From Salipiger mucosus DSM 16094 (GTDB lineage: Bacteria > Pseudomonadota > Alphaproteobacteria > Rhodobacterales > Rhodobacteraceae): DNA of 62,383 bases. Location: the NCBI RefSeq assembly GCF_000442255.1, contig NZ_KE557281.1, forward strand, positions 186,622 to 249,004, given 5' to 3'. The notes beneath the pieces are model-generated. The model saw only the letters and a program-made list of their open reading frames with translations. It did not search any database and was not told the DNA's origin. A program made the translations under genes and the position numbers. Positions 1 through 62,383 of the stretch are shown piece by piece; positions within the stretch are counted from its first letter, which is position 1; each line of letters begins with the position of its first letter.

Positions 1-390
1 GATGGCCATCTGACGGACACGGAAAACCACGGCACGGCTCTGCTGGTCGGCAGACTTCGGTTCTACGAAACGCATGTGCGGCCGGGTGGCAGCCTCGGCA
101 ATCGCTTCGGCGTCAGCTGCATCGTTCTTCTGCCGCTTGACGTAGGGCGTGACATAGTGAGGCGAGATCATCTTTACGGTATGGCCCAGCCGCTCCATCT
201 CCCGCGCCCAGTAGTGTGCGCCTGGGCAGGCCTCCATCGCCACCGTGCAGGCCGGATGCGCAGCCATGAAGCGCTGGAACTGCGGACGCGTGAGCTTCCT
301 TCGGAATACAGGCTGCCCTTCCGCCGTGGCGCCGTGTAGCTGGAACACGTTCTTTGCCAGATCGATCCCGATCATAGTAACCTCTTCCAT
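1..390 (-). CDS. IS110-family transposase (DEDD), N-terminal part
   Basis: Reading from an ATG at 390 leftwards gives 130 open codons up to the window edge. The start IGIDLAKNVFQLHG is the signature of the IS110/IS1111 DEDD transposases (RuvC-like recombinases). The acidic residues of the DEDD set can be seen: D10 in IGIDLAK, E53 in MEACPG, and D90 and D93 in KNDAADAEA. The C-terminal serine domain lies outside the window, so completeness cannot be judged. Its insertion has truncated the coding sequence that resumes at 479. Confidence 0.9.
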   Translation of the reverse strand, partial: MEEVTMIGIDLAKNVFQLHGATAEGQPVFRRKLTRPQFQRFMAAHPACTVAMEACPGAHYWAREMERLGHTVKMISPHYVTPYVKRQKNDAADAEAIAEAATRPHMRFVEPKSADQQSRAVVFRVRQMAI

Positions 391-470
391 GGATGCCGTC
401 TCCTATTCTGTCTTGTGCTTTGACATCACAAGCATGGCACATCGCGATGCCGTTAGGGGAGCGCGGCATC
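1..470 (-). mobile_element. IS110-family element, partial (window edge)
   Basis: The element runs off the left edge; only the transposase 5' part and its upstream end are present. The outer boundary is somewhere between about 440 and 480, because host-like coding sequence resumes at 479. A hairpin (GATGCCG at 446-452, CGGCATC at 464-470) sits at this end. The N-terminus resembles the IS1111 subgroup. In that subgroup the guide (bridge) RNA is expected at the other end, outside this window. No target duplication can be judged. Confidence 0.7.
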
Positions 471-478
471 CACCCCAT

Positions 479-724
479 CTTCTCAAGGCGGCCCGGAAGA
501 CCGGGATCGAAAAGAAGGTGCGCGCCGCCGGCCTTGACTTCTTTGCCCTCAGCCCGCGCTGGGCGAAAGACTGCAGTACCTCGAAGACAAAACACGACGT
601 CGCTTTCTGGCTCAATCCCCGGGAACAGAATATCCACAACTACGGTATCTTCACCGTCGAGGACCTGGAAGCCTGGACGAAGGGCAAGGGCCGGGTCATG
701 GCCAAAGCAAAGGAGGCTGCGTGA
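479..724 (+). pseudogene. 3' remnant of a duplicated orphan gene cut by the IS110 element
   Basis: About 80 codons remain open into the IS end without a start codon or ribosome site. The sequence matches the C-terminal third of the next gene: AARKTGIEKKVRAAGLDFFA against AAEATGIHARLEEAGLGYHA, then FWLNPRE against FFLNPRD, and FTVEDLEAWT against FTVEDLIAWT. It is therefore the tail of a tandem paralogue whose front was displaced by the IS. Its stop overlaps the next start by four bases (GTGA), so the two genes were translationally coupled before the insertion. Function unknown. Confidence 0.65.
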
Positions 725-1623
725 AGCAAGCGTACACGGATGTCGGGCTGATCGAGCAGGATGGCGAGATCTTCGGCCTCAACCTCGGATGGGATTCTAC
801 CGCGGAGCACGAGTTCGGCCTTCGTGGGCTGAAGAACGCCCTGCGTCTCGAAACACGCGATGTCGGCAATTTCAGGATCGATCTGCCCAAGAAATGGCGG
901 CGGACGGATGCTGGCGTCGGGAAGCGCATGGTGACAGCATCCCGAGAAGGAGTCGAGTTCCAGTCCCGGCTGAAGAACTTCGGCAAGGCGACCAAGACCC
1001 TTCCGGCCGAGACCCGCCTGGCACTGGTTTCCGGTGGCTGCGCACAGCTCCTTGAAAGCTGCATGACGCGGAAAAAGACGTCCTACGCGACGCCCATGCC
1101 GCTCGAATACCGTGTCGACGGTGAGCGTGTCCGCGAGCCGATGGCAACGTCCTGGGCGGAAAACGGCTTCGTCATCCGGGCCTTCGGGGACCGCGAGCGG
1201 GCTTTCCTCAAGGAGCTTCACGAGGCGATGCTGGATGGGGATCTTGCTGTCGGACTGTCCGGCCAGCAAGCTTTCGGAGGGAGTGGCCTCACGCTCGTGA
1301 TCGTGTCGAAGATGCCGGAAGAGATCGGAGATCTCGTCCTCGAGCAAGACATCGCGGAGAAACAGCTCCAGGCTGCGGCGGAGGCAACAGGTATCCACGC
1401 CAGGCTTGAAGAGGCAGGTCTCGGCTACCATGCCCTGGCTCCCGAGTGGACCAATTTCTTCAAGGGTGAGAGCACGATGACATCGGAGTATCCCGTGGTT
1501 TTCTTCCTGAACCCGCGTGATCAGCAGAAGAACGGCCACGGGTGGTTCACGGTCGAAGACCTGATCGCCTGGACGGAGGGAGCAGGTCCTGTGCTGAAAT
1601 CGGAAGACGCCCTGGCTCCGTAA
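721..1623 (+). CDS. Orphan protein, intact copy of a tandem duplicate
   Basis: 300-residue protein starting with GTG at 721, overlapping the stop of the truncated paralogue by four bases; there is no independent ribosome site, as expected for coupled translation. No signal peptide or membrane segment is visible. The C-terminal third (about residues 215-290, with FFLNPRD and FTVEDLIAWTEGAG) is the part shared with the disrupted upstream copy. The family was not recognised. Because the IS removed the upstream promoter-proximal region, expression may now depend on outward transcription from the IS. A terminator follows directly. Confidence 0.65.
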   Translation: MKQAYTDVGLIEQDGEIFGLNLGWDSTAEHEFGLRGLKNALRLETRDVGNFRIDLPKKWRRTDAGVGKRMVTASREGVEFQSRLKNFGKATKTLPAETRLALVSGGCAQLLESCMTRKKTSYATPMPLEYRVDGERVREPMATSWAENGFVIRAFGDRERAFLKELHEAMLDGDLAVGLSGQQAFGGSGLTLVIVSKMPEEIGDLVLEQDIAEKQLQAAAEATGIHARLEEAGLGYHALAPEWTNFFKGESTMTSEYPVVFFLNPRDQQKNGHGWFTVEDLIAWTEGAGPVLKSEDALAP

Positions 1624-1629
1624 GGCTGC

Positions 1630-1671
1630 GCCCGCGTTCCATTGCAGTCACAAGGAGCGTGGGCGTTTTTA
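1630..1671 (+). terminator. Rho-independent terminator
   Basis: GCCCGCGTTCC (1630-1640) pairs with GGAGCGTGGGC (1654-1664) with G-U wobbles and is followed by GTTTTTA. It lies seven bases after the stop of the 721-1623 gene. Confidence 0.7.
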
Positions 1672-1772
1672 TTTCGAGGTGATCGAAGTCTTCATGTCTC
1701 TCCAACGCGCGTCTCGGCTCGCGCCCTTGCACGACAACTCATGAATAAATAAAGAATAACGCCATTGCATTG

Positions 1773-1802
1773 TTGACACCGCCCACTCAATTGAAGCATA
1801 GT
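1773..1802 (+). promoter_or_regulatory. Candidate sigma-70 promoter
   Basis: A perfect TTGACA (1773-1778) is followed after 17-18 bases by GCATAG/CATAGT (1796-1802), in an AT-richer gap between a terminator and the next gene run. The -10 is weak. Position and the -35 are the only support. Confidence 0.35.
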
Positions 1803-1911
1803 TACCCGAGATAGAGCGGTGATCTGATGGCCTGCGCAGCCTATTCAAGGCGCGCCCAGGAAGCATCGGCAAGATCAGCCCGACTCGTTGGACAGCAATG
1901 GAGGGAAGTAC

Positions 1912-2445
1912 GTGGCACAGCGCAGGAAGAACGAGAACGTTCTGGACCAGGAACTTGCATATCGGATGCGGTTCTTCATGAACACAGCGGCCCGCGAGTT
2001 CGAAGAGTTCACTGAATTCGAAGAGCTGATGGCCATGGAGGCCAGAGAAGCTTTTTTCGACTGGGCTGAGGACGAAAAAGTTGCCATTCCGAAACGCCTC
2101 GAACGAAAACTCGCCATCGCGTTTCGCGCTCTGGCTGCCGGCGTGTCTGTCGGAATTCATAATCGCTGTGCCAATGGGAAGATGGCTCCTCTTCCGGACG
2201 AGCGAAGCCGCGAAAATCGCCATATCCCCAGAGGTTTTGAGTGCAAGATGCGATCTCTTGGCGTCGATGATCCCGATGAAATGTACGAGATCTTGGAAGA
2301 AGACGGCAGTTTTTTCATGAGCGATCTCGAGATCAAGGCGCTGAAATCCCATCTCGACGAAGCTCTTCTCGAGATGGAGGCTGAAAACGGACATCGTACC
2401 CGTGAGACTGGCATGGCCGACTTCCAGCCCGTCCTCCAAACGTGA
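1912..2445 (+). CDS. Orphan acidic protein, 177 aa
   Basis: A GTG at 1912 is chosen because GGAGGGA (1900-1906) is correctly spaced; the frame is open slightly further upstream to a TTG at 1888 without a ribosome site. The protein is rich in Glu/Asp and Phe (EFEEFTEFEELMAMEAREAF, then FFMSDLEIKALKSHLDEALL) and looks mostly alpha-helical and cytosolic. No family recognised. The stop falls in a short gap before the next membrane protein gene, so the two are likely co-transcribed from the promoter near 1773. Confidence 0.55.
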   Translation: MAQRRKNENVLDQELAYRMRFFMNTAAREFEEFTEFEELMAMEAREAFFDWAEDEKVAIPKRLERKLAIAFRALAAGVSVGIHNRCANGKMAPLPDERSRENRHIPRGFECKMRSLGVDDPDEMYEILEEDGSFFMSDLEIKALKSHLDEALLEMEAENGHRTRETGMADFQPVLQT

Positions 2446-2504
2446 GATTCCGAGTGTCGGTCCATTCCGCGGATCGACACTTTTCAAACTCCAAGGATAG
2501 CTGG

Positions 2505-2849
2505 ATGTTTACCGAACAGGACCCGAACGTTTCTCTGATGCGTGTCAAGCAACGTGGCTCATCCGGTGCTGATGTTGTTGTCGACAAGGATGGTCTGCGG
2601 GTCCTTGTCGGCGTGATCGTTCGTGCGGGTTTCATGGCTGGCGGCGCGATTTTCTTGGGTGGGCTACTCGTTTTGGGTGTTCTTCTGAGTGGTTTGCCAC
2701 GGGATGACACCGATGGTCCCGTTCAGCGCTCCGGCCTGACCCTGCACACGGATTGTGGCACAGGTGTCCAGTATCTCTCGAGGGACGGCTATCTCGTGCC
2801 GCGCCGCGATGCGGACGGCAACATCGTGACCACGCAGGAAGGCTGCTGA
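2505..2849 (+). CDS. Small single-pass membrane protein, 114 aa
   Basis: The ATG at 2505 has AAGGA at 2493-2497 and is preferred over a GTG at 2442 that overlaps the previous stop. A short N-terminal cytosolic part is followed by one long hydrophobic stretch (about residues 45-75, including GAIFLGGLLVLGVLLSG). The roughly 45-residue tail contains a conserved-looking DCGTGVQYLSRDGYLVPR segment and a terminal Cys. This suggests a single-pass inner-membrane protein with a small periplasmic domain that may hold a disulphide. No family recognised. Confidence 0.5.
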   Translation: MFTEQDPNVSLMRVKQRGSSGADVVVDKDGLRVLVGVIVRAGFMAGGAIFLGGLLVLGVLLSGLPRDDTDGPVQRSGLTLHTDCGTGVQYLSRDGYLVPRRDADGNIVTTQEGC

Positions 2850-2945
2850 GCAGGTCTTCCCTGACTCACACAAAAAAGCAATCTCACAGAGTGGATTGCA
2901 CAGTGATCTTCACGTTGAAGACGAAGAAAGCCAAAGGAGCATGGG

Positions 2946-3158
2946 ATGAGCTACGACGTTCAGAAAGTCCACCGCGAGACCGGGACGAAGGAAGTCGACG
3001 ACGAGGATCGCGATATCGAGGATCTCGAGCAAGCCTTGGAAGTCGCCCGGGATGCCCGCCAGTGGACGGATGGAGCCTTCGATATCGTCGTTGTCAGCGA
3101 TCAGGGCGACGAGGTCTACGAGATCGAGGGCGACGCGCCGGCCCCATCCGGGCCCTGA
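2946..3158 (+). CDS. Small acidic orphan protein, 70 aa
   Basis: AAAGGAG lies just before the ATG at 2946. The product is strongly acidic (VDDEDRDIEDLEQALEVARD) with a predicted helix followed by a beta-like FDIVVVSDQGDEVYEIEG and a Pro-rich end. It is the first of four close-spaced short acidic genes (2946-4883) that look like one operon. Function unknown. Confidence 0.5.
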   Translation: MSYDVQKVHRETGTKEVDDEDRDIEDLEQALEVARDARQWTDGAFDIVVVSDQGDEVYEIEGDAPAPSGP

Positions 3159-3185
3159 TGGCAATAGGACAATAAGGAGACCGAC

Positions 3186-3827
3186 ATGGACGAAAAATCA
3201 TACTTCATCATCGATGTGGAGCGCCTGGTTCCACTCGAAGACGTAGATCCGGATGACCTCTCCACCGACGGAGGCCGGGCCGCCTGCGAAGGAAAGTTCG
3301 TCATCCAGCTGAAAGACCCCGAGGGCAGCCCCGAAGACCTGTCGGAACGGGCCCTCGATATTTTCCACGAAAACGTCGGGATCGCGGTTCTGGAGCACTT
3401 CGAAATCACGCCTCGTTCCGCAAACGCCGCCGAGGTCGAGGGCCTCGGAGAAGGCGACGTCGTCGAGGTCTTCGAGGGCAGCGGGGAGATCGCCGCCGCA
3501 GATCGGACCCGGATCGATATGATCGTGGAGGTAACGGCTGCCGTCGATTTCGATGAACTGCCCGAGCACGAGGTCGGTTCAGATGGAGCGCCTCTCAAGG
3601 ACGGCTCTTACCGGATCACCGTCACGGACTATCTCGAGGACCAGCTTCTGGATCAGACCATGGAGCTCTTCCACGGTATGGTCGAACTCGAAAATCTCGA
3701 GGACTACACGTTCGTCGCTCGGGCGGCGGCGAAATCCGAGACCGAGGACTCACCGGTCGCCTTTCGTCGGGATCTCGGTATCCAGAGTGCCTATGGGCTC
3801 CAATCGACGGCCGGTTTCAAGCCGTGA
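3186..3827 (+). CDS. Acidic orphan protein with internal repeats, 213 aa
   Basis: AAGGAG precedes the ATG at 3186, 27 bases after the previous stop. Two related units are visible: FVIQLKDPEGSPEDLSERAL followed by DIFHENVGIAVLEHFEITPR, and YRITVTDYLEDQLLDQTMEL followed by FHGMVELENLEDYTFVARA. Each gives a beta strand, a helix ending in LFH/IFH and another strand. The protein is very acidic and lacks a signal peptide. The repeat suggests a duplicated alpha/beta domain; family not recognised. Confidence 0.5.
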   Translation: MDEKSYFIIDVERLVPLEDVDPDDLSTDGGRAACEGKFVIQLKDPEGSPEDLSERALDIFHENVGIAVLEHFEITPRSANAAEVEGLGEGDVVEVFEGSGEIAAADRTRIDMIVEVTAAVDFDELPEHEVGSDGAPLKDGSYRITVTDYLEDQLLDQTMELFHGMVELENLEDYTFVARAAAKSETEDSPVAFRRDLGIQSAYGLQSTAGFKP

Positions 3828-3881
3828 ACCTCCGCTGACCGCGAGATCCTGATTTTTTTCAGAACACCGAAAGGTTTTTTC

Positions 3882-4400
3882 ATGAACGAGCAGCGTTTCG
3901 TCCTCGAGGTCTTCGCGCATACCGACTCCATGGGAGAGGTTTCCGAGACAACCTGCATTGAGACGGAAGATCTCGAAGCCTTTGTGGAGGCGATCTTCGA
4001 AAAGCTCGAGGACGCCGTTTCGGCGCGTCAACACGCTGATCACTGCCGCCAGCGGCTTCACGAGACACTGGGAGAAGACAGGGCTCGTCGGAAGGAACTC
4101 GTCGCAAGCGGCCCCGGCAAGGTGGCGATGCAGGAATACCAAAGAGCGATGTCGGATGACCTTGTCTTGACCTATCCCAATCTCGTGGTGCAGGGCCGCT
4201 TCCTGACCGCCATCGCGGAAGCCCTGGAGACGGAAGAAGATGGCGTCGTCATGCTGGCTAAACTCGACGAGTGGTTCGAGTACAGTCGCAAGACGAGCTT
4301 TCTCATGGCCACCCGGAACTTCCCGGACCGTGACCCCCACCCGGGCATCGATCTGCGGAAAGCCTGGCAGAAGCGACAAGCCGCCTCGCCGGCCCCGTGA
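3882..4400 (+). CDS. Orphan protein, first of a tandem paralogue pair
   Basis: 172 residues from an ATG at 3882 behind AAAGG. It shares layout and motifs with the next gene: an N-terminal RFVLEVFAHTDSMGEVSETT strand region, a central helix, L-x-E/D-WF near residue 130, and a C-terminal GIDLRKAW before a Pro-rich tail. Both end in Ala/Thr-Pro. The pair is a local duplication. Cytosolic, function unknown. Confidence 0.55.
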   Translation: MNEQRFVLEVFAHTDSMGEVSETTCIETEDLEAFVEAIFEKLEDAVSARQHADHCRQRLHETLGEDRARRKELVASGPGKVAMQEYQRAMSDDLVLTYPNLVVQGRFLTAIAEALETEEDGVVMLAKLDEWFEYSRKTSFLMATRNFPDRDPHPGIDLRKAWQKRQAASPAP

Positions 4401-4415
4401 GGAAAAGGAGTAATC

Positions 4416-4883
4416 ATGATCGACCGGCCTGACGACGCCCAGCGCTTCGTGATTTCCATGCGGGTCTGCAGGGAAGAGATCGGCGTCTCGACCGAAGCTG
4501 TCTGCATTGCGGCGCCTTCGGCCGATGAGCTGGTGTCCGCGATGTTGGATGAGATCGATGCCGGCATCGAGGCGCGCGAAGCAGTGAAGTCGCGCAGCGA
4601 GGCCATGATGGATACCCCGGGAAAAGAGGCAACCGAGGCCTATCTGCAGGCGGTCCACGCCCCTCGATACAGGGAGCTCCCTGGTGTCTTCGTTCTCGGA
4701 CACCACATTCCGGAAATCCTCGACATTTTCGAGGACGAGAACTGCGATGCGATGCTGATGACGCTCGAGGACTGGTTCGACGCCGACCAGTCACATCGCA
4801 TGCGCTCGAAGCCCAAAAATCCGGGTACCGGCATTGATCTCAAGGCCGCCTGGCTTGACCGGATGACCAGGCCGACACCCTGA
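4416..4883 (+). CDS. Orphan protein, second of a tandem paralogue pair
   Basis: 155 residues; AAAGGAG lies six bases before the ATG at 4416, 15 bases after the previous stop. It aligns with the preceding protein over its length: RFVISMRVCREEIGVSTEAV at the start, LEDWFDAD near residue 128, and GIDLKAAWLDRM near the end. No catalytic motif was recognised. A strong hairpin terminator 75 bases downstream ends this gene run. Confidence 0.55.
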   Translation: MIDRPDDAQRFVISMRVCREEIGVSTEAVCIAAPSADELVSAMLDEIDAGIEAREAVKSRSEAMMDTPGKEATEAYLQAVHAPRYRELPGVFVLGHHIPEILDIFEDENCDAMLMTLEDWFDADQSHRMRSKPKNPGTGIDLKAAWLDRMTRPTP

Positions 4884-4956
4884 AGTCATGTCACTGCCAG
4901 GACACTTGCATTGGCGCCGCGGTCAGCAGGAGAGCTGCGGAGAAGAGGGGAAATGA

Positions 4957-4984
4957 AAAAACCCGCCGCGGTGCGACGGGTTTT
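4957..4984. terminator. Bidirectional hairpin terminator
   Basis: AAAAACCCGCCGC (4957-4969) and GCGACGGGTTTT (4973-4984) form a stem with one C-A mismatch and a GGT loop. A-tracts and T-tracts on opposite sides mean it could work in both directions. It closes the 2.9-4.9 kb gene run. Confidence 0.75.
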
Positions 4985-5071
4985 GACTTTCTGGCCACCT
5001 TGAGGGGAGGCATAGTACCCGCGTTCTCAAGGCTCATACCAAGTAACTAGCACCGAAAGTTCAGATAGTCA

Positions 5072-5737
5072 ATGCACCCACCGTTTACAAATGACCAAGA
5101 ACACCATCTCCCGAATATACTTTCGGCGCCTAGGTTTGCGACCTACCTTCGGTCAGCCGGCAATGACAGAACGCGTGCCCTCAATCTATACCAATGGAAC
5201 CTTCAGGTCTCGGCTGCACTGATGGTTCCACTGCATGTACTTGAAGTATCGCTTCGAAATGCTGTGGTAGAAGCCATCGAGATGATACACGGAGGGACGT
5301 GGCCATGGACACAGGGCTTCACACGATCTTTGCCTTCCCCCGGTCAGCCCGTATATAATCCCAAGCGGGATCTTTTGAGATGCGCGGATCGACACCCCAC
5401 AGCAGGAAAGGTCGTTGCTGAACTCAAATTTGCATTTTGGGAGAGCATGCTGACAAAGAGGCACCAGAATAGGCTATGGGATTCACAGTTTTTCAATGTG
5501 TTTCCAGATTGTCCACGCGGTGTCACATCTGACCAGAGACGTTCTGATCTGAGGGCCGATATTGAAGAGATCAGGAAGCTCAGGAACCGCATTGCACATC
5601 ACGAGCCAATCTTTCCACGAGTACTTCAAGACGACTTTGACCGTATCTTGCGTTGCATCCATTGGCGGAACGCCGCAGCCGCTGCCTGGGTGGGCGATAT
5701 CGAAACGGTACAGGCCTTTCTTCCACTGCGTCCCTAG
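5072..5737 (+). CDS. Abi-like protein with HEPN RNase motif
   Basis: 221 residues. The pattern LEVSLRNAVVEAI near the start, KVVAELKFAFWESML in the middle, and IRKLRNRIAHHEPIF near residue 185 is typical of proteins annotated as Abi family. In the HEPN superfamily R-x4-6-H is the RNase active site, and RNRIAHH fits it. Members act in phage abortive infection or as toxins cleaving RNA; that role here is inference. It is monocistronic, lies after a terminator, has no visible antitoxin next to it, and is more AT-rich than its neighbours, suggesting recent transfer. The ribosome site is weak. Confidence 0.65.
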   Translation: MHPPFTNDQEHHLPNILSAPRFATYLRSAGNDRTRALNLYQWNLQVSAALMVPLHVLEVSLRNAVVEAIEMIHGGTWPWTQGFTRSLPSPGQPVYNPKRDLLRCADRHPTAGKVVAELKFAFWESMLTKRHQNRLWDSQFFNVFPDCPRGVTSDQRRSDLRADIEEIRKLRNRIAHHEPIFPRVLQDDFDRILRCIHWRNAAAAAWVGDIETVQAFLPLRP

Positions 5738-5885
5738 TCTGACCACGGCGGACTTGGCTTCGGATCCTGAAAATCCAAAGCCGACCTGTTGCGTACGCGG
5801 CCGCTCATCTGCACAATGATCCCCGAATTTTTCGACTTCGAAATCTTCATGTGCATAGTTCGGGTTCGTTTTCAGGAATTTTCGC

Positions 5886-7310
5886 GTGACGGCTGACACT
5901 GTAAAAATCGGGACGCCGAAGGACCAGGCGCACTACCCGCTGACCGTCGCCAGGGTCTTCGTTCGCGATGGGGATGTCGTCTCATCCGGTGACCCTCTGG
6001 CCGAGTTGAGAACAGCCTCGGATCGTTCCGTGAACATGCGCAGTCCGGTGGATGGGCTCGTTCAGGGCGTGATGACGTACCCTGGCGCCGTGGTCGAGAA
6101 GAGAACGGCCATCCTGTTCCTCTCGCCCTCTCCTGCCCAGGAAGATGGCGAGGAAGAAACTCCCAAGGAGGCGCAGGCCGAGGCCACAGAGCGCACAGAG
6201 GCCGCATCCGAACAGGATGGCGATCCCGAGCAAAAAGACACGGCCTCTACGCCGGACGCCCGCGCCCTGATGGGGCCGAGCTCGCCGAAGGCCTATCCCG
6301 TGACCGTTCTGCGAACGCTCGTTCGGAACGGGGATACCGTCAGGAAGGGGGATCTGCTCGCCAAGCTGGAGTTGTCGGACGGCCGTCAGGTCGGGATGCG
6401 GGCCCGGTTCGATGCCATCGTTCACGGCGTGATGTGTACCGATGGCTTTGTCATGCAGGCGCGCCAGCCGTTCATCTACGTCTCCGAGATCGAGGCGGTA
6501 GACGCGAAAGCGGCCGAAGAGCCCAGCGCGCGTGAGGCATCCTCTCAGTCTTCTCAGGCGGCCGAGGCGCCCCCAAAGGAAGACCCGGTCCAGAAGCCGG
6601 AACCGGGCCCGCAGACCTCGGAGAAGACTGCGCCGAAAGAGGACGTCAAACCACGAAAGGCTCCCGAACCGGAGAAGCCCGCCGCCCAACGGCCTCAGCC
6701 GGCTCAGGAGACGGTGTCTCCAGCGTCTTCGGAGCCCGTGACCGAGCCGGCGCGGGAGACAGCGAAGAAATCAGGAAGTTCGCGACACGCCCCTCCTCGG
6801 TCGAGGCCGCAATCCGAAAAGACTGTCAGGACATCGGATCCGGACTCTGAAGCCCTCTGGGGACTCAGCGGCGCCGTCTTGGCGGCGATTGTGATTGCGA
6901 CCGGGACGACCTGGTTCGCGGGCCATTTCAAGATGGTGGGATCTCCGCTGGCCACCGTGGCCCTGGTGACCGCGGCCGCCTGGGCGTTGACGTTGTACAT
7001 CTCCTACCGGATCTACCGGAAATCCGAACTGATGCCGGTCGTTGTCGCCGCGGCCTTCATGTTCCTGGTTTCCGGAACCTTCGTGAACGTGGTCATGACG
7101 CCTTTCGAGGTGATGTCGCCTCAGCTCGCGGCGATGATCAGTGGTCGGGACCGGTCTCCGGAGGTGTCGCGAACCAGCCGGGCCGAGGTGGATGAGGAGG
7201 TCGCCTGGCCGCAGGACCGTTTGCGGCCGCTGGACATTTTCAGGACGGGGCCGACACCGCGTCCGAGCCGTCAGCAAAGCGCAGATTTCAAGGACTGGGT
7301 TGAAGGATGA
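5886..7310 (+). CDS. Membrane protein with two biotinyl/lipoyl-like domains
   Basis: 474 residues from GTG at 5886. Two repeated domains (about residues 10-80 and 135-205) show the biotinyl/lipoyl-like pattern: VFVRDGDVVSSGDPLAEL with SPVDGLVQGVM, and TLVRNGDTVRKGDLLAKL with RFDAIVHGVM. The acceptor Lys of true biotinyl/lipoyl domains is not in the expected hairpin, so they are probably unmodified binding folds like those in HlyD-type adaptors. A long Pro/Glu/Lys-rich linker (about 210-320) follows, then three hydrophobic helices (about 325-405) and a polar tail. Its last four bases overlap the next start (ATGA), coupling it to a secreted protein. Role unknown; an envelope assembly is a guess. 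Confidence 0.5.
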   Translation: MTADTVKIGTPKDQAHYPLTVARVFVRDGDVVSSGDPLAELRTASDRSVNMRSPVDGLVQGVMTYPGAVVEKRTAILFLSPSPAQEDGEEETPKEAQAEATERTEAASEQDGDPEQKDTASTPDARALMGPSSPKAYPVTVLRTLVRNGDTVRKGDLLAKLELSDGRQVGMRARFDAIVHGVMCTDGFVMQARQPFIYVSEIEAVDAKAAEEPSAREASSQSSQAAEAPPKEDPVQKPEPGPQTSEKTAPKEDVKPRKAPEPEKPAAQRPQPAQETVSPASSEPVTEPARETAKKSGSSRHAPPRSRPQSEKTVRTSDPDSEALWGLSGAVLAAIVIATGTTWFAGHFKMVGSPLATVALVTAAAWALTLYISYRIYRKSELMPVVVAAAFMFLVSGTFVNVVMTPFEVMSPQLAAMISGRDRSPEVSRTSRAEVDEEVAWPQDRLRPLDIFRTGPTPRPSRQQSADFKDWVEG

Positions 7311-8794
7311 GTGATCTCCGTTTCATGTGCGCCGCGGCCGTCCTGGCCATGAGCTGGGCGACCGCGGCGCTTGCGCAGAACTATGAGTGGGCCACCCGGG
7401 AGAAGACAGGCCGCGTGGACCAGAACAATGACATCTACCCGTCGTCGGTCTACCTGGCATTCGGCTACGAGGCCGAGATCCGGCTCGGGCACTTCTTCAG
7501 CGAGCCCGTCATCTCGACGCGTTTCAAGTACGAGCTGGATCCCTACAACAGCCAGGTCACCCTGCCCGCGTTCGATCCGGGTGACGACCGGTACGAAACC
7601 CGGCGGCTGGCAGATCTGCCTAGTGAAGCCTGGGAGAAAGCCCGGCTCTACGATGTCGACCTGATCCTGTCGCTCTCGACCAGTCACCCGGACTACCCGG
7701 ACGTCGTGATCCACACCGATGTCGGGGCCCCGGGGCCGGGAGACGGTCAGACCTGGTCCTTCAACGTGCCCGGGAGCCCTGACTGGGACGAGCTCTTTTA
7801 CACCGGAATGGGGTTCGCCAACTGGACGGGGGATTTCGAGGCCCACTATGATCCGGTCCCGGAGGAGGCTGCCAAGGAAATCTACATGAGCGGCCTCCAG
7901 CTCGACGACATCCGCATCTATCGCAGCGGGATCTCCTTATATCACCTCCACGACTGGTATTCCCGCATGAGCGAGCAGCCGAAGATCTCGGCCCTCAAGC
8001 GCGCGTCCTTCCGTGTCGCCCGGGCCATCGGCATGAGCTACGGCTACGACGAGGACCTGATCCTGAAAATGGACGACGGGGAGCAGAGGTTGCGCAATTC
8101 CGGCATGTCCATGTTCGATCAGGAACGCAGGCTGCGCGATGAGTGGGAAGCGCGCCTGAAACGGCTCACCAACCTCCCTGACAAGCTTCGGATCGGCTCG
8201 AACCACGGCCCCTACCGCCAGGCGCTGAAGGACGCCGAGCGGATCCTCGACAATGCAGACGTCCGCGTCGATGGGTTCTCCCCGCTCGACATCAACCCGG
8301 CGTCCCTGCCCCGTGGTCGCCCGGGCAAGTTTTCAGGAAACTACCGCGTGGCAGAGTTCGAGGAGGATGGCGGTGACGAAAACTGGGTCGTGGATTCCGA
8401 AGGCAGTCGCGTGCGGGAACTGGAGTACGGAGAGGTTCTCGTCAACGAACGGTATGTTGCCGGCATTGACAGATGCAAGATGACCATCGTGGAGCCGAGC
8501 ACCGGCAGGGAACTTCTGGATAAGCAGTTCCGGTGCACAAATGAGATCGACGTTTGGAAAATGATCGATTTCGAAGGCGGTCGGGAGGTCGACACCTTGT
8601 ATATCAATGTCCCGAAGAAGATGGGCCGCAGGGTTCAGAAAGCGAACTGCGATCAGCCCGAGATGACCGAGTTTGCGGCGGATCGATTCAGGATGACGCC
8701 TGACCTGAAGATCGAGCGCGCAGGCACATCGACGGTCGATATCGTGACGGCACCCGGTGGAGGCTGCATCGATTTCCATCTCACCAGGGAGTGA
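7307..8794 (+). CDS. Secreted orphan protein, 495 aa
   Basis: The ATG at 7307 overlaps the preceding stop by four bases. A clear Sec signal peptide (hydrophobic AAAVLAMSWATAALA, cleavage after ALAQ about residue 24) predicts periplasmic or extracellular location. The mature protein is rich in Asp, Tyr and Trp (DWDELFYTGMGFANWTGDFE), with a central charged helical part (about 235-300) and a C-terminal domain with three Cys residues. No enzyme motif recognised. Coupling to the biotinyl-fold membrane protein implies a joint envelope role. Confidence 0.55.
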   Translation: MSDLRFMCAAAVLAMSWATAALAQNYEWATREKTGRVDQNNDIYPSSVYLAFGYEAEIRLGHFFSEPVISTRFKYELDPYNSQVTLPAFDPGDDRYETRRLADLPSEAWEKARLYDVDLILSLSTSHPDYPDVVIHTDVGAPGPGDGQTWSFNVPGSPDWDELFYTGMGFANWTGDFEAHYDPVPEEAAKEIYMSGLQLDDIRIYRSGISLYHLHDWYSRMSEQPKISALKRASFRVARAIGMSYGYDEDLILKMDDGEQRLRNSGMSMFDQERRLRDEWEARLKRLTNLPDKLRIGSNHGPYRQALKDAERILDNADVRVDGFSPLDINPASLPRGRPGKFSGNYRVAEFEEDGGDENWVVDSEGSRVRELEYGEVLVNERYVAGIDRCKMTIVEPSTGRELLDKQFRCTNEIDVWKMIDFEGGREVDTLYINVPKKMGRRVQKANCDQPEMTEFAADRFRMTPDLKIERAGTSTVDIVTAPGGGCIDFHLTRE

Positions 8795-8990
8795 GGGGCA
8801 TTCTCAACCATGTTCAACATCCCGGGCCACCAAGTCAGTCTGACCTGTCCGGATCCGGCGACAGATTGCAAGAATACATCGAAGAAGTGGTGTCCCGCAT
8901 CTGTCGCCGTACATTAGGCGAAGAAAGCCGTCACACTGGACCCCTGTTCGAAAGGCCGGATCCCACGTGACGCCAGAATTGAGGTCGACC

Positions 8991-9386
8991 ATGCATGAAG
9001 ATTTCGACGGTCACCTGTACCACGCGACTCCGCGTTCGAAGCTCGACGAAATCATGGAAACAGGTCTGCGCGCGGGCACCTGCCTCGCAGTCTCCGACAT
9101 CGCGGCCTACTACGCCGAGGACATTGAGGATGAAGGCGAAGAACCGGTGATCCTGAAAATCGCGTTCGAAGACCTTGATGCGACCGCACTGGCGCCGGAC
9201 ATGCCCAGCATCGAGGAGCCGATCTCCACGGTGGTCGGATCCAAGGAGGACGAGATCTGGGAGCGTTGGGACGGATCCGATCAGGACTGGCAGGACTGCA
9301 TGCAGATCGTCGGGTCTCTGGTCTCGAAGGTCGGCATCCCGGCAATGGTCATTGTCGTCGACGAGGAGCCAGCACCGGCGCCGTGA
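8991..9386 (+). CDS. ADP-ribosyltransferase-like small protein
   Basis: 131 residues from the ATG at 8991 (GAGG at 8981-8984); an in-frame GTG at 8967 is less well placed. The beginning, LYHATPRSKLDEIMETGL, followed by LAVSDIAAYYAED and VILKIAFEDLD, follows the order H-x-T, L-x-x-I-x-x-x-GL, short strand, Y/F-x-V/I seen in the ART superfamily (KptA/DarT/PARP-like, NAD-binding). The catalytic set cannot be verified by eye. It could be a phage- or plasmid-derived effector. It stands alone between a secreted protein and an oxygenase-like gene. Confidence 0.4.
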   Translation: MHEDFDGHLYHATPRSKLDEIMETGLRAGTCLAVSDIAAYYAEDIEDEGEEPVILKIAFEDLDATALAPDMPSIEEPISTVVGSKEDEIWERWDGSDQDWQDCMQIVGSLVSKVGIPAMVIVVDEEPAPAP

Positions 9387-9560
9387 TCGTGTCTCTGGAT
9401 TGCTGGGTGTGCCATTGGGCTGGGCGCCGAGGTCCAGCGACATTCGGGATTATTGTTGACGAGCCGATACAAGAATTGTTTCCCTGAGGGCTTTTCATTC
9501 CTTGTTGGCGACTCTCCAGTTCTTTACATTGAACAGGGAAGCTAGCACAGGACGGATTGG

Positions 9561-10355
9561 ATGCGCGACATTGCCCTGCAGGATATCACCCTGCCTTTTT
9601 CTGGAGATCGTTTTGCCCACCGCCGCCGTCCCTTGCCTGTCGGCCGTTTGGAAACCTCCGAGATCGGAACGTTGCCCTGCTGCCTGGACATGTTGGTCAA
9701 GCTTCCCGGAGAGGGCGTCGTCTTGCCAGACTCCTACGCCGACAACCCTGCCATCGATGCGTTCCTGAAATCGGCACTCGCCTTCGAGGATGGAATGCTG
9801 CCGTCGTGGCGAGAGGAGTGCTACCTGTACCTCACCATCGATCAGCGCGAAGTGGTGCCCGGCCGGAGCCACCGCAACGGCGGATGGCACTTCGATGGCA
9901 TGCAGGGCGCGCGGTACGCGAAAAAGCTGCCGGGGTGCCATCAGTACGTGATGTCGTCCAATCTCTGCACCGAGTTCACCGACGCTCCCACGGATGCGAA
10001 CGGCCTGGATGAGAACCGGCACAACTGGTTTGAATGCCTTGGTGAGCAGATCCCGGATGACACGCAGGTCATCACACCGGCGCCGTTCGAGATCGTGTTC
10101 ATGTCAGCCTACCAGATGCACCGAAGCCCGGTTGCCACCGAGAAGACCGCGGGCTGGCGTACCTTCGTTCGCCTCGATGTCTCCCACAAGAAGCAGGACC
10201 GGATCGGCAACACGGTCAACCCGGACCTGCCGGCTCCCTGGGAGTTCGTTGAGCGCAACCTGCCGAGCGGCCTCGGCAGGCCGCGGACCTCGACCCATTG
10301 GTCAGGTGCGAGCAGGTTAAGCTCTCCCGAGGGGCGCGTCGGCGCCGACGAATGA
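9561..10355 (+). CDS. 2OG-Fe(II) oxygenase-like protein
   Basis: 264 residues from the ATG at 9561. The HxD...H metal triad of double-stranded beta-helix oxygenases can be read as H110 and D112 (GGWHFDGMQG) and H187 (YQMHRSP), with R200/R204 in GWRTFVRLDVS suitable for 2-oxoglutarate binding. Cys residues near 127-136 (CHQYVMSSNLC) are close to the triad. Substrate unknown; related folds hydroxylate protein side chains or small molecules. The C-terminal 40 residues are low-complexity. No coupled neighbour. Confidence 0.45.
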   Translation: MRDIALQDITLPFSGDRFAHRRRPLPVGRLETSEIGTLPCCLDMLVKLPGEGVVLPDSYADNPAIDAFLKSALAFEDGMLPSWREECYLYLTIDQREVVPGRSHRNGGWHFDGMQGARYAKKLPGCHQYVMSSNLCTEFTDAPTDANGLDENRHNWFECLGEQIPDDTQVITPAPFEIVFMSAYQMHRSPVATEKTAGWRTFVRLDVSHKKQDRIGNTVNPDLPAPWEFVERNLPSGLGRPRTSTHWSGASRLSSPEGRVGADE

Positions 10356-10495
10356 AGGCTGGGTCTTCCAGCCATGGAACGTGACCGGATCCAGCGGGAT
10401 CTGGATCACGCAGCCTCCCCTAAGCGGGCGCATTCCGAAAATCAGCGTTAACGCCTGTGCTCCAAAATGCTTCGCTCAATTCATGGAGACCAGCA

Positions 10496-10909
10496 ATGGA
10501 TATCAAGACAGCCGCCCAGCGCCTGCACGGCATGGAATACCGCGATGAGCGCCCCTACGAGGACGTGTTCAAGGAGATGAAGGACGCCGGGCTGGTGGCC
10601 GTGACAGGCGCCAGCGACGACCTCGTCGAGTTCTACGGTGCCATTCGCGACGAGCGCGACATCGGGGAGACCCTGCTGGCGGACGGTGCCATTCTGGAGA
10701 GTTCGTGCCCCGAGGGGGAGGACTGCCCATACTTCCGCAAGTTCGCGAAGTCGGCCATTGTTCTGGAGGCGCGGTTCGGAGAAATGGCGGAGCCGGATGC
10801 ACCAACCTGGACGTTCACCATCCCGGTCGAGCACGAGACCTTCGACGTCATGGAAGAAGGTGAAATCTTCAGCCGCGGCATCGTTTTCCGGACCTCGGAT
10901 ATTCCCTGA
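10496..10909 (+). CDS. Conserved phage/plasmid-type protein (GASDDLxEFxGAIxDE)
   Basis: 137 residues from the ATG at 10496, with GGAGA upstream; a GTG at 10457 would add 13 residues. The motif LVAVTGASDDLVEFYGAIRD near residue 35 is a signature I recognise from short proteins of unknown function in phages and plasmids. CPEGEDCPYF follows, and the end is FTIPVEHETFDVMEEGEIFS. It probably folds as a small alpha/beta domain. No function is established. It lies directly upstream of a tRNA gene. Confidence 0.5.
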   Translation: MDIKTAAQRLHGMEYRDERPYEDVFKEMKDAGLVAVTGASDDLVEFYGAIRDERDIGETLLADGAILESSCPEGEDCPYFRKFAKSAIVLEARFGEMAEPDAPTWTFTIPVEHETFDVMEEGEIFSRGIVFRTSDIP

Positions 10910-10980
10910 GTCCAGCTTCACTTGATTTTAACCTTGCTATCCTCATTATTCTTGGGTACCAAGGCCGCAGATCAAGTCTT

Positions 10981-11057
<77 letters not shown>

Positions 11058-11073
11058 ACACTCAAGGAGCCCC

Positions 11074-11370
11074 ATGTCCGCGACGCCGGCAAAAATCGAA
11101 ATCGAAGATACCGTCTACGAGCTCAACGCCTTCTATTGCGAGGGTGCGAAAGCCCAGCGCGCGGACAAGGACCCCTGGGACAATCCCTACCAGGACGGAA
11201 CCCAGCGGTTCGAGGACTGGGAGGCAGGCTTCGACAACGAGGCCGCTTTCGAACATCGTCGTTTCGGGATCGACCTTATCACCGAGGGCGAGAACGGGAA
11301 GCTCTACGAGCACGACCCCGACATCGTGCGTAACGACTTCGGCGTCGACCCGGATCAGTTCATGAACTGA
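11074..11370 (+). CDS. Ribosome modulation factor-like small protein
   Basis: 98 residues; AAGGAG (11064-11069) precedes the ATG. Residues about 20-57 (EGAKAQRADKDPWDNPYQDG, then QRFEDWEAGF) follow the RMF pattern of G-x2-A, a short basic stretch, C/N-PY, R-x2-W-x2-G-F/W. RMF in gammaproteobacteria dimerises 70S ribosomes in stationary phase; in alphaproteobacteria such short RMF-like domains occur in accessory genes with unproven roles. Here it is longer and more acidic than true RMF. The position directly behind tRNA-Arg suggests co-transcription. Confidence 0.45.
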   Translation: MSATPAKIEIEDTVYELNAFYCEGAKAQRADKDPWDNPYQDGTQRFEDWEAGFDNEAAFEHRRFGIDLITEGENGKLYEHDPDIVRNDFGVDPDQFMN

Positions 11371-11460
11371 TCTCAAGCCTCAATTTTATTCTTGACTGCG
11401 GTGCTGTCCAAAGGTAGCTTCCAACCATCCTTCGCCTCCTCGAGCGGGGCCACATGCCAG

Positions 11461-11628
11461 GGCATACTTCTATTTTGCGAATAAATGATTCGCCCGGCGC
11501 CCTGCCCCGTTCCAGCAGGCGAAGGATCCAAGAAACACCCAGTGATCTGCCGGGCGCATGCGACAGGCATACTTCTATCAGTCTCGAAAACACCACGCCT
11601 CGCGCCTTCCCGGCAGATCACTGGGTGT
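11461..11628. repeat. 13-bp direct repeat and 20-bp inverted repeat before a TerD-like gene
   Basis: GGCATACTTCTAT occurs at 11461-11473 and again at 11566-11578. A perfect 20-bp inverted repeat has arms 11535-11554 and 11609-11628 (beginning ACACCCAGTGATC, ending GATCACTGGGTGT), with 54 bases between; the second direct repeat lies inside that loop. The right arm ends 21 bases before the ATG at 11650. A smaller hairpin (CCTGC...GCAGG) lies near 11500-11520. This could be a long 5' leader structure, a regulator site or a recombination footprint. Confidence 0.6.
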
Positions 11629-11649
11629 CCTCATCTGAAAGGACACGAC

Positions 11650-13788
11650 ATGACCAGCACGATTTCCCTCTTCGGTGCGCTGCACCTCGATCCCGAAACC
11701 TGCCTGGAAGGCGGGCACGACGCCTCGGTGGAGGACATCATGGCGCTACTCATGGACTACAGGTACGTGCCGTCTCCGGCGCTCCTGAAGGCCCTGTACG
11801 ACTGTACGCCGGCCCAGCGCGGCAATGTGTTCACCATGCTCAAGAGCGAGCTGCGTGATCTTCTCGGGGAGTCTTTCCAGACACTCCCCCTCTACCGGGA
11901 TTTCCCGAACCACGAAATCGTGCCATTCGAACTTCGTGTCGTGCTCTGGATCGCGCGCCATCTGGGCATCGATATCGTCGAGTTCGACCGAGCCTACTAC
12001 GGCGCGGACCCGGTCACCGGTTTCCCGGACGATACCTTCACCACCGACCCTGACCTCGATGCCGCCTTCCATGTCGAGCTCGAGGACGGTTCAGTGCGTC
12101 GCGACCTGCGGTTCCTGAAACTCGCGGACAACGACTTCATTCGGAACAAGGTGATCGACATCATGTCGAACCTGACGCCGCTGTCCAGCGGTGAGCTCGA
12201 GTTCGTCGAGTGGGCGATTTCCGCCGGGTACGCCACAGCAGAGGACCTGCAGGTCGTGAAGTTCCGCGAGAAGCTCCCGCTCCTCCGTGGGCTGTTTTCG
12301 ACCGAGGATTACGCCGCGATGTGCAATTCGGTGACTGATGCGTTGCGTCTCGCTGTCCACCTCACCGGGACGACGACCAAGAAAGCTGTCACGTCGGGCT
12401 ACGGGTGGTCCTACACGCCGAGCATCCCCGACGTCGCGGTCGAGCCTGATCTGTCCCTGAAAACGCCGCCGCGTTTCGATCTGAAGACGTCCGAAGCCAA
12501 GAAGGTTGTCGACCTCGTCGAGCACATCCTGGTGCACGGATCGACCGATTTCGAGACCGACTTCCTGCGTCACGAGGAGAAGTGGAAGCGCTTTGCCGAA
12601 CACGTGCGCATCCGACAATTCACCAAGCGGGCCCCGAAAACCGTCGAGGCCCTGGTCGCGGTGCGGTCCGGCGAGATGCAGTCCTGGGAGGCGCGTTACG
12701 AGAAGGCGTCCCTCGAAGGCAAGATCGATCTCGCAATGAAACGCCCGGGCGCTTTCATTCGCCGGCTGGCAGCTCTCCATCGCGGTGTATCGGCCGCGAT
12801 GGACCGGGCACTGGAGGACAAGCTGCTCCGCACATGCCGTAGCGTGTTCCCGCAGGTCGACGTGATGAAGCTTCTGCAGCTCCATGTGCACCTGACTCGC
12901 ACCCTCGGGCGCAGGCAGCGCATCCATGCCCTGCCGGACGGTACGCTGATGGCCTCGGAGGCCGAGGTCCAGGACATGTTCGACATCGCATCCGAACTGG
13001 AAGGCCACCTGTCTGCCCGGCTTTCCGGGATCCTGCCCTGGGCGCCGGAAAACGAGGATCTGAAAGGTCTCTTCGTGCCGGCAGCCAACCGCACGGCATC
13101 CCAATCGGATCAGCGCTTTTCGCGGGGAGACCGGACGACGCTCAACCTGACCGATGCCGATACCGTTCGGGCTTTCCTTCACTGGAAAGAGCGTTGCGAC
13201 GTCGATCTGAGCGTTCTTTCCTTCAACGCCTCGGTGGAACAGGTCGGGTCCTGTTCGTACATGAGCCTCACGAGCCCGGCATGCCGACACTCGGGGGACA
13301 TTCTCGACGGCTCCGCCGGCGCCGCGGAATACGTCGACATTCAGGTCGGCGAGGCACGCGGAAACGGGATCCGGTACCTGGTTCTGATTGGCAACGTGTT
13401 CTCGGGCTCCAGCTTCGATCACTTCCCCTGCTACATCGGCGCGATGATCCGGGACGGGAAATCCGGATCGCACCTCGAACCGTCCACGGTTGAAACCAAG
13501 ATGTCGCTCGACAGCGACAAGCGGGCAACGACCGCCGCGATCCTCGACCTCGAGACCGGGGAGCTGATCTATGCGGATACGCATGCCAACTGGCGGGAGC
13601 GGTCCAACGTACGGACAGAGAAGGCCGGATTGAAGCAGACGCTGGAGTACATCGTCGACTATCATGCCTACCGGGCGACCTTCGAGGATGTCCTGCGGTT
13701 TGCAGGCACCGAAGGAGGGCTGCGGGCAACCTGCCAGGATGTCCGTGACGACATCGATGGCGTTCTGTCGAAGCTGTCAGCGGCGTGA
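11650..13788 (+). CDS. Large protein with C-terminal TerD-like domain
   Basis: 712 residues from the ATG at 11650 (AAAGGA at 11638-11643); the frame is open further upstream but through the inverted repeat. The first 480 residues are alpha-helical, without signal or membrane segments. The final 200 resemble a TerD domain: CDVDLSVLSFNA, CRHSGDI followed by GAAEYVDIQV, YLVLIGNVFSG, and a final TAAILDLETGELIYADTHAN. TerD proteins bind calcium and belong to the tellurite/chemical-stress/phage-response Ter network; the acidic loops here are only partly typical. No terB, terC or terZ neighbour is visible. The role is inferred only from the fold. Confidence 0.55.
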   Translation: MTSTISLFGALHLDPETCLEGGHDASVEDIMALLMDYRYVPSPALLKALYDCTPAQRGNVFTMLKSELRDLLGESFQTLPLYRDFPNHEIVPFELRVVLWIARHLGIDIVEFDRAYYGADPVTGFPDDTFTTDPDLDAAFHVELEDGSVRRDLRFLKLADNDFIRNKVIDIMSNLTPLSSGELEFVEWAISAGYATAEDLQVVKFREKLPLLRGLFSTEDYAAMCNSVTDALRLAVHLTGTTTKKAVTSGYGWSYTPSIPDVAVEPDLSLKTPPRFDLKTSEAKKVVDLVEHILVHGSTDFETDFLRHEEKWKRFAEHVRIRQFTKRAPKTVEALVAVRSGEMQSWEARYEKASLEGKIDLAMKRPGAFIRRLAALHRGVSAAMDRALEDKLLRTCRSVFPQVDVMKLLQLHVHLTRTLGRRQRIHALPDGTLMASEAEVQDMFDIASELEGHLSARLSGILPWAPENEDLKGLFVPAANRTASQSDQRFSRGDRTTLNLTDADTVRAFLHWKERCDVDLSVLSFNASVEQVGSCSYMSLTSPACRHSGDILDGSAGAAEYVDIQVGEARGNGIRYLVLIGNVFSGSSFDHFPCYIGAMIRDGKSGSHLEPSTVETKMSLDSDKRATTAAILDLETGELIYADTHANWRERSNVRTEKAGLKQTLEYIVDYHAYRATFEDVLRFAGTEGGLRATCQDVRDDIDGVLSKLSAA

Positions 13789-13960
13789 GAACCTCGAAGG
13801 TCTCTCGGGGTCTGCCGACGAAGCACCAACGTCGCGACATCTCGCGGGCGGCTCCTCGATGGGTCGCCCGCTTTCTATTTCCGAACTCTCGGTTGTATCC
13901 CCGGCGGAATCGAACACTTGCCGTAACAACGGAGCATTCAAAATCACGGAGAAAAACAGG

Positions 13961-14527
13961 ATGGCACGTCTGCACATCCCCTTTACCGGGCCGGTCGCAA
14001 AAAACCTGAACCGCTCGAGTTGCGCCAAGCTCGCTCAGATGGTTCTGGAGACGGCGTCGAGCGACTGGATGTCCCAGATCGTTCGCGATCTCGGGGGAAA
14101 GATCGAGGTCGCCCCCATGGGAGAACATGAGATCTCCCTGGAAGTGTTCGGGGCCGGTGATTTCAGGATCCATACGAGCTCGAGCAGCCTCAGGCGAGAC
14201 AACTTCCAGACCGCGGTCGCGCTTGGTCACTACCTGATCCACTTCCCGAAAATCGAAACGGATCAACCCGGGACCGGCATGCAGGTGCCCACCGACGTCA
14301 CCCATCCGCATTATCCGGACAAGCAGGCGAGGTTCGAAGCCACATGGTTCGCCACAGAGTTGACGATGCCGGAAGCCAAGCTCAAGGCGGTCGCGGATGA
14401 GGTAGGCCCGGATTACGTGGCACCCTACTTCCTGGTTCCGCAAAAATATTTGGCGACGCGAATGGAAAAACTCGGGCTTCTGGAACAGATGAAAGTTTCG
14501 ACGGCGGGGCCGGCTCCAACACCCTGA
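13961..14527 (+). CDS. ImmA/IrrE-like protein lacking the HExxH start
   Basis: 188 residues from ATG at 13961. The segment TAVALGHYLIHFP (residues 84-96) and KQARFEATWFATELTMPEAK (121-140) match the IrrE/ImmA metallopeptidase core, where AHELGHYLLH and E-x2-ANxFA-x2-LLMP are usual. Here the first His and catalytic Glu are replaced by Val86-Ala87, leaving H90, H94 and E126. It is therefore probably not a protease. ImmA enzymes cleave phage-type repressors; an inactive relative could bind without cutting. A PQKYLATRMEKLGL helix follows. No repressor gene lies beside it. Confidence 0.5.
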   Translation: MARLHIPFTGPVAKNLNRSSCAKLAQMVLETASSDWMSQIVRDLGGKIEVAPMGEHEISLEVFGAGDFRIHTSSSSLRRDNFQTAVALGHYLIHFPKIETDQPGTGMQVPTDVTHPHYPDKQARFEATWFATELTMPEAKLKAVADEVGPDYVAPYFLVPQKYLATRMEKLGLLEQMKVSTAGPAPTP

Positions 14528-14611
14528 TAAAGAACGAATTGCTTGTGGATTGTTGAAATTTATCCATATTTCGACCATCCTGGCCATACTCTGAAAGGAT
14601 ACCGACAAATC

Positions 14612-14791
14612 ATGACCCTCCCCACGCACATGATCGGAAAAGTCTTCCGCCTCGGACAGAATTTCGAACTGATCTCGGAAACCGGTCACTACGGTGAGCC
14701 GGGCATGCTCGTGCGCATCAAGGATGTCGAGTTCGATCCCGGATGTCTTCCGGACGAATTCGTGAGGTTCACGGCCGACTTCGGGGTGTGA
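14612..14791 (+). CDS. Small orphan protein, 59 aa
   Basis: ATG at 14612 with AAAGGATA about 11 bases upstream. The product (MIGKVFRLGQNFELISETGH, then GMLVRIKDVEFDPGCLPDEF) looks like a small beta-rich fold. Its stop lies 16 bases from the ISL3 left end. No family recognised. Confidence 0.4.
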   Translation: MTLPTHMIGKVFRLGQNFELISETGHYGEPGMLVRIKDVEFDPGCLPDEFVRFTADFGV

Positions 14792-14807
14792 ACCGGCATG
14801 CAAAATT

Positions 14808-16468
14808 GGCTCTGACTCAAAGTTGATGCACCTTTTCAACTATGATGCCGCGACAAGCCGAGCCTTGAGCAGATCGATATTCGCGCGACCATACATCTGG
14901 CGTTTCAGCGTCTTCAGGCGGTTGATCTGGCCCTCGGTCTGCCCGTTCGACCAAGGTTCCCGCAGCGCGGCGGCAACTGCGGCCTGGTCGCTACGAAGGC
15001 CACGGGCGAAGGATGAGAGCATGCTGTCCTCGGCTTCGTCGAGCCAGGCGGCCAGGGCATTCTCACGGGCGTTTCGCACCATGTCAGTGAACCGGTCGGT
15101 CAGTTCCCGGGCAGTTGCCAGAACTGGTAGCGCCGCTTCGATCCGCGCGACCTGGATTGCATCGGCACGTGTCAGATGATCTCGTCCGATTGTCAGGAGC
15201 CGCGCGATCCTTCGGGCAGGTGGCGACTTTCTTGTTCCGGACGGCACCGCTTGTACGGCGCGGCGCTGGCGTGTTGCCCACTCGCCGACGACCCGGAGAC
15301 TGCCTTGAAATCCATCAGCCCGTAACCGGCGCCAGAGTTCTGCGCCATTACGACATCCGCCGCTCCACTCCCGCTCCAGCCGAGGCAACCAAGCGGTCAA
15401 GCTGCTCTCGCGGATGCGGAAAACATCTTCTCGCTCACCGCGGTTGATCTGGCGGACCAAGCCGCGGCTCAGCCCGGTCAGGCGCACGATACGTTTGATG
15501 GGAACACCCTCGTCTGCCATTTGGCGGACCATGTGGTTGGTCTGCTGGCGCCTTTGAAAACCCTCGAATTGCAGCCTTTCCGCTGCCGTCAAAAGCCTCG
15601 GATCGAGGATCTCTACCCCGATAGCCTTGCGAATCGCTGGCATGTTCCGCTGCACGGCGGCCAGGAAGGCGGCACTTGCATTCTCTAACAGATGCCAACG
15701 ATCCGCGACTTGAACCGCGCCCGGCAGGGCACGCGCGGTGGCACCGCCGTAGCCGCCATTGCGATCACGGGCAACAACCTCGATCTCGGGACGCGCGCGG
15801 AGCCACGCTTCCACAGTGGCGGGCTCCCGGTCGGGCAGCAGATCGATGACCTTCCGCCGTTCGAGATCGCAGATCAGCGTGCCGTAGCGCTGTCCCTTCC
15901 GCCATGCCCAGTCGTCGATACCCACCACGCGGGGGGCCGCGACAGCCCCCTCGGTCTTCGCTCGAACGCTTCGCAGGAACGTGTCTTTGCTTACCGGCAG
16001 CAAAAGCCGTCCGGCAAGCGCCTGCGCGGGGCGCCCACCGAGAGCAATGCCGATGTGACGCACCAGTTCCTGCAAGCGTGAAGTCCGGCGCGCATGTGGC
16101 CGCGCGACATCAGGCCGGAACCGTTCTGAAAAAATCTTCGTTGGGCAACTTACTGCGCGGCAACGAAATCGACGAACCAGCAGCACCAGTTCAACTTCTC
16201 GGCCATGGGCCGGGAGATCGGCTGGCCGACGCCAATACTTGCTGTGGGCATGACGAGAGACCGTGCCGCAGCGGGGACATGTTGCCGAGGCGTCCAGGGA
16301 ACGGGCGTGGACCCGGATCCTGTTGCCATCAAGCTCAACCTGGTCGGCCTTCAACCCTGCCGGTAGAAAATCTCGTCGCGAAAACCATGAACCCATCGGC
16401 AACCTCCATCAAGTTCGCCGAGATATAGCGTTCTGGCAACTCAACTGCACCAAATGCGCGACAGAGCC
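14808..16468 (-). mobile_element. ISL3-family insertion sequence, complete
   Basis: The ends carry an imperfect inverted repeat of about 24 bp: GGCTCTGACTCAAAGTTGAT from 14808, and on the other strand GGCTCTGTCGCGCATTTGGT from 16468. The similarity may extend outward (CAAAA-T before GGCTCTG on both sides). The single transposase is intact. The 8-bp flanks (14800-14807 and 16469-16476) do not match, so the usual target duplication is missing, which points to rearrangement or to wrongly placed ends. Confidence 0.8.
14840..16402 (-). CDS. ISL3-family transposase
   Basis: 520-residue DDE transposase. An N-terminal zinc-ribbon (CPRCGTVSRHAHSKYWRRPA, then FRCRAVSCP) is followed by the catalytic core: VVGIDDWAWRKGQRYGTLIC near residue 165, VVARDRNGGYG near 210 with AVQVADRWHLLEN just after, and a final REPWSNGQTEGQINRLKTLK containing the last Glu. 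These are diagnostic of ISL3/IS1165-type elements. The gene is undamaged. An internal helix-turn-helix (VPIKRIVRLTGLSRGLVRQI) lies near residue 310. Confidence 0.93.
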   Translation of the reverse strand: MPMGSWFSRRDFLPAGLKADQVELDGNRIRVHARSLDASATCPRCGTVSRHAHSKYWRRPADLPAHGREVELVLLVRRFRCRAVSCPTKIFSERFRPDVARPHARRTSRLQELVRHIGIALGGRPAQALAGRLLLPVSKDTFLRSVRAKTEGAVAAPRVVGIDDWAWRKGQRYGTLICDLERRKVIDLLPDREPATVEAWLRARPEIEVVARDRNGGYGGATARALPGAVQVADRWHLLENASAAFLAAVQRNMPAIRKAIGVEILDPRLLTAAERLQFEGFQRRQQTNHMVRQMADEGVPIKRIVRLTGLSRGLVRQINRGEREDVFRIRESSLTAWLPRLEREWSGGCRNGAELWRRLRADGFQGSLRVVGEWATRQRRAVQAVPSGTRKSPPARRIARLLTIGRDHLTRADAIQVARIEAALPVLATARELTDRFTDMVRNARENALAAWLDEAEDSMLSSFARGLRSDQAAVAAALREPWSNGQTEGQINRLKTLKRQMYGRANIDLLKARLVAAS

Positions 16469-16513
16469 ATTTTTGGACGCCGATAGGGGGTCACGATTGG
16501 CTGCCGATTGACA
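16469..16513. mobile_element. IS21-like terminal sequence remnant
   Basis: Reading the complement from 16513 gives TGTCAATCGGCAGCCAATCG, then TGACCCCCTATCGGCG. This start TGTCAATCGGC with TGACCCCC repeats is how many IS21-family elements end. No IS21 transposase or helper ATPase is present, so only the end survives. It abuts the ISL3 right end on one side and a headless gene on the other. Confidence 0.5.
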
Positions 16514-16829
16514 CTTCGGGGAGTTTCTCGAGCACAACCGCGCCTATGAGGGCGCCGACTTCATCAAGTACGTCGACGGCAAGGAAACCCTGGTGGATGG
16601 CCACGAGAGCGGGGATTACAACGAGATCGACACCTTCATCGTCGACCCGGCCTATCTCTCGGAAACCCTCTCACCGGCGGAGGGCGGACACTACCAGGCG
16701 ATCCTCGACGCCTACGCCGCGCAGGCCGACGCCGGCCAGGGCTTCCAGGAATTCCTGATGTCGAAGCTCGAAGCCTGCATGGAAGCGGGCTTCGAGCTCG
16801 AGGCCGATCCGGCACCGAAGGTCGGCTGA
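16514..16829 (+). pseudogene. Gene truncated at its 5' end by an IS
   Basis: The frame is open from the IS21-like end: F-G-E-F-L-E-H-N-R-A-Y-E-G at 16515 onward, continuing with DFIKYVDGKETL, GDYNEIDTFIVDPAYLSETL and FQEFLMSKLEACMEAGFELE to a stop at 16829. An in-frame stop sits exactly in the IS-derived sequence (16509-16511), and there is no plausible start until a GTG at 16593. Around 100 C-terminal residues remain. The stop overlaps the next ATG by one base, so it was the first gene of that operon. Family not recognised. Confidence 0.55.
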
Positions 16830-17944
16830 TGCTTCGCAACCCCTGGGAAGACGAGCCGGGTAATGTGGCCCGGGCCGCCAAGGCCGTGATCCGGACGGCA
16901 CGGAGCAGAATCCTGAAATCTCGGGAGGCCCTGCCCGGCCTGAGGTCGGATATCGACGATTTCCTCGAAGATCTCGCTGTCATCGAGGACTACTACGATG
17001 CGGACCCGGCGGCCTATCGGAAGAACCGCCCGCTGACCGCGGTGCATCTGCCGGCCATCGTGTCCAGCCTCGAAGGCGTCGGAGAACTTGGACAGCGCGG
17101 ACTGGAAGACGGTAAGTTCTCTGAACTCCAGGATGAATTGCGTGGGTGCCTCACGGCGGCACGTCACGTCCGCAAAACGCTCGAGACAGACGCTGCACGT
17201 CCATTGGAAGCCGAAATCGAGGTGGTGAAAGACCAGCTGCCGGATGCCCGCGGGGACGGGGAAGCCGATCAACCGTCGCGCTGGGCCCAGATGGGATCCC
17301 GGGTGAGCGGCAGCATCGGCACCGCATTGAAGCCCGTTCGTGATCGGCTGCCAGATGCGCCCGATATCGGCGGGTTCTATGATCAGGTGACCCAGCGCGC
17401 CATCGGCGGAACGGAGGTCGCTCGGACCTACGCGATGGGGCTCATCGAGGAAGGCTTCGACCGCGTGAGCTCGCCGGTGGTCGCCCAGGTCAGTGCTGTG
17501 CAGAATGCCCTGGTTTCCGGGTCGGTCTCGGCCCTGGTCGCGGGCGGCATCACCGCGCTCGTCTTTCCGCCGGCTGTCCCTGTCGTCGCGGGCCTGTACT
17601 TCCTCGGGGATGGCGGTGAAAAATACGTGGCTGACCTCGAAAAGAACGGGAAGAAAGCCGAGGCCAACCGGTCGAAGCGCAGACAGGAGCGGGAACGGGA
17701 GATGCAGCGAAGCCTGGCGCGGTTCGCCGGAAAGAGCCCTGTCGTCCGCATGGAAACCCCGAACGTTCACGTGCAGATGAACCTCGAGACCAACGCCGCG
17801 TCCGGCATGATCCTGGCCGGTCACTATGCCGGCACGGCCCTGGAAGATCTTTCGGGCCGGGAGATTGCCCTGCTGTCCAGGACCGCACCGGACACGGAAA
17901 CGCGGGATATCCTGCACGCCTGGGAAACGCGCTCCGCGTCCTGA
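16829..17944 (+). CDS. Helical orphan protein with one hydrophobic segment, 371 aa
   Basis: The ATG at 16829 shares one base with the preceding stop (TGATG). The N-terminal 210 residues are helical (DIDDFLEDLAVIEDYYDADP, then NRPLTAVHLPAIVSSLEGVG). A hydrophobic hairpin follows at about 230-265 (SGSVSALVAGGITALVFPPA), then a Lys/Arg-rich helix (KKAEANRSKRRQERERE) and a beta-like C-terminus. The N-terminal pattern is loosely reminiscent of XpaC-like proteins that keep company with Ter genes, but I cannot confirm it. Probably membrane-associated. Confidence 0.5.
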   Translation: MLRNPWEDEPGNVARAAKAVIRTARSRILKSREALPGLRSDIDDFLEDLAVIEDYYDADPAAYRKNRPLTAVHLPAIVSSLEGVGELGQRGLEDGKFSELQDELRGCLTAARHVRKTLETDAARPLEAEIEVVKDQLPDARGDGEADQPSRWAQMGSRVSGSIGTALKPVRDRLPDAPDIGGFYDQVTQRAIGGTEVARTYAMGLIEEGFDRVSSPVVAQVSAVQNALVSGSVSALVAGGITALVFPPAVPVVAGLYFLGDGGEKYVADLEKNGKKAEANRSKRRQEREREMQRSLARFAGKSPVVRMETPNVHVQMNLETNAASGMILAGHYAGTALEDLSGREIALLSRTAPDTETRDILHAWETRSAS

Positions 17945-17988
17945 GCCATCGAAGAATGCATGTCTGGAGACCAATCAGGAGACTGAAA

Positions 17989-18468
17989 ATGCCAGCAGAC
18001 CGCGAACACCATGTCGGCCAGATCATCCTATTCCAGCGGGAGGGGGACGAGTGCGGTCTCGACGAATTCGTTCACCCGGGGATGCGGGCCCGTGTCCTGT
18101 CGGTCCGGAACGACACCGACTATTTCGTGACCGAATACACGGTCGACTTCGGCGAGTTCGAGCAGGCCAACACCGCTTTCGAGACGGCATCCTTCTATGA
18201 CGCCAATGGGATGCCTTCGCTGACGGCCCGCGAGGCCGGGCAATATCGAGAGCAGACCATTTTCTATGTCCAGGACGACCTGAACCTGGCGGATCTCGGC
18301 ATGCAGCTCATCGACGATGATCACCCGCTCTCCATTCTGCCGCAGGCCTTTTCGAAAACCCGTGAATACGGCGAAAGCTATGTCGCCTGGCTCGAGCGCT
18401 CGCTGGTGAACCGACTCGAGCAGGAGAACTGGCCGGAATTCGATCCCGGGGGTGCATCGTCTCCCTGA
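17989..18468 (+). CDS. Orphan acidic protein, 159 aa
   Basis: CAGGAG precedes the ATG at 17989; an in-frame ATG at 17956 has no ribosome site. Sequence features: HVGQIILFQREGDECGLDEF at the start, a beta-rich middle (YFVTEYTVDFGEFEQAN), and a helical end (AWLERSLVNRLEQENWPEFD). No signal peptide or enzyme motif. It is probably co-transcribed with the upstream helical protein, 45 bases away. Confidence 0.5.
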   Translation: MPADREHHVGQIILFQREGDECGLDEFVHPGMRARVLSVRNDTDYFVTEYTVDFGEFEQANTAFETASFYDANGMPSLTAREAGQYREQTIFYVQDDLNLADLGMQLIDDDHPLSILPQAFSKTREYGESYVAWLERSLVNRLEQENWPEFDPGGASSP

Positions 18469-18557
18469 GGCTGGAGGCCCGTCGGGATGGCGGCAAAATC
18501 ATAGTTTTGGAAACCATGGTCGGGCAGTTTCAAGCCAGAACCTCTGAAGGATAGACC

Positions 18558-19076
18558 ATGTACCTCGTATTTCTCGACTTCGATGGTGTTCTGGCCCACA
18601 AGCGCGTGCATCTTGCCGGGGGCGCGGGATACTCGGACCACTACAACAAGTGGTCCAAATTCGATCCGGTCGCTATCGATTTCTTCAACCGCATTCACGA
18701 CACCTACCTCGATGTCCGCTTCGTCATCATGTCGAGCTGGAAGAGCACGGCCGATATCCACGACGAGTACACCGAGCACGTTTTCCAATCCATGCTGCGG
18801 AACGCGGGATTCCGCGGTGCCCTGGGCGATCCATGGAAAACGAACCCCTACAACGAGGCCGGTCTCGACCGGGATGATCGCGCGATCCAGGTCAAGGATT
18901 ATCTTGTAAACAAGGCGCCTTACGCGCAGGACTTCATCCTGTTCGACGACAACAGGTTTCGGTTCAAGGAGGTGCTCGGCAAAGGTCGCCTCGTGCAGAC
19001 CAGCGAAAACGATGGCCTTCTCTCGAAGCACATGCTCGACGCACTCAGCATCATGGGGCACTGGGAACATCGGTGA
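18558..19076 (+). CDS. HAD-like phosphatase domain protein
   Basis: 172 residues behind AAGGAT. The N-terminus YLVFLDFDGVLAH contains the HAD motif I (DxDG). VIMSSWKS near residue 60 supplies motif II (Ser) and FILFDDNRFRF near residue 130 supplies the acidic motif IV. There is no large cap domain. This short form matches the HAD domain found in the Swiss-Army-knife RNA-repair protein set and in phages (5'- or 3'-phosphatase on nucleic acid or nucleotides). The specific substrate is inference. Confidence 0.7.
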   Translation: MYLVFLDFDGVLAHKRVHLAGGAGYSDHYNKWSKFDPVAIDFFNRIHDTYLDVRFVIMSSWKSTADIHDEYTEHVFQSMLRNAGFRGALGDPWKTNPYNEAGLDRDDRAIQVKDYLVNKAPYAQDFILFDDNRFRFKEVLGKGRLVQTSENDGLLSKHMLDALSIMGHWEHR

Positions 19077-19152
19077 CCTCACGGCCATCCGTGGCCACCA
19101 GAAGCGCGAAGTAGGCCTCAGTGTAGGCGTCCTGGATGCTCTCTCCGCTGGT
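19051..19152 (-). pseudogene. 3' fragment of an unknown gene, cut by an IS scar
   Basis: On the complement the frame reads TSGESIQDAYTEAYFALLVA, then TDGREVTDVPSAP and a stop at 19051-19053. It has coding character but no start; the open frame ends at the sequence GGTGACCTGCCCCC that looks like an IS end. The last codons overlap the HAD gene tail on the other strand. Gene family unknown. Confidence 0.35.
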
Positions 19153-19330
19153 GACCTGCCCCCTGCCGGTCCCTCATTCATAGCGAGAGTCTGCAAGTTG
19201 GATTTGGGTATTCGGCTTCATCGTCTTGCGCAAGCGCGCCGTGTCCGGCGACATGGAAAACTGACCCCCGGTATTGCCGCAACGAAGATTGCTACCGGGA
19301 AGAGCGGAGCGCAATCGCGTTGACTGAAGC
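19153..19330. mobile_element. Probable IS scars before the ECF cassette
   Basis: This gene-free stretch holds TGACCTGCCCCCTGCCGG from 19153, similar in style to IS3-family ends, and ACATGGAAAACTGACCCCC near 19251, similar to IS21-type ends. No transposase coding was found. It separates the orphan-gene region from the LysR/ECF cassette. Assignment rests on recall of end-sequence style only. Confidence 0.3.
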
Positions 19331-19363
19331 CTAGCACATACGCACTGCCCTGTGAAATCCTGT

Positions 19364-19380
19364 GCCGCGCCGGGCGCGGC
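19364..19380 (-). terminator. Possible terminator of the LysR gene
   Basis: GCCGCGC (19364-19370) and GCGCGGC (19374-19380) form a compact stem directly after the LysR stop. There is no good T-tract on the complement, so it may act weakly. Confidence 0.4.
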
Positions 19381-19381
19381 G

Positions 19382-20299
19382 TCAACCGTCGCGCTCCCGC
19401 AGCTCGTCGATGAACAACTCGAAGTGACGCTTCGCCAATACCGAGGCCAGCGCCGAGGAATTGTCGCTGGCCGAAATCAGCGCAAGAGTCAGCTTTGGCA
19501 GCGCGGCCGCGCGCAGAGGCAAGGCCGACAGCTCCGCGCCCGCGCTTTCGCCAGTGCCCGGGCAGACCGCCACCAGTCCGTGCCCGCTTCCCTCGCGCAC
19601 CATCTGGCGCAGCAGCTCGAGGCTGTTCGAGACTATCAGCGGCGCGAGGTCCACGCCCGCCTTGGCAGCGGCGATGTCGAGCACGTCGCGCAGGTGGCTG
19701 GCCGCATCCGGCACCAGCGTCGGCCGGGAAAAGAACCGTTCGAGCGAGATGCTCTTGCGCCCATCGTCTGGCACCAGCGCCAGCACGCGGAAGGGCAGCT
19801 CGCGCAGGACGGTCACGCCTGGCAAGGGGCGCGGACTGAAGGTCAGTCCGAAATCCGCCTCGTTCTCGATCACCATCTGACGCACGCGGTCCGACTCCAC
19901 CATGCGCACCGAGGTGACAATGCGCGGGTTCTCCTCCAGGAAGCCGCTCAGCGCCTGCGGCATAAATCCGGAGACCGCCTCCTGCGGCACCGCGATCCGG
20001 ACCTCGCCGCGTCGCAACCCCTTGAGTTCCTCGATCTCCGAGGTCGCCGCCTGCATGTCCTTCTGCCAGCTTCGCATCCGGTAGAGCAGCAGTTCACCGG
20101 CCGAGGTCAGGCGCACGCCACGAGGATGACGCTCGAACAGCGGAACGCCGAGATCCTGCTCGGCCCGCAGCAGTTGCTTGTCTATCGCCGAGGCCGACAC
20201 GTTCAGCGCCTCCGCCGCCCGGCGGATACTGCCAAGTCGCGCGATCTCCTCCATATAACTGAAAAACCTCGTGAAAAATACGCGCTGCATGCCACGCAC
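19382..20299 (-). CDS. LysR-family transcriptional regulator
   Basis: 305 residues. The N-terminal winged helix-turn-helix reads YMEEIARLGSIRRAAEALNV, then SASAIDKQLLRAEQDLGVPL and FERHPRGVRLTSAG, a standard LysR DNA-binding domain. The substrate-binding domain covers about 95-300. It is transcribed away from the PRTase-ECF operon with a 143-base shared upstream region, the usual arrangement for a LysR regulator controlling its neighbour. The effector is likely the transported compound or its nucleotide product, which is inference. Confidence 0.93.
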   Translation of the reverse strand: MRGMQRVFFTRFFSYMEEIARLGSIRRAAEALNVSASAIDKQLLRAEQDLGVPLFERHPRGVRLTSAGELLLYRMRSWQKDMQAATSEIEELKGLRRGEVRIAVPQEAVSGFMPQALSGFLEENPRIVTSVRMVESDRVRQMVIENEADFGLTFSPRPLPGVTVLRELPFRVLALVPDDGRKSISLERFFSRPTLVPDAASHLRDVLDIAAAKAGVDLAPLIVSNSLELLRQMVREGSGHGLVAVCPGTGESAGAELSALPLRAAALPKLTLALISASDNSSALASVLAKRHFELFIDELRERDG

Positions 20300-20442
20300 C
20301 CCCGGGACCGTCCGCTGCCGATCAAGGCTTGCCAGAGCGTAGAGAAAAATTCAACGCCGCGTTGGATTCTTGGCGTTTGTAACACCCCCGTGACTGCCGC
20401 ATCCTGCGCTGCAACGCAGCATCGCACCGACGGGAGAGACCC

Positions 20443-21093
20443 TTGCGCCTCATCGCGCCCGAACACTACGACGTCGAGATCGCCGGCGAGACCGAGGCTC
20501 TGCCGACGCTGCAGCTGGACGAGAACCGCGCCATCGCGCTGCTTATGGACATCGACATGGGCCTCGCCTTCGCCGACCGCGTGGGGCGCGCACTCGCCGC
20601 GCATTTCGCGCCGATGAAGCCCGACATCGTCGTGGGCTCCGCGACCCTCGGCATTCCCGTCGCGATGGAGGTCACGCGGCATCTTGGCCTCGACAAGTAC
20701 CTGATCCTGCAGAAATCGCCCAAGTTCCACCTCGCGGACGCGCTGGAGGAACCCGTGCGCTCGATCACCTCGGACAAGCCGCAGCGGCTGCTGCTCGACC
20801 GCCGGCAGATCCCGCTGCTGCAGGGGCGCCGCGTGGTCGTCGTGGACGACGTCATCGCCACCGGCGCCAGCATGGCCGCCGCCATGCGGCTGGTGCGGCG
20901 CGCGGGCGCCACGATCCTCGGCGCGGGCACGATCCTGACCGAGGGCATCGCCTGGCGCGAGGCACTGGCGCAGGACACCACGCTCATCCATCGGCTGGGC
21001 CGCATTCCGCGGTTCCGCGTCGTCGACGACACGGCCCGCATCGACCCGGACAGCTGCGAGCCCGGCATGCTCTCGGACCCGCAACCGGTCTGA
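20443..21093 (+). CDS. Phosphoribosyltransferase (type I), first copy
   Basis: 216 residues. The PRPP-binding loop RVVVVDDVIATGASM (about residues 129-143) is the type I PRTase signature with two adjacent acidic residues, and PDIVVGSATLGIPVAMEVTR near residue 66 resembles adenine/xanthine-type PRTases. Such enzymes join a nucleobase to PRPP. The operon also encodes an ECF transporter, so base uptake followed by trapping as a nucleotide is the natural reading; which base is unknown. A second copy ends the operon. Start chosen at ATG-like TTG 20443 (TTGCGCCTC) behind GGGAGAG. Confidence 0.85.
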   Translation: MRLIAPEHYDVEIAGETEALPTLQLDENRAIALLMDIDMGLAFADRVGRALAAHFAPMKPDIVVGSATLGIPVAMEVTRHLGLDKYLILQKSPKFHLADALEEPVRSITSDKPQRLLLDRRQIPLLQGRRVVVVDDVIATGASMAAAMRLVRRAGATILGAGTILTEGIAWREALAQDTTLIHRLGRIPRFRVVDDTARIDPDSCEPGMLSDPQPV

Positions 21094-21233
21094 CTTTTCA
21101 CCGCGCCGATCCGGCAAGGGAGGAGGCCGGGCCGGCGCATGACCCTCAACCAAGGCCCCGGCGCAGACGCATCGAGGCGCACAAGACGGGCGAGCAACGC
21201 CCGACCCAACCGCAAACAGACAGGGACTCCTCC

Positions 21234-21806
21234 ATGACATCCGAAACCCTTCCGCAGAACAGCGGCTCCACGCTCTTCCCGCTCGTCCTCTCCATCGTTG
21301 CCGCCGCCGCGACCGGCGTCCTGTGGGCCTATGCCAACCCGATCCAGCTGGTGCCCGGCGTGATCCAGTGGCGCATCTTCGCCTTCCTTCCGCCGCTCGT
21401 CGGCATCCTGCTGGGCTGGAAGAGCGGCTTCATCTGCGGCTACCTCGGCACCATCGTCTGGTCGCTTCTGGCCGGCACCTTCATCCCCGCCCACTCGCTG
21501 ATCGTCGACGGCATCATGGTGGGGCTCACCGGCCTCGTTCCCGGCCTGATGTTCAACCCGGCCACCACGAAGTTCGACCAGGGCGCGCTGATGCGCATTG
21601 CAGCCGTCTGCCTCGTCGTCGGCCTCGTGATGGTCACCGCCGTCTCGGCCAGCCTCGCGTTCCTCGGCATCTTTCCCTTCTGGTGGGCGGTTCTCTATCT
21701 CGGCCTGTCGGACATCGTGCCCATGCTGATCGGCACCCCGCTGCTGGTCATTCCAGCGATCCGGATCCTGGCCGCGGCCCATCCGCAAGGCTTCAAGCGC
21801 TTCTGA
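21234..21806 (+). CDS. ECF transporter substrate-binding (S) component
   Basis: 190 residues with five to six hydrophobic helices, including LFPLVLSIVAAAATGVLWAY, FAFLPPLVGILLGWKSGFIC, LIVDGIMVGLTGLVPGLMF and IAAVCLVVGLVMVTAVSASL. The size and order fit ECF S components, integral membrane proteins that bind the substrate and dock on the energising EcfAAT module. The stop overlaps the next ATG by one base. The substrate is suggested to be a nucleobase or relative by the flanking PRTases. Confidence 0.8.
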   Translation: MTSETLPQNSGSTLFPLVLSIVAAAATGVLWAYANPIQLVPGVIQWRIFAFLPPLVGILLGWKSGFICGYLGTIVWSLLAGTFIPAHSLIVDGIMVGLTGLVPGLMFNPATTKFDQGALMRIAAVCLVVGLVMVTAVSASLAFLGIFPFWWAVLYLGLSDIVPMLIGTPLLVIPAIRILAAAHPQGFKRF

Positions 21807-23311
21807 TGCTGCTTGCCGTCGACAAACTGACCTTGGGGTTCGGCGCGGCCGAACCCCTCTTGCGCGAAGTTGACCTCGCACTTGCCCCGGGCCGGCGCCT
21901 GCTGGTCTGCGGCGCGACCGGGAGCGGCAAGAGCACCCTGATGATGGCCCTCGCCGGCGTGATCCCGAAGATCTCGCATGTCGCGCAATATGACGGTTCC
22001 GTCACGCTCGAAGGCGAGAACGTTCTGCACATTCCGCAAGATGCGCTCTTCTCTCGGGTGGGCTTTGTCGCCCAGTCTGCCGAGGACCAGCTCTGGGATC
22101 TCTCGGTCGAGGACATCATCGCCTTCCCGCTGGAAAACCGCGCCACGCCCCGCGACGAGGTGCGCGCACGAGTGCGGGTCCTCATGGAGCATCTCGAACT
22201 GACCGAGCTTGCCGGGCGGCGCGTCCTGACCCTATCGGGAGGCGAGCGGCGCATGGTCGTGCTGGCCGCCGCGCTCGCCCCGCGCCCCGATCTGCTGGTG
22301 CTGGACGAGCCCACGACCGGCCTCGACCCAGCCGCCCGCGGGCGCTTGTGCGAGGCGCTCAAACAGGCGTCCGAGGATGTCTCGGGCCTCATCATCGCCG
22401 AACAGGACCCGGCGCATCTTGCCCCCGTTGCGGGCGACCTCGCATTGCTCTCGAATGGCACGCTCTCGGCGGTCCGGCCGCTGGCCCCGGCGCTCGACGA
22501 TACCGCGCTATGGCGCGAGGCCGGCCTTCTGCCGCCGCGTAAGCACCGGGCACAGCGCCGCACCGTTGAGCCCGGCCGCGAGCTGCTGAGTGTCACCGGG
22601 CTGCGCACGACGCTCGCCCGCGCCTCGGGCAAGCCAGTGCTAGACGCGCTGGACCTGACGCTTCGCGCCGGCGAGGTGCTTGGCGTCATCGGCCGGAACG
22701 GCGCAGGCAAAACGACGCTGATGAAATCAGTGCTGGGCCTCACGCCCGTCTCCGCCGGTGGCATCGCGCTTGGCGGCGAGGCCGCGCAGGACTGGACGAC
22801 GGCAAAGCGCGCCCGCCAGATCGCCTATGTCCCCCAGTCCATGCGGCAGATCCTGTTCCACATGACCGCCGCCGAAGAGGTCGATTTCGCCCGCTCCATG
22901 GGCCAGGGCCGCGAGGACACCGGGACCGTCCTCGCGCGCTACGGCCTCGAGGGCCAGGCGGAGACCAACCCCTTCGCGCTTTCCGCCCGCCAGCAGGGGC
23001 AGCTCGGCCTTGCCTGTGCCGAGGCCTCGGGCGCCATGATCGCCATCGTCGACGAGCCGCTGCTGGCCCGCGATCTCGAGGGCCGCGCGCTGCTCGAGAC
23101 CTTCCTCGACCGGATGACCTCGCAGGGGCGCGCGGTGATGCTCATCTCGCACGACCTTGAGCTGGTCGACGACCTGGCCACCCGCCTCGTGCTCGTCGGG
23201 GACGGCGGGATCGCCTATGATGGCCCGCTCGCCGAGGGCTGGCAGAGCCCTGCCTTCGCCGCGCTCGGCTGGCCCACCCCCTACGCCCCTGCCCGGGAGA
23301 GCGCCGCATGA
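21806..23311 (+). CDS. ECF transporter ATPase, fused EcfA1-EcfA2
   Basis: 501 residues with two ABC domains. Domain 1: Walker A GATGSGKST (about residue 37), signature LSGGE, Walker B LLVLDEPTTGLD. Domain 2: Walker A GRNGAGKTT (about 300), a degenerate signature LSARQ, Walker B IAIVDEP and H-loop LISHD. Domain 1 lacks an obvious switch His (IIAEQDP). One composite ATP site may therefore be impaired, as in many asymmetric ABC pairs. Fusion of both ECF ATPases in one chain is common. It overlaps ecfT by four bases. Energises uptake through EcfT and the S component. Confidence 0.9.
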   Translation: MLLAVDKLTLGFGAAEPLLREVDLALAPGRRLLVCGATGSGKSTLMMALAGVIPKISHVAQYDGSVTLEGENVLHIPQDALFSRVGFVAQSAEDQLWDLSVEDIIAFPLENRATPRDEVRARVRVLMEHLELTELAGRRVLTLSGGERRMVVLAAALAPRPDLLVLDEPTTGLDPAARGRLCEALKQASEDVSGLIIAEQDPAHLAPVAGDLALLSNGTLSAVRPLAPALDDTALWREAGLLPPRKHRAQRRTVEPGRELLSVTGLRTTLARASGKPVLDALDLTLRAGEVLGVIGRNGAGKTTLMKSVLGLTPVSAGGIALGGEAAQDWTTAKRARQIAYVPQSMRQILFHMTAAEEVDFARSMGQGREDTGTVLARYGLEGQAETNPFALSARQQGQLGLACAEASGAMIAIVDEPLLARDLEGRALLETFLDRMTSQGRAVMLISHDLELVDDLATRLVLVGDGGIAYDGPLAEGWQSPAFAALGWPTPYAPARESAA

Positions 23312-23982
23312 CCCGCCTGCACGACCTCAATTTCTTCGTTAAGCTCGCGGCGGCCTTCGCCCTGATGACCGTGGCCTGGCTCGCGCCCGACTGGCGCTTC
23401 GGCTTTCCCTTCGCAGCGCTGATCCTGCTGATGCTCTGGGCCACGCGGGTGCCGAAGCTCGGCGGCTACCTCAAGGGCGCGGGATTGCTGACGCTGATGG
23501 TGATCGTCAGCTGGATGGTGAACCTCCTGCTGCAGGGCGTCTCCGCGCCAGATGCGCTGGCGCATGCCGCGAAGATGGCCGCCCGGCTCGTCGCCACCAC
23601 CGCGCTCTTCTACTTCGTGATGGAAACCTCGCCGCCCGGCGCGATCCTTGCGGCCTGCTCGGCGGCGCGGCTGCCGGCGGTGGTCACGCTGGTGCTCTCG
23701 CTGCTCTTCGGGATCATCCCGATGCTGCGCGACGAGTTCGAACGCATCGCCGACGCCCAGCGCGCCCGCGGCATGGAGATCGACGACGTCAGCCTCGTCC
23801 GCAGATTGCGCTTCGCGCTGGCCCGCGGCGTTCCGCTGCTGGTGCAGGCCATCCGCACCGCCCACGCCATCAGCTTCTCGCTGAGCCTCTACGGCTTCGA
23901 GCTGTCCCGCAAGCGCACCACCTGGCGCGAGGTCGGGCTCATGGTCGAGCCGCGCATGACATGGAAGGACATGACCCGATGA
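23308..23982 (+). CDS. ECF transporter transmembrane (T) component
   Basis: 224 residues with several N-terminal helices (LAAAFALMTVAWLAPDW, LKGAGLLTLMVIVSWMVNLL). A long amphipathic helix pair contains the coupling motif AQRARGME (about residue 152), the Ala-Arg-Gly signature through which EcfT contacts the ATPases; the second Ala-Arg-Gly motif near LARGVP is also visible. Four-base overlaps with both neighbours imply tightly coupled translation. Confidence 0.88.
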   Translation: MTRLHDLNFFVKLAAAFALMTVAWLAPDWRFGFPFAALILLMLWATRVPKLGGYLKGAGLLTLMVIVSWMVNLLLQGVSAPDALAHAAKMAARLVATTALFYFVMETSPPGAILAACSAARLPAVVTLVLSLLFGIIPMLRDEFERIADAQRARGMEIDDVSLVRRLRFALARGVPLLVQAIRTAHAISFSLSLYGFELSRKRTTWREVGLMVEPRMTWKDMTR

Positions 23983-24599
23983 AAGACCAAGCCGAACGCC
24001 AGACCTGGCGCGTGGATGTCGAGGGCTACCCGCTCGATCTGCCCATCGTCCCGATCAACGACGAACTCGCCATCTCGCTGATGATGGTCATCGACCTCGG
24101 CGTGAAATTCGGCGCGCACGTCGGCACCGAGCTGGCCCGCAAGATCGTCCCGCTCGAACCGGACATCATCGTCGGCCCCGCCACGCTGGGCATTCCCGTC
24201 GCCATCGAGGTCACCCGCGCGCTGGGGCTCGACGATTACGTCGTGCTGCAGAAGTCGCCCAAGCTGCACCTCAGCGACGCGCTGGTGCAGACCCTGACCT
24301 CGATCACCTCGAAGGGCGAGCAGCGCATACTGCTCGATCGCGCCGCCATCCCCCTGATCGAGGGCAAGCGCGTGGTGGTCGTGGACGATGTCGTGGCCTC
24401 GGGCTCCAGCCTCAAGGGCGCGCTCGAGCTGGTGCGGCAGGCCGGCGGCAACGTGGTCGGCGCTGGCGTGATCCTGACCGAGGCGCAGGACTGGCGCGAG
24501 ACGCTCGGGGCGGATGTGGAGACGCTCGTCTCGCTCGGCCACATCCCCCAGTTCCAACCGGACGCCCAGGGCCGCTGGACACCGATCCCGGGCACCTGA
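23979..24599 (+). CDS. Phosphoribosyltransferase (type I), second copy
   Basis: 206 residues from the ATG at 23979 overlapping the ecfT stop (ATGA). It is a clear paralogue of the first PRTase: PDIIVGPATLGIPVAIEVTR against PDIVVGSATLGIPVAMEVTR, and the PRPP loop RVVVVDDVVASGSSL. Differences in the C-terminus (QFQPDAQGRWTPIPG) could reflect a different base. Two PRTases around one transporter may handle two related bases, or form a heteromer. A strong terminator follows. Confidence 0.85.
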   Translation: MKDQAERQTWRVDVEGYPLDLPIVPINDELAISLMMVIDLGVKFGAHVGTELARKIVPLEPDIIVGPATLGIPVAIEVTRALGLDDYVVLQKSPKLHLSDALVQTLTSITSKGEQRILLDRAAIPLIEGKRVVVVDDVVASGSSLKGALELVRQAGGNVVGAGVILTEAQDWRETLGADVETLVSLGHIPQFQPDAQGRWTPIPGT

Positions 24600-24626
24600 C
24601 CTGCTACCGAGGCCCCGGAAAGCGAA

Positions 24627-24662
24627 ACGCGCGCCAACCGCAGTTGGCGCGCGTCTTCTTGT
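24627..24662 (+). terminator. Strong Rho-independent terminator of the ECF operon
   Basis: A perfect 12-bp stem (ACGCGCGCCAAC at 24627-24638, GTTGGCGCGCGT at 24643-24654) with a CGCA loop is followed by CTTCTTGT. It ends the PRTase-ECF operon and also faces the DctM fragment on the other strand. Confidence 0.85.
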
Positions 24663-24677
24663 GCTGGATGTGCGGGC

Positions 24678-24994
24678 TCAGAGCAGGTCCATCAGCCGCG
24701 GCAGGTAGAGCACCGTCTCGGGCACGTAGGTGATCAGCATCAGCACCCCGAGCGCCGCAAGGAAGAAGGGCAGCATGTGCTTGACCTTGCGCTCGATCGG
24801 GATCCCCAGCACGATCGACCCGGTAAAGAGCGCCGTGCCGTAGGGCGGCGTGATGAGCCCGATCACCAGGTTGAAGGTCGCGAAGACCCCGAAGTGCACC
24901 GGGTCGATCCCCAGCTCGTTGGTGAGCGGCATCAGGATCGGCAGGACGAGTATCGGGTTCTCGGCGATCGCGAAGATCGTCTGCGCCACCACAG
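24678..24994 (-). pseudogene. C-terminal fragment of a TRAP transporter large permease (DctM)
   Basis: The complement reads AQTIFAIAENPILVLPILMP, then LGIDPVHFGVFATFNLVIGL, ITPPYGTALF and a hydrophobic end, matching the last quarter of DctM. The intact DctM at 53785-55077 shows the equivalent FGIDPVHFGIVMIMLLVIGE, ATPPFGMVLF. Similarity stops near 24994, where unrelated sequence (AGGTTTTACTTGG on the plus strand) begins. No start or dctP/dctQ partners are present, so it is a deletion remnant marking the edge of the transferred cassette. Confidence 0.75.
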
Positions 24995-25094
24995 GTTTTA
25001 CTTGGCAACGATGGAGATCGTCCCGGCAGAATGAGCTCAACGAATTGCGCCCCTCGCTGCGGAACGATCCCCCCTTTTCGTCAAGATCCGGTAG

Positions 25095-25580
25095 TCACCG
25101 CGCCAGAGCCTCGTCATTGCCGGCCCAGAACTGCCAGTGCGCCTCCATCTCGTCCATGATCGTGGCGGCCGCCTTCCTGGCAAGGAGCGGGTCAGGCTCA
25201 TTGGCAACGAAGGCCTTGACCTGGAAGCCTCCGGGCGCCTCCCGGAAGTATACCCCGGCCGTGGCGCGGGGATCGAGTGGCGGCAGGGGAGACTTCGCAA
25301 TGACACGGCCGTCGGTGCCGTTGGTGACATCGCTGATGATCTCGAACCCGGCCCGGCGCATGGCAAGCCGCCCTGCCCGGGCCGCGCCCCCGGGGTGATG
25401 ATCCGCACCGTCGACCATGAGGTGGGTCGCGTTTTCCGAGTATTCAGCCTGCCAGTGGTCCGGATGTTGCCCGTCGAAGTTCACGTTCGAGGTTGCCGCC
25501 GGGAGGCCCGTGAAGAGGGAGGTGGCGCAGCCGCCCAGCGCGACAGATGCTGCCACCAGCAGGATAGTTGTTCGCTTCAT
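25095..25580 (-). CDS. Putative outer-membrane lipoprotein, 161 aa
   Basis: Start ATG at 25580 with AAGGAC upstream on the complement. A lipoprotein signal peptide (MKRTTILLVAASVALGGC) has a lipobox with Cys18, so the mature protein is lipid-anchored. The rest is a single domain (FDGQHPDHWQAEYSENATHL, a Pro-rich SPLPPLDPRATAGVYFREAP, and an acidic helical tail). No enzyme signature recognised. It diverges from the quorum-sensing locus. Confidence 0.6.
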   Translation of the reverse strand: MKRTTILLVAASVALGGCATSLFTGLPAATSNVNFDGQHPDHWQAEYSENATHLMVDGADHHPGGAARAGRLAMRRAGFEIISDVTNGTDGRVIAKSPLPPLDPRATAGVYFREAPGGFQVKAFVANEPDPLLARKAAATIMDEMEAHWQFWAGNDEALAR

Positions 25581-25861
25581 GTCTCGTCCTTCCGTAAGTT
25601 GAAGGCACCCTACACCGTTTAAGACAAATTTTGGTAAATGATCAGATTTGGTCTTGACGATTAGCCCCACTCAATGAATACAAGCCGATCAATCCCGGCT
25701 GGGACGCTATTTGACATCAAAACAGATGCGCGCGAGCCTAGGATTGTTCCGATCATGGCCGCATGTTCCGCACCCGTGGAACAGTGATAACTGCATGTCA
25801 GGCCTGAAAATGAGGGGTTCGCCTTGTTGCTTTGGCGCAACAGGCATCCATCTTGAGGTGT

Positions 25862-25903
25862 TATAATTTCTTTCACGTTATGAGGTCACTTCACGGTGTG
25901 AAG
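25862..25903 (+). promoter_or_regulatory. luxR upstream region: TATAAT and palindrome
   Basis: The 348-base gap between the lipoprotein and luxR has a consensus TATAAT at 25862-25867, without a clear -35. It also holds an inverted repeat CTTCAC-GGT-GTGAAG at 25889-25903 and another, GTTGC...GCAAC, at 25827-25841. The first palindrome lies just downstream of the likely start of transcription, a position suited to autoregulation. No canonical lux box was seen. Confidence 0.45.
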
Positions 25904-25928
25904 ATGACAAGCGAAGGCCTCCTCCAGA

Positions 25929-26651
25929 ATGCCCGACATATCGACCGCGTTCAACGAAATCAGGGAACAGCACGCCGATGAGGGTGTGCCGGCAACCAGG
26001 GAAATCCTGCATTCTCTCAAGGAGCGTGTCGGCGTCGAGCACTTCTGCTATCTTCGTATGGGCGACCGGGACCCCGACGATGTTGGGGCCGTCCTGACCA
26101 CCTACCCAGATGAATGGCACGACCGTTATGTCCGGCAGAATTACCAGCTCATCGACCCGGTCGTCCAAAAAGGACTGAAGAGCTTCCTTCCGATGGACTG
26201 GGCGCTTGCCAAGAAAGATGATCCTCTGGTGAGGCAGTTCTTCGGTGAGGCGGCTGAATTCGGGGTCTGCCCGAGCGGTCTCACGATCCCGGTTCGGGAT
26301 CCTCACGGTCGACGGGCCCTGTTTTCTCTGAATTCCGGCATGAAGCAACCCGAATTCGAAGGCTTCACCCGGGAATTCATGTCCGACCTCCAATACCTTG
26401 GACACCTTGTCCACGATCACGTTTGCCGAGAAGGCGGACTGGATTTCCCTCTCAAACTCCTGACAAATCGAGAAGTCGAAGTCATGAAATGGGCTGCTCT
26501 CGGGAAAACGAGCTGGGAAACCGCGCGCATCTGCAACCTCGCACCAAATACGGTCAAATTCTACGTCAGGAACGCGACCGCCAAACTCGAGGCCTCCAAC
26601 AAGGCTCACGCGGTAGCCAAGGCCGTCAAGATGGGCATCATTTCAATCTGA
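25929..26651 (+). CDS. LuxR-family quorum-sensing regulator
   Basis: 240 residues. The autoinducer-binding domain shows the conserved W63, Y67, D76 and P77 (EWHDRYVRQNYQLIDPVV) and W91, equivalent to TraR W57, Y61, D70 and W85. The C-terminal domain (about 178-240) is a GerE-type helix-turn-helix: LTNREVEVMKWAALGKTSWE, then TVKFYVRNATAKL. It should bind an acyl-homoserine lactone and DNA. The luxI gene follows 70 bases downstream in the same direction, so it is the likely cognate receptor. No strong ribosome site precedes the ATG, so translation may be weak. Confidence 0.92.
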   Translation: MPDISTAFNEIREQHADEGVPATREILHSLKERVGVEHFCYLRMGDRDPDDVGAVLTTYPDEWHDRYVRQNYQLIDPVVQKGLKSFLPMDWALAKKDDPLVRQFFGEAAEFGVCPSGLTIPVRDPHGRRALFSLNSGMKQPEFEGFTREFMSDLQYLGHLVHDHVCREGGLDFPLKLLTNREVEVMKWAALGKTSWETARICNLAPNTVKFYVRNATAKLEASNKAHAVAKAVKMGIISI

Positions 26652-26721
26652 CGGAACCCCTAAAAAAGTGAGTATGGACCGGCCTCCCCATCTCACCAAT
26701 AACCCAAGCCAAGGAGGCCAA

Positions 26722-27336
26722 ATGCTTCACTACGTCGACGACACCAACCGTAAAGAGAACCAGGATCTGCTCGACCAGATGTACGAACTGCGTGCACGGT
26801 CGTTCAAGGAACGCCTCGGTTGGCGCGTCGAGGTCATCAACGGTCGCGAGTACGACTACTTCGATGACCTGAACCCGCTCTACGTCATCGTCTCGGATGG
26901 CGCCGGCACGCTCCTGGCCTCCCTGAGGCTGCTGCCGACTCCGGGCCCGCACATGCTGGCTGATGTCTTCCCCGAGGTCATGGGCGACAAACAGCCGATC
27001 CGGAACCCCCTGGTCAGGGAAAGCTCGCGGTTTTGCGTCAATACCGACGCATCCAAGAACTATGCCCAATCGGGGATCAACACCGTGACGCGAGAACTTC
27101 TCCGTGGTCTTTTCGAGAACGCCTACGAAGTGGGGATGATGAATGTAGTTTCGGTCTACGACATCTACGTGGAGCGCATTCTCAAGCGCGCCGGTTGTAC
27201 CTTCGAGCGCCTCGGTCCGGTCGTTCGCTATGATGAAGGGCTGAAGACGACCTGCGGTCTGTTCGAAGTGTCCGAGGACGTAATTGAATCGTTGACGGAC
27301 GAAGTTCCTGTCCAGAAGACTGAGGCTCACGAGTAA
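26722..27336 (+). CDS. LuxI-family acyl-homoserine lactone synthase
   Basis: 204 residues; AAGGAGG precedes the ATG at 26722, which is preferred to a GTG at 26668. Invariant LuxI residues are present: R24/R26, F28, W34 (ARSFKERLGW), D48/D49 (YFDD), R69 (ASLRLLP), F83, and E100/R103 (VRESSRFCVN). The enzyme makes an acyl-HSL from S-adenosylmethionine and an acyl-ACP or acyl-CoA. The acyl donor cannot be read from sequence; the PaaK-like gene next door raises the possibility of a CoA-linked donor. Confidence 0.93.
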   Translation: MLHYVDDTNRKENQDLLDQMYELRARSFKERLGWRVEVINGREYDYFDDLNPLYVIVSDGAGTLLASLRLLPTPGPHMLADVFPEVMGDKQPIRNPLVRESSRFCVNTDASKNYAQSGINTVTRELLRGLFENAYEVGMMNVVSVYDIYVERILKRAGCTFERLGPVVRYDEGLKTTCGLFEVSEDVIESLTDEVPVQKTEAHE

Positions 27337-27352
27337 ACGGCATAGAAGACAT

Positions 27353-27407
27353 TTGGAGCGCTCCGGGCTTGACCTGTTACCCCATGTCTCCCTAAGGAGC
27401 GCTCCAA
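27353..27407 (+). promoter_or_regulatory. Paired GGAGCGCTCC palindromes, probable operator
   Basis: TTGGAGCGCTCC (27353-27364) and GGAGCGCTCCAA (27396-27407) form a 12-bp perfect inverted repeat; each half is also a 10-bp palindrome, with centres 41 bases apart (about four helical turns). Between them lies TTGACC (27369-27374) with a weak -10-like CTAAGG 17 bases on. The arrangement fits cooperative binding of a dimeric regulator around a promoter for the PaaK-like gene; LuxR is the obvious candidate. The outer repeat could also form a hairpin. Confidence 0.6.
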
Positions 27408-27434
27408 TCAATATAGACGACAGGGGATATCGCT

Positions 27435-28643
27435 GTGAATCAGCAGTTGCTAAGGTTTTTTGACGAGATCGAGACAATTGATACCCATGATAGAGAAAGA
27501 CTGGATGCCGCTCGCTTGGGAGGCGACATCGATCCAGTTCGCTTTCTTGAGAAGATAACCCCTGAATACATCAAACAGCCAAATAATATGCCTAAGGAGC
27601 ACCCGCGAGGATCTGTGATCTCACGGACGATGATCGGAAGCTATCGTCTGACCAGGGTGTTCGACACCCAGGACGTCCTCCGGGAGGCGTCGGTCTTCGC
27701 GGGAAGTTTGGCTGCGATGGGGGTGACCGAGGGTGATGTTATTGCCTATCACCGAACCAAGCCTAATTTCGCGTTCGCAATGTCGCGGGTTGCCACGGAC
27801 ACCGGCGCTTGCATCCTGCCGCTGAACACCGACGACAGGCCGCAGGAGAATATCCAGGCGATGCGTCATCTGGGCGCGACGGTGTGGATGTGCAGCGAGA
27901 ACGAATTTCTCTCGTATCTGAAGGCGTCTCAAAGATGGCAACTGGAGTTCCCGAATTTCAAGTTGGTCATCGGACTGACACGGTTTTCCGAGCACGCGAG
28001 GGAAAGGACGCTCGAGGTTTTCGGGAAGGAAATCGAGTTCCGGATGATGCTCATGCATTCGGATTTCGGCTTTGTTGGACATCAGACAGAAGACTGTTCG
28101 CAAAACGAGTACGATCTGAACTCTGACGTCTTCTACTGTGAAATCCTGAACCAGGACGACTACGGCGTCGGAGAGCTCGTTGTCACGAACCTTCTGAGGT
28201 ATGCGAATCCTGTTATAAGGGCAAGAACCGGCCTTTTGGTCACGCCGGCCGAAAATAAGCGCTCGGCGACAGACATACCTGGAAACCGGATCCGAATTAT
28301 TGATCACTTGGACCGCTCAATCGAAGTTGGCTCGAACACCCTCCACATGTCTCATCTCGAAAATCTTCCCGACTTCGCGAGAAGCAAGTCCAATCGCCCG
28401 GTCATTACCATTCGCAGAACGCTGGTGAAAACGGACGAAATTGCCGTCCACTCGCCGTTCCACAAGGAACCCGAGTTTCAGGGGTTCATCAAGAACGCGA
28501 TTTCTTCCGATCCAGAGCTCGCCGACATGGTATCGATTGATACTGGATGCCTCGGGTTCGAGCCCTATACCGGGATCGATGCGGCGATTGAAACCTCCAC
28601 CGGTGTTGTGGATCTTCGTGAGGGTGCGCCGATCATGCTCTGA
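27435..28643 (+). CDS. Degenerate PaaK-like (phenylacetate-CoA ligase family) protein
   Basis: 402 residues from GTG at 27435 (AGGGGA upstream). ANL-superfamily PaaK features: SLAAMGVTEGDVIAYHRTKP, MRHLGATVWMCSENEF, then GFVGHQTEDC in place of YGLSE...EC, and GELVVTNLLRYANPVIRART. The SSGTTG phosphate loop reads RGSVISRT, the Asp of RTGD is Leu (RTGLL), and the catalytic Lys near the C-terminus is not found (AAIETSTGVVDLRE). It is therefore unlikely to be a normal CoA ligase; it may bind an acyl/aryl-AMP or act as a partner protein. Location after luxI and the paired palindromes ties it to quorum sensing. Confidence 0.65.
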   Translation: MNQQLLRFFDEIETIDTHDRERLDAARLGGDIDPVRFLEKITPEYIKQPNNMPKEHPRGSVISRTMIGSYRLTRVFDTQDVLREASVFAGSLAAMGVTEGDVIAYHRTKPNFAFAMSRVATDTGACILPLNTDDRPQENIQAMRHLGATVWMCSENEFLSYLKASQRWQLEFPNFKLVIGLTRFSEHARERTLEVFGKEIEFRMMLMHSDFGFVGHQTEDCSQNEYDLNSDVFYCEILNQDDYGVGELVVTNLLRYANPVIRARTGLLVTPAENKRSATDIPGNRIRIIDHLDRSIEVGSNTLHMSHLENLPDFARSKSNRPVITIRRTLVKTDEIAVHSPFHKEPEFQGFIKNAISSDPELADMVSIDTGCLGFEPYTGIDAAIETSTGVVDLREGAPIML

Positions 28644-28709
28644 CGTCAGGGCAATTGTTTTCGAAACCACGCTTCACTACTTCCTGGTTGGAATAGACAG
28701 GAAGTTTTC

Positions 28710-30224
28710 ATGCGTACATTTCCCCTTGCCGTGTGCTCTGCAGCCGCACTCGCAACGTCCCTACAGCCACTGCAGGCCCGTTCGATCCCTGAACCCGTGA
28801 TGGGTGTTGGACCTGTTCTTGAACGGACATTGGGCAGCATCGGAATCGATTCAGACAATTCAGTTTCGCCGAAGATCGGGTTCGAAAACACGTCCAGCAC
28901 TGCGTCCGGCGCGATGACCTACGAAGGCTTCCGGATCGGATCCGGCAAGGAAGCTGTGCATTTCGATGCTCTTGTCGTCGAGGGGGATGAAGAAGCCGGT
29001 CCCGTCACCCTCACCGGCCAGGGCGTGTCGGCCTATGCAACGCCAAGGGACATCGAAATCGAGACGATCTCTGTCACGTTCGATCCTGACGACATGGCTG
29101 CACTGCGCGAGATTGAGCGCCAGGAAACCAACCGGGACATGTCCCGGATTGTTTGCGATGCCGTGAAGTCCGGTCTGGATTTTTCCGTGTCGAACATGGC
29201 CGCAACGCTCGACGGTGCGTCGCCTGTATCGCTCGGAGACCTCAATCTTGGTCTGGAGGCGAAAAGCATCGCTGGACGATGCGTCGACCTCGTGAAGTTT
29301 GGATTGCAAGACTTCCTCCTGGATATGGGCGAGGACAAGGTCACCATCGGTAATGCCAGCCTCGCATCGCTGCAGCTCCTGACGCCGGGAATGCTGGAAC
29401 GCGAGACCGGCATTACATTTCAGAGCGACCTGAAAATCGCCGACGTGGCCGTCGACCTGTCCGATCTGCCCGCGCCCGTCACGTTGGACGTTCTCCAGTC
29501 CTCAGGGAAGTACGACGCGGACAGTGCCATTCCCCTGGCGCGGGCCGGCCTCAACGACCTGATGGCCACGCCTCCCGGTGCGCCATGGTCGCAGACATTC
29601 CAGCCCGGGCTCACGCACGCGGCTCCAGATCTGGATCCCGCCGAGGTGTGGAATGCGATCCGGCAACTGGTCGGCTCCGGATACTTCTCCATTGGAGGGC
29701 TGAAGACCGATCTGTCCGATTTCGAAGCCTTGCCGCCCTCGTCGCCCATTCGGGGTCCTCTGCAACTGGATGTCGCCAGCTCGAGCAGCATGAAGGACGG
29801 GGCGCTTAATTTCAGAATCCGGAAGGATGCCGACCCTCTCGCCACCTTGGATGCCGAACTGGAACTGCACATGGGAGCCGCGAACGACGTTCCAGACAAT
29901 GTTGCACCGGATGCGGTCATGATGCGCCTTCCACTCAAGTTCGGCCGCTTCGACGTGACCTTCGATGAGCACGGGCTCGACCAGGTTCTGTCGCAGATGA
30001 CCGGGCAAGGGATCGAAGACAGCGTGCTTTCCCAGCTCCCAATGCTACCCGACGACCAGAAGATCCTGATTTCCGATTGGATCGCGTCGGCCATGGGAAA
30101 GGGTAACCACGCCCACCTGGTTCTGCAGCCTGACTCCCCGCAACTCGTCCAGTCCATCGGGCCCATGCTCTTCGGTGACTGGGCCATGCTCGCCGACGTT
30201 CTCAACGCGCGCACTGTCGATTGA
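28710..30224 (+). CDS. Periplasmic orphan protein, 504 aa
   Basis: A signal peptide (MRTFPLAVCSAAALATSLQP, cleavage near LQARS) is followed by a beta-rich, repeat-like mature protein. Alternating strands such as YEGFRIGSGKEAVHFDALVV, NATIGNASLASLQLL-type segments and FGRFDVTFDEHGLDQVLSQM resemble AsmA/DUF2125-type lipid-binding periplasmic proteins in style only. No motif confirms that. Start follows AGGAAG. A GC-rich hairpin (GGCCCCGG 30235-30242, CCGGGGCC 30251-30258) follows the stop. Confidence 0.55.
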   Translation: MRTFPLAVCSAAALATSLQPLQARSIPEPVMGVGPVLERTLGSIGIDSDNSVSPKIGFENTSSTASGAMTYEGFRIGSGKEAVHFDALVVEGDEEAGPVTLTGQGVSAYATPRDIEIETISVTFDPDDMAALREIERQETNRDMSRIVCDAVKSGLDFSVSNMAATLDGASPVSLGDLNLGLEAKSIAGRCVDLVKFGLQDFLLDMGEDKVTIGNASLASLQLLTPGMLERETGITFQSDLKIADVAVDLSDLPAPVTLDVLQSSGKYDADSAIPLARAGLNDLMATPPGAPWSQTFQPGLTHAAPDLDPAEVWNAIRQLVGSGYFSIGGLKTDLSDFEALPPSSPIRGPLQLDVASSSSMKDGALNFRIRKDADPLATLDAELELHMGAANDVPDNVAPDAVMMRLPLKFGRFDVTFDEHGLDQVLSQMTGQGIEDSVLSQLPMLPDDQKILISDWIASAMGKGNHAHLVLQPDSPQLVQSIGPMLFGDWAMLADVLNARTVD

Positions 30225-30266
30225 TGACCGGTACGGCCCCGGGGACGCCTCCGGGGCCGACATTCC

Positions 30267-30431
30267 ATGAACTCCCTCCAAGCCGCCATAATTGCAGCCA
30301 TCGGCGTATTCGCCGGTCCGGTGATCTCACAGGTTGCCGTCGACAAGGTCGGAACATCTCCCGTCATGCAATCCGCTTTCGACAGGATAGATTCCACTTG
30401 CGACGCCGCAGAGGACATTCTCCGCCGATAG
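30267..30431 (+). CDS. Small membrane or exported protein, 54 aa
   Basis: ATG at 30267 to TAG at 30429-30431 encodes a hydrophobic N-terminus (MNSLQAAIIAAIGVFAGPVI) followed by a polar tail (SAFDRIDSTCDAAEDILRR). It could be one transmembrane segment or an uncleaved signal. It has no clear ribosome site and lies behind a hairpin, so it is only a candidate. Confidence 0.35.
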   Translation: MNSLQAAIIAAIGVFAGPVISQVAVDKVGTSPVMQSAFDRIDSTCDAAEDILRR

Positions 30432-30489
30432 CTTGTTCCCTGCCTGGCCGCTTCAAAATCACTCCCGGATCGCCAAGGGAGTGCCGCCA

Positions 30490-30918
30490 ATGTCAGACCA
30501 CCAGTTCTTCTCCGACTGTGTCGGCTGGCCCAAGCCATTGGTCTCCTGTCCGGGCGGGCTCTGCGACTGCGTCGATGCCGAGGACGAGATCACTATCGAG
30601 CGGTTCATGGAAGAAGTCGACCTCGAGCACTTTATCGAGATGACCCACATGCTCGGCTACACCGGTCCAACGCCGGCATTCAACGATCCGGATCACCCCC
30701 AGCACAACCCGGATGGTCTTCCTAGCTCCATGACAGAAGACTGGCATGTCGAGTTTTGCAAATCCGAGCTGTTCGGTCGGCAAGTGTTCTATTTCAAGCA
30801 CTCGGGGATCGAACACGTCTACGTTCCGAGCGGTTGGACCCCGTCCGTGGGCGACATCGACTGGACCATCGACGACGACTGCGACGCCGATGCTGAACTG
30901 CCGGGACTGGCGATCTGA
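30490..30918 (+). CDS. Orphan acidic, Cys-containing protein, 142 aa
   Basis: GGGAG lies before the ATG at 30490. Early Cys residues (FFSDCVGWPKPLVSCPGGLC, then DCVDAEDE) could bind metal. The centre has VDLEHFIEMTHMLGYTGPTP, followed by HVEFCKSELFGRQVFYFKHS. The C-terminus is strongly acidic (DIDWTIDDDCDADAELP). Cytosolic; family not recognised. Confidence 0.5.
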   Translation: MSDHQFFSDCVGWPKPLVSCPGGLCDCVDAEDEITIERFMEEVDLEHFIEMTHMLGYTGPTPAFNDPDHPQHNPDGLPSSMTEDWHVEFCKSELFGRQVFYFKHSGIEHVYVPSGWTPSVGDIDWTIDDDCDADAELPGLAI

Positions 30919-30931
30919 TTTTGGGCGACGT

Positions 30932-31695
30932 CTATGGTTTGAAGGCCGTCGTTTTGTCGGCCGCGATGCCCAGTTGGCACTGAAGATCGTCATCCAGAAC
31001 CTCGCGCGCGACCGAGAGCCGCTCGAGCACATCCAGCTTTCCGAAGCGGTCACGGGCAATTTCCCGTCGGACCTCCGGGTCGTCCAGCATGCGTTGGACG
31101 AGGTCGTCTTCGAGAGCCGTTCTGACGGCCTCCATGTCCGCGCCCGGGACAGGACTCAGCCCGTATCGATCGTAGTTCTCCGGATCAAGCGTCAGCCCGG
31201 CCTCGTTTGCACGGTCGCAAGCGAGGCGGTGGGCAGCCTTCCGATTGGCGTACCCGCTCTCGGAATAGAACGTCGGCGAGAGCAGCGTGCTACCTTCCTC
31301 GAGAGCCGCCAGCAGCATGTGCTTACCGCATCCTCGCCCGCGGAATTCCGGGTCAACCCAGGTCATGCCGGTACCAATCCCACCTATGAAGGTTTCGAGG
31401 TCATCCGACAGAAGAACCATGTCCCAGGCGGATTCGAGGTGAAATGCACGGATTTCATCATGACCACAGGAGAACTCGAGAATCCGTCTCTGTTGCCTGT
31501 AACCGTCCTCGATGGTGTCGTGCCATCTCGCAATGCTCTGGACATCTCCCTGGCCAGGGACCGAAGGCGTGGCGGGACCCTCTCAAGTTGCCGGCGCGCC
31601 ATGGAAGGAAGCTTGTCTTCGCTGAACACGGCTTGGGAACGTGTGAACTCCCTAAGAGCCTGCTCGTGTATCGGTTTCTTCGCCTGGCGGATCAT
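30932..31695 (-). pseudogene. GNAT acetyltransferase, probably frameshifted
   Basis: The frame closing at 30932 carries the acetyl-CoA motif WVDPEFRGRGCGKHMLLAAL (R/Q-x-x-G-x-G/A) and SESGYANRKAAHRLACDRAN. It stays open upstream through DTIEDGYRQQRRILEFSCGH and AFHLESAWDM, but has no start there apart from the internal ATG at 31420, which falls inside the domain. A start with coding-like sequence (MIRQAKKPIHEQALREFTRS, from 31695) lies in another frame. A frameshift near 31555-31600 joins them. Either a decayed gene or a sequence error. Substrate unknown. Confidence 0.5.
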
Positions 31696-31862
31696 GGGTC
31701 GGCCCTGATCGTTCTATCCTATGACTGGCATTCAAGAGAAAAGTACAAAGAGGGCGGGCCCTTCGGATACACTCCCCCTAGAAATTCTTTTCAAGAATAG
31801 TTGGACAAATCCTTTTTCTTCCACTAATGTCCTCTTGTCAACCAAGATGGAGAAGACCAGAC

Positions 31863-32153
31863 ATGGCAACGAAACCGATGACCAAGGCAGACCTCACGGA
31901 CGCACTGGCGCAGCAGGCCGGCGTCGACAAGAAAGCCGCCACGAGCGTTCTCGACGCGCTGTCGGACGTGATTACCAAGGAAGTGGCCGAGGGCGGCGCG
32001 GTGACCATCCCCGGCGTCGGCAAGGTGCATGCCAAGCAGCGCCCGGAACGCGAGGTCCGCAATCCGGCCACCGGCAAAACGATGACCAAGGGCGCCGACC
32101 TCCAGGTGAAGGTCACCATCGCGAAGTCGCTGAAGGACGGCGTCAACGCCTGA
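31863..32153 (+). CDS. HU-family DNA-binding protein
   Basis: 96 residues from the ATG at 31863. The HU/IHF fold is clear: MTKADLTDALAQQAGVDKKA, then GAVTIPGVGKVHAKQRPERE and RNPATGKTMTKGADLQVKVT, where RNPATG is the DNA-intercalating arm with its conserved Pro. Nucleoid-type bending protein; copies on accessory replicons often help replication or partition. An ATTCTT-TTC-AAGAAT repeat lies about 65-80 bases upstream and may be regulatory. Confidence 0.93.
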   Translation: MATKPMTKADLTDALAQQAGVDKKAATSVLDALSDVITKEVAEGGAVTIPGVGKVHAKQRPEREVRNPATGKTMTKGADLQVKVTIAKSLKDGVNA

Positions 32154-32161
32154 TGCCTTTG

Positions 32162-32198
32162 GGGTGGCGGCTTCCGGATCGTCCGTGAAGCCCCACCC
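32162..32198 (+). terminator. Hairpin after HU, weak terminator
   Basis: GGGTGGCGGCTTC (32162-32174) pairs with GAAGCCCCACCC (32187-32198), with one bulge, just after the HU stop. It lacks a T-tract. Confidence 0.45.
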
Positions 32199-32294
32199 GA
32201 CATCAGCCACCTGAGAACAACACATCCCGACAACCGTTAATCCTCTGAAAATTTCACTCGGCTAGGCTAAGGCTGCGTTACAAGAGCAGCAAAC

Positions 32295-32579
32295 ATGGTC
32301 TTCGACGAGGCTTGGACGTCCGGTCCGGAAATCATTCGAAACGCAATCGCTCGCGTCACCGACGCCCTTCATCCGGACGAGGCCGAACTCAAGACGCTTA
32401 GCGTACTTCTGTTCATCCGGCCGGAAGCCGAGCGGGACCCGTCCTGGACCAGGGAGCAGATCAACACCTACTTCGGCCCGGGGAGCGATCACGATATGCA
32501 TCCGGACGTCTGTGCACATCTTTCCAGGACGATTCAGCTGGAGATCATGCGCCTGAGGACCCGGAAAGTCGGATACTGA
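32295..32579 (+). CDS. Small orphan protein, 94 aa
   Basis: ATG at 32295. A helix (EIIRNAIARVTDALHPDEAE) is followed by a hydrophobic strand (LKTLSVLLFIRPEAERDPSW) and a basic end (IQLEIMRLRTRKVGY). No signal or known family. The next gene begins 52 bases on, so they may be co-transcribed. Confidence 0.45.
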   Translation: MVFDEAWTSGPEIIRNAIARVTDALHPDEAELKTLSVLLFIRPEAERDPSWTREQINTYFGPGSDHDMHPDVCAHLSRTIQLEIMRLRTRKVGY

Positions 32580-32631
32580 ATTTGCGCCGGCGTTTTCCGG
32601 GCGCCACCAAGAAGAACACATCGAGGCACTC

Positions 32632-33396
32632 ATGTTCGAGACATTCATTCCCCAGCGCCCGGAAACCAGCGCGACCTTCAAGATCACCACGGAGCTTCTC
32701 GAGGGAAGCCGTTTGACCTTGGGATATCGTCCGAGCCCCGGGAAAATGCTGGTCGAACAGGTCCTGGACGTCCCCACCCACGAGCTCTTCGCGGACCGTG
32801 AATCAGCCGCCGGCAGGGTTGTCGAACTCGCCAGAGAAAGCGTTCGCCTTGAGGTCGCGAACGCCCGGGCCCTGTTAGGAGCCGTCAGAGGGACGGCGCG
32901 CCTGTCGCGTCGCGGTAGAGAGATCCGGCGTGACGTCGAGCGATCCATCCAGACCCTCGAAACCCTTCTTTCCGACATCCAGAGCCTGCCGCTCCGGGAC
33001 ATTCCCTATTCTGACCTTCCGGGAATCCAGGCGTTCCGAGGCCGTGCCCTGCTGGTCGGAGAGACAATCTCGGTAATCCGGCGCCCGTTGCAGGAAGACA
33101 CGCCGCGCATCGAGACATTCGTTGTTCGCGAGCAGGAATACGTGCGCGGCGACATCCTCTACTACCTATGTGTCTCAACGGAAGATCCGGAGGATCGGTT
33201 CCGCATCAGCTCGGACTACCTCAATGATGACGGCCGCATCTATCTGCCCGGAAGCAGGGCCGACAACATGCTGGCCTTCTGGGATCTGGAAACCGCCCAG
33301 CGCGTTCTCGACGAGCTGACGCCGAAACCCAAGCCCCGCACCGCGCTCGTTCCTTTCCAGGAACCGGAAAGGCGGGTCTGCCCGATGGCCGGTTGA
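32632..33396 (+). CDS. Orphan protein, 254 aa
   Basis: ATG at 32632. Residues 60-125 form a basic coiled-coil-like helix (ESVRLEVANARALLGAVRGT, then RREIRRDVERSIQTLETLLSD-type sequence). A beta-rich C-terminal domain follows (FVVREQEYVRGDILYYLCVS, FRISSDYLNDDGRIYLPGSR). No signal peptide. Function unknown. It converges on the PhoD-like gene. Confidence 0.5.
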   Translation: MFETFIPQRPETSATFKITTELLEGSRLTLGYRPSPGKMLVEQVLDVPTHELFADRESAAGRVVELARESVRLEVANARALLGAVRGTARLSRRGREIRRDVERSIQTLETLLSDIQSLPLRDIPYSDLPGIQAFRGRALLVGETISVIRRPLQEDTPRIETFVVREQEYVRGDILYYLCVSTEDPEDRFRISSDYLNDDGRIYLPGSRADNMLAFWDLETAQRVLDELTPKPKPRTALVPFQEPERRVCPMAG

Positions 33397-33411
33397 GGTC
33401 GAGACACCCGC

Positions 33412-34845
33412 TCAGAGGGCAAGCGGATCCGTCGTTCCGCTATCTTCTAGTTCCCAGATCGCACTCCAGCTGTCCGCGCCCCGCTCGAGCCTGAGATAGT
33501 TGCGCTCGGCCACGTAGCGCGATGACTGTCCGGGCAGGCAATGGATCTGGATCGGATGTCCTTCTAAGGGCGCGTCTCCAAGCCAGGCCAGGGCACCGAG
33601 AATGTTGGCCCAGGCTTTGGGTGGCGCACGGTGCGCGATCCCGGAAGCCACCAGCTGATGCATGTGCAGACCGTCCCCGAGATCCATGGTTCCGCGTGTG
33701 GCGAGGTGGATTTCCCCCGAAATCACGGTGAGATCGTGGCCATCCCGAATGGCCATGGTTCGCACGAGTTGCAGCATGCGCCGCCATTCCGCGCGATGTG
33801 CCCGGCTTTGCCACTGGTCGCGAAGATCGTCTTCGTACTTCTGCATTCGCGGTACCGCGACCATCAAGGCCTCGAGGATCGATAGCCGCGGACCCAGCAA
33901 GGGAACGCTGGACATGAGGAAGGTCTGCCCGGGCATGGGATCCTTGGCTTCCTCCTCGAGCATCGTCCAGCCACCCGGGCCCATGATGGCGCGACGGCTT
34001 CGCTCGGAGCGGAGATCGGGCGCGATGATGCGCAGCGCGGCTGTCCGGACCGTCCAGCCCAGATGGAGGCCGTCCGGATCGACGAAGCGACCGGGAAGAT
34101 CGTCATCCGTCGTTGCCTGCTGAAAAATCAGGAAGCTCTCGCGCGCGACCGAAAACAGAGTCTGGCCAACGCCGGAATGCGTTTTCGACGCGGGTAGCGA
34201 TCCCCATCCATCGCAGATGTCGTGGTCATCCCATTGCATCAGAGACGGCACTCGCGCTGCGATCCACGCGAATTCCGGCGATGCATAGAGAGATGCGTAC
34301 CGTTCGTAGAAGCCCTCTCTTAGATGGTCCCGAAGAGACGCCAGATCGGCCTGCGACGGATCCGGTGGAACGTCATCGGGCCAGTCCCGGCTCAGGGTGT
34401 GTCCATGAGTGACCTCGTCGGCATAGACCTGGTCGCCGCCGTGTAGCAGAAGCGCGAATGCCTGGTGCTGGTGATCCGACTTGAGCCGGCTCCACATGGC
34501 GTTCCTCTCGGAGCCTTCGCGGTCCAGATCACCAATCTCTTCGCCATTGCATGACACATAGCCGATGCGAATGGCGTCGGAGAAATCGCAACAGACCGGG
34601 TAGTGCTTCCCGTTCCAGTCGTACCCTGACTGGCTGCCAACGGGCAGTCTGAACCGAGCCCGCCAGACGGTCGCAGTCCTGAATTCCGACAAAGGTTCAA
34701 CGGGAACAGATACACCCTCTGCCGTCACATTCGGTACAGGCACCCCCACGGGCGCAATGAAAAGCGCCGCGATCTCCACGGTGGTGTCCGTGAGATTGTC
34801 CAGGAAGAGGACCGGGCCTGTGATGTTCTGCGAGTTTGCGTCCAT
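33412..34845 (-). CDS. PhoD-like metallophosphatase
   Basis: 477 residues from the ATG at 34845; the frame extends to a TTG at 34881. Metal-binding motifs of the PhoD/alkaline phosphatase D family are seen in order: GYVSCNG, LLHGGDQVYADE, MQWDDHDICDGWG, and VISGEIHLAT near the C-terminus. There is no signal peptide or Tat motif, unlike secreted PhoD, so this is a cytosolic PhoD-like enzyme, probably a phosphodiesterase or phosphomonoesterase with Ca/Fe. Substrate unknown. It reads towards 32632-33396, with only 15 bases between stops. Confidence 0.8.
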   Translation of the reverse strand: MDANSQNITGPVLFLDNLTDTTVEIAALFIAPVGVPVPNVTAEGVSVPVEPLSEFRTATVWRARFRLPVGSQSGYDWNGKHYPVCCDFSDAIRIGYVSCNGEEIGDLDREGSERNAMWSRLKSDHQHQAFALLLHGGDQVYADEVTHGHTLSRDWPDDVPPDPSQADLASLRDHLREGFYERYASLYASPEFAWIAARVPSLMQWDDHDICDGWGSLPASKTHSGVGQTLFSVARESFLIFQQATTDDDLPGRFVDPDGLHLGWTVRTAALRIIAPDLRSERSRRAIMGPGGWTMLEEEAKDPMPGQTFLMSSVPLLGPRLSILEALMVAVPRMQKYEDDLRDQWQSRAHRAEWRRMLQLVRTMAIRDGHDLTVISGEIHLATRGTMDLGDGLHMHQLVASGIAHRAPPKAWANILGALAWLGDAPLEGHPIQIHCLPGQSSRYVAERNYLRLERGADSWSAIWELEDSGTTDPLAL

Positions 34846-34912
34846 GCGCAGAGAAATAGGCAGTTCGCGGTCTCCTGCCAAATGCGTCGGGTGACGATGG
34901 CGTGTGCCGGCC

Positions 34913-35185
34913 TCAGAACTGGATTTCCCAGGTCAGGCAGCCGGCCGTCGTGGCGACCGCGTCCATTACGTCGACATTGCCGTGGCCCATGCTGTCGTAG
35001 ATCTCCTTACCCACGCCGAGAGCCGCTGCGGCCCCGCAGGAGGCCAGCCTGCTTCCGCTCTCGTGCTTGACCACGCCACTCCCCACGACCCCGGCCGCGA
35101 AATGCATTTGTTTGTCCTTGGCGCATCCTGACATGGCCAGCACGATGGGAAGCAGGGCTGCGATCCTGAGGGCGGACGTCTTCAT
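34913..35185 (-). CDS. YfiM/DUF2279-like lipoprotein, 90 aa
   Basis: ATG at 35185 with GGAGAT on the complement. The lipoprotein signal (ALLPIVLAMSGC) gives a Cys-anchored mature protein. KDKQMHFAAGVVGSG, then ALGVGKEIYDSMGHGNVDVM, DAVATTAGCL follows the DUF2279/YfiM pattern (DK-x-xHF, KE-x-YD, D-x-x-x-x-x-x-G). Function of that family is not established. Divergent from the HExxH-barrel gene. Confidence 0.6.
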   Translation of the reverse strand: MKTSALRIAALLPIVLAMSGCAKDKQMHFAAGVVGSGVVKHESGSRLASCGAAAALGVGKEIYDSMGHGNVDVMDAVATTAGCLTWEIQF

Positions 35186-35379
35186 AAAAATCTCCGGTGT
35201 CGGCAGAAACCGAGATACCGGCAAGTTCCTAAAGATCCGTTCATTGGGCACGCTGGCGGCATCCGCGCCCGTGGCAGACATATTTCGGTTTCGTCCGGGT
35301 TTCGATTTTCGGAGTTTTACCGGCTGAAAACCACCGCGGCGGCCTGAGCGCAAACGTCCTTCCCTAGAGAGGAAGGACA

Positions 35380-36612
35380 ATGCAAAAAACAATTCTGACG
35401 GCGCTCCTGAGCACGAGCCTTATCGCGACAGCCATTCCAGCAAGTTCCGAAGGGGTCTTTCTGAATTCGCTGCTGGACAACTACGAATTCCACGACAACG
35501 ATCCTGATTTCTGGACGCACCAGGGGCAACGCGCCCAGACCATCGTCGAAAACGCCAAATACCTAGGTGTGACCGCAGCCGAGAAACTCCACTACAAGCT
35601 GGGCCTGGACGAGAAAGGACCCAAGGCCCGGGCCGGCTACGCGGCCATCGCCAGTCTCCTCGAGTTCCAGTTCCAGACGGCGAACGCGATCTTCTTCGGG
35701 CACGAGTACGCGCACTTCCAGACCCGGGACTATTTCGGTTTTCCGGATCACTATTTCTACAATACGGAGACCGCGGAAGAGGTGGACGGCCTTGATCTCT
35801 ACGTCAAGCTCCTGTTCGGCAGCAACCCGGCCACCGCAATGAACGTCGGCGCCTACAATGGCAAGGATCCCGGGAAGACGATCCTGACGAAGTCGGCCGG
35901 GTTGAACTGGCAGATGAACTACTCCGAGGAATGGGTCCGCCGCGGCCTCCGGTCGGGCGGAAACCGGTTCTTCGCGTCGGCCGGCTACCTGAACAACCGC
36001 GCGAAGATGTTCGGATACGCGATGAGCGACGAGGACGGTGATCCGGGCAACCTGGTCGGTGATGTCGAGTTCATCTCTCATCATTTCCAGAACAATCTCG
36101 GGATCGACACGAGCATCAGCGATATCCGGATGTACAGCGGCCTGTCACTGCTGGCCTCTCCCACCACCTGGAGCGTTGTGCAGGGCTTCTCGGACTATGC
36201 CATGACCGGTGACCTGAAAATGAAGGATCCCTTCTTCGAAGCGGGCCCTGTGCCCTTCACCTGGGACATCCCATCCTATCTGAATGCCGAGAACATGACC
36301 CTGGCGCCGACAGCCTACTTCGACATCGACGGCTATGTCGTGGGGGCCGGCATCGAAACCCCGGTCATCGGCGAGGGTGATGACGAGTATACGCTCTCCA
36401 TCGGCAAGAATTGGGACTCCTTCTTCGTGGAGGCCGAGCACACCTTCGCTCCAGATGGCGGCCACACCGAGATCGAGGCCGGGTACGACTTCAACGACCA
36501 TTTCGGGGTCGAAGTTCGTCACATGACCAGCTCCGGGCAAAGCTACCGCGGGGATCGCAACAACCTCTACGGCGAAGACGTGACCTTTGCCGGGATCAAC
36601 GTTCGGTTCTGA
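35380..36612 (+). CDS. Exported HExxH protein with a barrel-like C-terminus
   Basis: 410 residues; GAGAGGAAGG precedes the ATG. A signal peptide (ILTALLSTSLIATAIPASSE) is followed by FFGHEYAHF at residues 106-113, a zincin HExxH motif (H108, E109, H112); E131/E134/E135 downstream could supply the third ligand. From about residue 310 to the end alternating strands (YFDIDGYVVGAGIETPVIGE, FFVEAEHTFAPDGGHTEIEA, GYDFNDHFGVEVRHM) finish with FAGINVRF, a terminal aromatic residue as in outer-membrane beta-barrels. Predicted outer-membrane or periplasmic metallopeptidase-like protein; activity is inference. No known family recognised. Confidence 0.55.
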   Translation: MQKTILTALLSTSLIATAIPASSEGVFLNSLLDNYEFHDNDPDFWTHQGQRAQTIVENAKYLGVTAAEKLHYKLGLDEKGPKARAGYAAIASLLEFQFQTANAIFFGHEYAHFQTRDYFGFPDHYFYNTETAEEVDGLDLYVKLLFGSNPATAMNVGAYNGKDPGKTILTKSAGLNWQMNYSEEWVRRGLRSGGNRFFASAGYLNNRAKMFGYAMSDEDGDPGNLVGDVEFISHHFQNNLGIDTSISDIRMYSGLSLLASPTTWSVVQGFSDYAMTGDLKMKDPFFEAGPVPFTWDIPSYLNAENMTLAPTAYFDIDGYVVGAGIETPVIGEGDDEYTLSIGKNWDSFFVEAEHTFAPDGGHTEIEAGYDFNDHFGVEVRHMTSSGQSYRGDRNNLYGEDVTFAGINVRF

Positions 36613-36615
36613 CCG

Positions 36616-36682
36616 CCGAACCGGAACGTCCTGAAATCTGAACCACCCAGCCTTCACCAGATTTCACGACGTTCCGGTTCGG
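36616..36682. terminator. Long near-perfect hairpin between convergent genes
   Basis: Arms 36616-36640 and 36658-36682 are 25 bp each with one mismatch (24/25 paired) and a 17-base loop. The left arm begins CCGAACCGGAACGTC. It lies between the stops of the HExxH gene and the DUF4186 gene and can serve both strands. There is no T-tract on either side. Confidence 0.6.
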
Positions 36683-36691
36683 CCTCGAGCG

Positions 36692-37039
36692 TCAGGCCCC
36701 TTTCCGGTCTATCCAGGCCATGATGATATCCACGGTGTAGCGCTGCTCCTCCGCACTCATCAGTCTCCCGGTGGGGATCCCGTGCCATTTCTCCAGGCAT
36801 GACCTGCAGCAAGTCGCCGTAGCATGCTGTGCGATGAACGCCGGGTGCCCACGCATCGGCGTCTGCTTCCCGTCGTTCTTCGGCACCGCGGGCGCCAGGC
36901 GCTGGGCAACGAAGTCCGCGGCATGCGAGCGGATCGTCGCCCTGCCCTTCGAGACCAGGTAGTCGGCCTCCTTCGGTCCCAGCTTGAAGCGGGACCGGAA
37001 AGAAGATCTTGCAAGGCGGTCGAACACATCGTCGGTCAT
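36692..37039 (-). CDS. DUF4186 family protein
   Basis: 115 residues. The sequence SSFRSRFKLGPKEADYLVSK, ATIRSHAADFVAQRLAP, PMRGHPAFIAQHATATCCRS and CLEKWHGIPTGR is the DUF4186 pattern, with a conserved GHP-x-F-x-AQHAT-x-T-CC-RGCL-x-K/R-WH block whose Cys and His residues may bind metal. Function is unknown. It is a compact cytosolic protein common in bacterial genomes and plasmids. Confidence 0.85.
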   Translation of the reverse strand: MTDDVFDRLARSSFRSRFKLGPKEADYLVSKGRATIRSHAADFVAQRLAPAVPKNDGKQTPMRGHPAFIAQHATATCCRSCLEKWHGIPTGRLMSAEEQRYTVDIIMAWIDRKGA

Positions 37040-37234
37040 GCGGCCATACTACTGAATGACCTGGACACTGCCAAGATGCGCACATCGCAACCTATTATTT
37101 ATGAATTGTTGGCATCTGCGCTTTGCCACGTCATTCTATTGGCAGACACAAAGAATAGCAGAATGATGCGCTACATTGTCAAAGCCGAATTGACCGTCGA
37201 GTTGCCGGGCTGAGCAGGAGGGATAACAAAAAAG

Positions 37235-38068
37235 ATGCCGATCAAATACGATCAGACCCTCTACTCGCGCCTGAACGCGGAAACCCAGACGGAAGTGGAT
37301 CGTGTCAACGCGGAAGCAAATCGCCTGATGCCGTCAGACGTCTGGGAAGGGGCGATTGGGGACTGCAAACTACGCTGCGCCAGAAGATGGATTTCCTGGA
37401 GCGCAGGAAGAAAGAAAACCTGCCCGCTTGAGGTCAGGAAAGCCATCAACCCCGGCGAAGGCTACGATGTCGTCGCGACCAGCAAATCCGATCTTCTCCC
37501 GGATGCGATCTCCAACCCGGACATCAGTGCGCTGCGGACTGAAGTCGAGAAGACACTGGACGCCGCTCTCGCACTGCGCGACCAGGACAACTGGACCGAT
37601 GGACTCGCTATCGCCGTCACGGTGACCGACGACGGGGGCTATGCTGGCGGGCCCGACTACGGCCGCGATAAGGGCGGCGTCGAATTGTCTATCAGGCGGG
37701 CGGCTATCCGTGTGCAGGCACGGACCCTGCGCAGCAATTCCGGAGAGATCTCCGTCCTGTCCCGAGGCCGGACGGAACCGCTGAAAGAACGCCCGGGCGA
37801 TCCCGTCGTCCCGTTGGTAGACGGCGAAAAGCTACCGATCCGCCTGGACGCGGATGTCGCACGCACCGTCCTCGATGACACCGAGGAGAACCACGCAAAG
37901 CTCGACTGCGTCAGTGAGCTTGTCGCACGCTTCTCCAAGCAGCTTCAGGCACGCTTCAATCCCGACGAGATGCACGCACACGGCATCCCCGACGTCGAAG
38001 ACGTCCTCGAGATCATGGATCGGGCTGCCGCCGAATTGAAGGATACGTCGTCTTTCGGGATGACGTGA
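37235..38068 (+). CDS. Orphan protein, 277 aa
   Basis: ATG at 37235 with AGGAGG 13 bases upstream. The N-terminus is helical and basic. A beta-containing middle (NWTDGLAIAVTVTDDGGYAG, GGVELSIRRAAIRVQ) precedes a Pro-rich linker and a helical end (LVARFSKQLQARFNPDEMHA, VLEIMDRAAAELKD). No family recognised. The gap before it (37040-37234) is AT-rich and contains a 16-codon open frame ending at 37213 that could be a leader peptide. It is followed after one base by the next gene. Confidence 0.5.
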   Translation: MPIKYDQTLYSRLNAETQTEVDRVNAEANRLMPSDVWEGAIGDCKLRCARRWISWSAGRKKTCPLEVRKAINPGEGYDVVATSKSDLLPDAISNPDISALRTEVEKTLDAALALRDQDNWTDGLAIAVTVTDDGGYAGGPDYGRDKGGVELSIRRAAIRVQARTLRSNSGEISVLSRGRTEPLKERPGDPVVPLVDGEKLPIRLDADVARTVLDDTEENHAKLDCVSELVARFSKQLQARFNPDEMHAHGIPDVEDVLEIMDRAAAELKDTSSFGMT

Positions 38069-38069
38069 G

Positions 38070-38315
38070 ATGACACCAGAAGAGGTCGAACGAGAGCACG
38101 CAGCATTGGATTGGGTCGAGGCGCACCAAGAAGGGATCTGGGACGACCTCCTCCACCGGCTCCAATCCCGGTTGTTCCCGATCTCGCCCGACGTGCTCGA
38201 CCTCTTCGTCGGTGGCTACCTCGATCAGGCGTTGTCCACCGTGCACATCGAGAAAAAGACCGACGATCTCGGCTTCAATGTCTCGTCGTACCCGAAAGAG
38301 ACAGACAATCCATGA
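38070..38315 (+). CDS. Small orphan protein, 81 aa
   Basis: The ATG at 38070 follows the previous stop by one base, suggesting coupled translation. The product is helical and acidic (EEVEREHAALDWVEAHQEGI, then FPISPDVLDLFVGGYLDQAL). Its stop overlaps the next ATG (ATGA at 38312-38315). Function unknown. Confidence 0.5.
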   Translation: MTPEEVEREHAALDWVEAHQEGIWDDLLHRLQSRLFPISPDVLDLFVGGYLDQALSTVHIEKKTDDLGFNVSSYPKETDNP

Positions 38316-38753
38316 CCTTTTTCAAGGTACCAGACGGTTTCGGATTTTCTCAACGAGCCATGTGGTGGAACCCGAGCGACCTATATTTCTGGACATGGGC
38401 TCTCGGCAAGAACCTTCGATGACGACCTGTTCAAGGAAGGTCACAGCATCATTTGCCGGCTCGCCAAACACGTCCTCCTCGACAATGCCGAAGATATCCT
38501 GAAATTTCAGGGCGCCGATCCTGAGACCTGTCAACTCGACCCAAAACTGTGGACCGAGATCTTCATGGACGACATGAGCGACGTCATTTGTGACGAATGT
38601 CTTGAAATGGACTTTGTCAGTCAAATTGAGAAGATGTCGTTCAGAGAACTGGCAAGAGTGCTTCGACCCGATATCCTGCGTCAGCTCGCGGCCACGTCGG
38701 AAAACGAACCCAACCTTGACCACGAAGACGAACCTTCCAAACCAACCCCTTAG
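38312..38753 (+). pseudogene. Orphan gene split by a frameshift
   Basis: The ATG at 38312 overlaps the preceding stop and begins MTFFKVPDGFGFSQRAMWWN, PSDLYFWTWALG, then meets a stop at 38420-38422. Another frame is coding-like from about 38406: RTFDDDLFKEGHSIICRLAK, ILKFQGADPETCQLDP, ELARVLRPDILRQLAATSEN to a stop at 38753, but it has no start near its beginning. A one-base shift near 38403-38412 would give one protein of about 145 residues. No classical slippery heptamer is seen, so decay or a sequence error is more likely than programmed shifting. Confidence 0.5.
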
Positions 38754-38847
38754 CCGGGCTCATCGTCACCCAGCGACTGATGTCTTTTGCAATTTTTAAC
38801 TTCACGCGCACATCTATTCCTAAATCGTTTTGAGCGAGGAATAGTTC

Positions 38848-40521
38848 ATGAATTTCAAGACCGCACTACAGCGCCGCGGCGAGCGTGGCCTCAACCTCAT
38901 GGAGGTCGGCATCGCGCTTGTCGCGGTGACCTTCATCGTCATGCAGATCATGTCGATGCTCTCCGACAATGCTCGGACCCTGAAGTCACAGAGTGATGCC
39001 GAGAAGATGACGACGATCACGGAAGCCTCCGAGCGCTACCTCTCGACATACCGAAGTGATCTGCTCGCGGCCACTGGCGGCGGCGGCACTCTCGCGATCC
39101 CGGCAGGCCGCCAATGCGCAGGCTGTGCGCAGCCGTCTTCACCGGCCGGACTTCCGACAATCCAGGATGCCGGTTTCCTTCCGGACCTGTTCGTCGACAC
39201 GAACAGCAACCAGCAAAGCCATGCGCTTCTGGTGAAGCAAACCGCCGGCGGTGATCTGGAAGCGGTCCTGACGTCCTATGGCGGCTCCACGATGAGCGAT
39301 GAGAACGTCGGCCAGGTTTCCGCGCTTCTCGGAGCGGCAGGCGGTGGCGTTTTCAACAACGACGCCATCGGGGCCACCGATGAAATTTCAGGTGTCCATG
39401 GTGGATGGGGCGATGACGTTTCGAACTGGAATGCATCCATCGACGGCACCAACGTGCAACCTTCACCAGGGACGGTTCAAGTTTCCATGGGCCTGGCGGA
39501 CGTCGTCGGTGTCGGTGCCAGCATAGATGAGGACAAGTTCCTCCATCGAGAAGACTCTTCCGCCCCTCTGAACGGCATGGAGACCGACCTGCACATGGAT
39601 GGGGACGGGACCGAGCACAATATCGATGGTGTGAACTATATTCAGGCCAGAGAAGTTCGGGCGACCGAAGTTCGGGCAGCGGCCATGATCGATACGACAA
39701 CTGGCACTCCTCATCCGGATGGAGAAACCTGGGAGGTCAACCCGACGCACGGAACCTTCTTGAACCGCCTATATGCGGAACAAATGAACCTTGACGACAC
39801 AAAGTATCGAAACGACAAAATCGTATGGGGTGCGACCGGCACCATTGAAGGTCCCACTGATTTCACGGATGACATCACGGTGCAGGACGTCACAGCAGAC
39901 AACGTCTACGCCACGAACAGTGTCCAAGCGGCATCCATGTCCTCTACCGGGGATATTGCTGCCGACGGGAACATCGAAGTTGGGACCGTAACGCCTTCAG
40001 GGACCGGAAACATCTTTGTCGAGAACCGCGGGACCTTTGACCAAATCTACACGAACTCACTCGCGAACGTGGAGAACCTTCGCGTGAGAGGAGAGATCTA
40101 CGGCGACATCAGCTTCGGCTCCGGTGGCGCGACTTCCGTGGATTTCAACTTCGGAGGCACGACTACCTACATCGACGGAGCCGGTATTCATACAGACGGC
40201 TCCGTCGAGACCTCGAACCTGTACTTCACGTCGGACCGGCGCCTGAAAACAGACATCGAGGACATTGACGGGGACATGATTTCCGAACTTCGCCCGCGCG
40301 CCTTCACCTGGAAGGATGACGGTGGCAGCGCGCTGGGCTTCATCGCACAGGAAGTCGAGGAGGACTTTCCGGAGCTCGTCCGGACCGATCCCGAAACCGG
40401 CATAAAGTCGGTGAAGTACACCGATCTGATTGCCCCACTGGTCGCCAAGTCCCAGTCGACGGAGGACGCTCTGGAAGCCCTCACCGAGCGCGTCGAAGAG
40501 CTCGAAGACGCAAACCGATAA
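38848..40521 (+). CDS. Type IV prepilin (PilV-like) fused to an S74 chaperone domain
   Basis: 557 residues, GAGGAA before the ATG. GERGLNLMEVGIALVAVTFI has a type III signal: cleavage after G14, Glu at +5 (E19), then the hydrophobic pilin helix. Residues about 45-250 resemble a PilV/shufflon-type minor pilin. About 250-460 is beta-repeat rich (TGDIAADGNIEVGTVTPSGT), like a phage tail fibre. From S462 the end is a peptidase S74 intramolecular chaperone: SDRRLKTDIEDIDGDMISEL, RPRAFTWKDDGGSALGFIAQ, EVEEDFPELV and a closing coiled coil. S74 domains trimerise fibres and cut themselves off with a Ser-Lys dyad. Predicted pilus-tip adhesin. Confidence 0.8.
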   Translation: MNFKTALQRRGERGLNLMEVGIALVAVTFIVMQIMSMLSDNARTLKSQSDAEKMTTITEASERYLSTYRSDLLAATGGGGTLAIPAGRQCAGCAQPSSPAGLPTIQDAGFLPDLFVDTNSNQQSHALLVKQTAGGDLEAVLTSYGGSTMSDENVGQVSALLGAAGGGVFNNDAIGATDEISGVHGGWGDDVSNWNASIDGTNVQPSPGTVQVSMGLADVVGVGASIDEDKFLHREDSSAPLNGMETDLHMDGDGTEHNIDGVNYIQAREVRATEVRAAAMIDTTTGTPHPDGETWEVNPTHGTFLNRLYAEQMNLDDTKYRNDKIVWGATGTIEGPTDFTDDITVQDVTADNVYATNSVQAASMSSTGDIAADGNIEVGTVTPSGTGNIFVENRGTFDQIYTNSLANVENLRVRGEIYGDISFGSGGATSVDFNFGGTTTYIDGAGIHTDGSVETSNLYFTSDRRLKTDIEDIDGDMISELRPRAFTWKDDGGSALGFIAQEVEEDFPELVRTDPETGIKSVKYTDLIAPLVAKSQSTEDALEALTERVEELEDANR

Positions 40522-40527
40522 TCGGTT

Positions 40528-40555
40528 GCGGCGCCTGCGGGCGCCGCTTAAATTT
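40528..40555 (+). terminator. Terminator of the prepilin gene
   Basis: GCGGCGCC (40528-40535), a TGCG loop, and GGCGCCGC (40540-40547) form a perfect stem followed by TTAAATTT. It lies six bases after the stop. The next 220 bases (40556-40775) show no gene or repeat that I can support. Confidence 0.7.
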
Positions 40556-40779
40556 CAGGCCTCGTCCGATCTCATTGTCGCTACCTGGGACGACGAGCCT
40601 TTCGGAGATCCGGTGCGATACGCCGTCTTCGAGAACTTCCTGTTCCACCGATGTTGTCATGGATTGCCCGGATCCCACGGACTTACGCACGAAATTTCGA
40701 AGTATTTTCATGGCGTTGAGCAACCATTGAACTGATCGACGTTCATTCAGAAAGAGTTCGAGAAATGATAAGAGCAGTA

Positions 40780-40808
40780 TTGACGTCTATCCATTATAGC
40801 GCTAAAAA
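40780..40808 (+). promoter_or_regulatory. Candidate promoter and operator of the KfrA-like gene
   Basis: TTGACG (40780-40785), a 17-base spacer and TAAAAA (40803-40808) resemble a sigma-70 promoter. The palindrome TAGCGCTA (40797-40804) overlaps the -10, as expected if the KfrA-type protein represses its own gene, which is known for KfrA of RK2. Confidence 0.45.
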
Positions 40809-40840
40809 AGACCCACAGCACAAGGAAGACTTCAAGGACC

Positions 40841-41491
40841 ATGGCAAAGAAATCCACCGCCGTCGCCCACAACCGGATTGCAACCCGCGAGAAGGTTTTC
40901 CAGGCAGCGTCCATTCTCGAAATGCAAGGCGTCAGCCTGACTCTGATGAACGTTCGCAATCAGATCGGCGGTGGCGGCTTCAACACCATCAGCGCTCTGC
41001 TCGATGAATACCGGTCGACCAATGGGAAGAAGTTGCCGCCCAAGGCCCGTCGCATCCAGTCGGCGGCCGTCAATCAACTGTGGGACATCGCCGCCGAGAT
41101 CACGCGTGAGGAATTTTCGGAAACCGAAAAGGCGCTGAAGGACAAGCTGGCGGCGGCTCTGAAAGATCTCGAAAACGCGCGCGCCGTCACCGCAGAGGTT
41201 GCGAAGAACGCCGACATCACCGCCAATGAGCACCGCAGGCAGATCTCGCTCCTGCAGGGCGAAACCCAGGAAGCCAAGGACCGCGCCGATCAGTTCGAGC
41301 AGAAAGCCCGTCGCGTGTCGCTTGCCGAGAAGAAGGCGAAGGACGAGGCACAGCGTGCAGACGCCGCCGAGCAGCGCGCTGCCGTTGCCGAAATCGATCT
41401 CGAAGGTGCCAACGCCGAGATCAATCGCCTAAAGGCCCAGCTCGCCGCCGCCCGCACCGGAAAACCGGTCGCCCTCAAGGAAGCCGCCTGA
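40841..41491 (+). CDS. KfrA-like plasmid DNA-binding protein
   Basis: 216 residues. The N-terminal domain TREKVFQAASILEMQGVSLT, LMNVRNQIGGGGFNTISALL and DEYR is the KfrA_N helix-turn-helix. The rest (about 85-205) is one long Ala/Glu/Lys coiled coil (NARAVTAEVAKNADITANEH, KARRVSLAEKKAKDEAQRAD). KfrA of IncP plasmids is an autorepressor that multimerises and helps plasmid segregation. This is the clearest plasmid-type gene in the window. Its 3' end overlaps an opposite-strand gene. Confidence 0.8.
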   Translation: MAKKSTAVAHNRIATREKVFQAASILEMQGVSLTLMNVRNQIGGGGFNTISALLDEYRSTNGKKLPPKARRIQSAAVNQLWDIAAEITREEFSETEKALKDKLAAALKDLENARAVTAEVAKNADITANEHRRQISLLQGETQEAKDRADQFEQKARRVSLAEKKAKDEAQRADAAEQRAAVAEIDLEGANAEINRLKAQLAAARTGKPVALKEAA

Positions 41492-41859
41492 TCGCGGCAT
41501 GCCGACGGACTGGTGATCTGGGACTCGTGGATGGAGTGCTCCATCGACGGATCATCTTCGAGAGCCGCGATTACCCTCTGGTCATTGAGCGCATATTTCA
41601 GGGCATGAAAGCAGGCTTCCCCGGCCAGCGCGAATGCCTCCGCTTCCTGCATCCGCCGGGAGGGAGCCCGGCGATCCCACTTCACCGCGGCATCGAGGGC
41701 ACTATCCTCGCGCGGGCCGCTGACACCGCAGGCGTGGCACACGGCCTGGTAAACCGAAGCGTCGCCTTCCGGCCGTTCGATGGACGTGACGGATGTCTGG
41801 TCACTGGCGCACATCGGGCAATCCGCGAGATCGGTTGTCTTGAGAAGCGTTTGATCCAT
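41290..41859 (-). CDS. Lar-like zinc-ribbon protein
   Basis: Start ATG at 41859 with GGAAGGA on the complement. Residues 1-70 match the Lar (restriction alleviation) zinc ribbon: DCPMCASDQ, YQAVCHACGVSGPREDSALD, AAVKWDRRAP, with two C-x2-C pairs. The middle (QEAEAFALAGEACFHALKYA) is a plausible helix. The last 65 codons run antisense to the KfrA coiled coil and are Ser/Ala/Arg-rich, so that part may be fortuitous. Lar modulates type I restriction in Rac prophage; the role here is unproven. Confidence 0.5.
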   Translation of the reverse strand: MDQTLLKTTDLADCPMCASDQTSVTSIERPEGDASVYQAVCHACGVSGPREDSALDAAVKWDRRAPSRRMQEAEAFALAGEACFHALKYALNDQRVIAALEDDPSMEHSIHESQITSPSACRDQAASLRATGFPVRAAASWAFRRLISALAPSRSISATAARCSAASARCASSFAFFSASDTRRAFCSN

Positions 41860-42004
41860 ACTCTTTCCTTCCGCACGTCGGCAGCCTGCCTGGGAGGCCG
41901 CGAATTCAATTAATTCTTACACCGCCATCCTGAATAGATCAAGGATAAGTTGACAAATGGCGCCGTTCGACCAAATTGGAAACAAAGGATAGCAGGAGGG
42001 CGCC

Positions 42005-42889
42005 ATGTCCGGACGCAATGCACGATACCAATTTTTCTTCCGGGAGACGGCCTCGCGTATCGGCGAGCGCCCCGTCAGCATCGCTGCCGGCCTGGTCGAA
42101 GCCCCGGCCGGCAGCATCGATCCCCGCGTCGTTCACCAGTTCGCACCGAACCGGGGAGAAAACGGTCGCCTCGACAGCCTCTCGATCCTGGAACACAAGG
42201 TTCCGTTCCAGTCGGTCGACGCGAACGGCACGATGTCGGATCCCGTTCTCGCATCGGACCCGGACCATCTTCTCGAGTCTCCGATCTGGCCGCTGTCCCA
42301 GGTGTTCGATCTCGGGGCCCTGCAATTCCGGAAGGTCGACATTCCCCCGGCCGAGGATGGTAACGAGGTCTTCGCGACATTCGGGATGGTCGGTGCGCGT
42401 GGCCTAGCCCTCGACTACACGAAAATCTCAGTGTTCGAAGGCGAACACAACGACATCGAGCCCAAGCAGTTCCGCGGTTATCTAGGTCATGACGTTCTTC
42501 CGGAACGCGACGTCCCCGACATGGATGAGGACATGCGGGGCGAGCCCATGAAGGCACTCTGGCGCAAGCCGCTGTGGGGTTTCGGACCCGAGCCTTACGT
42601 GATCCCGACATTCGCATCGCGCGAAGAGGTCTCTGCCTGGACGGAAATCGCGAACCGCATCGGCGACGGGGCCGAGATCGATGAGTTGCCGGACCGGCTT
42701 CACCGTTGGATCGGCGTCCAGCGCGACGAGGGATACGTCCAGGTTACGCGATATCTGCACGAGAACTACCCCGATTACTTCGAGAATGCATACGCGCCAC
42801 GGACGGCCGCGCAAGATGCCGCCCACAGCGAACGCATGAAAGAAGCAGTTCGGGAAACGGTCGCGGCGCCAGTCGGCATGACACCGTAA
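42005..42889 (+). CDS. Orphan protein, 294 aa
   Basis: AGGAGG precedes the ATG at 42005. The protein is soluble with mixed alpha/beta content (RYQFFFRETASRIGERPVSI, ALQFRKVDIPPAEDGNEVFA, LHRWIGVQRDEGYVQVTRYL). No signal, membrane segment or motif recognised. A strong terminator follows, so it is probably monocistronic. Confidence 0.5.
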   Translation: MSGRNARYQFFFRETASRIGERPVSIAAGLVEAPAGSIDPRVVHQFAPNRGENGRLDSLSILEHKVPFQSVDANGTMSDPVLASDPDHLLESPIWPLSQVFDLGALQFRKVDIPPAEDGNEVFATFGMVGARGLALDYTKISVFEGEHNDIEPKQFRGYLGHDVLPERDVPDMDEDMRGEPMKALWRKPLWGFGPEPYVIPTFASREEVSAWTEIANRIGDGAEIDELPDRLHRWIGVQRDEGYVQVTRYLHENYPDYFENAYAPRTAAQDAAHSERMKEAVRETVAAPVGMTP

Positions 42890-42929
42890 CGACCGGCTCT
42901 CGATGTACCAAAATGCTGTCTCGCACAAG

Positions 42930-42975
42930 GAATAGCGCCGAAATCCTCTCCCCAGGCCGGCGCTATTCTTTTATA
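42930..42975 (+). terminator. Rho-independent terminator
   Basis: GAATAGCGCCG (42930-42940) and CGGCGCTATTC (42958-42968) form a perfect 11-bp stem with a 17-base loop, followed by TTTTAT. It separates the 42005-42889 gene from the phosphatase cluster. Confidence 0.85.
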
Positions 42976-43024
42976 CTTGAACATCAGGGCAGGCCCGTTT
43001 ATCCTTTGGAAAGGAGGGAATTTC

Positions 43025-43924
43025 ATGGACCAAGACTGGAAGCAACTGCCCGGCGATACCGGGGACGAGCACGTTTTCTGCATCGGCGACGTGCATGGCG
43101 AGCTGGCATCCCTGGATGCCGCGCTGGGCAGGATTTCCGACCTCCCGAAGCACGGACCGACCCGCCTCATCTTCCTTGGCGACCTGATCGACCGGGGCCC
43201 AGCGCCGCTGGAGTGTGTTCAGCGTGCGTGGCAGGCAGCCGACCACACCGGCGTTGACGAGGTGATCGTACTTCCTGGCAACCACGAACTGATGCTGCTC
43301 GGCTCTCTCGGCGGCGCTCCCGACGAGATGTCGCAGTCAATCAACGAAGGGATCTGGCTCGCCAACGGCGGCATGTCTGCCATCAAGGAGCTCGAGGCCA
43401 ATGGCTGCGATATGTCCTCGCGGGAGGTCATCCTCGAGGAGCTCCAGAAGGCGCTTCCGGAGGACTTCAACGAGGTCATGCTGTCGCGGTCGCACGTGAC
43501 GCAGGGAGACATGGTGTTCGTGCATGCCGGCGTGCATCCGCATATCGACATGGACACCTTCCTGGCCGAAGACCCCTTCGCTCACGACAACTGGGCCTGG
43601 ATCCGCGGCGACTTCCTCCATCATGAAGGTGGATGGGACGCGGAGCGCCGGCGCGTCATCGTCCACGGACACACACCCTGGGAGCAGGATGTAGGGTCCG
43701 CCATGAAGGGCGCATTCAGCGAGCGCAACCGGGCCTGGCGTGCCGGCGAAACCATGCGCATCGACAGCCACTTCGAAACGGCCGAGGGCGCGGACATGGT
43801 CGAGAGCCACCGCCGGATCAACCTCGACAGTGGCTGCGGGAAGGCGACGACCACCCTGCCCTTCGCGGAGTTCTTCGACGGCAATGTCCGACTGCATGTC
43901 GTCACGCCGCAGGAGAAAGGATAA
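43025..43924 (+). CDS. PPP-family protein phosphatase, first copy
   Basis: 299 residues; AAAGGAGGG precedes the ATG. The metallophosphoesterase motifs are complete: FCIGDVHGE, LIFLGDLIDRGP, VIVLPGNHE, VFVHAGVHP and IVHGHTPWEQD. This is the PrpA/PrpE-like bacterial and lambda-phage PPP type, with two metal ions. It could remove phosphate from proteins or act on Ap4A-like nucleotides. It heads a coupled cluster of four genes with an HD hydrolase and a paralogous phosphatase. Confidence 0.88.
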   Translation: MDQDWKQLPGDTGDEHVFCIGDVHGELASLDAALGRISDLPKHGPTRLIFLGDLIDRGPAPLECVQRAWQAADHTGVDEVIVLPGNHELMLLGSLGGAPDEMSQSINEGIWLANGGMSAIKELEANGCDMSSREVILEELQKALPEDFNEVMLSRSHVTQGDMVFVHAGVHPHIDMDTFLAEDPFAHDNWAWIRGDFLHHEGGWDAERRRVIVHGHTPWEQDVGSAMKGAFSERNRAWRAGETMRIDSHFETAEGADMVESHRRINLDSGCGKATTTLPFAEFFDGNVRLHVVTPQEKG

Positions 43925-43930
43925 TGGAAG

Positions 43931-44059
43931 ATGCTGATCTGGTACGGGCCAACCTGGTTCGCGGAGCGGAAACGGAAGGGCAAACGCCGGTATCCGGTCC
44001 AGACGCGGGTGGATGCCTACCGGCGCCGCATCTTCATTCCGCTCCGCCATCCGGAATGA
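43931..44059 (+). CDS. Small basic protein, 42 aa
   Basis: ATG at 43931 to TGA at 44057-44059 encodes MLIWYGPTWFAERKRKGKRR, YPVQTRVDAYRRRIFIPLRH, PE. It starts seven bases after the phosphatase stop and overlaps the next ATG (ATGA), the coupling pattern of a real operon gene. An alternative frame starting at 43924 would instead extend the HD protein by 44 residues; the short basic frame reads as more natural, and its overlap supports it. Function unknown; nucleic-acid or protein binding is a guess. Confidence 0.45.
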   Translation: MLIWYGPTWFAERKRKGKRRYPVQTRVDAYRRRIFIPLRHPE

Positions 44060-44577
44060 GCGAAACCACGATCCAACTGCGCTCCGGCGCATACTTCGAT
44101 TTCGCAAATCCGTCGGCGGTGGAACTCTGCATCGAGGACATTGCCCAGGGCCTTGCCAGCACCTGCCGGTTCGGCGGCCACTGCTGGCCGTTCTACTCGG
44201 TCGCCGAGCACAGCGCTCTCGTCAGCTACATCGTGCCACCTTACCTGGCGATGATCGGCCTGATGCACGATGCGGCCGAGGCCGTGCTTGGCGACATCCC
44301 CAAGCCGCTCAAGCGCCTACTGCCGGACTACTGTCGCATCGAGAAGGAAGTCGAGGCGGCACTCGCGCGGCAATACGGCCTGCCCGGCTTCAAGCCACCC
44401 CTGGTCAAGAAGGCGGACATCGCGATCCTGCGCACGGAGCAGATGCAGCTCTTCGTGCCCGACGACAAATGGATCGAGACAAAGGGTGCGGAGGCTGCGA
44501 ACGTAAACATCGAAGCCTGGACACCGGACGAAGGCCGCGAGCGCTTCCTCGAACGCTACTACGAGCTTGCCGCATGA
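44056..44577 (+). CDS. HD-domain phosphohydrolase (YfbR-like)
   Basis: 173 residues from ATG 44056, overlapping the small gene's stop. HD-superfamily features: FGGHCWPFYSVAEHSALVSY (His of the metal site), IGLMHDAAEAVLGDIPKPLK (the HD pair with the GD-x-P-x-PLK motif of the YfbR 5'-nucleotidase group), and a later KKADIAILRTE. Likely a dNMP/NMP phosphohydrolase. Such short forms occur in phages and plasmids. It overlaps the next gene by four bases. Confidence 0.8.
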   Translation: MSETTIQLRSGAYFDFANPSAVELCIEDIAQGLASTCRFGGHCWPFYSVAEHSALVSYIVPPYLAMIGLMHDAAEAVLGDIPKPLKRLLPDYCRIEKEVEAALARQYGLPGFKPPLVKKADIAILRTEQMQLFVPDDKWIETKGAEAANVNIEAWTPDEGRERFLERYYELAA

Positions 44578-45524
44578 CCGGACACTGGGAAACGACAACA
44601 ATGCTCCGCCTGGAAACCAGCGGCTGGAAGCCCCTGCCCGGGACGAGCGGGCCCAACCATGTATTCGCCATCGGCGACGTGCACGGGCGGGACGATCTTC
44701 TGAAAGCCGCCCTCGAGGTGATCGCCGGAATCGAGAAGGCCGGCGCCACGAAGAAGGCCATCTTCCTCGGTGACCTGATCGACCGCGGGCCCGGCGGACT
44801 CAAGGCGCTCTCGGTCGCCCGTTGCGCATGGGACTACGCCAAGGTGGAAGATCGTGTGCTGCTCTTCGGGAACCATGAGATCATGCTCTGGGAGGCCCTG
44901 AACGAGAGCCAGCCGCCCCGGAAGGGACAGCCCACGCAAAAGGGCGACCGAGCGCGCAGGTTCGAGATCTGGCGGCAGTGCGGCGGGCAGGCCGTGATCG
45001 ACGAGATCGAGGCGCTGGGCTATCCCGCCTCGACCGGTCCGGATCTCGTCTCGTCCTTGCGCAAGGTGTCCACCGGAGATCCATTTCGAGACTTCCGCTC
45101 GCATCACGTCGAGGGGGATCTCTTCTTCGTTCATGCAGGCATCGATCCCCTCGTCGACCGGGAGCACTTCCTGAAATCGCCCAAGGCCCGTTATGCTTGG
45201 GTACGGCTTCCGTTCCTGATCCACTAGGGCAGCTGGGACAAGACCGGTCGCGAAGTCGTCGTGCACGGACACACCCCGTGGAGCCACGACCCGCTGTCGT
45301 CAGACTGCGAAGACGAATTCATCCGGTTCGACCTCCCCGATGACCAGATCCCAGAAAGCACCGTCGGGCGCTTCACGCTCGACGCGGGCGACTTGGTATC
45401 CCGGGCCAAACGGATCAATCTGGATGCCGGCTGCGGCTTCCGGGACGAGATCCGGCCCAACCCTCTGGTCTTCGCGGAATTCTTGGATGACCATTTCAGG
45501 ATGCATGCCGTCCACGCACTTTGA
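44574..45524 (+). pseudogene. PPP-family phosphatase, second copy, with in-frame amber codon
   Basis: Starts at ATG 44574 (ATGA overlap). Motifs FAIGDVHGR, IFLGDLIDRGP, LLFGNHE and FFVHAGIDP are intact. At 45225-45227 a TAG interrupts the frame, which continues GSWDKTGREVVVHGHTPWSH to a stop at 45522-45524. The paralogue reads AWIRGDFLHHEGGWD where this reads AWVRLPFLIH-stop-GSWD, so the TAG stands exactly in place of a Glu codon (GAG to TAG). The cut protein lacks the last metal-binding HGH. Either a recent nonsense mutation or amber readthrough. Confidence 0.8.
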
Positions 45525-45550
45525 CGGATGCAAAACAGGAGACGCCAACG

Positions 45551-45841
45551 GTGTCGACCACCACTGCGAAACCATCGGAGCGCGAGGGCTTCGTTTACAT
45601 GCTGGCCACCTGGGATGGAGGCAGGCCACGCACCTATGTCGGTTGGACCTATGACGTCGATGCGCGCCTGGCCCGGCACAATGCCGGACAGGGCGCCAAA
45701 GCCACCAAGGGGAGGGCCTGGCGTGTGATCCATGTGGAGTCCCATCCATCCAAGCAGGCAGCCATGTCCGCCGAGTATGCCCTGAAAAAGGATCGGCCCC
45801 GAAGATCGCGTCTGTCCAGGCAGGCGCTTATTCGCGGCTGA
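45551..45841 (+). CDS. GIY-YIG nuclease domain protein
   Basis: 96 residues from GTG 45551 (AGGAG upstream); a TTG at 45521 overlapping the previous stop would add ten. The fold signature reads GFVYMLATWDGGRPRTYVGW (GIY...YIG as VYM...YVG), with R/H residues in LARHNAGQGAKATKGRAWRV and Glu in AAMSAEYALKK. It is the single-domain YhbQ/SLX1-like type that binds or nicks branched DNA. Likely the last gene of the phosphatase/HD run. Confidence 0.85.
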   Translation: MSTTTAKPSEREGFVYMLATWDGGRPRTYVGWTYDVDARLARHNAGQGAKATKGRAWRVIHVESHPSKQAAMSAEYALKKDRPRRSRLSRQALIRG

Positions 45842-46019
45842 GCGTGCGTTTTCTCATTCGCGATTTCGCTACCAGATGGGAATGCTGGTGAAGGTAACAC
45901 ACTGATACTTGCCGCCTTGCGGGCTTGGCGTGTCGTGTTTCCCCAATACCAACTGACACGAACAATTCGACTGCGTCGGTTGTGTCCATGCTCGCATTTT
46001 GAAGGTGCTAACTGAACCG

Positions 46020-46048
46020 CCCGGGGATCCATTCCCCGGGTGTTTTTT
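46020..46048 (+). terminator. Rho-independent terminator
   Basis: CCCGGGGA (46020-46027), loop TCCAT, TCCCCGGG (46033-46040), then TGTTTTTT. It probably ends the phosphatase/HD/GIY-YIG transcript; the gap 45842-46019 before it holds nothing else I can support. Confidence 0.88.
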
Positions 46049-46118
46049 CCAAGTCATCCTGTTGACTTGCCCCCGCAAATTGGGAAAAAGATCCCGGTTG
46101 TTTTTCAAGTTGTGACGA

Positions 46119-47240
46119 ATGCCCAGGATAGAATCGAAAAATGTAGCCGAGTGCATCCGGCTGATGTACGCCACCCTATCTCCCAATCCAGACTGGCAAT
46201 CCTTGTTTCGACGGTGGTGTGAGCTTTTCAATGCAAAGGCCGCGCAGCTGGCAACACTGGATGTCATTTCCGGAGAGATTTCTTATGAGGAGATTTTCGG
46301 CATCACCCCCGCTCCAGAGGTGTACCGGACCTACAAGACAATGGTGGACTCCGACCCGCGCGTCACGGCGATGCAGGCGGCACCCCACAAGGCAATGCAC
46401 TGCAGGCAGATCATCTCGGACGAAACGCTGCACAGGTCGCGCCTGTACCGGGAAATCCTTGAGCCGATTGGGATCGAGCATTCCCTTTTTGCGAACATCT
46501 CTGACGACCAGAAGGTCATTCAGTGCCTGGTCTTCTATCGAGGTGCGAAACAAGATCCCTTCACGGACCGGGACGTCCGGTTTCTTCAGCTCCTTGAGCC
46601 CCATATCAGCCAGGCCGCCGCGATCCGCGAGCAGCTGAGACAGACGGAGGAAATCCAGCACTCGGCGTTCAGTGCACTGGAAAGCACCGGTGTGGGATGG
46701 GCCCTCATCGACGCGGATCGCCGGATCATTTCCGGCAACAACGTGGCCCGCGACCTGACGAGACACGAAACCGGAGACGGAACCGAGACGCTCGTGATCG
46801 GAACGCAGGGCATGATCGATCTGTCGGGGCAAATACGCTTGCTGCGGGCCTCTCCGGACCAGAACATCGCTCTCCTGCACGGCGTGTTCCCCAGTGGCAG
46901 GGTTCTTCCCGTCATCATTGTCAGGAACGACATGGAGCGGTTCGCATCGACCATCGGTTCGCCCCCGGTCGAGACGTTCACGGTGCTCATCGCGACCCAG
47001 GTGAGCGCAGACGACTGGCCACGCATGGAGGTCCTCAGGGAACTCTACGGCGCGACCCGCCGCCAGGCGCAGATCGCCGTCCTCGTCAGCGCCGGCCACT
47101 CGACGGAGGACGCTGCCGAGGAGATGGGGCTCACGGTTGGCAGTGCACGCCAGTACCTGAAGCAGGTCATGGCTGTCCTGGGTGTGGGAACGCGCGGGCA
47201 ACTGTCATCCAAAGTGGCCCGCCTGCTCGTCGCGTCCTAA
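46119..47240 (+). CDS. LuxR-type HTH regulator with a sensory N-terminus
   Basis: 373 residues. A C-terminal GerE-like helix-turn-helix (about 305-370: LYGATRRQAQIAVLVSAGHS, TEDAAEEMGLTVGSARQYLK, QVMAVLGVGTRGQLSSKVAR) follows a PAS/GAF-like sensor region (about 1-180: WCELFNAKAAQLATLDVISG, HISQAAAIREQLRQTEEIQ) and a middle beta domain. It does not have the AHL-binding residues of the LuxR at 25929. It is an orphan regulator, with the ligand unknown. Converges with the next small gene. Confidence 0.8.
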   Translation: MPRIESKNVAECIRLMYATLSPNPDWQSLFRRWCELFNAKAAQLATLDVISGEISYEEIFGITPAPEVYRTYKTMVDSDPRVTAMQAAPHKAMHCRQIISDETLHRSRLYREILEPIGIEHSLFANISDDQKVIQCLVFYRGAKQDPFTDRDVRFLQLLEPHISQAAAIREQLRQTEEIQHSAFSALESTGVGWALIDADRRIISGNNVARDLTRHETGDGTETLVIGTQGMIDLSGQIRLLRASPDQNIALLHGVFPSGRVLPVIIVRNDMERFASTIGSPPVETFTVLIATQVSADDWPRMEVLRELYGATRRQAQIAVLVSAGHSTEDAAEEMGLTVGSARQYLKQVMAVLGVGTRGQLSSKVARLLVAS

Positions 47241-47242
47241 CG

Positions 47243-47509
47243 TCACGCCTGGGCGTGTTGCCCGTTCAGCTTCGTCAGGAAGCGCTGGGCAACGTCGACG
47301 GCTTCAAGCAAGCTGAACCGCGTGCGCGCCTTGAAAGCCTCGCTTCGGTCAGGCGGAATGGGTTCGAATTCCCGCTCGAGGGCGCGGTTCACGACCGATC
47401 TCCCGAGATAGGTGACCGCCCAGGCATCGTCTCCACGTGCCTCGATGAACAGATCATCGTCGACCTGGAAGCAAGTCGCCATTTTCAGAAGATCTGCGTC
47501 ACTGGTCAT
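47243..47509 (-). CDS. Small orphan protein, 88 aa
   Basis: ATG at 47509 with a GAGAT-like site on the complement. It is a mixed alpha/beta acidic protein (MATCFQVDDDLFIEARGDDA, WAVTYLGRSVVNRALEREFE). Its start lies inside the end of the upstream basic gene (11-base overlap), suggesting a two-gene operon. The stop is two bases from the convergent LuxR-HTH gene. No family recognised. Confidence 0.5.
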   Translation of the reverse strand: MTSDADLLKMATCFQVDDDLFIEARGDDAWAVTYLGRSVVNRALEREFEPIPPDRSEAFKARTRFSLLEAVDVAQRFLTKLNGQHAQA

Positions 47510-47714
47510 CGTCGAGATCTCGCCGCTGTCGCGCGTTCGTCGATGTGATCCCGGACATCGCGATGCCCATCATGGCAGCGGCCGCCACGGGCGGCGGAGG
47601 CGGGGCCGGAACGTGCCGACGCGGCCGCCGGATGCCCGCTTTGTGATCCGCGACCTTTTGCTTGCGCTTGCGTTGTTCCTTCTTCGCCGCCGGGCGCGCG
47701 TTCTTTCTTGGCAT
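47499..47714 (-). CDS. Small Lys/Arg/Pro-rich protein, 71 aa
   Basis: ATG at 47714 with GGAGAA on the complement. The product has a highly basic N-terminus (MPRKNARPAAKKEQRKRKQK), a proline run (VPAPPPPPVAAAAMMGIAM) and a short polar tail. Low complexity makes it uncertain; the overlap with the following gene favours it being real. Confidence 0.35.
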   Translation of the reverse strand: MPRKNARPAAKKEQRKRKQKVADHKAGIRRPRRHVPAPPPPPVAAAAMMGIAMSGITSTNARQRRDLDDDQ

Positions 47715-47826
47715 GACTGGTCAGTTCTCCACTTGGCTCACCAAGAAATATTATGAATAGAATGACTCATGCAAGGGAAACTTGCTCTGAGCCCTCCGGA
47801 TTGCTAGTATAGATCATCAAGCGTGG

Positions 47827-48360
47827 ATGAGCAGCATGAACGATTTCGAAGATTTTCCCGGGATGCAGGACTCCATGGGGAGGATCCGCGACGGTAGCAA
47901 GCCGCACAGGGCCGGCAGAAAGTCGCCCTCCAGGCGTCGCACGCCGGAAACGTCCTCCGCCCCCGCCGATTACTTCTTCGAGGAGGACACCATGGGCATC
48001 ATCCGACACCCCGGGAACCTGGACTGGGTCGACGAGCGGTCGTCCTGCAATCGTACGCCGCGGGAGGCGCCCTACGGGTACAGCGCTCACTTCAAGTGGC
48101 GGGAGTTCGACAAGCGCAATCCGCCGGAGGGCATCGACGCAGTGCATTCCGACCGCATGCAGCAGTGGAATGCCGAGAAGTACCGGGCCGCCTTCAAAGG
48201 CAAGGGCTGGATCGACGCCCTCTCGAAAGAGAAATGCAAGAATGCGATCCGCACCTACTACGACGGCAAGTACGAATGCATCGGCTACGCGGTGGAGTGC
48301 AACGTGTCCAACGGCTACCCAGTCGGTCTCTTCTTCCTGAAGAAGGTGGCTGACGACTAA
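47827..48360 (+). CDS. Orphan protein, 177 aa
   Basis: ATG at 47827; a second ATG at 47836 is possible. A basic, probably disordered N-terminus (KPHRAGRKSPSRRRTPETSS) leads into a Lys/Tyr-rich domain (YGYSAHFKWREFDKRNPPEG, KEKCKNAIRTYYDGKYECIG, YAVECNVSNGYPVGLFFLKK). Several Cys residues could bind metal. No family recognised. Confidence 0.5.
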   Translation: MSSMNDFEDFPGMQDSMGRIRDGSKPHRAGRKSPSRRRTPETSSAPADYFFEEDTMGIIRHPGNLDWVDERSSCNRTPREAPYGYSAHFKWREFDKRNPPEGIDAVHSDRMQQWNAEKYRAAFKGKGWIDALSKEKCKNAIRTYYDGKYECIGYAVECNVSNGYPVGLFFLKKVADD

Positions 48361-48373
48361 GGCCTCGTGTCGC

Positions 48374-48685
48374 TCACAGGTCCTCGGGCAGCATCAGGAA
48401 GATCCGGCGCTCGAAATCCGGGTCCTCGTGGAGCTCGATCCTGAAAATAACGGTCTTCCCGTCGTACTCGAGCTTTCCGAAGTCCCGGTCGCCGTAGGGA
48501 TCGTTCCCCTCCTCGAAGTCCTCGAAGGCCATGAGCTGCCGGATGAGGTCATTCACGGCGTCCTGGCCCAGCGCCTCGATCCCCACGGTGCCAATGAGCT
48601 CGGCGACCTGGTCGGGGCCGCGCGCGAAGAGGCCGCGGGTTCTGATTTCGTTGTTCCGCTTTCCTGTCTCCGTGATCGGTGTCAT
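48374..48685 (-). CDS. DUF3768 family protein
   Basis: 103 residues from the ATG at 48685 (AGGAG on the complement). The end NDPYGDRDFGKLEYDGKTVI, FRIELHEDPDFE matches the DUF3768 pattern (NDP-x-G-x-x-DFG, then a WKIDYYD-like strand), and VNDLIRQLMAFEDF matches its N-terminal half. These small proteins are widespread on alphaproteobacterial plasmids and have no known function. It converges on the preceding orphan. Confidence 0.65.
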   Translation of the reverse strand: MTPITETGKRNNEIRTRGLFARGPDQVAELIGTVGIEALGQDAVNDLIRQLMAFEDFEEGNDPYGDRDFGKLEYDGKTVIFRIELHEDPDFERRIFLMLPEDL

Positions 48686-48866
48686 CGTCGGCTCCTGCAT
48701 TTCCCGGTCGCCAGCGTCGTCGGAAACGCGCGCAACGTAAACCCCGACGGGACACTCCGGGCGTTTGCCGCGTCAAGGACCACAAGTCATACTGGACTGC
48801 TCAGCCTATCTATTCTTGCTTTCGAGATGTTTTCGGGTATGCTTGCACCAAGGACGAAGGAATTTC

Positions 48867-49379
48867 ATGCGAAAGAATACCAAGACCTCGGAAGCTCTCG
48901 AACGACTGATCGAGGGCGTTGAAGCAGGAGACACCCAAGTCAGGCCTCTCGCCGCTCCAGTGGTCGGGACCGCCAGCGCCGAACTGGTCCACCGGGTCGT
49001 ACATGACCGGTGCTGGACCTCCGCCGAGCGGTTCTATCTGCGCCACATGCCCGATTCATTCGGATATGAGCTCTATCGGAGCATCGCCTATATCCACACG
49101 CCCAAGACCATGTACATGTGGTCCGGAGACGCCAAGATTCGGGATACGCCACGGGCCTGGCTTCTTGCGACCCTGAACGCCCTGCGTGACTTGCCGGCCT
49201 TTCTCAATAGAGACGAAGACCCCGAAGCCGAGGCAGCGCCAACGAATTGGGCCATCGTCTTCAAGGATGCGCAGGTCGCGCCAGAGATCATCGACGACGA
49301 GGACGCGGCGCGCGCGAGGTTCGACGCCGTGTCGGCCAGCTACAACTGCGTGCTTTTCAAGGAAGTGGCGAGAGGATGA
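48867..49379 (+). CDS. Orphan protein, 170 aa
   Basis: AAGGAA precedes the ATG at 48867. A soluble, mostly helical protein (SEALERLIEGVEAGDTQVRP, AERFYLRHMPDSFGYELYRS, MYMWSGDAKIRDTPRAWLLA). It has some likeness in size and Arg/Trp spacing to phage-ancillary proteins, but no family is recognised. Immediately followed by the next gene. Confidence 0.5.
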   Translation: MRKNTKTSEALERLIEGVEAGDTQVRPLAAPVVGTASAELVHRVVHDRCWTSAERFYLRHMPDSFGYELYRSIAYIHTPKTMYMWSGDAKIRDTPRAWLLATLNALRDLPAFLNRDEDPEAEAAPTNWAIVFKDAQVAPEIIDDEDAARARFDAVSASYNCVLFKEVARG

Positions 49380-49380
49380 C

Positions 49381-49617
49381 ATGCCGTACTACCTGATCCG
49401 CCATCGCTATTCGGGCGAGACCTTCCGTGCCGAGTACCGAAGCAAGAGCGCCCTGCGCCGCACCCTGCCCCGCTTCTGCGAGGACAGCCAGGAGTACTGT
49501 TCGTTCTGGGATATCGACGAGGTTTCCTTCGAGGAGTTCCGCAAACACAAGGATGCCCGGAGCGCCGGGGAGCTCTTCAATCTGAAAACCTTCATGCCGA
49601 AGTCTGCGCGCGCCTGA
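49381..49617 (+). CDS. Small orphan protein, 78 aa
   Basis: The ATG at 49381 follows the previous stop by one base, with AGGATGA just upstream, implying coupled translation. Basic N-terminus with YYLIRHRYSGETFRAEYRSK, then FWDIDEVSFEEFRKHKDARS. Function unknown. Confidence 0.5.
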   Translation: MPYYLIRHRYSGETFRAEYRSKSALRRTLPRFCEDSQEYCSFWDIDEVSFEEFRKHKDARSAGELFNLKTFMPKSARA

Positions 49618-49684
49618 CACCGGCGATTGCAGAGTCTTCGTCACTCCGGTAGCCCATCCGAATTCCAAGGAGACCGATCCCGAC

Positions 49685-51430
49685 ATGTCGTTTATCGAAA
49701 ACCACATCCAGCGCTGCCAGTCCGTCATCGACACCAAGTCCGGCCTGGCACCGGTTGTGAAAAAGATGCGGGCCGTGATCGCCCAGCAGGAGGACGACAA
49801 GCAGGCCGCAATCCTTCGCAAGATCTCGAGCCGGGAGCGGAAACCGTTTACCGAGGCCGCCGCGGCCGCCATCGACCGGAACCTGCCCGCGCGGCCCGGT
49901 GGCACACCGGCGTCTCAGCTTCCCGAAAACAAGAGCCTTCTGGATTTCGTCTCCCTCGTGTCTCCAAGCATCCGCCTCCGGGCCCGGGCCGGGTCCGGGA
50001 AATCCACGGGACTGGTCATCAAGATCGATTTCCTGGTGAACACCCTGGGCGTGCCGCCCGAAGCGATCCAGCTTCTGACCTTCAACAAGGCGGCCGCCAA
50101 CGACCTGTCGAACAAGCTCGAGGCCTCTCTCGGGGATGTCGGCCGCCGGGTTGGTGTGAACACCTTCCACAGCCTCGCCTTCCATGTCCTCAAGACCTAT
50201 CCCGGGACCCGCGGCATGGTTCTCGATTTCACCGACGATGCGCGTGCGAACCCGGCCAAACTGTCCGACATCGAAAGCGCGGTGATGGAAAATACCACCC
50301 GCCAGGATCTGGCGGCTTATCGAAACCGCTACGAGAACAGTGCCTTCAAGTTCCTCGTCAAACAGCCGGACTTCGAGGACCAGGTCCGCGAGTTCATCGC
50401 CAGCGGCGTGTCCCTCTATCGAGCCCGCCGCGGAACGCCCGGACAGAGGGATGTCTCCCCGATCTTCCGACACCTCAAGCGGGTTGCCGGATCCTTCGAT
50501 GCCAAGCTGGCCGAGAGCGAGACGTTCGACGGCGAAGCCGGACTGCGCGAAGCCGCCCGCATCCTTTCGAGCGACAACACGATCCCCGGCTTCACCCGGC
50601 TGAACGGGAGCCTGCAGTTCCTCTTCGTCGACGAATACCAGGATTTCTCTGCCGCCTTCGAACAGCTCGTGGCCGGCGTCATGCATCGCAACCCGGACGC
50701 GGTCCTGAACGCTGTCGGCGACGACTGGCAGTCCATCAACGCCTTCATGGGCGCCGACCTGTCGTTTTTCCGGGGCTTCCGCTCGCGCTACGAGGCCGCC
50801 CTGAACCTGCCGCTGCAGACGAACTGGCGCTGCGGAAAGCGCATCGTGGAGATGGGAAACGAGGTCATGGAGGCCTCCAACAAGGAGCGAGCCGTCGCCG
50901 GCCTGCCGCATGACGGCCGCGTCCGGGTCAAGACCGGCGGCATCAAGACGGAGCGCCGGAAAACGCAGGAGTGGCACGAGGAGGCCCGAGCCTTCCTGGA
51001 GGACCAGATCGCGATCATGGCGAAGCGCGCCTGGGACGACGATGCCCGGGCCGGACGTGACCCGGGATCACTCGTGCTTCTGGCCTCGAAGAACCGCCCC
51101 TTCGGACGTGACCTGAAGACCTACGCGCGGCGGATCAAGGCGCCCGAGGGCGTAACTGTCGCCTCTTGCACCTCCCATGCCTCCAAGGGCCGGGAATGGG
51201 ATCACGTGATCATTCTGGACGGCATCGAAGGCGAATATCCCGGCGGCCATCCGGCCCAGCTGGTTGCCCGCGACATGCTTTCGAAAGCCGACATGCGCGA
51301 AGAAGGTCAGCGACTGCTCTACGTGGCCGTCACCCGGGCGAAGCACAGCCTGGCGGTTCTAGCGCCCACCAAGCTGCACCGAAACCTTTATGGCGCCAGG
51401 CTGCTCGCGAACGAGCTCGTAGACGCCTGA
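49685..51430 (+). CDS. UvrD/Rep-like SF1 DNA helicase, short form
   Basis: 581 residues, ATG at 49685. The SF1A motifs are in order: I RARAGSGKST (about 99-108), Ia LLTFNKAAANDL, II FLFVDEYQDFS, III VGDDWQSINAF, IV LPLQTNWRCGKRI, V CTSHASKGREWDHVIILDG, VI RLLYVAVTRAK. The usual UvrD length is about 720, so accessory subdomains are reduced, and motif I is preceded by about 95 extra residues. It could serve plasmid replication, conjugation or repair. No nuclease domain is seen. Confidence 0.88.
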   Translation: MSFIENHIQRCQSVIDTKSGLAPVVKKMRAVIAQQEDDKQAAILRKISSRERKPFTEAAAAAIDRNLPARPGGTPASQLPENKSLLDFVSLVSPSIRLRARAGSGKSTGLVIKIDFLVNTLGVPPEAIQLLTFNKAAANDLSNKLEASLGDVGRRVGVNTFHSLAFHVLKTYPGTRGMVLDFTDDARANPAKLSDIESAVMENTTRQDLAAYRNRYENSAFKFLVKQPDFEDQVREFIASGVSLYRARRGTPGQRDVSPIFRHLKRVAGSFDAKLAESETFDGEAGLREAARILSSDNTIPGFTRLNGSLQFLFVDEYQDFSAAFEQLVAGVMHRNPDAVLNAVGDDWQSINAFMGADLSFFRGFRSRYEAALNLPLQTNWRCGKRIVEMGNEVMEASNKERAVAGLPHDGRVRVKTGGIKTERRKTQEWHEEARAFLEDQIAIMAKRAWDDDARAGRDPGSLVLLASKNRPFGRDLKTYARRIKAPEGVTVASCTSHASKGREWDHVIILDGIEGEYPGGHPAQLVARDMLSKADMREEGQRLLYVAVTRAKHSLAVLAPTKLHRNLYGARLLANELVDA

Positions 51431-51484
51431 GACCTGCAAGTCTGGCTGCTGAGCCAACGCCTCAGATCACGAGGCGCCCGGACA

Positions 51485-52480
51485 TCAGAAATCCCAGTTG
51501 CAGGTGGAAGCCAGCTCCCCGAGGACATTCTCGAGGCCGCGGATGTCGAAGATGGCCGTCGTCGGGTTCTCGCTGTGCGGCGTTGTCTGCAAGACCATCT
51601 TGTCGTGGCCCAGCATGTTCTTGAGAAGTTCGCCGCCCCACATCGGCGAGAAGGTCGCCTTGCTGTCGGTCGACGTGCTCCATTTCTGGCGCTGGGCCTT
51701 CCCGTCTCCCAGGCGCACCGTCACGTACTTCCAGTCTTGGTACACGTCATTGCTGTCGTCACCGAGGTAGTCGTGCCACACCACGTAGACCTCGGTGGTG
51801 TTGGACTTGCAACGTCCGATAAAGACGATGGGCCGGTCCTGGAAACCGCCCGTCCCACTATCCGACATCAGCCGCAGTAGCACGGTCTTGGAGTCATCCA
51901 TCGGATTGACGTCGGTGGAAACATCCCACTTGCCGGTGAAGGCATTGTCCTGCTCCGTCTCGGACGGAGTCTCGCTCTCCCCAGCGGCCACCAGACTGTC
52001 CCGTGCCATTGCTTCGGTCACGCTGTTCGACGTGTAGACGAATGTGCCGCAGAGGTTCGCTCCGCTATCCAGGCCAGAAGGAACCTCCTTCCCTGAGAAG
52101 ACCGCCAAGGTCAGGCTCGGACCGCCGATGCCGGCAGAAGCTGCTGCCGCAAGGTGTGTTGCGGGAACGTCTGGGCCGCATAGCCTATTGCCGCTGCGCA
52201 GCTCCCCCGGATCGGTCTTGAGACGGAAAACGGCGGCCGCACGCTGCTGCCCGTCATGCGTCCACTCGCCCGCTTTTTCGGGTTCGACGAGATCCAGTTC
52301 AATGGTCCTGCCGGTTTCCAGGACGATGTGCTCGCTGGATATCAGCAAGGGCCCGAGGATCGCCGTGGCGGTTCTCGAGAATGGCGTAGCGGCAATCGTG
52401 TTCTCGGAAATCACTTCACCGAGGCCTGCGTTCGGCACAATGGCGGCGAAGGACAGGGCGGCAAACGTCGGGATCTTCAT
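51485..52480 (-). CDS. TagO/VasI-like exported protein
   Basis: 331 residues from the ATG at 52480. A signal peptide (MKIPTFAALSFAAIVPNAGL) is followed by an acidic N-terminal region. The last 150 residues (WDVSTDVNPMDDSKTVLLRL, RPIVFIGRCKSNTTEVYVVW, TFSPMWGGELLKNML, NPTTAIFDIRGLENVLGELA) match the VasI/TagO family (PF11319), seen with type VI secretion or phages. No tss genes are in this window, so it is an orphan. A CGCCTC...GAGGCG hairpin (51458-51476) lies between it and the helicase. Confidence 0.65.
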   Translation of the reverse strand: MKIPTFAALSFAAIVPNAGLGEVISENTIAATPFSRTATAILGPLLISSEHIVLETGRTIELDLVEPEKAGEWTHDGQQRAAAVFRLKTDPGELRSGNRLCGPDVPATHLAAAASAGIGGPSLTLAVFSGKEVPSGLDSGANLCGTFVYTSNSVTEAMARDSLVAAGESETPSETEQDNAFTGKWDVSTDVNPMDDSKTVLLRLMSDSGTGGFQDRPIVFIGRCKSNTTEVYVVWHDYLGDDSNDVYQDWKYVTVRLGDGKAQRQKWSTSTDSKATFSPMWGGELLKNMLGHDKMVLQTTPHSENPTTAIFDIRGLENVLGELASTCNWDF

Positions 52481-52643
52481 GTTACCTCGGGTTAATCTGG
52501 ACACTATGGCGAAAGCCTATCAGGCACTCATCGAATTGCCACCCGACGACACGACATGCCGGGCCGCTTTTCAGAATCTCTGTTCCATGGCACTCTGTGC
52601 TCATTGCCTGTCTTTGATGGTTTTCACTTGCGGAGCCAATTTC

Positions 52644-53654
52644 ATGAATTTTAGAGTTCTACGATACGCGATCCTGTTCGCATGCCTCGCCGCCCAGCCG
52701 GCAGTTTCCCAGCAAGCTCCCGATCCGCAGGCCGCCGTTGCCTACTTCTCTTTCCGTGAACTCAAGGCAATGCCGATCCTGCGGAACCGGACCATCCGGG
52801 TCGGCGACATCATGAAAGTCGACCCCTACGAGGACGTCCTGGCCGCGGCATCGAGGTGCTACCTGTCACTGGAGACCCAGGACGATAGCCCGCGAAGCCA
52901 CTACATGTGGACCTCCCTCGAGGCCGTGGTTGAAGCCTCCGCCGGCGCCGAGATCAAGAAGGTCGTCGAGGCAGAAGCCGGGCTGCAGGGCGCCTTCGAG
53001 AAGAGCGCGGCAATCATCTTCGAAGACATCACCGCCACTGTTCCGGACCCGGACATGCAGGAGTTGCACGCGGACAAGGTCGAGAACATCGATGGCTGCC
53101 GGCCGACACTCGAGGTCCTGAAATCCCGCCGCTACGACAGCATTCTCGCGACGCGCATCTATCAGGCGACCGTCAGCGCCGGCTTCGTGTTCGATACATC
53201 GGGCGACGCGAATGCGAAGGCGGCGGCCGGCAAACTCACGAAACAGCTTTCGGACGTTTCGGGAGAGGTCAGCGTGCAGGGCGGAAAGGAGTGGGTGACG
53301 CTCGGGGAATGGACCCATGGCGTGATCGCGGTGCAGTCCTCACGACTGAACCCGGATGAGCTCGCCCGGGCCTGGCTTCTGATGAACGAGAACCCCGAGA
53401 CCCTTGCACAACTCGAGCGACTTCTGGGCGAATACTATTCCGCAGAGGACCCAGGACGCTGGCAGGAGCTCAAGTGGACGATAAAGAATTTCCTGGAGGA
53501 ATACGGCTGGGCGGAGGAGACAATCGACGACTTGCGGCGTCGCATCTACGGATCCGAGGGCGTGGAGGCCGTATCGCTGGAGGACATACCCGCCGAGCAC
53601 TGGCGCGCCACCGGCGCCCTCGCCGCGGCAATGCTTACTGGAACAACGAGCTAG
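52644..53654 (+). CDS. Periplasmic orphan protein, 336 aa
   Basis: GGAG lies eight bases before the ATG at 52644. Signal peptide (VLRYAILFACLAAQPAVSQQ), then a mixed alpha/beta domain (FSFRELKAMPILRNRTIRVG, EASAGAEIKKVVEAEAGLQG, VENIDGCRPTLEVLKSRRYD) and a helical C-terminus (LARAWLLMNENPETLAQLER). Two Cys may pair. No family recognised. It diverges from the TagO-like gene. Confidence 0.55.
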   Translation: MNFRVLRYAILFACLAAQPAVSQQAPDPQAAVAYFSFRELKAMPILRNRTIRVGDIMKVDPYEDVLAAASRCYLSLETQDDSPRSHYMWTSLEAVVEASAGAEIKKVVEAEAGLQGAFEKSAAIIFEDITATVPDPDMQELHADKVENIDGCRPTLEVLKSRRYDSILATRIYQATVSAGFVFDTSGDANAKAAAGKLTKQLSDVSGEVSVQGGKEWVTLGEWTHGVIAVQSSRLNPDELARAWLLMNENPETLAQLERLLGEYYSAEDPGRWQELKWTIKNFLEEYGWAEETIDDLRRRIYGSEGVEAVSLEDIPAEHWRATGALAAAMLTGTTS

Positions 53655-53669
53655 CGTGATTGCGGTTTC

Positions 53670-53747
53670 CCCACCGCCCCTTGCCGAAAAGGTCGGGGCG
53701 CTGGGGAAGATGTCGGATTGCGTCAGAAGTTCCTGCAGATTGAGCGG
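53670..53747. repeat. Copy A of a csp 3'-end/hairpin repeat
   Basis: This stretch resembles 58390-58466 in the same orientation: shared TTGCCGAAAA (53681-53690), GGGCGCTGGG, TCGGAT, CGTCAGA and CAGATTG in the same order. It contains a hairpin (CCCCACCGCCCC with GGGGCGCTGGGG, one mismatch). On the complement the right part resembles a worn csp tail (AATCTGCAGG...CTTCTGACG). It looks like a remnant of a second cold-shock gene end. Confidence 0.5.
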
Positions 53748-53784
53748 TTGACGCTTCGAGAGCCTCTTTTCGTCCGGCGAACCC

Positions 53785-55077
53785 TCATCCCAAGAGGCCA
53801 GGCAGCCAAAGCGCAAGTCCCGGAACCGCCGCGACCAGTAGCACAACGGCGAGAATGGCGGCCAGCCAAGGCAGTGCAGCGAACGCCACGCGCTCGTAAC
53901 TTGTGTCTGCGACCTTGGTCATCGCGAACAACACCATTCCAAAGGGTGGGGTTGCTTCACCGATCACGAGGAGCATGATCATGACGATCCCGAAGTGCAC
54001 CGGATCGATTCCGAACGCAATCACGATGGGTACGAGGATTGGCGTCAGGATATTGATCGCGACCGAGACGGCCATGAAACAACCGATGAACAGGAGAAAG
54101 ATGATCACGAGGGCCATGAGGATTGCAGGTTCCGAGGTCAGTCCCGATAGCCAGTTGGCCATCGTGTCAGGGACCCGGGCCCGTGTGAGCACCCAGGCGA
54201 ACAAGGCTGAGGCCGCGAGGATAAAAAAGATGACTGCGGTATCGTAGGCTGACTTCCGGAATACTTCGGCGAGGCCCCGAAGCCCGAGGTTACGGAAGAA
54301 TACTGTACCGACCAGGAGCGCCCAGAGACCTGCCACCGCTGCCGCCTCGGTGGCCGTGAACACCCCTGCGAATATCCCGGACAAGAGAATGATCGGTGTC
54401 AGCAACGGCGCCAAGGCGGCGAGGAAGGAAGCCCAAAGGGCGCCCATGCCCGGGAAGGCCTGCGAAGGAAGCCCGCGGCGACGGGCGAAGCAAGCTGCGA
54501 GCGCCATCATCGCGAGAGCCATGAGCAGGCCGGGCACAATGCCTGCAAGCAGCATGTCCGTGGCGCTCACGCCCGCCAGGACAGCATAAAGGATGGCTGG
54601 GATACTGGGGGGGATAATCGGCCCGATCAGCGACGACCCGACGGTTACGCCGATGGTCGTTTTATCATCGTATCCGGCATCCCGCATGGCGCGAACTTCC
54701 ATGGCACCCAGACCCGCCGCGTCTGCCACGCCCGAACCTGACATGCCGGCGAACAGCATGGATGCGATGATGTTGACCTGCGCCAGACCGCCACGGACAT
54801 GCCCGACGAGGGCATTGGCAAAAGAAAAGAGCCGCGTCGTCGCGCCGGACGCGTTCATCATGTGGCCGACGAAGATGAACAGCGGGATCGCGAGTAGCGT
54901 AAAGGAGTCCACCCCTGCAACGAGCCGCTGAGCGATGATTTCGTGCGGGATCTCCAGCACTCCGCGGGTCACCGCGAAATACCCGACGGCGGCGAGGCCG
55001 AGTGCAACTCCGGCCGAGACACCGAAGATGAGAAGCACGATCAGCAGGAGCATGGAGAATGAGCCGGGAAACATCAT
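53785..55077 (-). CDS. dctM: TRAP transporter large permease (DctM)
   Basis: 430 residues with about 12 hydrophobic helices. Typical DctM segments are present: LAIPLFIFVGHMMNASGATT, FAGMSGSGVADAAGLGAMEV, SSLIGPIIPPSIPAILYAVL and FGIDPVHFGIVMIMLLVIGE. It is the sodium-driven permease of a TRAP transporter and works with the small subunit and the periplasmic binding protein encoded upstream. It overlaps dctQ by four bases. Intact, unlike the fragment near 24.8 kb. Confidence 0.95.
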   Translation of the reverse strand: MMFPGSFSMLLLIVLLIFGVSAGVALGLAAVGYFAVTRGVLEIPHEIIAQRLVAGVDSFTLLAIPLFIFVGHMMNASGATTRLFSFANALVGHVRGGLAQVNIIASMLFAGMSGSGVADAAGLGAMEVRAMRDAGYDDKTTIGVTVGSSLIGPIIPPSIPAILYAVLAGVSATDMLLAGIVPGLLMALAMMALAACFARRRGLPSQAFPGMGALWASFLAALAPLLTPIILLSGIFAGVFTATEAAAVAGLWALLVGTVFFRNLGLRGLAEVFRKSAYDTAVIFFILAASALFAWVLTRARVPDTMANWLSGLTSEPAILMALVIIFLLFIGCFMAVSVAINILTPILVPIVIAFGIDPVHFGIVMIMLLVIGEATPPFGMVLFAMTKVADTSYERVAFAALPWLAAILAVVLLVAAVPGLALWLPGLLG

Positions 55078-55559
55078 TCCACCTCTTCGAATTCACCGAG
55101 CGCCGGTACGGGCTCGAACAGTTTCAGAACGCTAACCATGACCCCGAAGCCGGCACCGAGGCATGGCGCGAGAAAGATCGCGCCACGGGGGATCGGAAGG
55201 GTTGCAAGCGGATAGGCCCAGTTGCTCGTCGTCAGGTGGAACGCCCCCCAAGTCACTGATGCGAGGAACAGCGCGGTCAAGAGCAGTTGGACGCGATAGA
55301 GGAAGGTCGTTGCCGGGCTGTTTCCGAAGGTTCTATCCAGAAGATCGACCCTGATGTGATCATGGCGAACAGTGACTGCGATCAGGCCCAGGAATACCAC
55401 CCAGACATTGAGCAGACGGGCGAGTTCCTCGGAGAAGACAAGACTGATGCCGAGATACCGGTAGGCGATCTGGGCGAGAATTGCCGCGAAGAACCCAACG
55501 AAAGCCAGGGTTGCCAATATCTCAGCACCCCTGGCCAGGCCGAAGCTATAGCGGGACAT
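55074..55559 (-). CDS. dctQ: TRAP transporter small permease (DctQ)
   Basis: 161 residues with four hydrophobic helices (ATLAFVGFFAAILAQIAYRY, LARLLNVWVVFLGLIAVTVR, FLYRVQLLLTALFLASVTWG, GAIFLAPCLGAGFGVMVSVL) and the conserved HDHIRVDLLD motif. Partner of DctM in the membrane complex. Overlaps both neighbours, so the operon is translated as a unit. Confidence 0.93.
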   Translation of the reverse strand: MSRYSFGLARGAEILATLAFVGFFAAILAQIAYRYLGISLVFSEELARLLNVWVVFLGLIAVTVRHDHIRVDLLDRTFGNSPATTFLYRVQLLLTALFLASVTWGAFHLTTSNWAYPLATLPIPRGAIFLAPCLGAGFGVMVSVLKLFEPVPALGEFEEVE

Positions 55560-56554
55560 TATTCGGTCGAGGAGCCCGATTTCGAGGGCTGGTGTTCCTC
55601 GATCACCTTGACCGCGGCCTCGTAGATACCCTCTTCAAGAATGCCGGATGCGGCCTCACGGATCACCGGCATGGCTTTTTCCCGGAATTCCGGCGCCGGC
55701 TCCACATACTCGAGACCCGCGTCCTCGATTTTCTGCAGGATCTCCTCGTTCTCCTCGACTGCGGCATCGGTCGCGGCGGCCGTGGCGGCGTCGATGGCAG
55801 CCTGGAGTGCCTCTTGCTGCTCGCCCGTCAGGCTGTCCCAGAAATCCAGATTCGCCATCACCGTGACATAGCTCTGCTGGTGCTGCGTCGCGACGATGTA
55901 GTCCTGAACTTCGTAGATGTTGCGGCCCCAGATATTGGACAGCATGTTTTCCTGCGCATCGATAACGCCAGTCTGCAGTGCTGAGAAAACCTCGGGCGAA
56001 GGCATCGGCGTCGTGATCGCGCCAAGACCGGACCAAATGTCGATCCAGAGAGGAATTTCCGGCATGCGGATCTTGATGGACTCGAGATCTTCCAGGGTCC
56101 GGAAAGCAGTGTTCGACGTCGCCCAGCGGGACCCTTGGTAGTATGTTCCGAGGAACTTGGCGTTGCCACGTTCTTCCAGGGCTGCCTTCAGCCGGTCCCC
56201 GGTCTCGGATCCGAGGAACGCCTGGACGCTTCCGTAGTCGGGGAAGAGATAGGGCACAAGCGTGGCGTCGAGCTCCGGGAAGTATTCCGACGCATGGATC
56301 ACGCCCATGTGGATCTGGGTTTCCCCGATGCGCACCAGGTCGATGAGTTCGCGCTCACCCCCGAGCGTACCGTCCAGGAAGATATCGAGGTTGGCGTCGG
56401 GAAGGCGCTCCTCAAGTTCCGACGACAGGGTCTCCACCATGACGGTGTTGATCCCCTCGTCGGGAACGGTCGAGGCAAGGGTGATAGTCTGCGCCCCTGC
56501 CGGGATTGCGAGCACGGCTACTGCCGTCGCGGTGAGTATAGTCGTGAGTTTCAA
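55559..56554 (-). CDS. dctP: TRAP transporter solute-binding protein (DctP)
   Basis: 331 residues from TTG at 56554 behind AGGAGGAG on the complement; a longer in-frame reading to 56638 would pass through this ribosome site. Signal peptide (LTATAVAVLAIPAGAQ). DctP features: LASTVPDEGINTVMVETLSS, YYQGSRWATSNTAFRTLEDL, KIRMPEIPLWIDIWSGLGAI, FSALQTGVIDAQENMLSNIW, with the Arg (KIRMPE) that binds substrate carboxylate. The ligand is probably an organic acid matching the isocitrate-lyase-type enzyme next door. Confidence 0.94.
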   Translation of the reverse strand: MKLTTILTATAVAVLAIPAGAQTITLASTVPDEGINTVMVETLSSELEERLPDANLDIFLDGTLGGERELIDLVRIGETQIHMGVIHASEYFPELDATLVPYLFPDYGSVQAFLGSETGDRLKAALEERGNAKFLGTYYQGSRWATSNTAFRTLEDLESIKIRMPEIPLWIDIWSGLGAITTPMPSPEVFSALQTGVIDAQENMLSNIWGRNIYEVQDYIVATQHQQSYVTVMANLDFWDSLTGEQQEALQAAIDAATAAATDAAVEENEEILQKIEDAGLEYVEPAPEFREKAMPVIREAASGILEEGIYEAAVKVIEEHQPSKSGSSTE

Positions 56555-56604
56555 TTCGTTCTCCTCCCTGAGAATGTAGATGAGGCTTCCTCCCCGCTTG
56601 GAAG

Positions 56605-57474
56605 TCAGCCCCGAGCGTGCTTCTTGTCGAAGTCCCACACGCGCTCGAAGCCCATCAGCTTCGAGAACTCGTCAAACGGATAAAGCGTTTCCGCGGAGAC
56701 GGTCCGGCCATCCTTCACAAGGGTCCTGTAGGCCACGTCGAGAGCGCGACCCGCGGCGAGGAACCCGATTGCGGGAAAGAGCGCCAGGCTGAACCCGAGC
56801 TCTCCGAGGCGTTCGCGATCCAGTACCGGCGTGCTGCCCCCTTCGACCATGTTCGCGAGCAAAGGCTTGTCGAAAGACGATCCGATCCGCTCCAGTTCCT
56901 CGATGCTTTCCGGAGATTCCAGGAACAGAATATCCGCGCCAGCCTTGTCATAGGCGGCAATACGCTCGAGCGCCGCGTCGATGCCATCGACCGTTCGCGC
57001 ATCCGTGCGCGCGATGATGAGGAAGTCCTCGGATGTTCGGGCCTCGCAGGCGACTTCGATTTTCTGAGCCATCTCCTCGACAGGGATCACAGCCCGTCCC
57101 GGCGTATGGCCGCACTTTTTCGGGAAGACCTGGTCCTCGAGCTGGATCGCCGAGGCCCCGGCTCGCTCGTAGGATTTGACAGTATGGTCGACATTGAGGA
57201 GCCCGCCGTAGCCGGTATCGCCGTCGGCAACGAGGGGTATACCGTACTCCTCTGCGACCCGCGCCATTTCCGAGACCCGGTCGAGCATGTCACGGAATGA
57301 TGCGAGGCCGGCATCCGGGAGACCCAGGTGCGAGGCGACCGTGCCGTATCCCGTCATGTAGAGGACTTCGGCGCCGGCGTTCGCTGCAAACCGCGCGGAG
57401 ATCAAGTCGTAGACGCCAGGCGCCACTGTGCATCCGGGCCTCGAAAGAAGTTCGCGGAGATTTCTCGATGGCAT
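56605..57474 (-). CDS. Isocitrate lyase/PEP mutase superfamily enzyme
   Basis: 289 residues from ATG 57474, with AAGGG on the complement. The superfamily signature KKCGH (VFPKKCGHTPG) is complete, with metal ligands in VADGDTGYGG and QLEDQ, and IARTDAR later. Relatives are methylisocitrate lyase, dimethylmalate lyase, carboxyphosphonoenolpyruvate mutase and oxaloacetate decarboxylase. Likely cleaves or decarboxylates the acid imported by the TRAP system. First gene of the minus-strand operon that continues into dctPQM. Confidence 0.9.
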   Translation of the reverse strand: MPSRNLRELLSRPGCTVAPGVYDLISARFAANAGAEVLYMTGYGTVASHLGLPDAGLASFRDMLDRVSEMARVAEEYGIPLVADGDTGYGGLLNVDHTVKSYERAGASAIQLEDQVFPKKCGHTPGRAVIPVEEMAQKIEVACEARTSEDFLIIARTDARTVDGIDAALERIAAYDKAGADILFLESPESIEELERIGSSFDKPLLANMVEGGSTPVLDRERLGELGFSLALFPAIGFLAAGRALDVAYRTLVKDGRTVSAETLYPFDEFSKLMGFERVWDFDKKHARG

Positions 57475-57489
57475 GAGTTTCGCCCTTGG

Positions 57490-57549
57490 TGTATACAGTT
57501 TCGAGAAATCGCTACCAACAGGACGCCGATTCTGCAAGCATTGTATACA
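57490..57549. promoter_or_regulatory. Two TGTATACA operators between lyase operon and gntR
   Basis: TGTATACA occurs at 57490-57497 and 57542-57549 (the second within TTGTATACAA), 52 bases apart, in the 88-base divergent promoter region. FadR/VanR-type GntR proteins bind such palindromes. One copy overlaps the lyase side, and the other ends right at the gntR ribosome site, so control of both directions is likely. Confidence 0.65.
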
Positions 57550-57562
57550 AGGAGGCTACGAT

Positions 57563-58201
57563 TTGCGTGAAGCCGCCAGTGAAACGGCTTATCGCCTTAT
57601 CCGCGACGCCATTGCGGATGGGCGCTACGAGGAGGGATCCCGCCTACGCGAGGAAGAGCTCGCAAGTACTCTTGCGATCAGCCGAACACCGATCCGGGAG
57701 GCAATCCGCCGCCTGGCCGCTGATGGCTTCGTCGTCCTCGAACCTCGTATCGGTGCGGTCGTCAGGACTTGGGACCCCGAAGCGATCCGGGATCTGTTCA
57801 ACCTGCGAGCGGTCCTTGAGGGTTTCGCCGCCCGTCTAACCGCCGAGGTGGCACAGATGCATGCCATCGACGAGCTCGAAGGGCAGCAGAGACGAATGGA
57901 CGAGCTCGTTGTTTCCGATGAGCCAGAGTTCTTGAAGCAGTTCTCGGAAGAAAACACCGCATTCCATCGCCAGATCATCTTCTTGTCTGGAAACCGGCAG
58001 CTCGTGGCAATCGCTCCACCACTCGTCGACCTCGCACTGATCACCCGCACGTATCGCAAGTTCTCCGATGAGCGAATTCGCAAGAGCAGCTCGGACCACG
58101 CGGATCTGGTTCAAGCCTTTCGTCGTCGCGACGGGATGTGGGCCGAAGCCATCATGCGGTCTCACATCCTATCCTCGGTCGAACTCGCGAGCAAAGATTG
58201 A
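57563..58201 (+). CDS. GntR-family (FCD) regulator
   Basis: 212 residues from TTG 57563, with AGGAGG at 57550-57555. Winged helix: AYRLIRDAIADGRYEEGSRL, REEELASTLAISRTPIREAI, RRLAADGFVVLEPRIGAVV. The helical FCD ligand domain follows (IRDLFNLRAVLEGFAARLTA, FHRQIIFLSGNRQLV, HADLVQAFRRRDGMWAEAIM) with the metal-site His residues. Divergent from the lyase-TRAP operon, which it should repress until the substrate or a breakdown product binds. Confidence 0.93.
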   Translation: MREAASETAYRLIRDAIADGRYEEGSRLREEELASTLAISRTPIREAIRRLAADGFVVLEPRIGAVVRTWDPEAIRDLFNLRAVLEGFAARLTAEVAQMHAIDELEGQQRRMDELVVSDEPEFLKQFSEENTAFHRQIIFLSGNRQLVAIAPPLVDLALITRTYRKFSDERIRKSSSDHADLVQAFRRRDGMWAEAIMRSHILSSVELASKD

Positions 58202-58389
58202 GCCGCGGAACGCCGGCCATAATGCAGTGACCTTCTGGCACTACTCACGACACCCTAGAATAGCTTGTCGCTGGAAGGCAGCCCTGCCCTTGGGCATGCG
58301 GGCCGGGATGGAAGGTGGAGACAATCGGCCACCGGTGCCATGGCGGCGGCAATGCGCACAAGAGCAACCGGTTAACGCCTTGGTGACAC

Positions 58390-58466
58390 GCCCAGCGCCC
58401 TTGCCGAAAACCGGTCTGGGCGCTGGGCGGAATCTCGGATGTCGTCAGAGAGCCTTCAGATTGGTC
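58390..58466. repeat. Copy B of the csp 3'-end/hairpin repeat
   Basis: It covers the csp stop codon region and a perfect 12-bp hairpin (CGCCCAGCGCCC 58389-58400, GGGCGCTGGGCG 58418-58429) with TTGCCGAAAA in the loop. Copy A is 4.7 kb to the left in the same orientation. The hairpin probably ends csp mRNA or stabilises it. The gap 58202-58388 shows nothing further. Confidence 0.55.
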
Positions 58467-58651
58467 GCCTGGGACCTCCCGTTGCGACCTTCCTCGAGCT
58501 CGAAACTGACCTTCTGATTGTCGGCCAATCCGGCCATGCCGGACCGCTCAACGGCGGTGATGTGCACGAAAACGTCCTTTTCGCCGTCTTCTCGTTCGAT
58601 GAACCCGAAGCCCTTGGTGGTATTGAAGAACTTTACTGTGCCGGTTGGCAT
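58445..58651 (-). CDS. Cold-shock protein (CspA family)
   Basis: 68 residues behind AAGGAG on the complement. MPTGTVKFFNTTKGFGFIER shows RNP1 (KGFGFI), and KDVFVHITAVERSGM shows RNP2. A single OB-fold RNA-binding chaperone. The usual CspA length, slightly basic end (NGRSQATNLKAL). Followed by the hairpin of copy B. Confidence 0.95.
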   Translation of the reverse strand: MPTGTVKFFNTTKGFGFIEREDGEKDVFVHITAVERSGMAGLADNQKVSFELEEGRNGRSQATNLKAL

Positions 58652-58788
58652 CGTCGTCGGCTCCTTTTTCGCCGTTCAAGTTGCTCGAAATTGGCAACCA
58701 GACGAACGATGGCACGGATCGTCACAGCGTTCAAAGCTTGAGTGTGACGCGCTGACGAGACCACTCCGAGAGACAGCGCGTCAGGTGT

Positions 58789-59490
58789 TCAGCGGAACCT
58801 GGCTGCGTTTTCTGCGGCTGCAGCCTCCGTGTCGCCCTTACCGAAAGCCGACGGTCGCGGCTCCGGCAGTTGCAGGGCCTCCTGGACCCGTGGCATGGCG
58901 TCAATGCGGTCGAACCATGCTTGCAGGTTCGGCAATCCGTCGACGCTCACCGTGGCCCAGAAGTAGCTGCGCGCCCAAGGGTAAGTCGCAATATCCGCGA
59001 TGGACATCGCATCACCGACCAGCCACTCGCGCCCGGCAAGCCGCGTATCCAGCACTTCAAGCAGGCGGCGGCTTTCGGTCACGTAGCGGTCGATGGCGTA
59101 GGGCACCTCGTCGCCATTCGGCTTGGCGATACGCTGGAAGAACATCGCCTGGCCCATCATCGGACCGATCCCACCCATCTGGAACATCAGCCATTGCAGC
59201 GTCTCTGAACGCTCCTTGGGATCGTGGCTGAGGAAACGGTCGTATTTCTCGGCGAGATACCATAGGATCGCGCCGCTCTCGAACACGGCGAAGTCATCCG
59301 CGCCGCGATCCACGATGGTCGGGATGCGCCCGTTCGGGTTCAGACGCAGGTAATCGGGCGCCTTCTGCTCTTTCTTGCCGAAATCGATTGGCACCAGCTC
59401 ATAGTCGATCTGTGCCTCGTGCAGAAAGATCAGAGGCTTCCAGCCGTTCATGGTGTTGGCGGTGTAGAGGACAATATCAGGCCGCGTCAT
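58789..59490 (-). CDS. Glutathione S-transferase
   Basis: 233 residues from the ATG at 59490, with GGAG on the complement. The thioredoxin-like domain reads VLYTANTMNGWKPLIFLHEA, LNPNGRIPTIVD and FAVFESGAILWYLAEKYD (the ES pair binds glutathione). The helical domain ends with WLVGDAMSIADIATYPWARS. Closest in style to the YghU/Ure2-like GSTs. Its start overlaps the end of the upstream oxidoreductase, so the two are an operon. Confidence 0.92.
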   Translation of the reverse strand: MTRPDIVLYTANTMNGWKPLIFLHEAQIDYELVPIDFGKKEQKAPDYLRLNPNGRIPTIVDRGADDFAVFESGAILWYLAEKYDRFLSHDPKERSETLQWLMFQMGGIGPMMGQAMFFQRIAKPNGDEVPYAIDRYVTESRRLLEVLDTRLAGREWLVGDAMSIADIATYPWARSYFWATVSVDGLPNLQAWFDRIDAMPRVQEALQLPEPRPSAFGKGDTEAAAAENAARFR

Positions 59491-60085
59491 TGGCAAGCTC
59501 CCCGAAGGTCGTGGCAAGATGGGCATCAAACCGGGCGAGGTCGGTGGCGACGTCGGGGTTCTTCATCACATCGAAGGCCCCGAAGGTCGGCAGCGGCGTC
59601 ATACCGAAGAACCTGGCGTTCAGGTGGACCGGGCGCAGGAGATCATCCAGCGACATGCCCTCGAAGAATGGCTCCGCCGGCGCGTCGAAGGCCTCGGCCG
59701 GGGCGTTCAGCGTGGCCGAGATCATGTAACGGGTGCCTGCCAGCTTGCCGCCCATGCCGTAATTCGCTTTCGGTGCGGCCACGCTGCGACCGTCGCCATT
59801 GCTGAGCTGCCCGCCCATGCCGACCGTGTAGACCTCATCCATGTATTTCTTGAACGACCACGGCACGCCCATCCAGTTCACCGGGAACTGCAAAAGGACC
59901 ACGTCCGCCCAGAGGTGGCTGTCCACCTCGGCCTGCACATCGTAACCGGCCGCGACTGTGGTCAGGCGCACCTCGTGCCCCTGCGCCTCAAATGTTGCCT
60001 TGGCTCGCTCCGCGAGCGTTTCGTTAAGTGTGCCGGGGGCAAATTCGTAAGGCTGCGCGCCGTTCAGGATGTGGATCTTGCTCAT
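59477..60085 (-). CDS. NAD(P)H-dependent quinone oxidoreductase (MdaB-like)
   Basis: 202 residues; GGAAGAG precedes the ATG on the complement. Flavodoxin-like fold with LNGAQPYEFAPGTLNETLAE, WADVVLLQFPVNWMGVPWSF, KKYMDEVYTVGMGG, which is the MdaB/KefF-type FAD-binding pattern. Reduces quinones or electrophiles; pairing with a GST fits detoxification. The HxlR regulator is divergent, 130 bases away. Confidence 0.9.
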   Translation of the reverse strand: MSKIHILNGAQPYEFAPGTLNETLAERAKATFEAQGHEVRLTTVAAGYDVQAEVDSHLWADVVLLQFPVNWMGVPWSFKKYMDEVYTVGMGGQLSNGDGRSVAAPKANYGMGGKLAGTRYMISATLNAPAEAFDAPAEPFFEGMSLDDLLRPVHLNARFFGMTPLPTFGAFDVMKNPDVATDLARFDAHLATTFGELANDAA

Positions 60086-60215
60086 GTCGTCTCTTCCGTT
60101 GCTGCGCCCGCTTGACTTCGGCGGGGTCCAGGATGAGATGACCGTAGTGGGAAACAAAAACAACCAGTATACTTTTTGTAACCTAATATGGAACAGATCA
60201 GCGGGGCGCAAACCG

Positions 60216-60593
60216 ATGGAAGCCAAGATCGAAGTGGACGCAGCAGGCCGACGGACTGCGGTCAATGCCTGCGTCGAGCCCTGTGCCATCGAGCGTGGCA
60301 TGCGGATCATCGGAGGGAAATGGACTGGCTCCATTCTCTGGCACGTCAAGGATGGGCCGGTGCGGTTCAACGACCTCGCCCGGATGATCGGCGGCGCATC
60401 GAAGAAGATGATCACGGAACGCTTACGGCAACTCGAAGAGCAAGGGCTGGTCAGGCGCGAAGTCTGCGACACCGCCCCGATCACCGTCGTCTACGAAATC
60501 ACTGATTTCGGGCGAACAGCCTTGGGTTTCCTGGATGAGCTGCGGAAGTGGAGTGAGGGCCTTCCGAAGAGTTTGACCGCTAACAAGCAATAG
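60216..60593 (+). CDS. HxlR-family transcriptional regulator
   Basis: 125 residues from ATG 60216. The winged helix matches HxlR/MarR-like proteins: CAIERGMRIIGGKWTGSILW, GPVRFNDLARMIGGASKKMI, TERLRQLEEQGLVRREVCDT, with Cys19 near the N-terminus in VNACVEPC, where HxlR/QorR-type regulators carry redox-sensitive cysteines. It should control the divergent quinone-reductase/GST genes. Confidence 0.9.
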   Translation: MEAKIEVDAAGRRTAVNACVEPCAIERGMRIIGGKWTGSILWHVKDGPVRFNDLARMIGGASKKMITERLRQLEEQGLVRREVCDTAPITVVYEITDFGRTALGFLDELRKWSEGLPKSLTANKQ

Positions 60594-60759
60594 CGTGCCG
60601 AAGGCGCGACCGGCCCTAAGCGGACGGTCGAGTCTCGACGGTGCTGCGTGGCGGCATTCCCCGAAACGGCCATTGGAAATGGCGCGCAGCATTTCGAGTT
60701 GCCGAGCGCTGGCAGACTGTGAAAAAATTCGGCGAAATATTAAAGGCCTAGGTTTGGAA

Positions 60760-61980
60760 ATGATGAATATAGCGCTGCTCGATGCGAAAAAAACGCGATC
60801 TGTACTGAAGCGCCTGATCAAAGACTATGACGATATTCAGATCGCGGTGGCTTGGGGCTATAATGGGAAGCTCGCTGATCTCCTTATGGAGAACAGCGGA
60901 AAATTCCGTTCGGTCACGTTTGGCCTCAACGGTTTCGCGACCTCACCCGATCTGGTGGAGCGCTTGATCGGCACCAAGAATGCCTTCATTGCCAAGGCAG
61001 ACAACGGCATCTTCCATCCCAAGCTCTATCTGTTTCTGGCCGGCGGTAAGGCGGAGGCAATTGTCGGAAGCGCCAATTTTACGCAAGGTGGTCTTGATCG
61101 CAACCATGAGGCTTGCGTCCACATTAAGGGGCCGGCCGGCGGCGACATGTTCAAGCAGATCCAACGCGAGCTGTCAGGCTATGACATGCTCAAGCAGCGC
61201 GTCACTCAAACGTTGGCGGACAGTTACCGTCGGCAATACGACGCGGCGCGAAGGCAGCGTGGCCAGCGCGACCCTATCCTCCCTAACGAGAAGAATGGGG
61301 GGAAGGGTCTGACCTCGCCGCTGGCGATGATGAGCTGGAAAGATTTCGCGGCCATGGCGAAGATCGACCCGCATCATAACTTCAAGCGCCGGATTAAATT
61401 GCTTCGAGAAATTCAGCGCCTTTTTGCGAGCGTGGAGCGGTTCTCTGATCTCACGGCGACCGAGTGGAAGGGGATCGCGGGCACCCTCGGTAAGGCCGAG
61501 ACGGTCGCCGCAGGTCTCGACATCCATAACTGGGGGTGGTTCGGATAGATGGGCGGCAATGGCGATTTTGCGGGCCTGATCTCAAGGCAGGACCGCCAGC
61601 TCAGCGACGCGGTAGACTGCATCCCCCGCAAGGACCCGGTCACTCGCGAAAATTTCGAGGAATATTGTCGGCGTTTCCGCAAGGCATTTGTGGATGCCGA
61701 CGCCCATCATGTTGGAGAGTTTCCGACGGCGACAAGGCTGCTTGCCATGAAGCGCCCCGACACATTTGTCTGCGCGAACGGGAAGAATAAGGGCAACTTG
61801 GCCAAGGCACTGAACTTTGCCCCTACGACGCTTTCGCTGGCGAATTATTGGGATCGGATCATCGTGCCGATCCAGTCGTCGCCTTGGTACAACGTACCTC
61901 ATCCCAGCGGCGGCGATGGCGAGTTGTGGGACTATCGCGTAGCGATGCTCGACACCCTCTACTATGATGAGGACGCCTGA
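60760..61980 (+). pseudogene. Phospholipase D-family protein interrupted by an in-frame amber codon
   Basis: From ATG 60760 (a second ATG follows directly). The N-terminal domain carries one HKD-type motif, HPKLYLF...GSANFTQGGLDRNHEA (about 86-115). At 61546-61548 a TAG follows HNWGWFG. The same frame continues MGGNGDFAGLISRQDRQLSD, AVDCIPRKDPVTRENFEEYC, ATRLLAMKRPDTFVCANGKN to 61980. I know this protein type as one polypeptide, with WGWFGSM at this point, so TAG replaces a Ser codon (TCG). Such PLD proteins occur near restriction/defence genes. Decay or readthrough. Confidence 0.7.
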
Positions 61981-62080
61981 ATTGGTCTTCTATGAGATGG
62001 ACCGGCATCGCGCCGCGCCCTTATCTAAGCAGCCCTCCAGCCGCCGGGATCCCGGCACGTCGCTGTCGGCCTATTTTGTT
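61967..62080 (+). pseudogene. 5' stub of a gene cut by the IS1182-like element
   Basis: An ATG at 61967 overlaps the end of the PLD gene by 14 bases and reads MRTPELVFYEMDRHRAAPLS, KQPSSRRDPGTSLSAYFVEK before entering IS-like sequence near 62070. Overlap with the preceding gene suggests an operon partner that was cut off by the insertion. Too short to classify. Confidence 0.3.
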
Positions 62081-62383
62081 GAAAAACTCGCGCTTGATCG
62101 AGGGGCATCTTGCTGATTCAATTCCGCCAACGGGCGGGAGGAATGGCGATGATGGGATCCAAGCAGGAGGCGCAGCCAGCGCTGTTCTACGAGTTCTCGC
62201 TGGAAGATCACGTCCCCCGGGATCATCTGCTTCGATCCATTGATCGGTTCGTCGATCTCAGCAGCATCCGCGCCTACCTTGCCGATTTCTACAGTCACAC
62301 AGGGCGCCCCTCCGTCGATCCCGAATTGCTGATCCGCATGCTCCTGGTCGGATACTGCTTTGGTATCCGGTCCGAGCGGCGGC
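62070..62383 (+). mobile_element. IS1182/IS5-type element, left part (window edge)
   Basis: The left end is near 62070, where TTTTGTTGAAAAACTCG resembles ends of this IS group. The transposase begins at 62149 and the element continues beyond the window. Confidence 0.6.
62149..62383 (+). CDS. IS1182-type (DUF772) transposase, N-terminal part
   Basis: The ATG at 62149 follows GGGAGGAA. It reads MMGSKQEAQPALFYEFSLED, HVPRDHLLRSIDRFVDLSSI, GRPSVDPELLIRMLLVGYCF, GIRSERR, the N-terminal DUF772 domain of IS1182/IS5-like transposases. The catalytic DDE part is outside the window. An alternative ATG at 62143 is too close to the ribosome site. Confidence 0.93.
   Translation, partial: MMGSKQEAQPALFYEFSLEDHVPRDHLLRSIDRFVDLSSIRAYLADFYSHTGRPSVDPELLIRMLLVGYCFGIRSERR

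Follow-up and report, generated by a model that had tools for sequence, protein, structure and literature searches.

A PilV-like pilin ending in a phage-type S74 domain: a likely trimeric pilus-tip adhesin in Salipiger mucosus

PilV is the tip adhesin of the thin pilus of IncI plasmids, and in TP114 and R64 its C-termini set the choice of recipient (PMC9045228, PMC5430464). In type IVb pili, TcpB and CofB are found as trimers at the pilus tip (PMC9565799, PMC8179133). S74 domains drive the trimerisation of fibres and are then removed by their own activity (PMC4690869). The cut falls N-terminal of a serine that is activated by a lysine five residues further on, as in endoNF (S911/K916), MyRF (S587/K592) and T5 pb1 (S1264/K1269) (PMC8326128, PMC4690869). 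For T5, self-removal of S74 has been proposed to unmask a receptor site (PMC4690869), and S74 also functions in a bacterial surface fibre (PMC10769870). The pairing of a pilin with S74 is already in print: in a 2021 InterPro survey of pilins with extra modules, pilin–S74 is among the 15 most frequent architectures and is predicted to have peptidase activity (PMC8179133). What is taken here from these papers comes from passages of each.

The gene considered here lies in a 62,383-nucleotide stretch of Salipiger mucosus DSM 16094 DNA (the window), which is the end of contig C9. Its open reading frame occupies exactly 38848–40521 on the plus strand, starts with ATG and encodes 557 residues (Table 1). 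A sequence-only reading had proposed that the product joins a prepilin signal, a PilV-like body, a fibre-like stalk and an S74 domain. This domain architecture was confirmed and turned out to be recurrent, and we consider it likely that the gene encodes a PilV tip adhesin with a phage-style trimeric fibre and an S74 chaperone. Directly downstream of it lies a gene for a KfrA-type plasmid regulator (window:40841–41491). About 11 kb from it, genes for a LuxR-type regulator and then a LuxI-type autoinducer synthase occupy window:25929–27336.

Table 1. Features of the pilV-like gene and its product, in window coordinates
Feature	Position	Strand	Length and basis
PilV–S74 fusion, pilV-like gene	38848..40521	+	557 aa; ORF call, Pfam, tblastn
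Type III (prepilin) leader, residues 1–14; cleavage expected at G14, E19 = +5	38848..38889	+	sequence; alignments
PilV-type pilin body, residues 15–262; predicted long N-terminal helix 17–67	38890..39633	+	homology, model
CxxC (C90–C93), also kept in three close relatives	39115..39126	+	alignments
Stalk, beta-rich and tail-fibre-like, residues 263–461; model confidence low	39634..40230	+	PHROGs, model
S74 intramolecular chaperone region, residues 462–557 (Pfam match 462–512)	40231..40518	+	Pfam, alignment
SDRRLK, putative catalytic dyad S462 + K467; self-cleavage expected directly N-terminal of S462	40231..40248	+	alignments, S74 papers
C-terminal helix, residues 524–556; expected trimer coiled coil	40417..40515	+	model; role by S74 structures
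Terminator-like hairpin 3′ of the stop codon	40528..40547	+	chance-level: 2 found vs 2.0 expected

The N-terminus, MNFKTALQRRGERG followed by LNLMEVGIALVAVTFIVMQ, reads as a prepilin leader and then a long hydrophobic helix, in line with the helix predicted at residues 17–67. The leader has 14 residues and the site is RGERG/LNLMEV, with Gly at −1 and Glu at +5; both residues align with those of relatives, which bears out the claimed prepilin signal. Because direct profile matches are absent, the PilV homology of the window protein is shown through its relatives. In tblastn searches it matched Bosea RAC05 (annotated PilV, E 6e-19), Bosea ANAM02 (labelled hypothetical, E 9e-21) and an unannotated Rhizobium record (E 7e-23), with these plasmid relatives covering 44–45% of the query and the body being about 33% identical to the PilVs of the Bosea and Rhizobium plasmids. 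BLASTP against the three plasmid relatives gave 118–126 bits over about 255–262 aligned residues, compared with at most 25.4 bits for 200 shuffles. The expectation that a PilV/Shufflon_N profile would be matched held for relatives but not for the window protein itself: Shufflon_N was found above cut-off in both plasmid relatives put through Pfam (E 3.6e-11 and 8.8e-19), whereas a Pfam search of the window protein to E 5 gave no pilin match, direct N_methyl included, and Peptidase_S74 alone. No NCBIfam pilin match up to E 0.1 and no direct PilV profile match were found either. Foldseek with both structure models gave no significant match, and a VIA second look was suggestive only. On both Bosea plasmids, pilV is directly followed by a gene whose small product, by eye, has a signal-like N-terminus (L024:16600–17109, L025:13473–13958); that product could be a pilus-tip partner, as are CofJ and TcpF.

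At the C-terminus, Peptidase_S74 (PF13884) matches residues 462–512 with E 4.5e-14 and 52.9 bits against a cut-off of 22, so the S74 domain seen in the sequence-only reading is upheld by the profile. It is the only S74 domain in the Salipiger mucosus genome. PHROGs gives 19 families (E up to 1), foremost among them tail-fibre families (best E 3.7e-24), whose matches lie in the C-terminal part.

Both parts are present in three close relatives (P0002, P0003 and P0009). P0003, from Salipiger sp. PrR003, bears the public name 'tail fiber domain-containing protein', and the deposited record of P0009 is without the prepilin motif because it begins at a Met inside that motif. Two faecal entries named 'Bacteriophage sp.' (MT835540.1 and MT836063.1; hits H21 and H23) match the PilV body of P0003 and may be conjugative elements mislabelled as phages.

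Among more distant sequences, a PilV profile matched 48 of 385 alphaproteobacterial genomes at 1e-3; in one PilV search, most of the 100 matches considered out of 398 span the generic prepilin N-terminus only. Four distant alphaproteobacterial genes (G628, G791, G525 and G716) combine an S74 end (E 1.4e-15 to 1.4e-17) with an N_methyl start, both above cut-off. S74 was present in five of 47 complete PilV-N ORFs, window gene included, in a pool that comes from fetched loci only (many PilV-search matches yielded no locus), includes weak matches and a few PilS-like ORFs, and was defined by a PilV profile built from sequences including S74 relatives. In genome G511, two PilV paralogues whose long ends are rich in repeats lie in tandem (L123:6295–10877), and a third copy is on another contig. 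A PilV-alignment scan of genome contigs returned one relative, a Roseococcus MAG, and a scan of viral contigs returned one match, to S74 only.

A database search with the G525 protein, in which the 7994 candidates sharing most words were scored, gave at least 114 matches. Ninety-two of these were counted as full length (PF13884 and coverage of at least 94%); the other 22 are partial, S74-only or without S74. The S74 profile and the PilV-N profile, again the one built from sequences including S74 relatives, both matched all 92. The strict prepilin motif was likewise found in 92 of 92, as was SDxxxK, compared with 5% of shuffles in each case (a looser prepilin pattern passes 25%). Orthologues lacking the N-terminal signal, which would have spoken against the sequence-only reading, were not seen among these full-length relatives. 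Five of the 92, picked for a precomputed Shufflon_N label, were rescanned: two pass both cut-offs, Shufflon_N and S74, within a single chain, and the other three fall slightly below that of Shufflon_N. P0010 and P0067 are identical over their last 300 residues to the G525 and G791 genes; thus the 92 include 90 further proteins, and an alignment of 99 rows contains 98 distinct sequences.

The conservation extends to the residues expected to be catalytic. Equivalents of S462 and K467 occur in all eight sequences first compared, and the SDxxxK Ser–Lys dyad is present in each of the 99 aligned rows, where S462, D463 and K467 make up three of the nine fully invariant columns. Together with precedent, the conserved dyad suggests that the window protein cleaves itself after folding, and the chaperone would then probably be shed. 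Phage S74 proteins have an oxyanion arginine at position −14, which is found in none of the 99 rows. This absence fits an alternative in which the tip protein is the same but S74 is never released, serving as a permanent trimerisation cap and perhaps as the adhesive end itself. We regard such a cap as fairly unlikely, given the invariance of S462, D463 and K467 and the self-cleavage through the same dyad shown, in passages of the respective papers, for phages, MyRF and a Bdellovibrio fibre (PMC4690869, PMC8326128, PMC10769870). Far less probable still is a role of S74 as a peptidase effector mounted on a pilin, which is how the 2021 survey reads the architecture: in the S74 proteins described in the passages drawn on, a folding chaperone is released when the dyad cleaves the chain it belongs to, and none acting on other proteins was seen.

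When Bosea proteins were used as tblastn queries, the loci of G791 and G716 showed PilN, PilO2, PilQ and PilR in this order, with TcpQ also in G716. PilR is followed by prepilin-like ORFs and then, in the PilM position, by a short ORF with a membrane anchor; S74-PilV is the last gene on the strand. A comparable short ORF lies directly upstream of S74-PilV in G628 and G525; the remaining Bosea pil genes were not found in the stretches fetched from these two. By its position, and with the R64 gene order as background, the ORF preceding pilV is called PilM here; it has no Pfam match. S74-PilV is therefore encoded within pil operons in two of the four distant genomes examined, and for the window gene the pil genes lie in the same genome on a different contig. 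This placement also bears on whether the window gene could simply encode a tail fibre, of a prophage or a plasmid, whose hydrophobic N-terminus arose by chance. Tail fibres are its best PHROGs matches and give a close relative its public name, but the PilV homology, far above the shuffles, and the recurrence of this fusion where pil operons carry their pilV led us to reject this reading as barely credible.

A tree was built from 31 PilV bodies (28 of the 47 ORFs, with bits over 82 and length over 300, plus three proteins). In this tree, the window group nests among the sequences from Bosea, Rhizobium and Roseococcus (clade support 99/99), apart from the small-genome S74 group. Two changes are required to explain where S74 occurs, and a single change suffices in 0% of 200 bootstrap trees. 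Moreover, an AU test rejects a single S74-PilV clade (p 0.0057), for a group that had been defined in advance and with a long branch at one S74 row, G716, whose position is unsure. It follows either that S74 was acquired or exchanged on at least two occasions or that several losses took place.

Pilus assembly genes had been reported missing from the window, and this proved correct for the queries used. These were all ORFs from the loci of three relatives, searched at E 1e-10; on contig C9 they matched nothing beyond pilV and, outside the window, a 147-residue stretch of an ATPase, which were also the only Bosea ORFs to map to C9. A search elsewhere in the genome, as the sequence-only reading had advised, located pil genes on contig C2, in a cluster of TcpQ, PilN, PilO, PilQ and PilR. 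C2 also encodes several PilS/bundlin-type pilins and matches to DotH/IcmK (1.1e-61), DotI/IcmL (9.6e-58) and TrbI, three genes of a Dot/Icm-like transfer system. One prepilin peptidase is encoded at C2:217 kb and a second on C7. The Bosea backbone genes for a replication protein, topoisomerase 3 and a thioredoxin-fold protein map to C2 as well. Between the PilO and PilQ genes, at C2:524207–526973 (L031:207–2973), lie an IS110 transposase gene and an IscB-like RRXRR+HNH gene. The C2 slot expected for pilV, adjoining the PilM-position ORF, holds a gene with a YqaJ match just above cut-off. No second pilV was found in the genome, the sole other match to the body having E 0.2.

We then asked how C2 and C9 are related. 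G+C is 0.58–0.65 for C9 and the first 640 kb of C2 (a list that omits C2 500–540 kb), compared with 0.65–0.71 for 20 stretches of 13 other contigs. Tetranucleotide distances, averaged over unequal numbers of stretches, are 1.05–1.6 for the same two regions, against 3.1–8.3 from other-contig stretches to the window. Because they share this unusual base composition, the two regions probably belong to one large replicon or stem from one source. Neither circularity of C2 or C9 nor joining by end overlap was found. A RepC search of the Salipiger mucosus genome gave no match, in a search where only one of 14 control genomes matched, below cut-off. At about 620–640 kb of C2, G+C climbs from about 0.61 to about 0.69 and the tetranucleotides shift too, which suggests either an integrated element or a chimeric contig.

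Within the genus, a pilV match was obtained in one of 20 genomes, the window's own, and the other 19 are without one. The same genome alone has a full-length match to the pil ATPase; partial matches of 33–35% in three others probably represent other secretion ATPases. The two loci thus co-occur in one of the 20 genomes, and 19 have neither. This matters for a further alternative, namely that the orphan pilV moved off the operon and survives as a relic or as a spare tip, unused by the C2 pilus. Its location on another contig, the other gene in the C2 slot and the IS110 and IscB-like genes inside the C2 pil cluster are in line with such a history. Set against these are an intact frame with all motifs kept, the failure to find any other pilV, the composition shared by C2 and C9 and the co-occurrence just described, and we consider a relic improbable.

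The explanation we favor is that the window gene encodes the PilV of an I-type conjugative element, a minor pilin and tip adhesin of its type IVb pilus whose receptor-binding C-terminus was swapped for a trimeric fibre in the manner of phages, with an S74 intramolecular chaperone at its end. Given the motif, the protein would be exported as a prepilin and lose its 14-residue leader. By S74 precedent, the S74 domain and the C-terminal helix would join three chains and template the beta stalk. Folding would bring S462 next to K467, and a cut before S462 would free the chaperone and expose the fibre end. At the pilus tip, three pilin bodies would start or cap the filament of the PilN/O/Q/R machine, presumably the one encoded on C2, and the exposed fibre end would bind the recipient surface prior to DNA transfer. 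A broader proposal is quite possible, though we stop short of calling it likely: type IVb tips of this kind may form a widespread class, fused to phage fibre ends at least twice, that mature as tail fibres do, with S74 self-cleavage as a fold checkpoint such that only trimerised, unmasked tips start pili.

In the open-access literature searched, passages of PMC8179133 included, we found nothing that links pilin–S74 to PilV, pil operons or a chaperone. As far as that search goes, it is new that the bodies of the S74 pilins examined are those of PilV and that some of the genes end pil operons; that the dyad is invariant and the fusion not one clade; and that the window copy is the sole pilV of a genome whose pil operon is without one. 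Should the broader proposal be true, the S74 modules catalogued as pilin-borne peptidases would be self-removing assembly chaperones. Plasmids and phages share one task, that of choosing a cell surface. If conjugative pili use self-trimming phage fibre ends, a common stock of exchangeable parts would serve both the choice of mating partners and the host range of phages. It would also offer a handle on how a trimeric type IVb tip is assembled and checked before filament growth, and a catalogued pilin module would have to be reread from peptidase to chaperone.

Among described systems, the modular type IV pilins with S74 (IPR012902–IPR030392; PMC8179133) share with the window protein a prepilin motif and S74 in one chain. 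Passages of that survey read the combination as a possible peptidase and link none to PilV, pil operons, conjugation, trimerisation or self-release. With the IncI PilVs of R64 and TP114, it shares a prepilin leader, a PilV (Shufflon_N-type) body and a variable C-terminus. A pil operon and I-type transfer genes occur in R64 and in the genome of the window alike. The window gene, in contrast, lies away from the operon, its C-terminus is an S74-ended fibre, and no inverted-repeat cassettes were seen in 38600–42600; the repeats there are short and chance-like, the genome has a single S74 gene, and the idea of a shufflon was dropped on these grounds. The type IVb minor pilins CofB and TcpB also have a beta-rich trimeric tip extension, a likeness drawn by analogy; they bind secreted CofJ and TcpF. 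To our knowledge, neither CofB nor TcpB has S74. Phage S74 fibres and spikes (T5 pb1, endosialidase NF) have the same Ser–Lys dyad after a beta stalk and a C-terminal helix, but their N-terminus attaches to the virion, whereas that of the window protein is a type IV prepilin, and the oxyanion Arg is not conserved in the latter. Bdellovibrio MAT fibres are likewise cellular surface fibres with an S74 SDxxxK motif, but start with a signal peptide and a MAT N-domain instead of a prepilin. Finally, the PilV of G820 (L190:6096–7481), one of the 47 pooled ORFs, joins a PilV body (Shufflon_N, 1.4e-40) to a phage Tail Collar end (2.1e-9) in place of S74, a second phage fibre module on a pilus tip.
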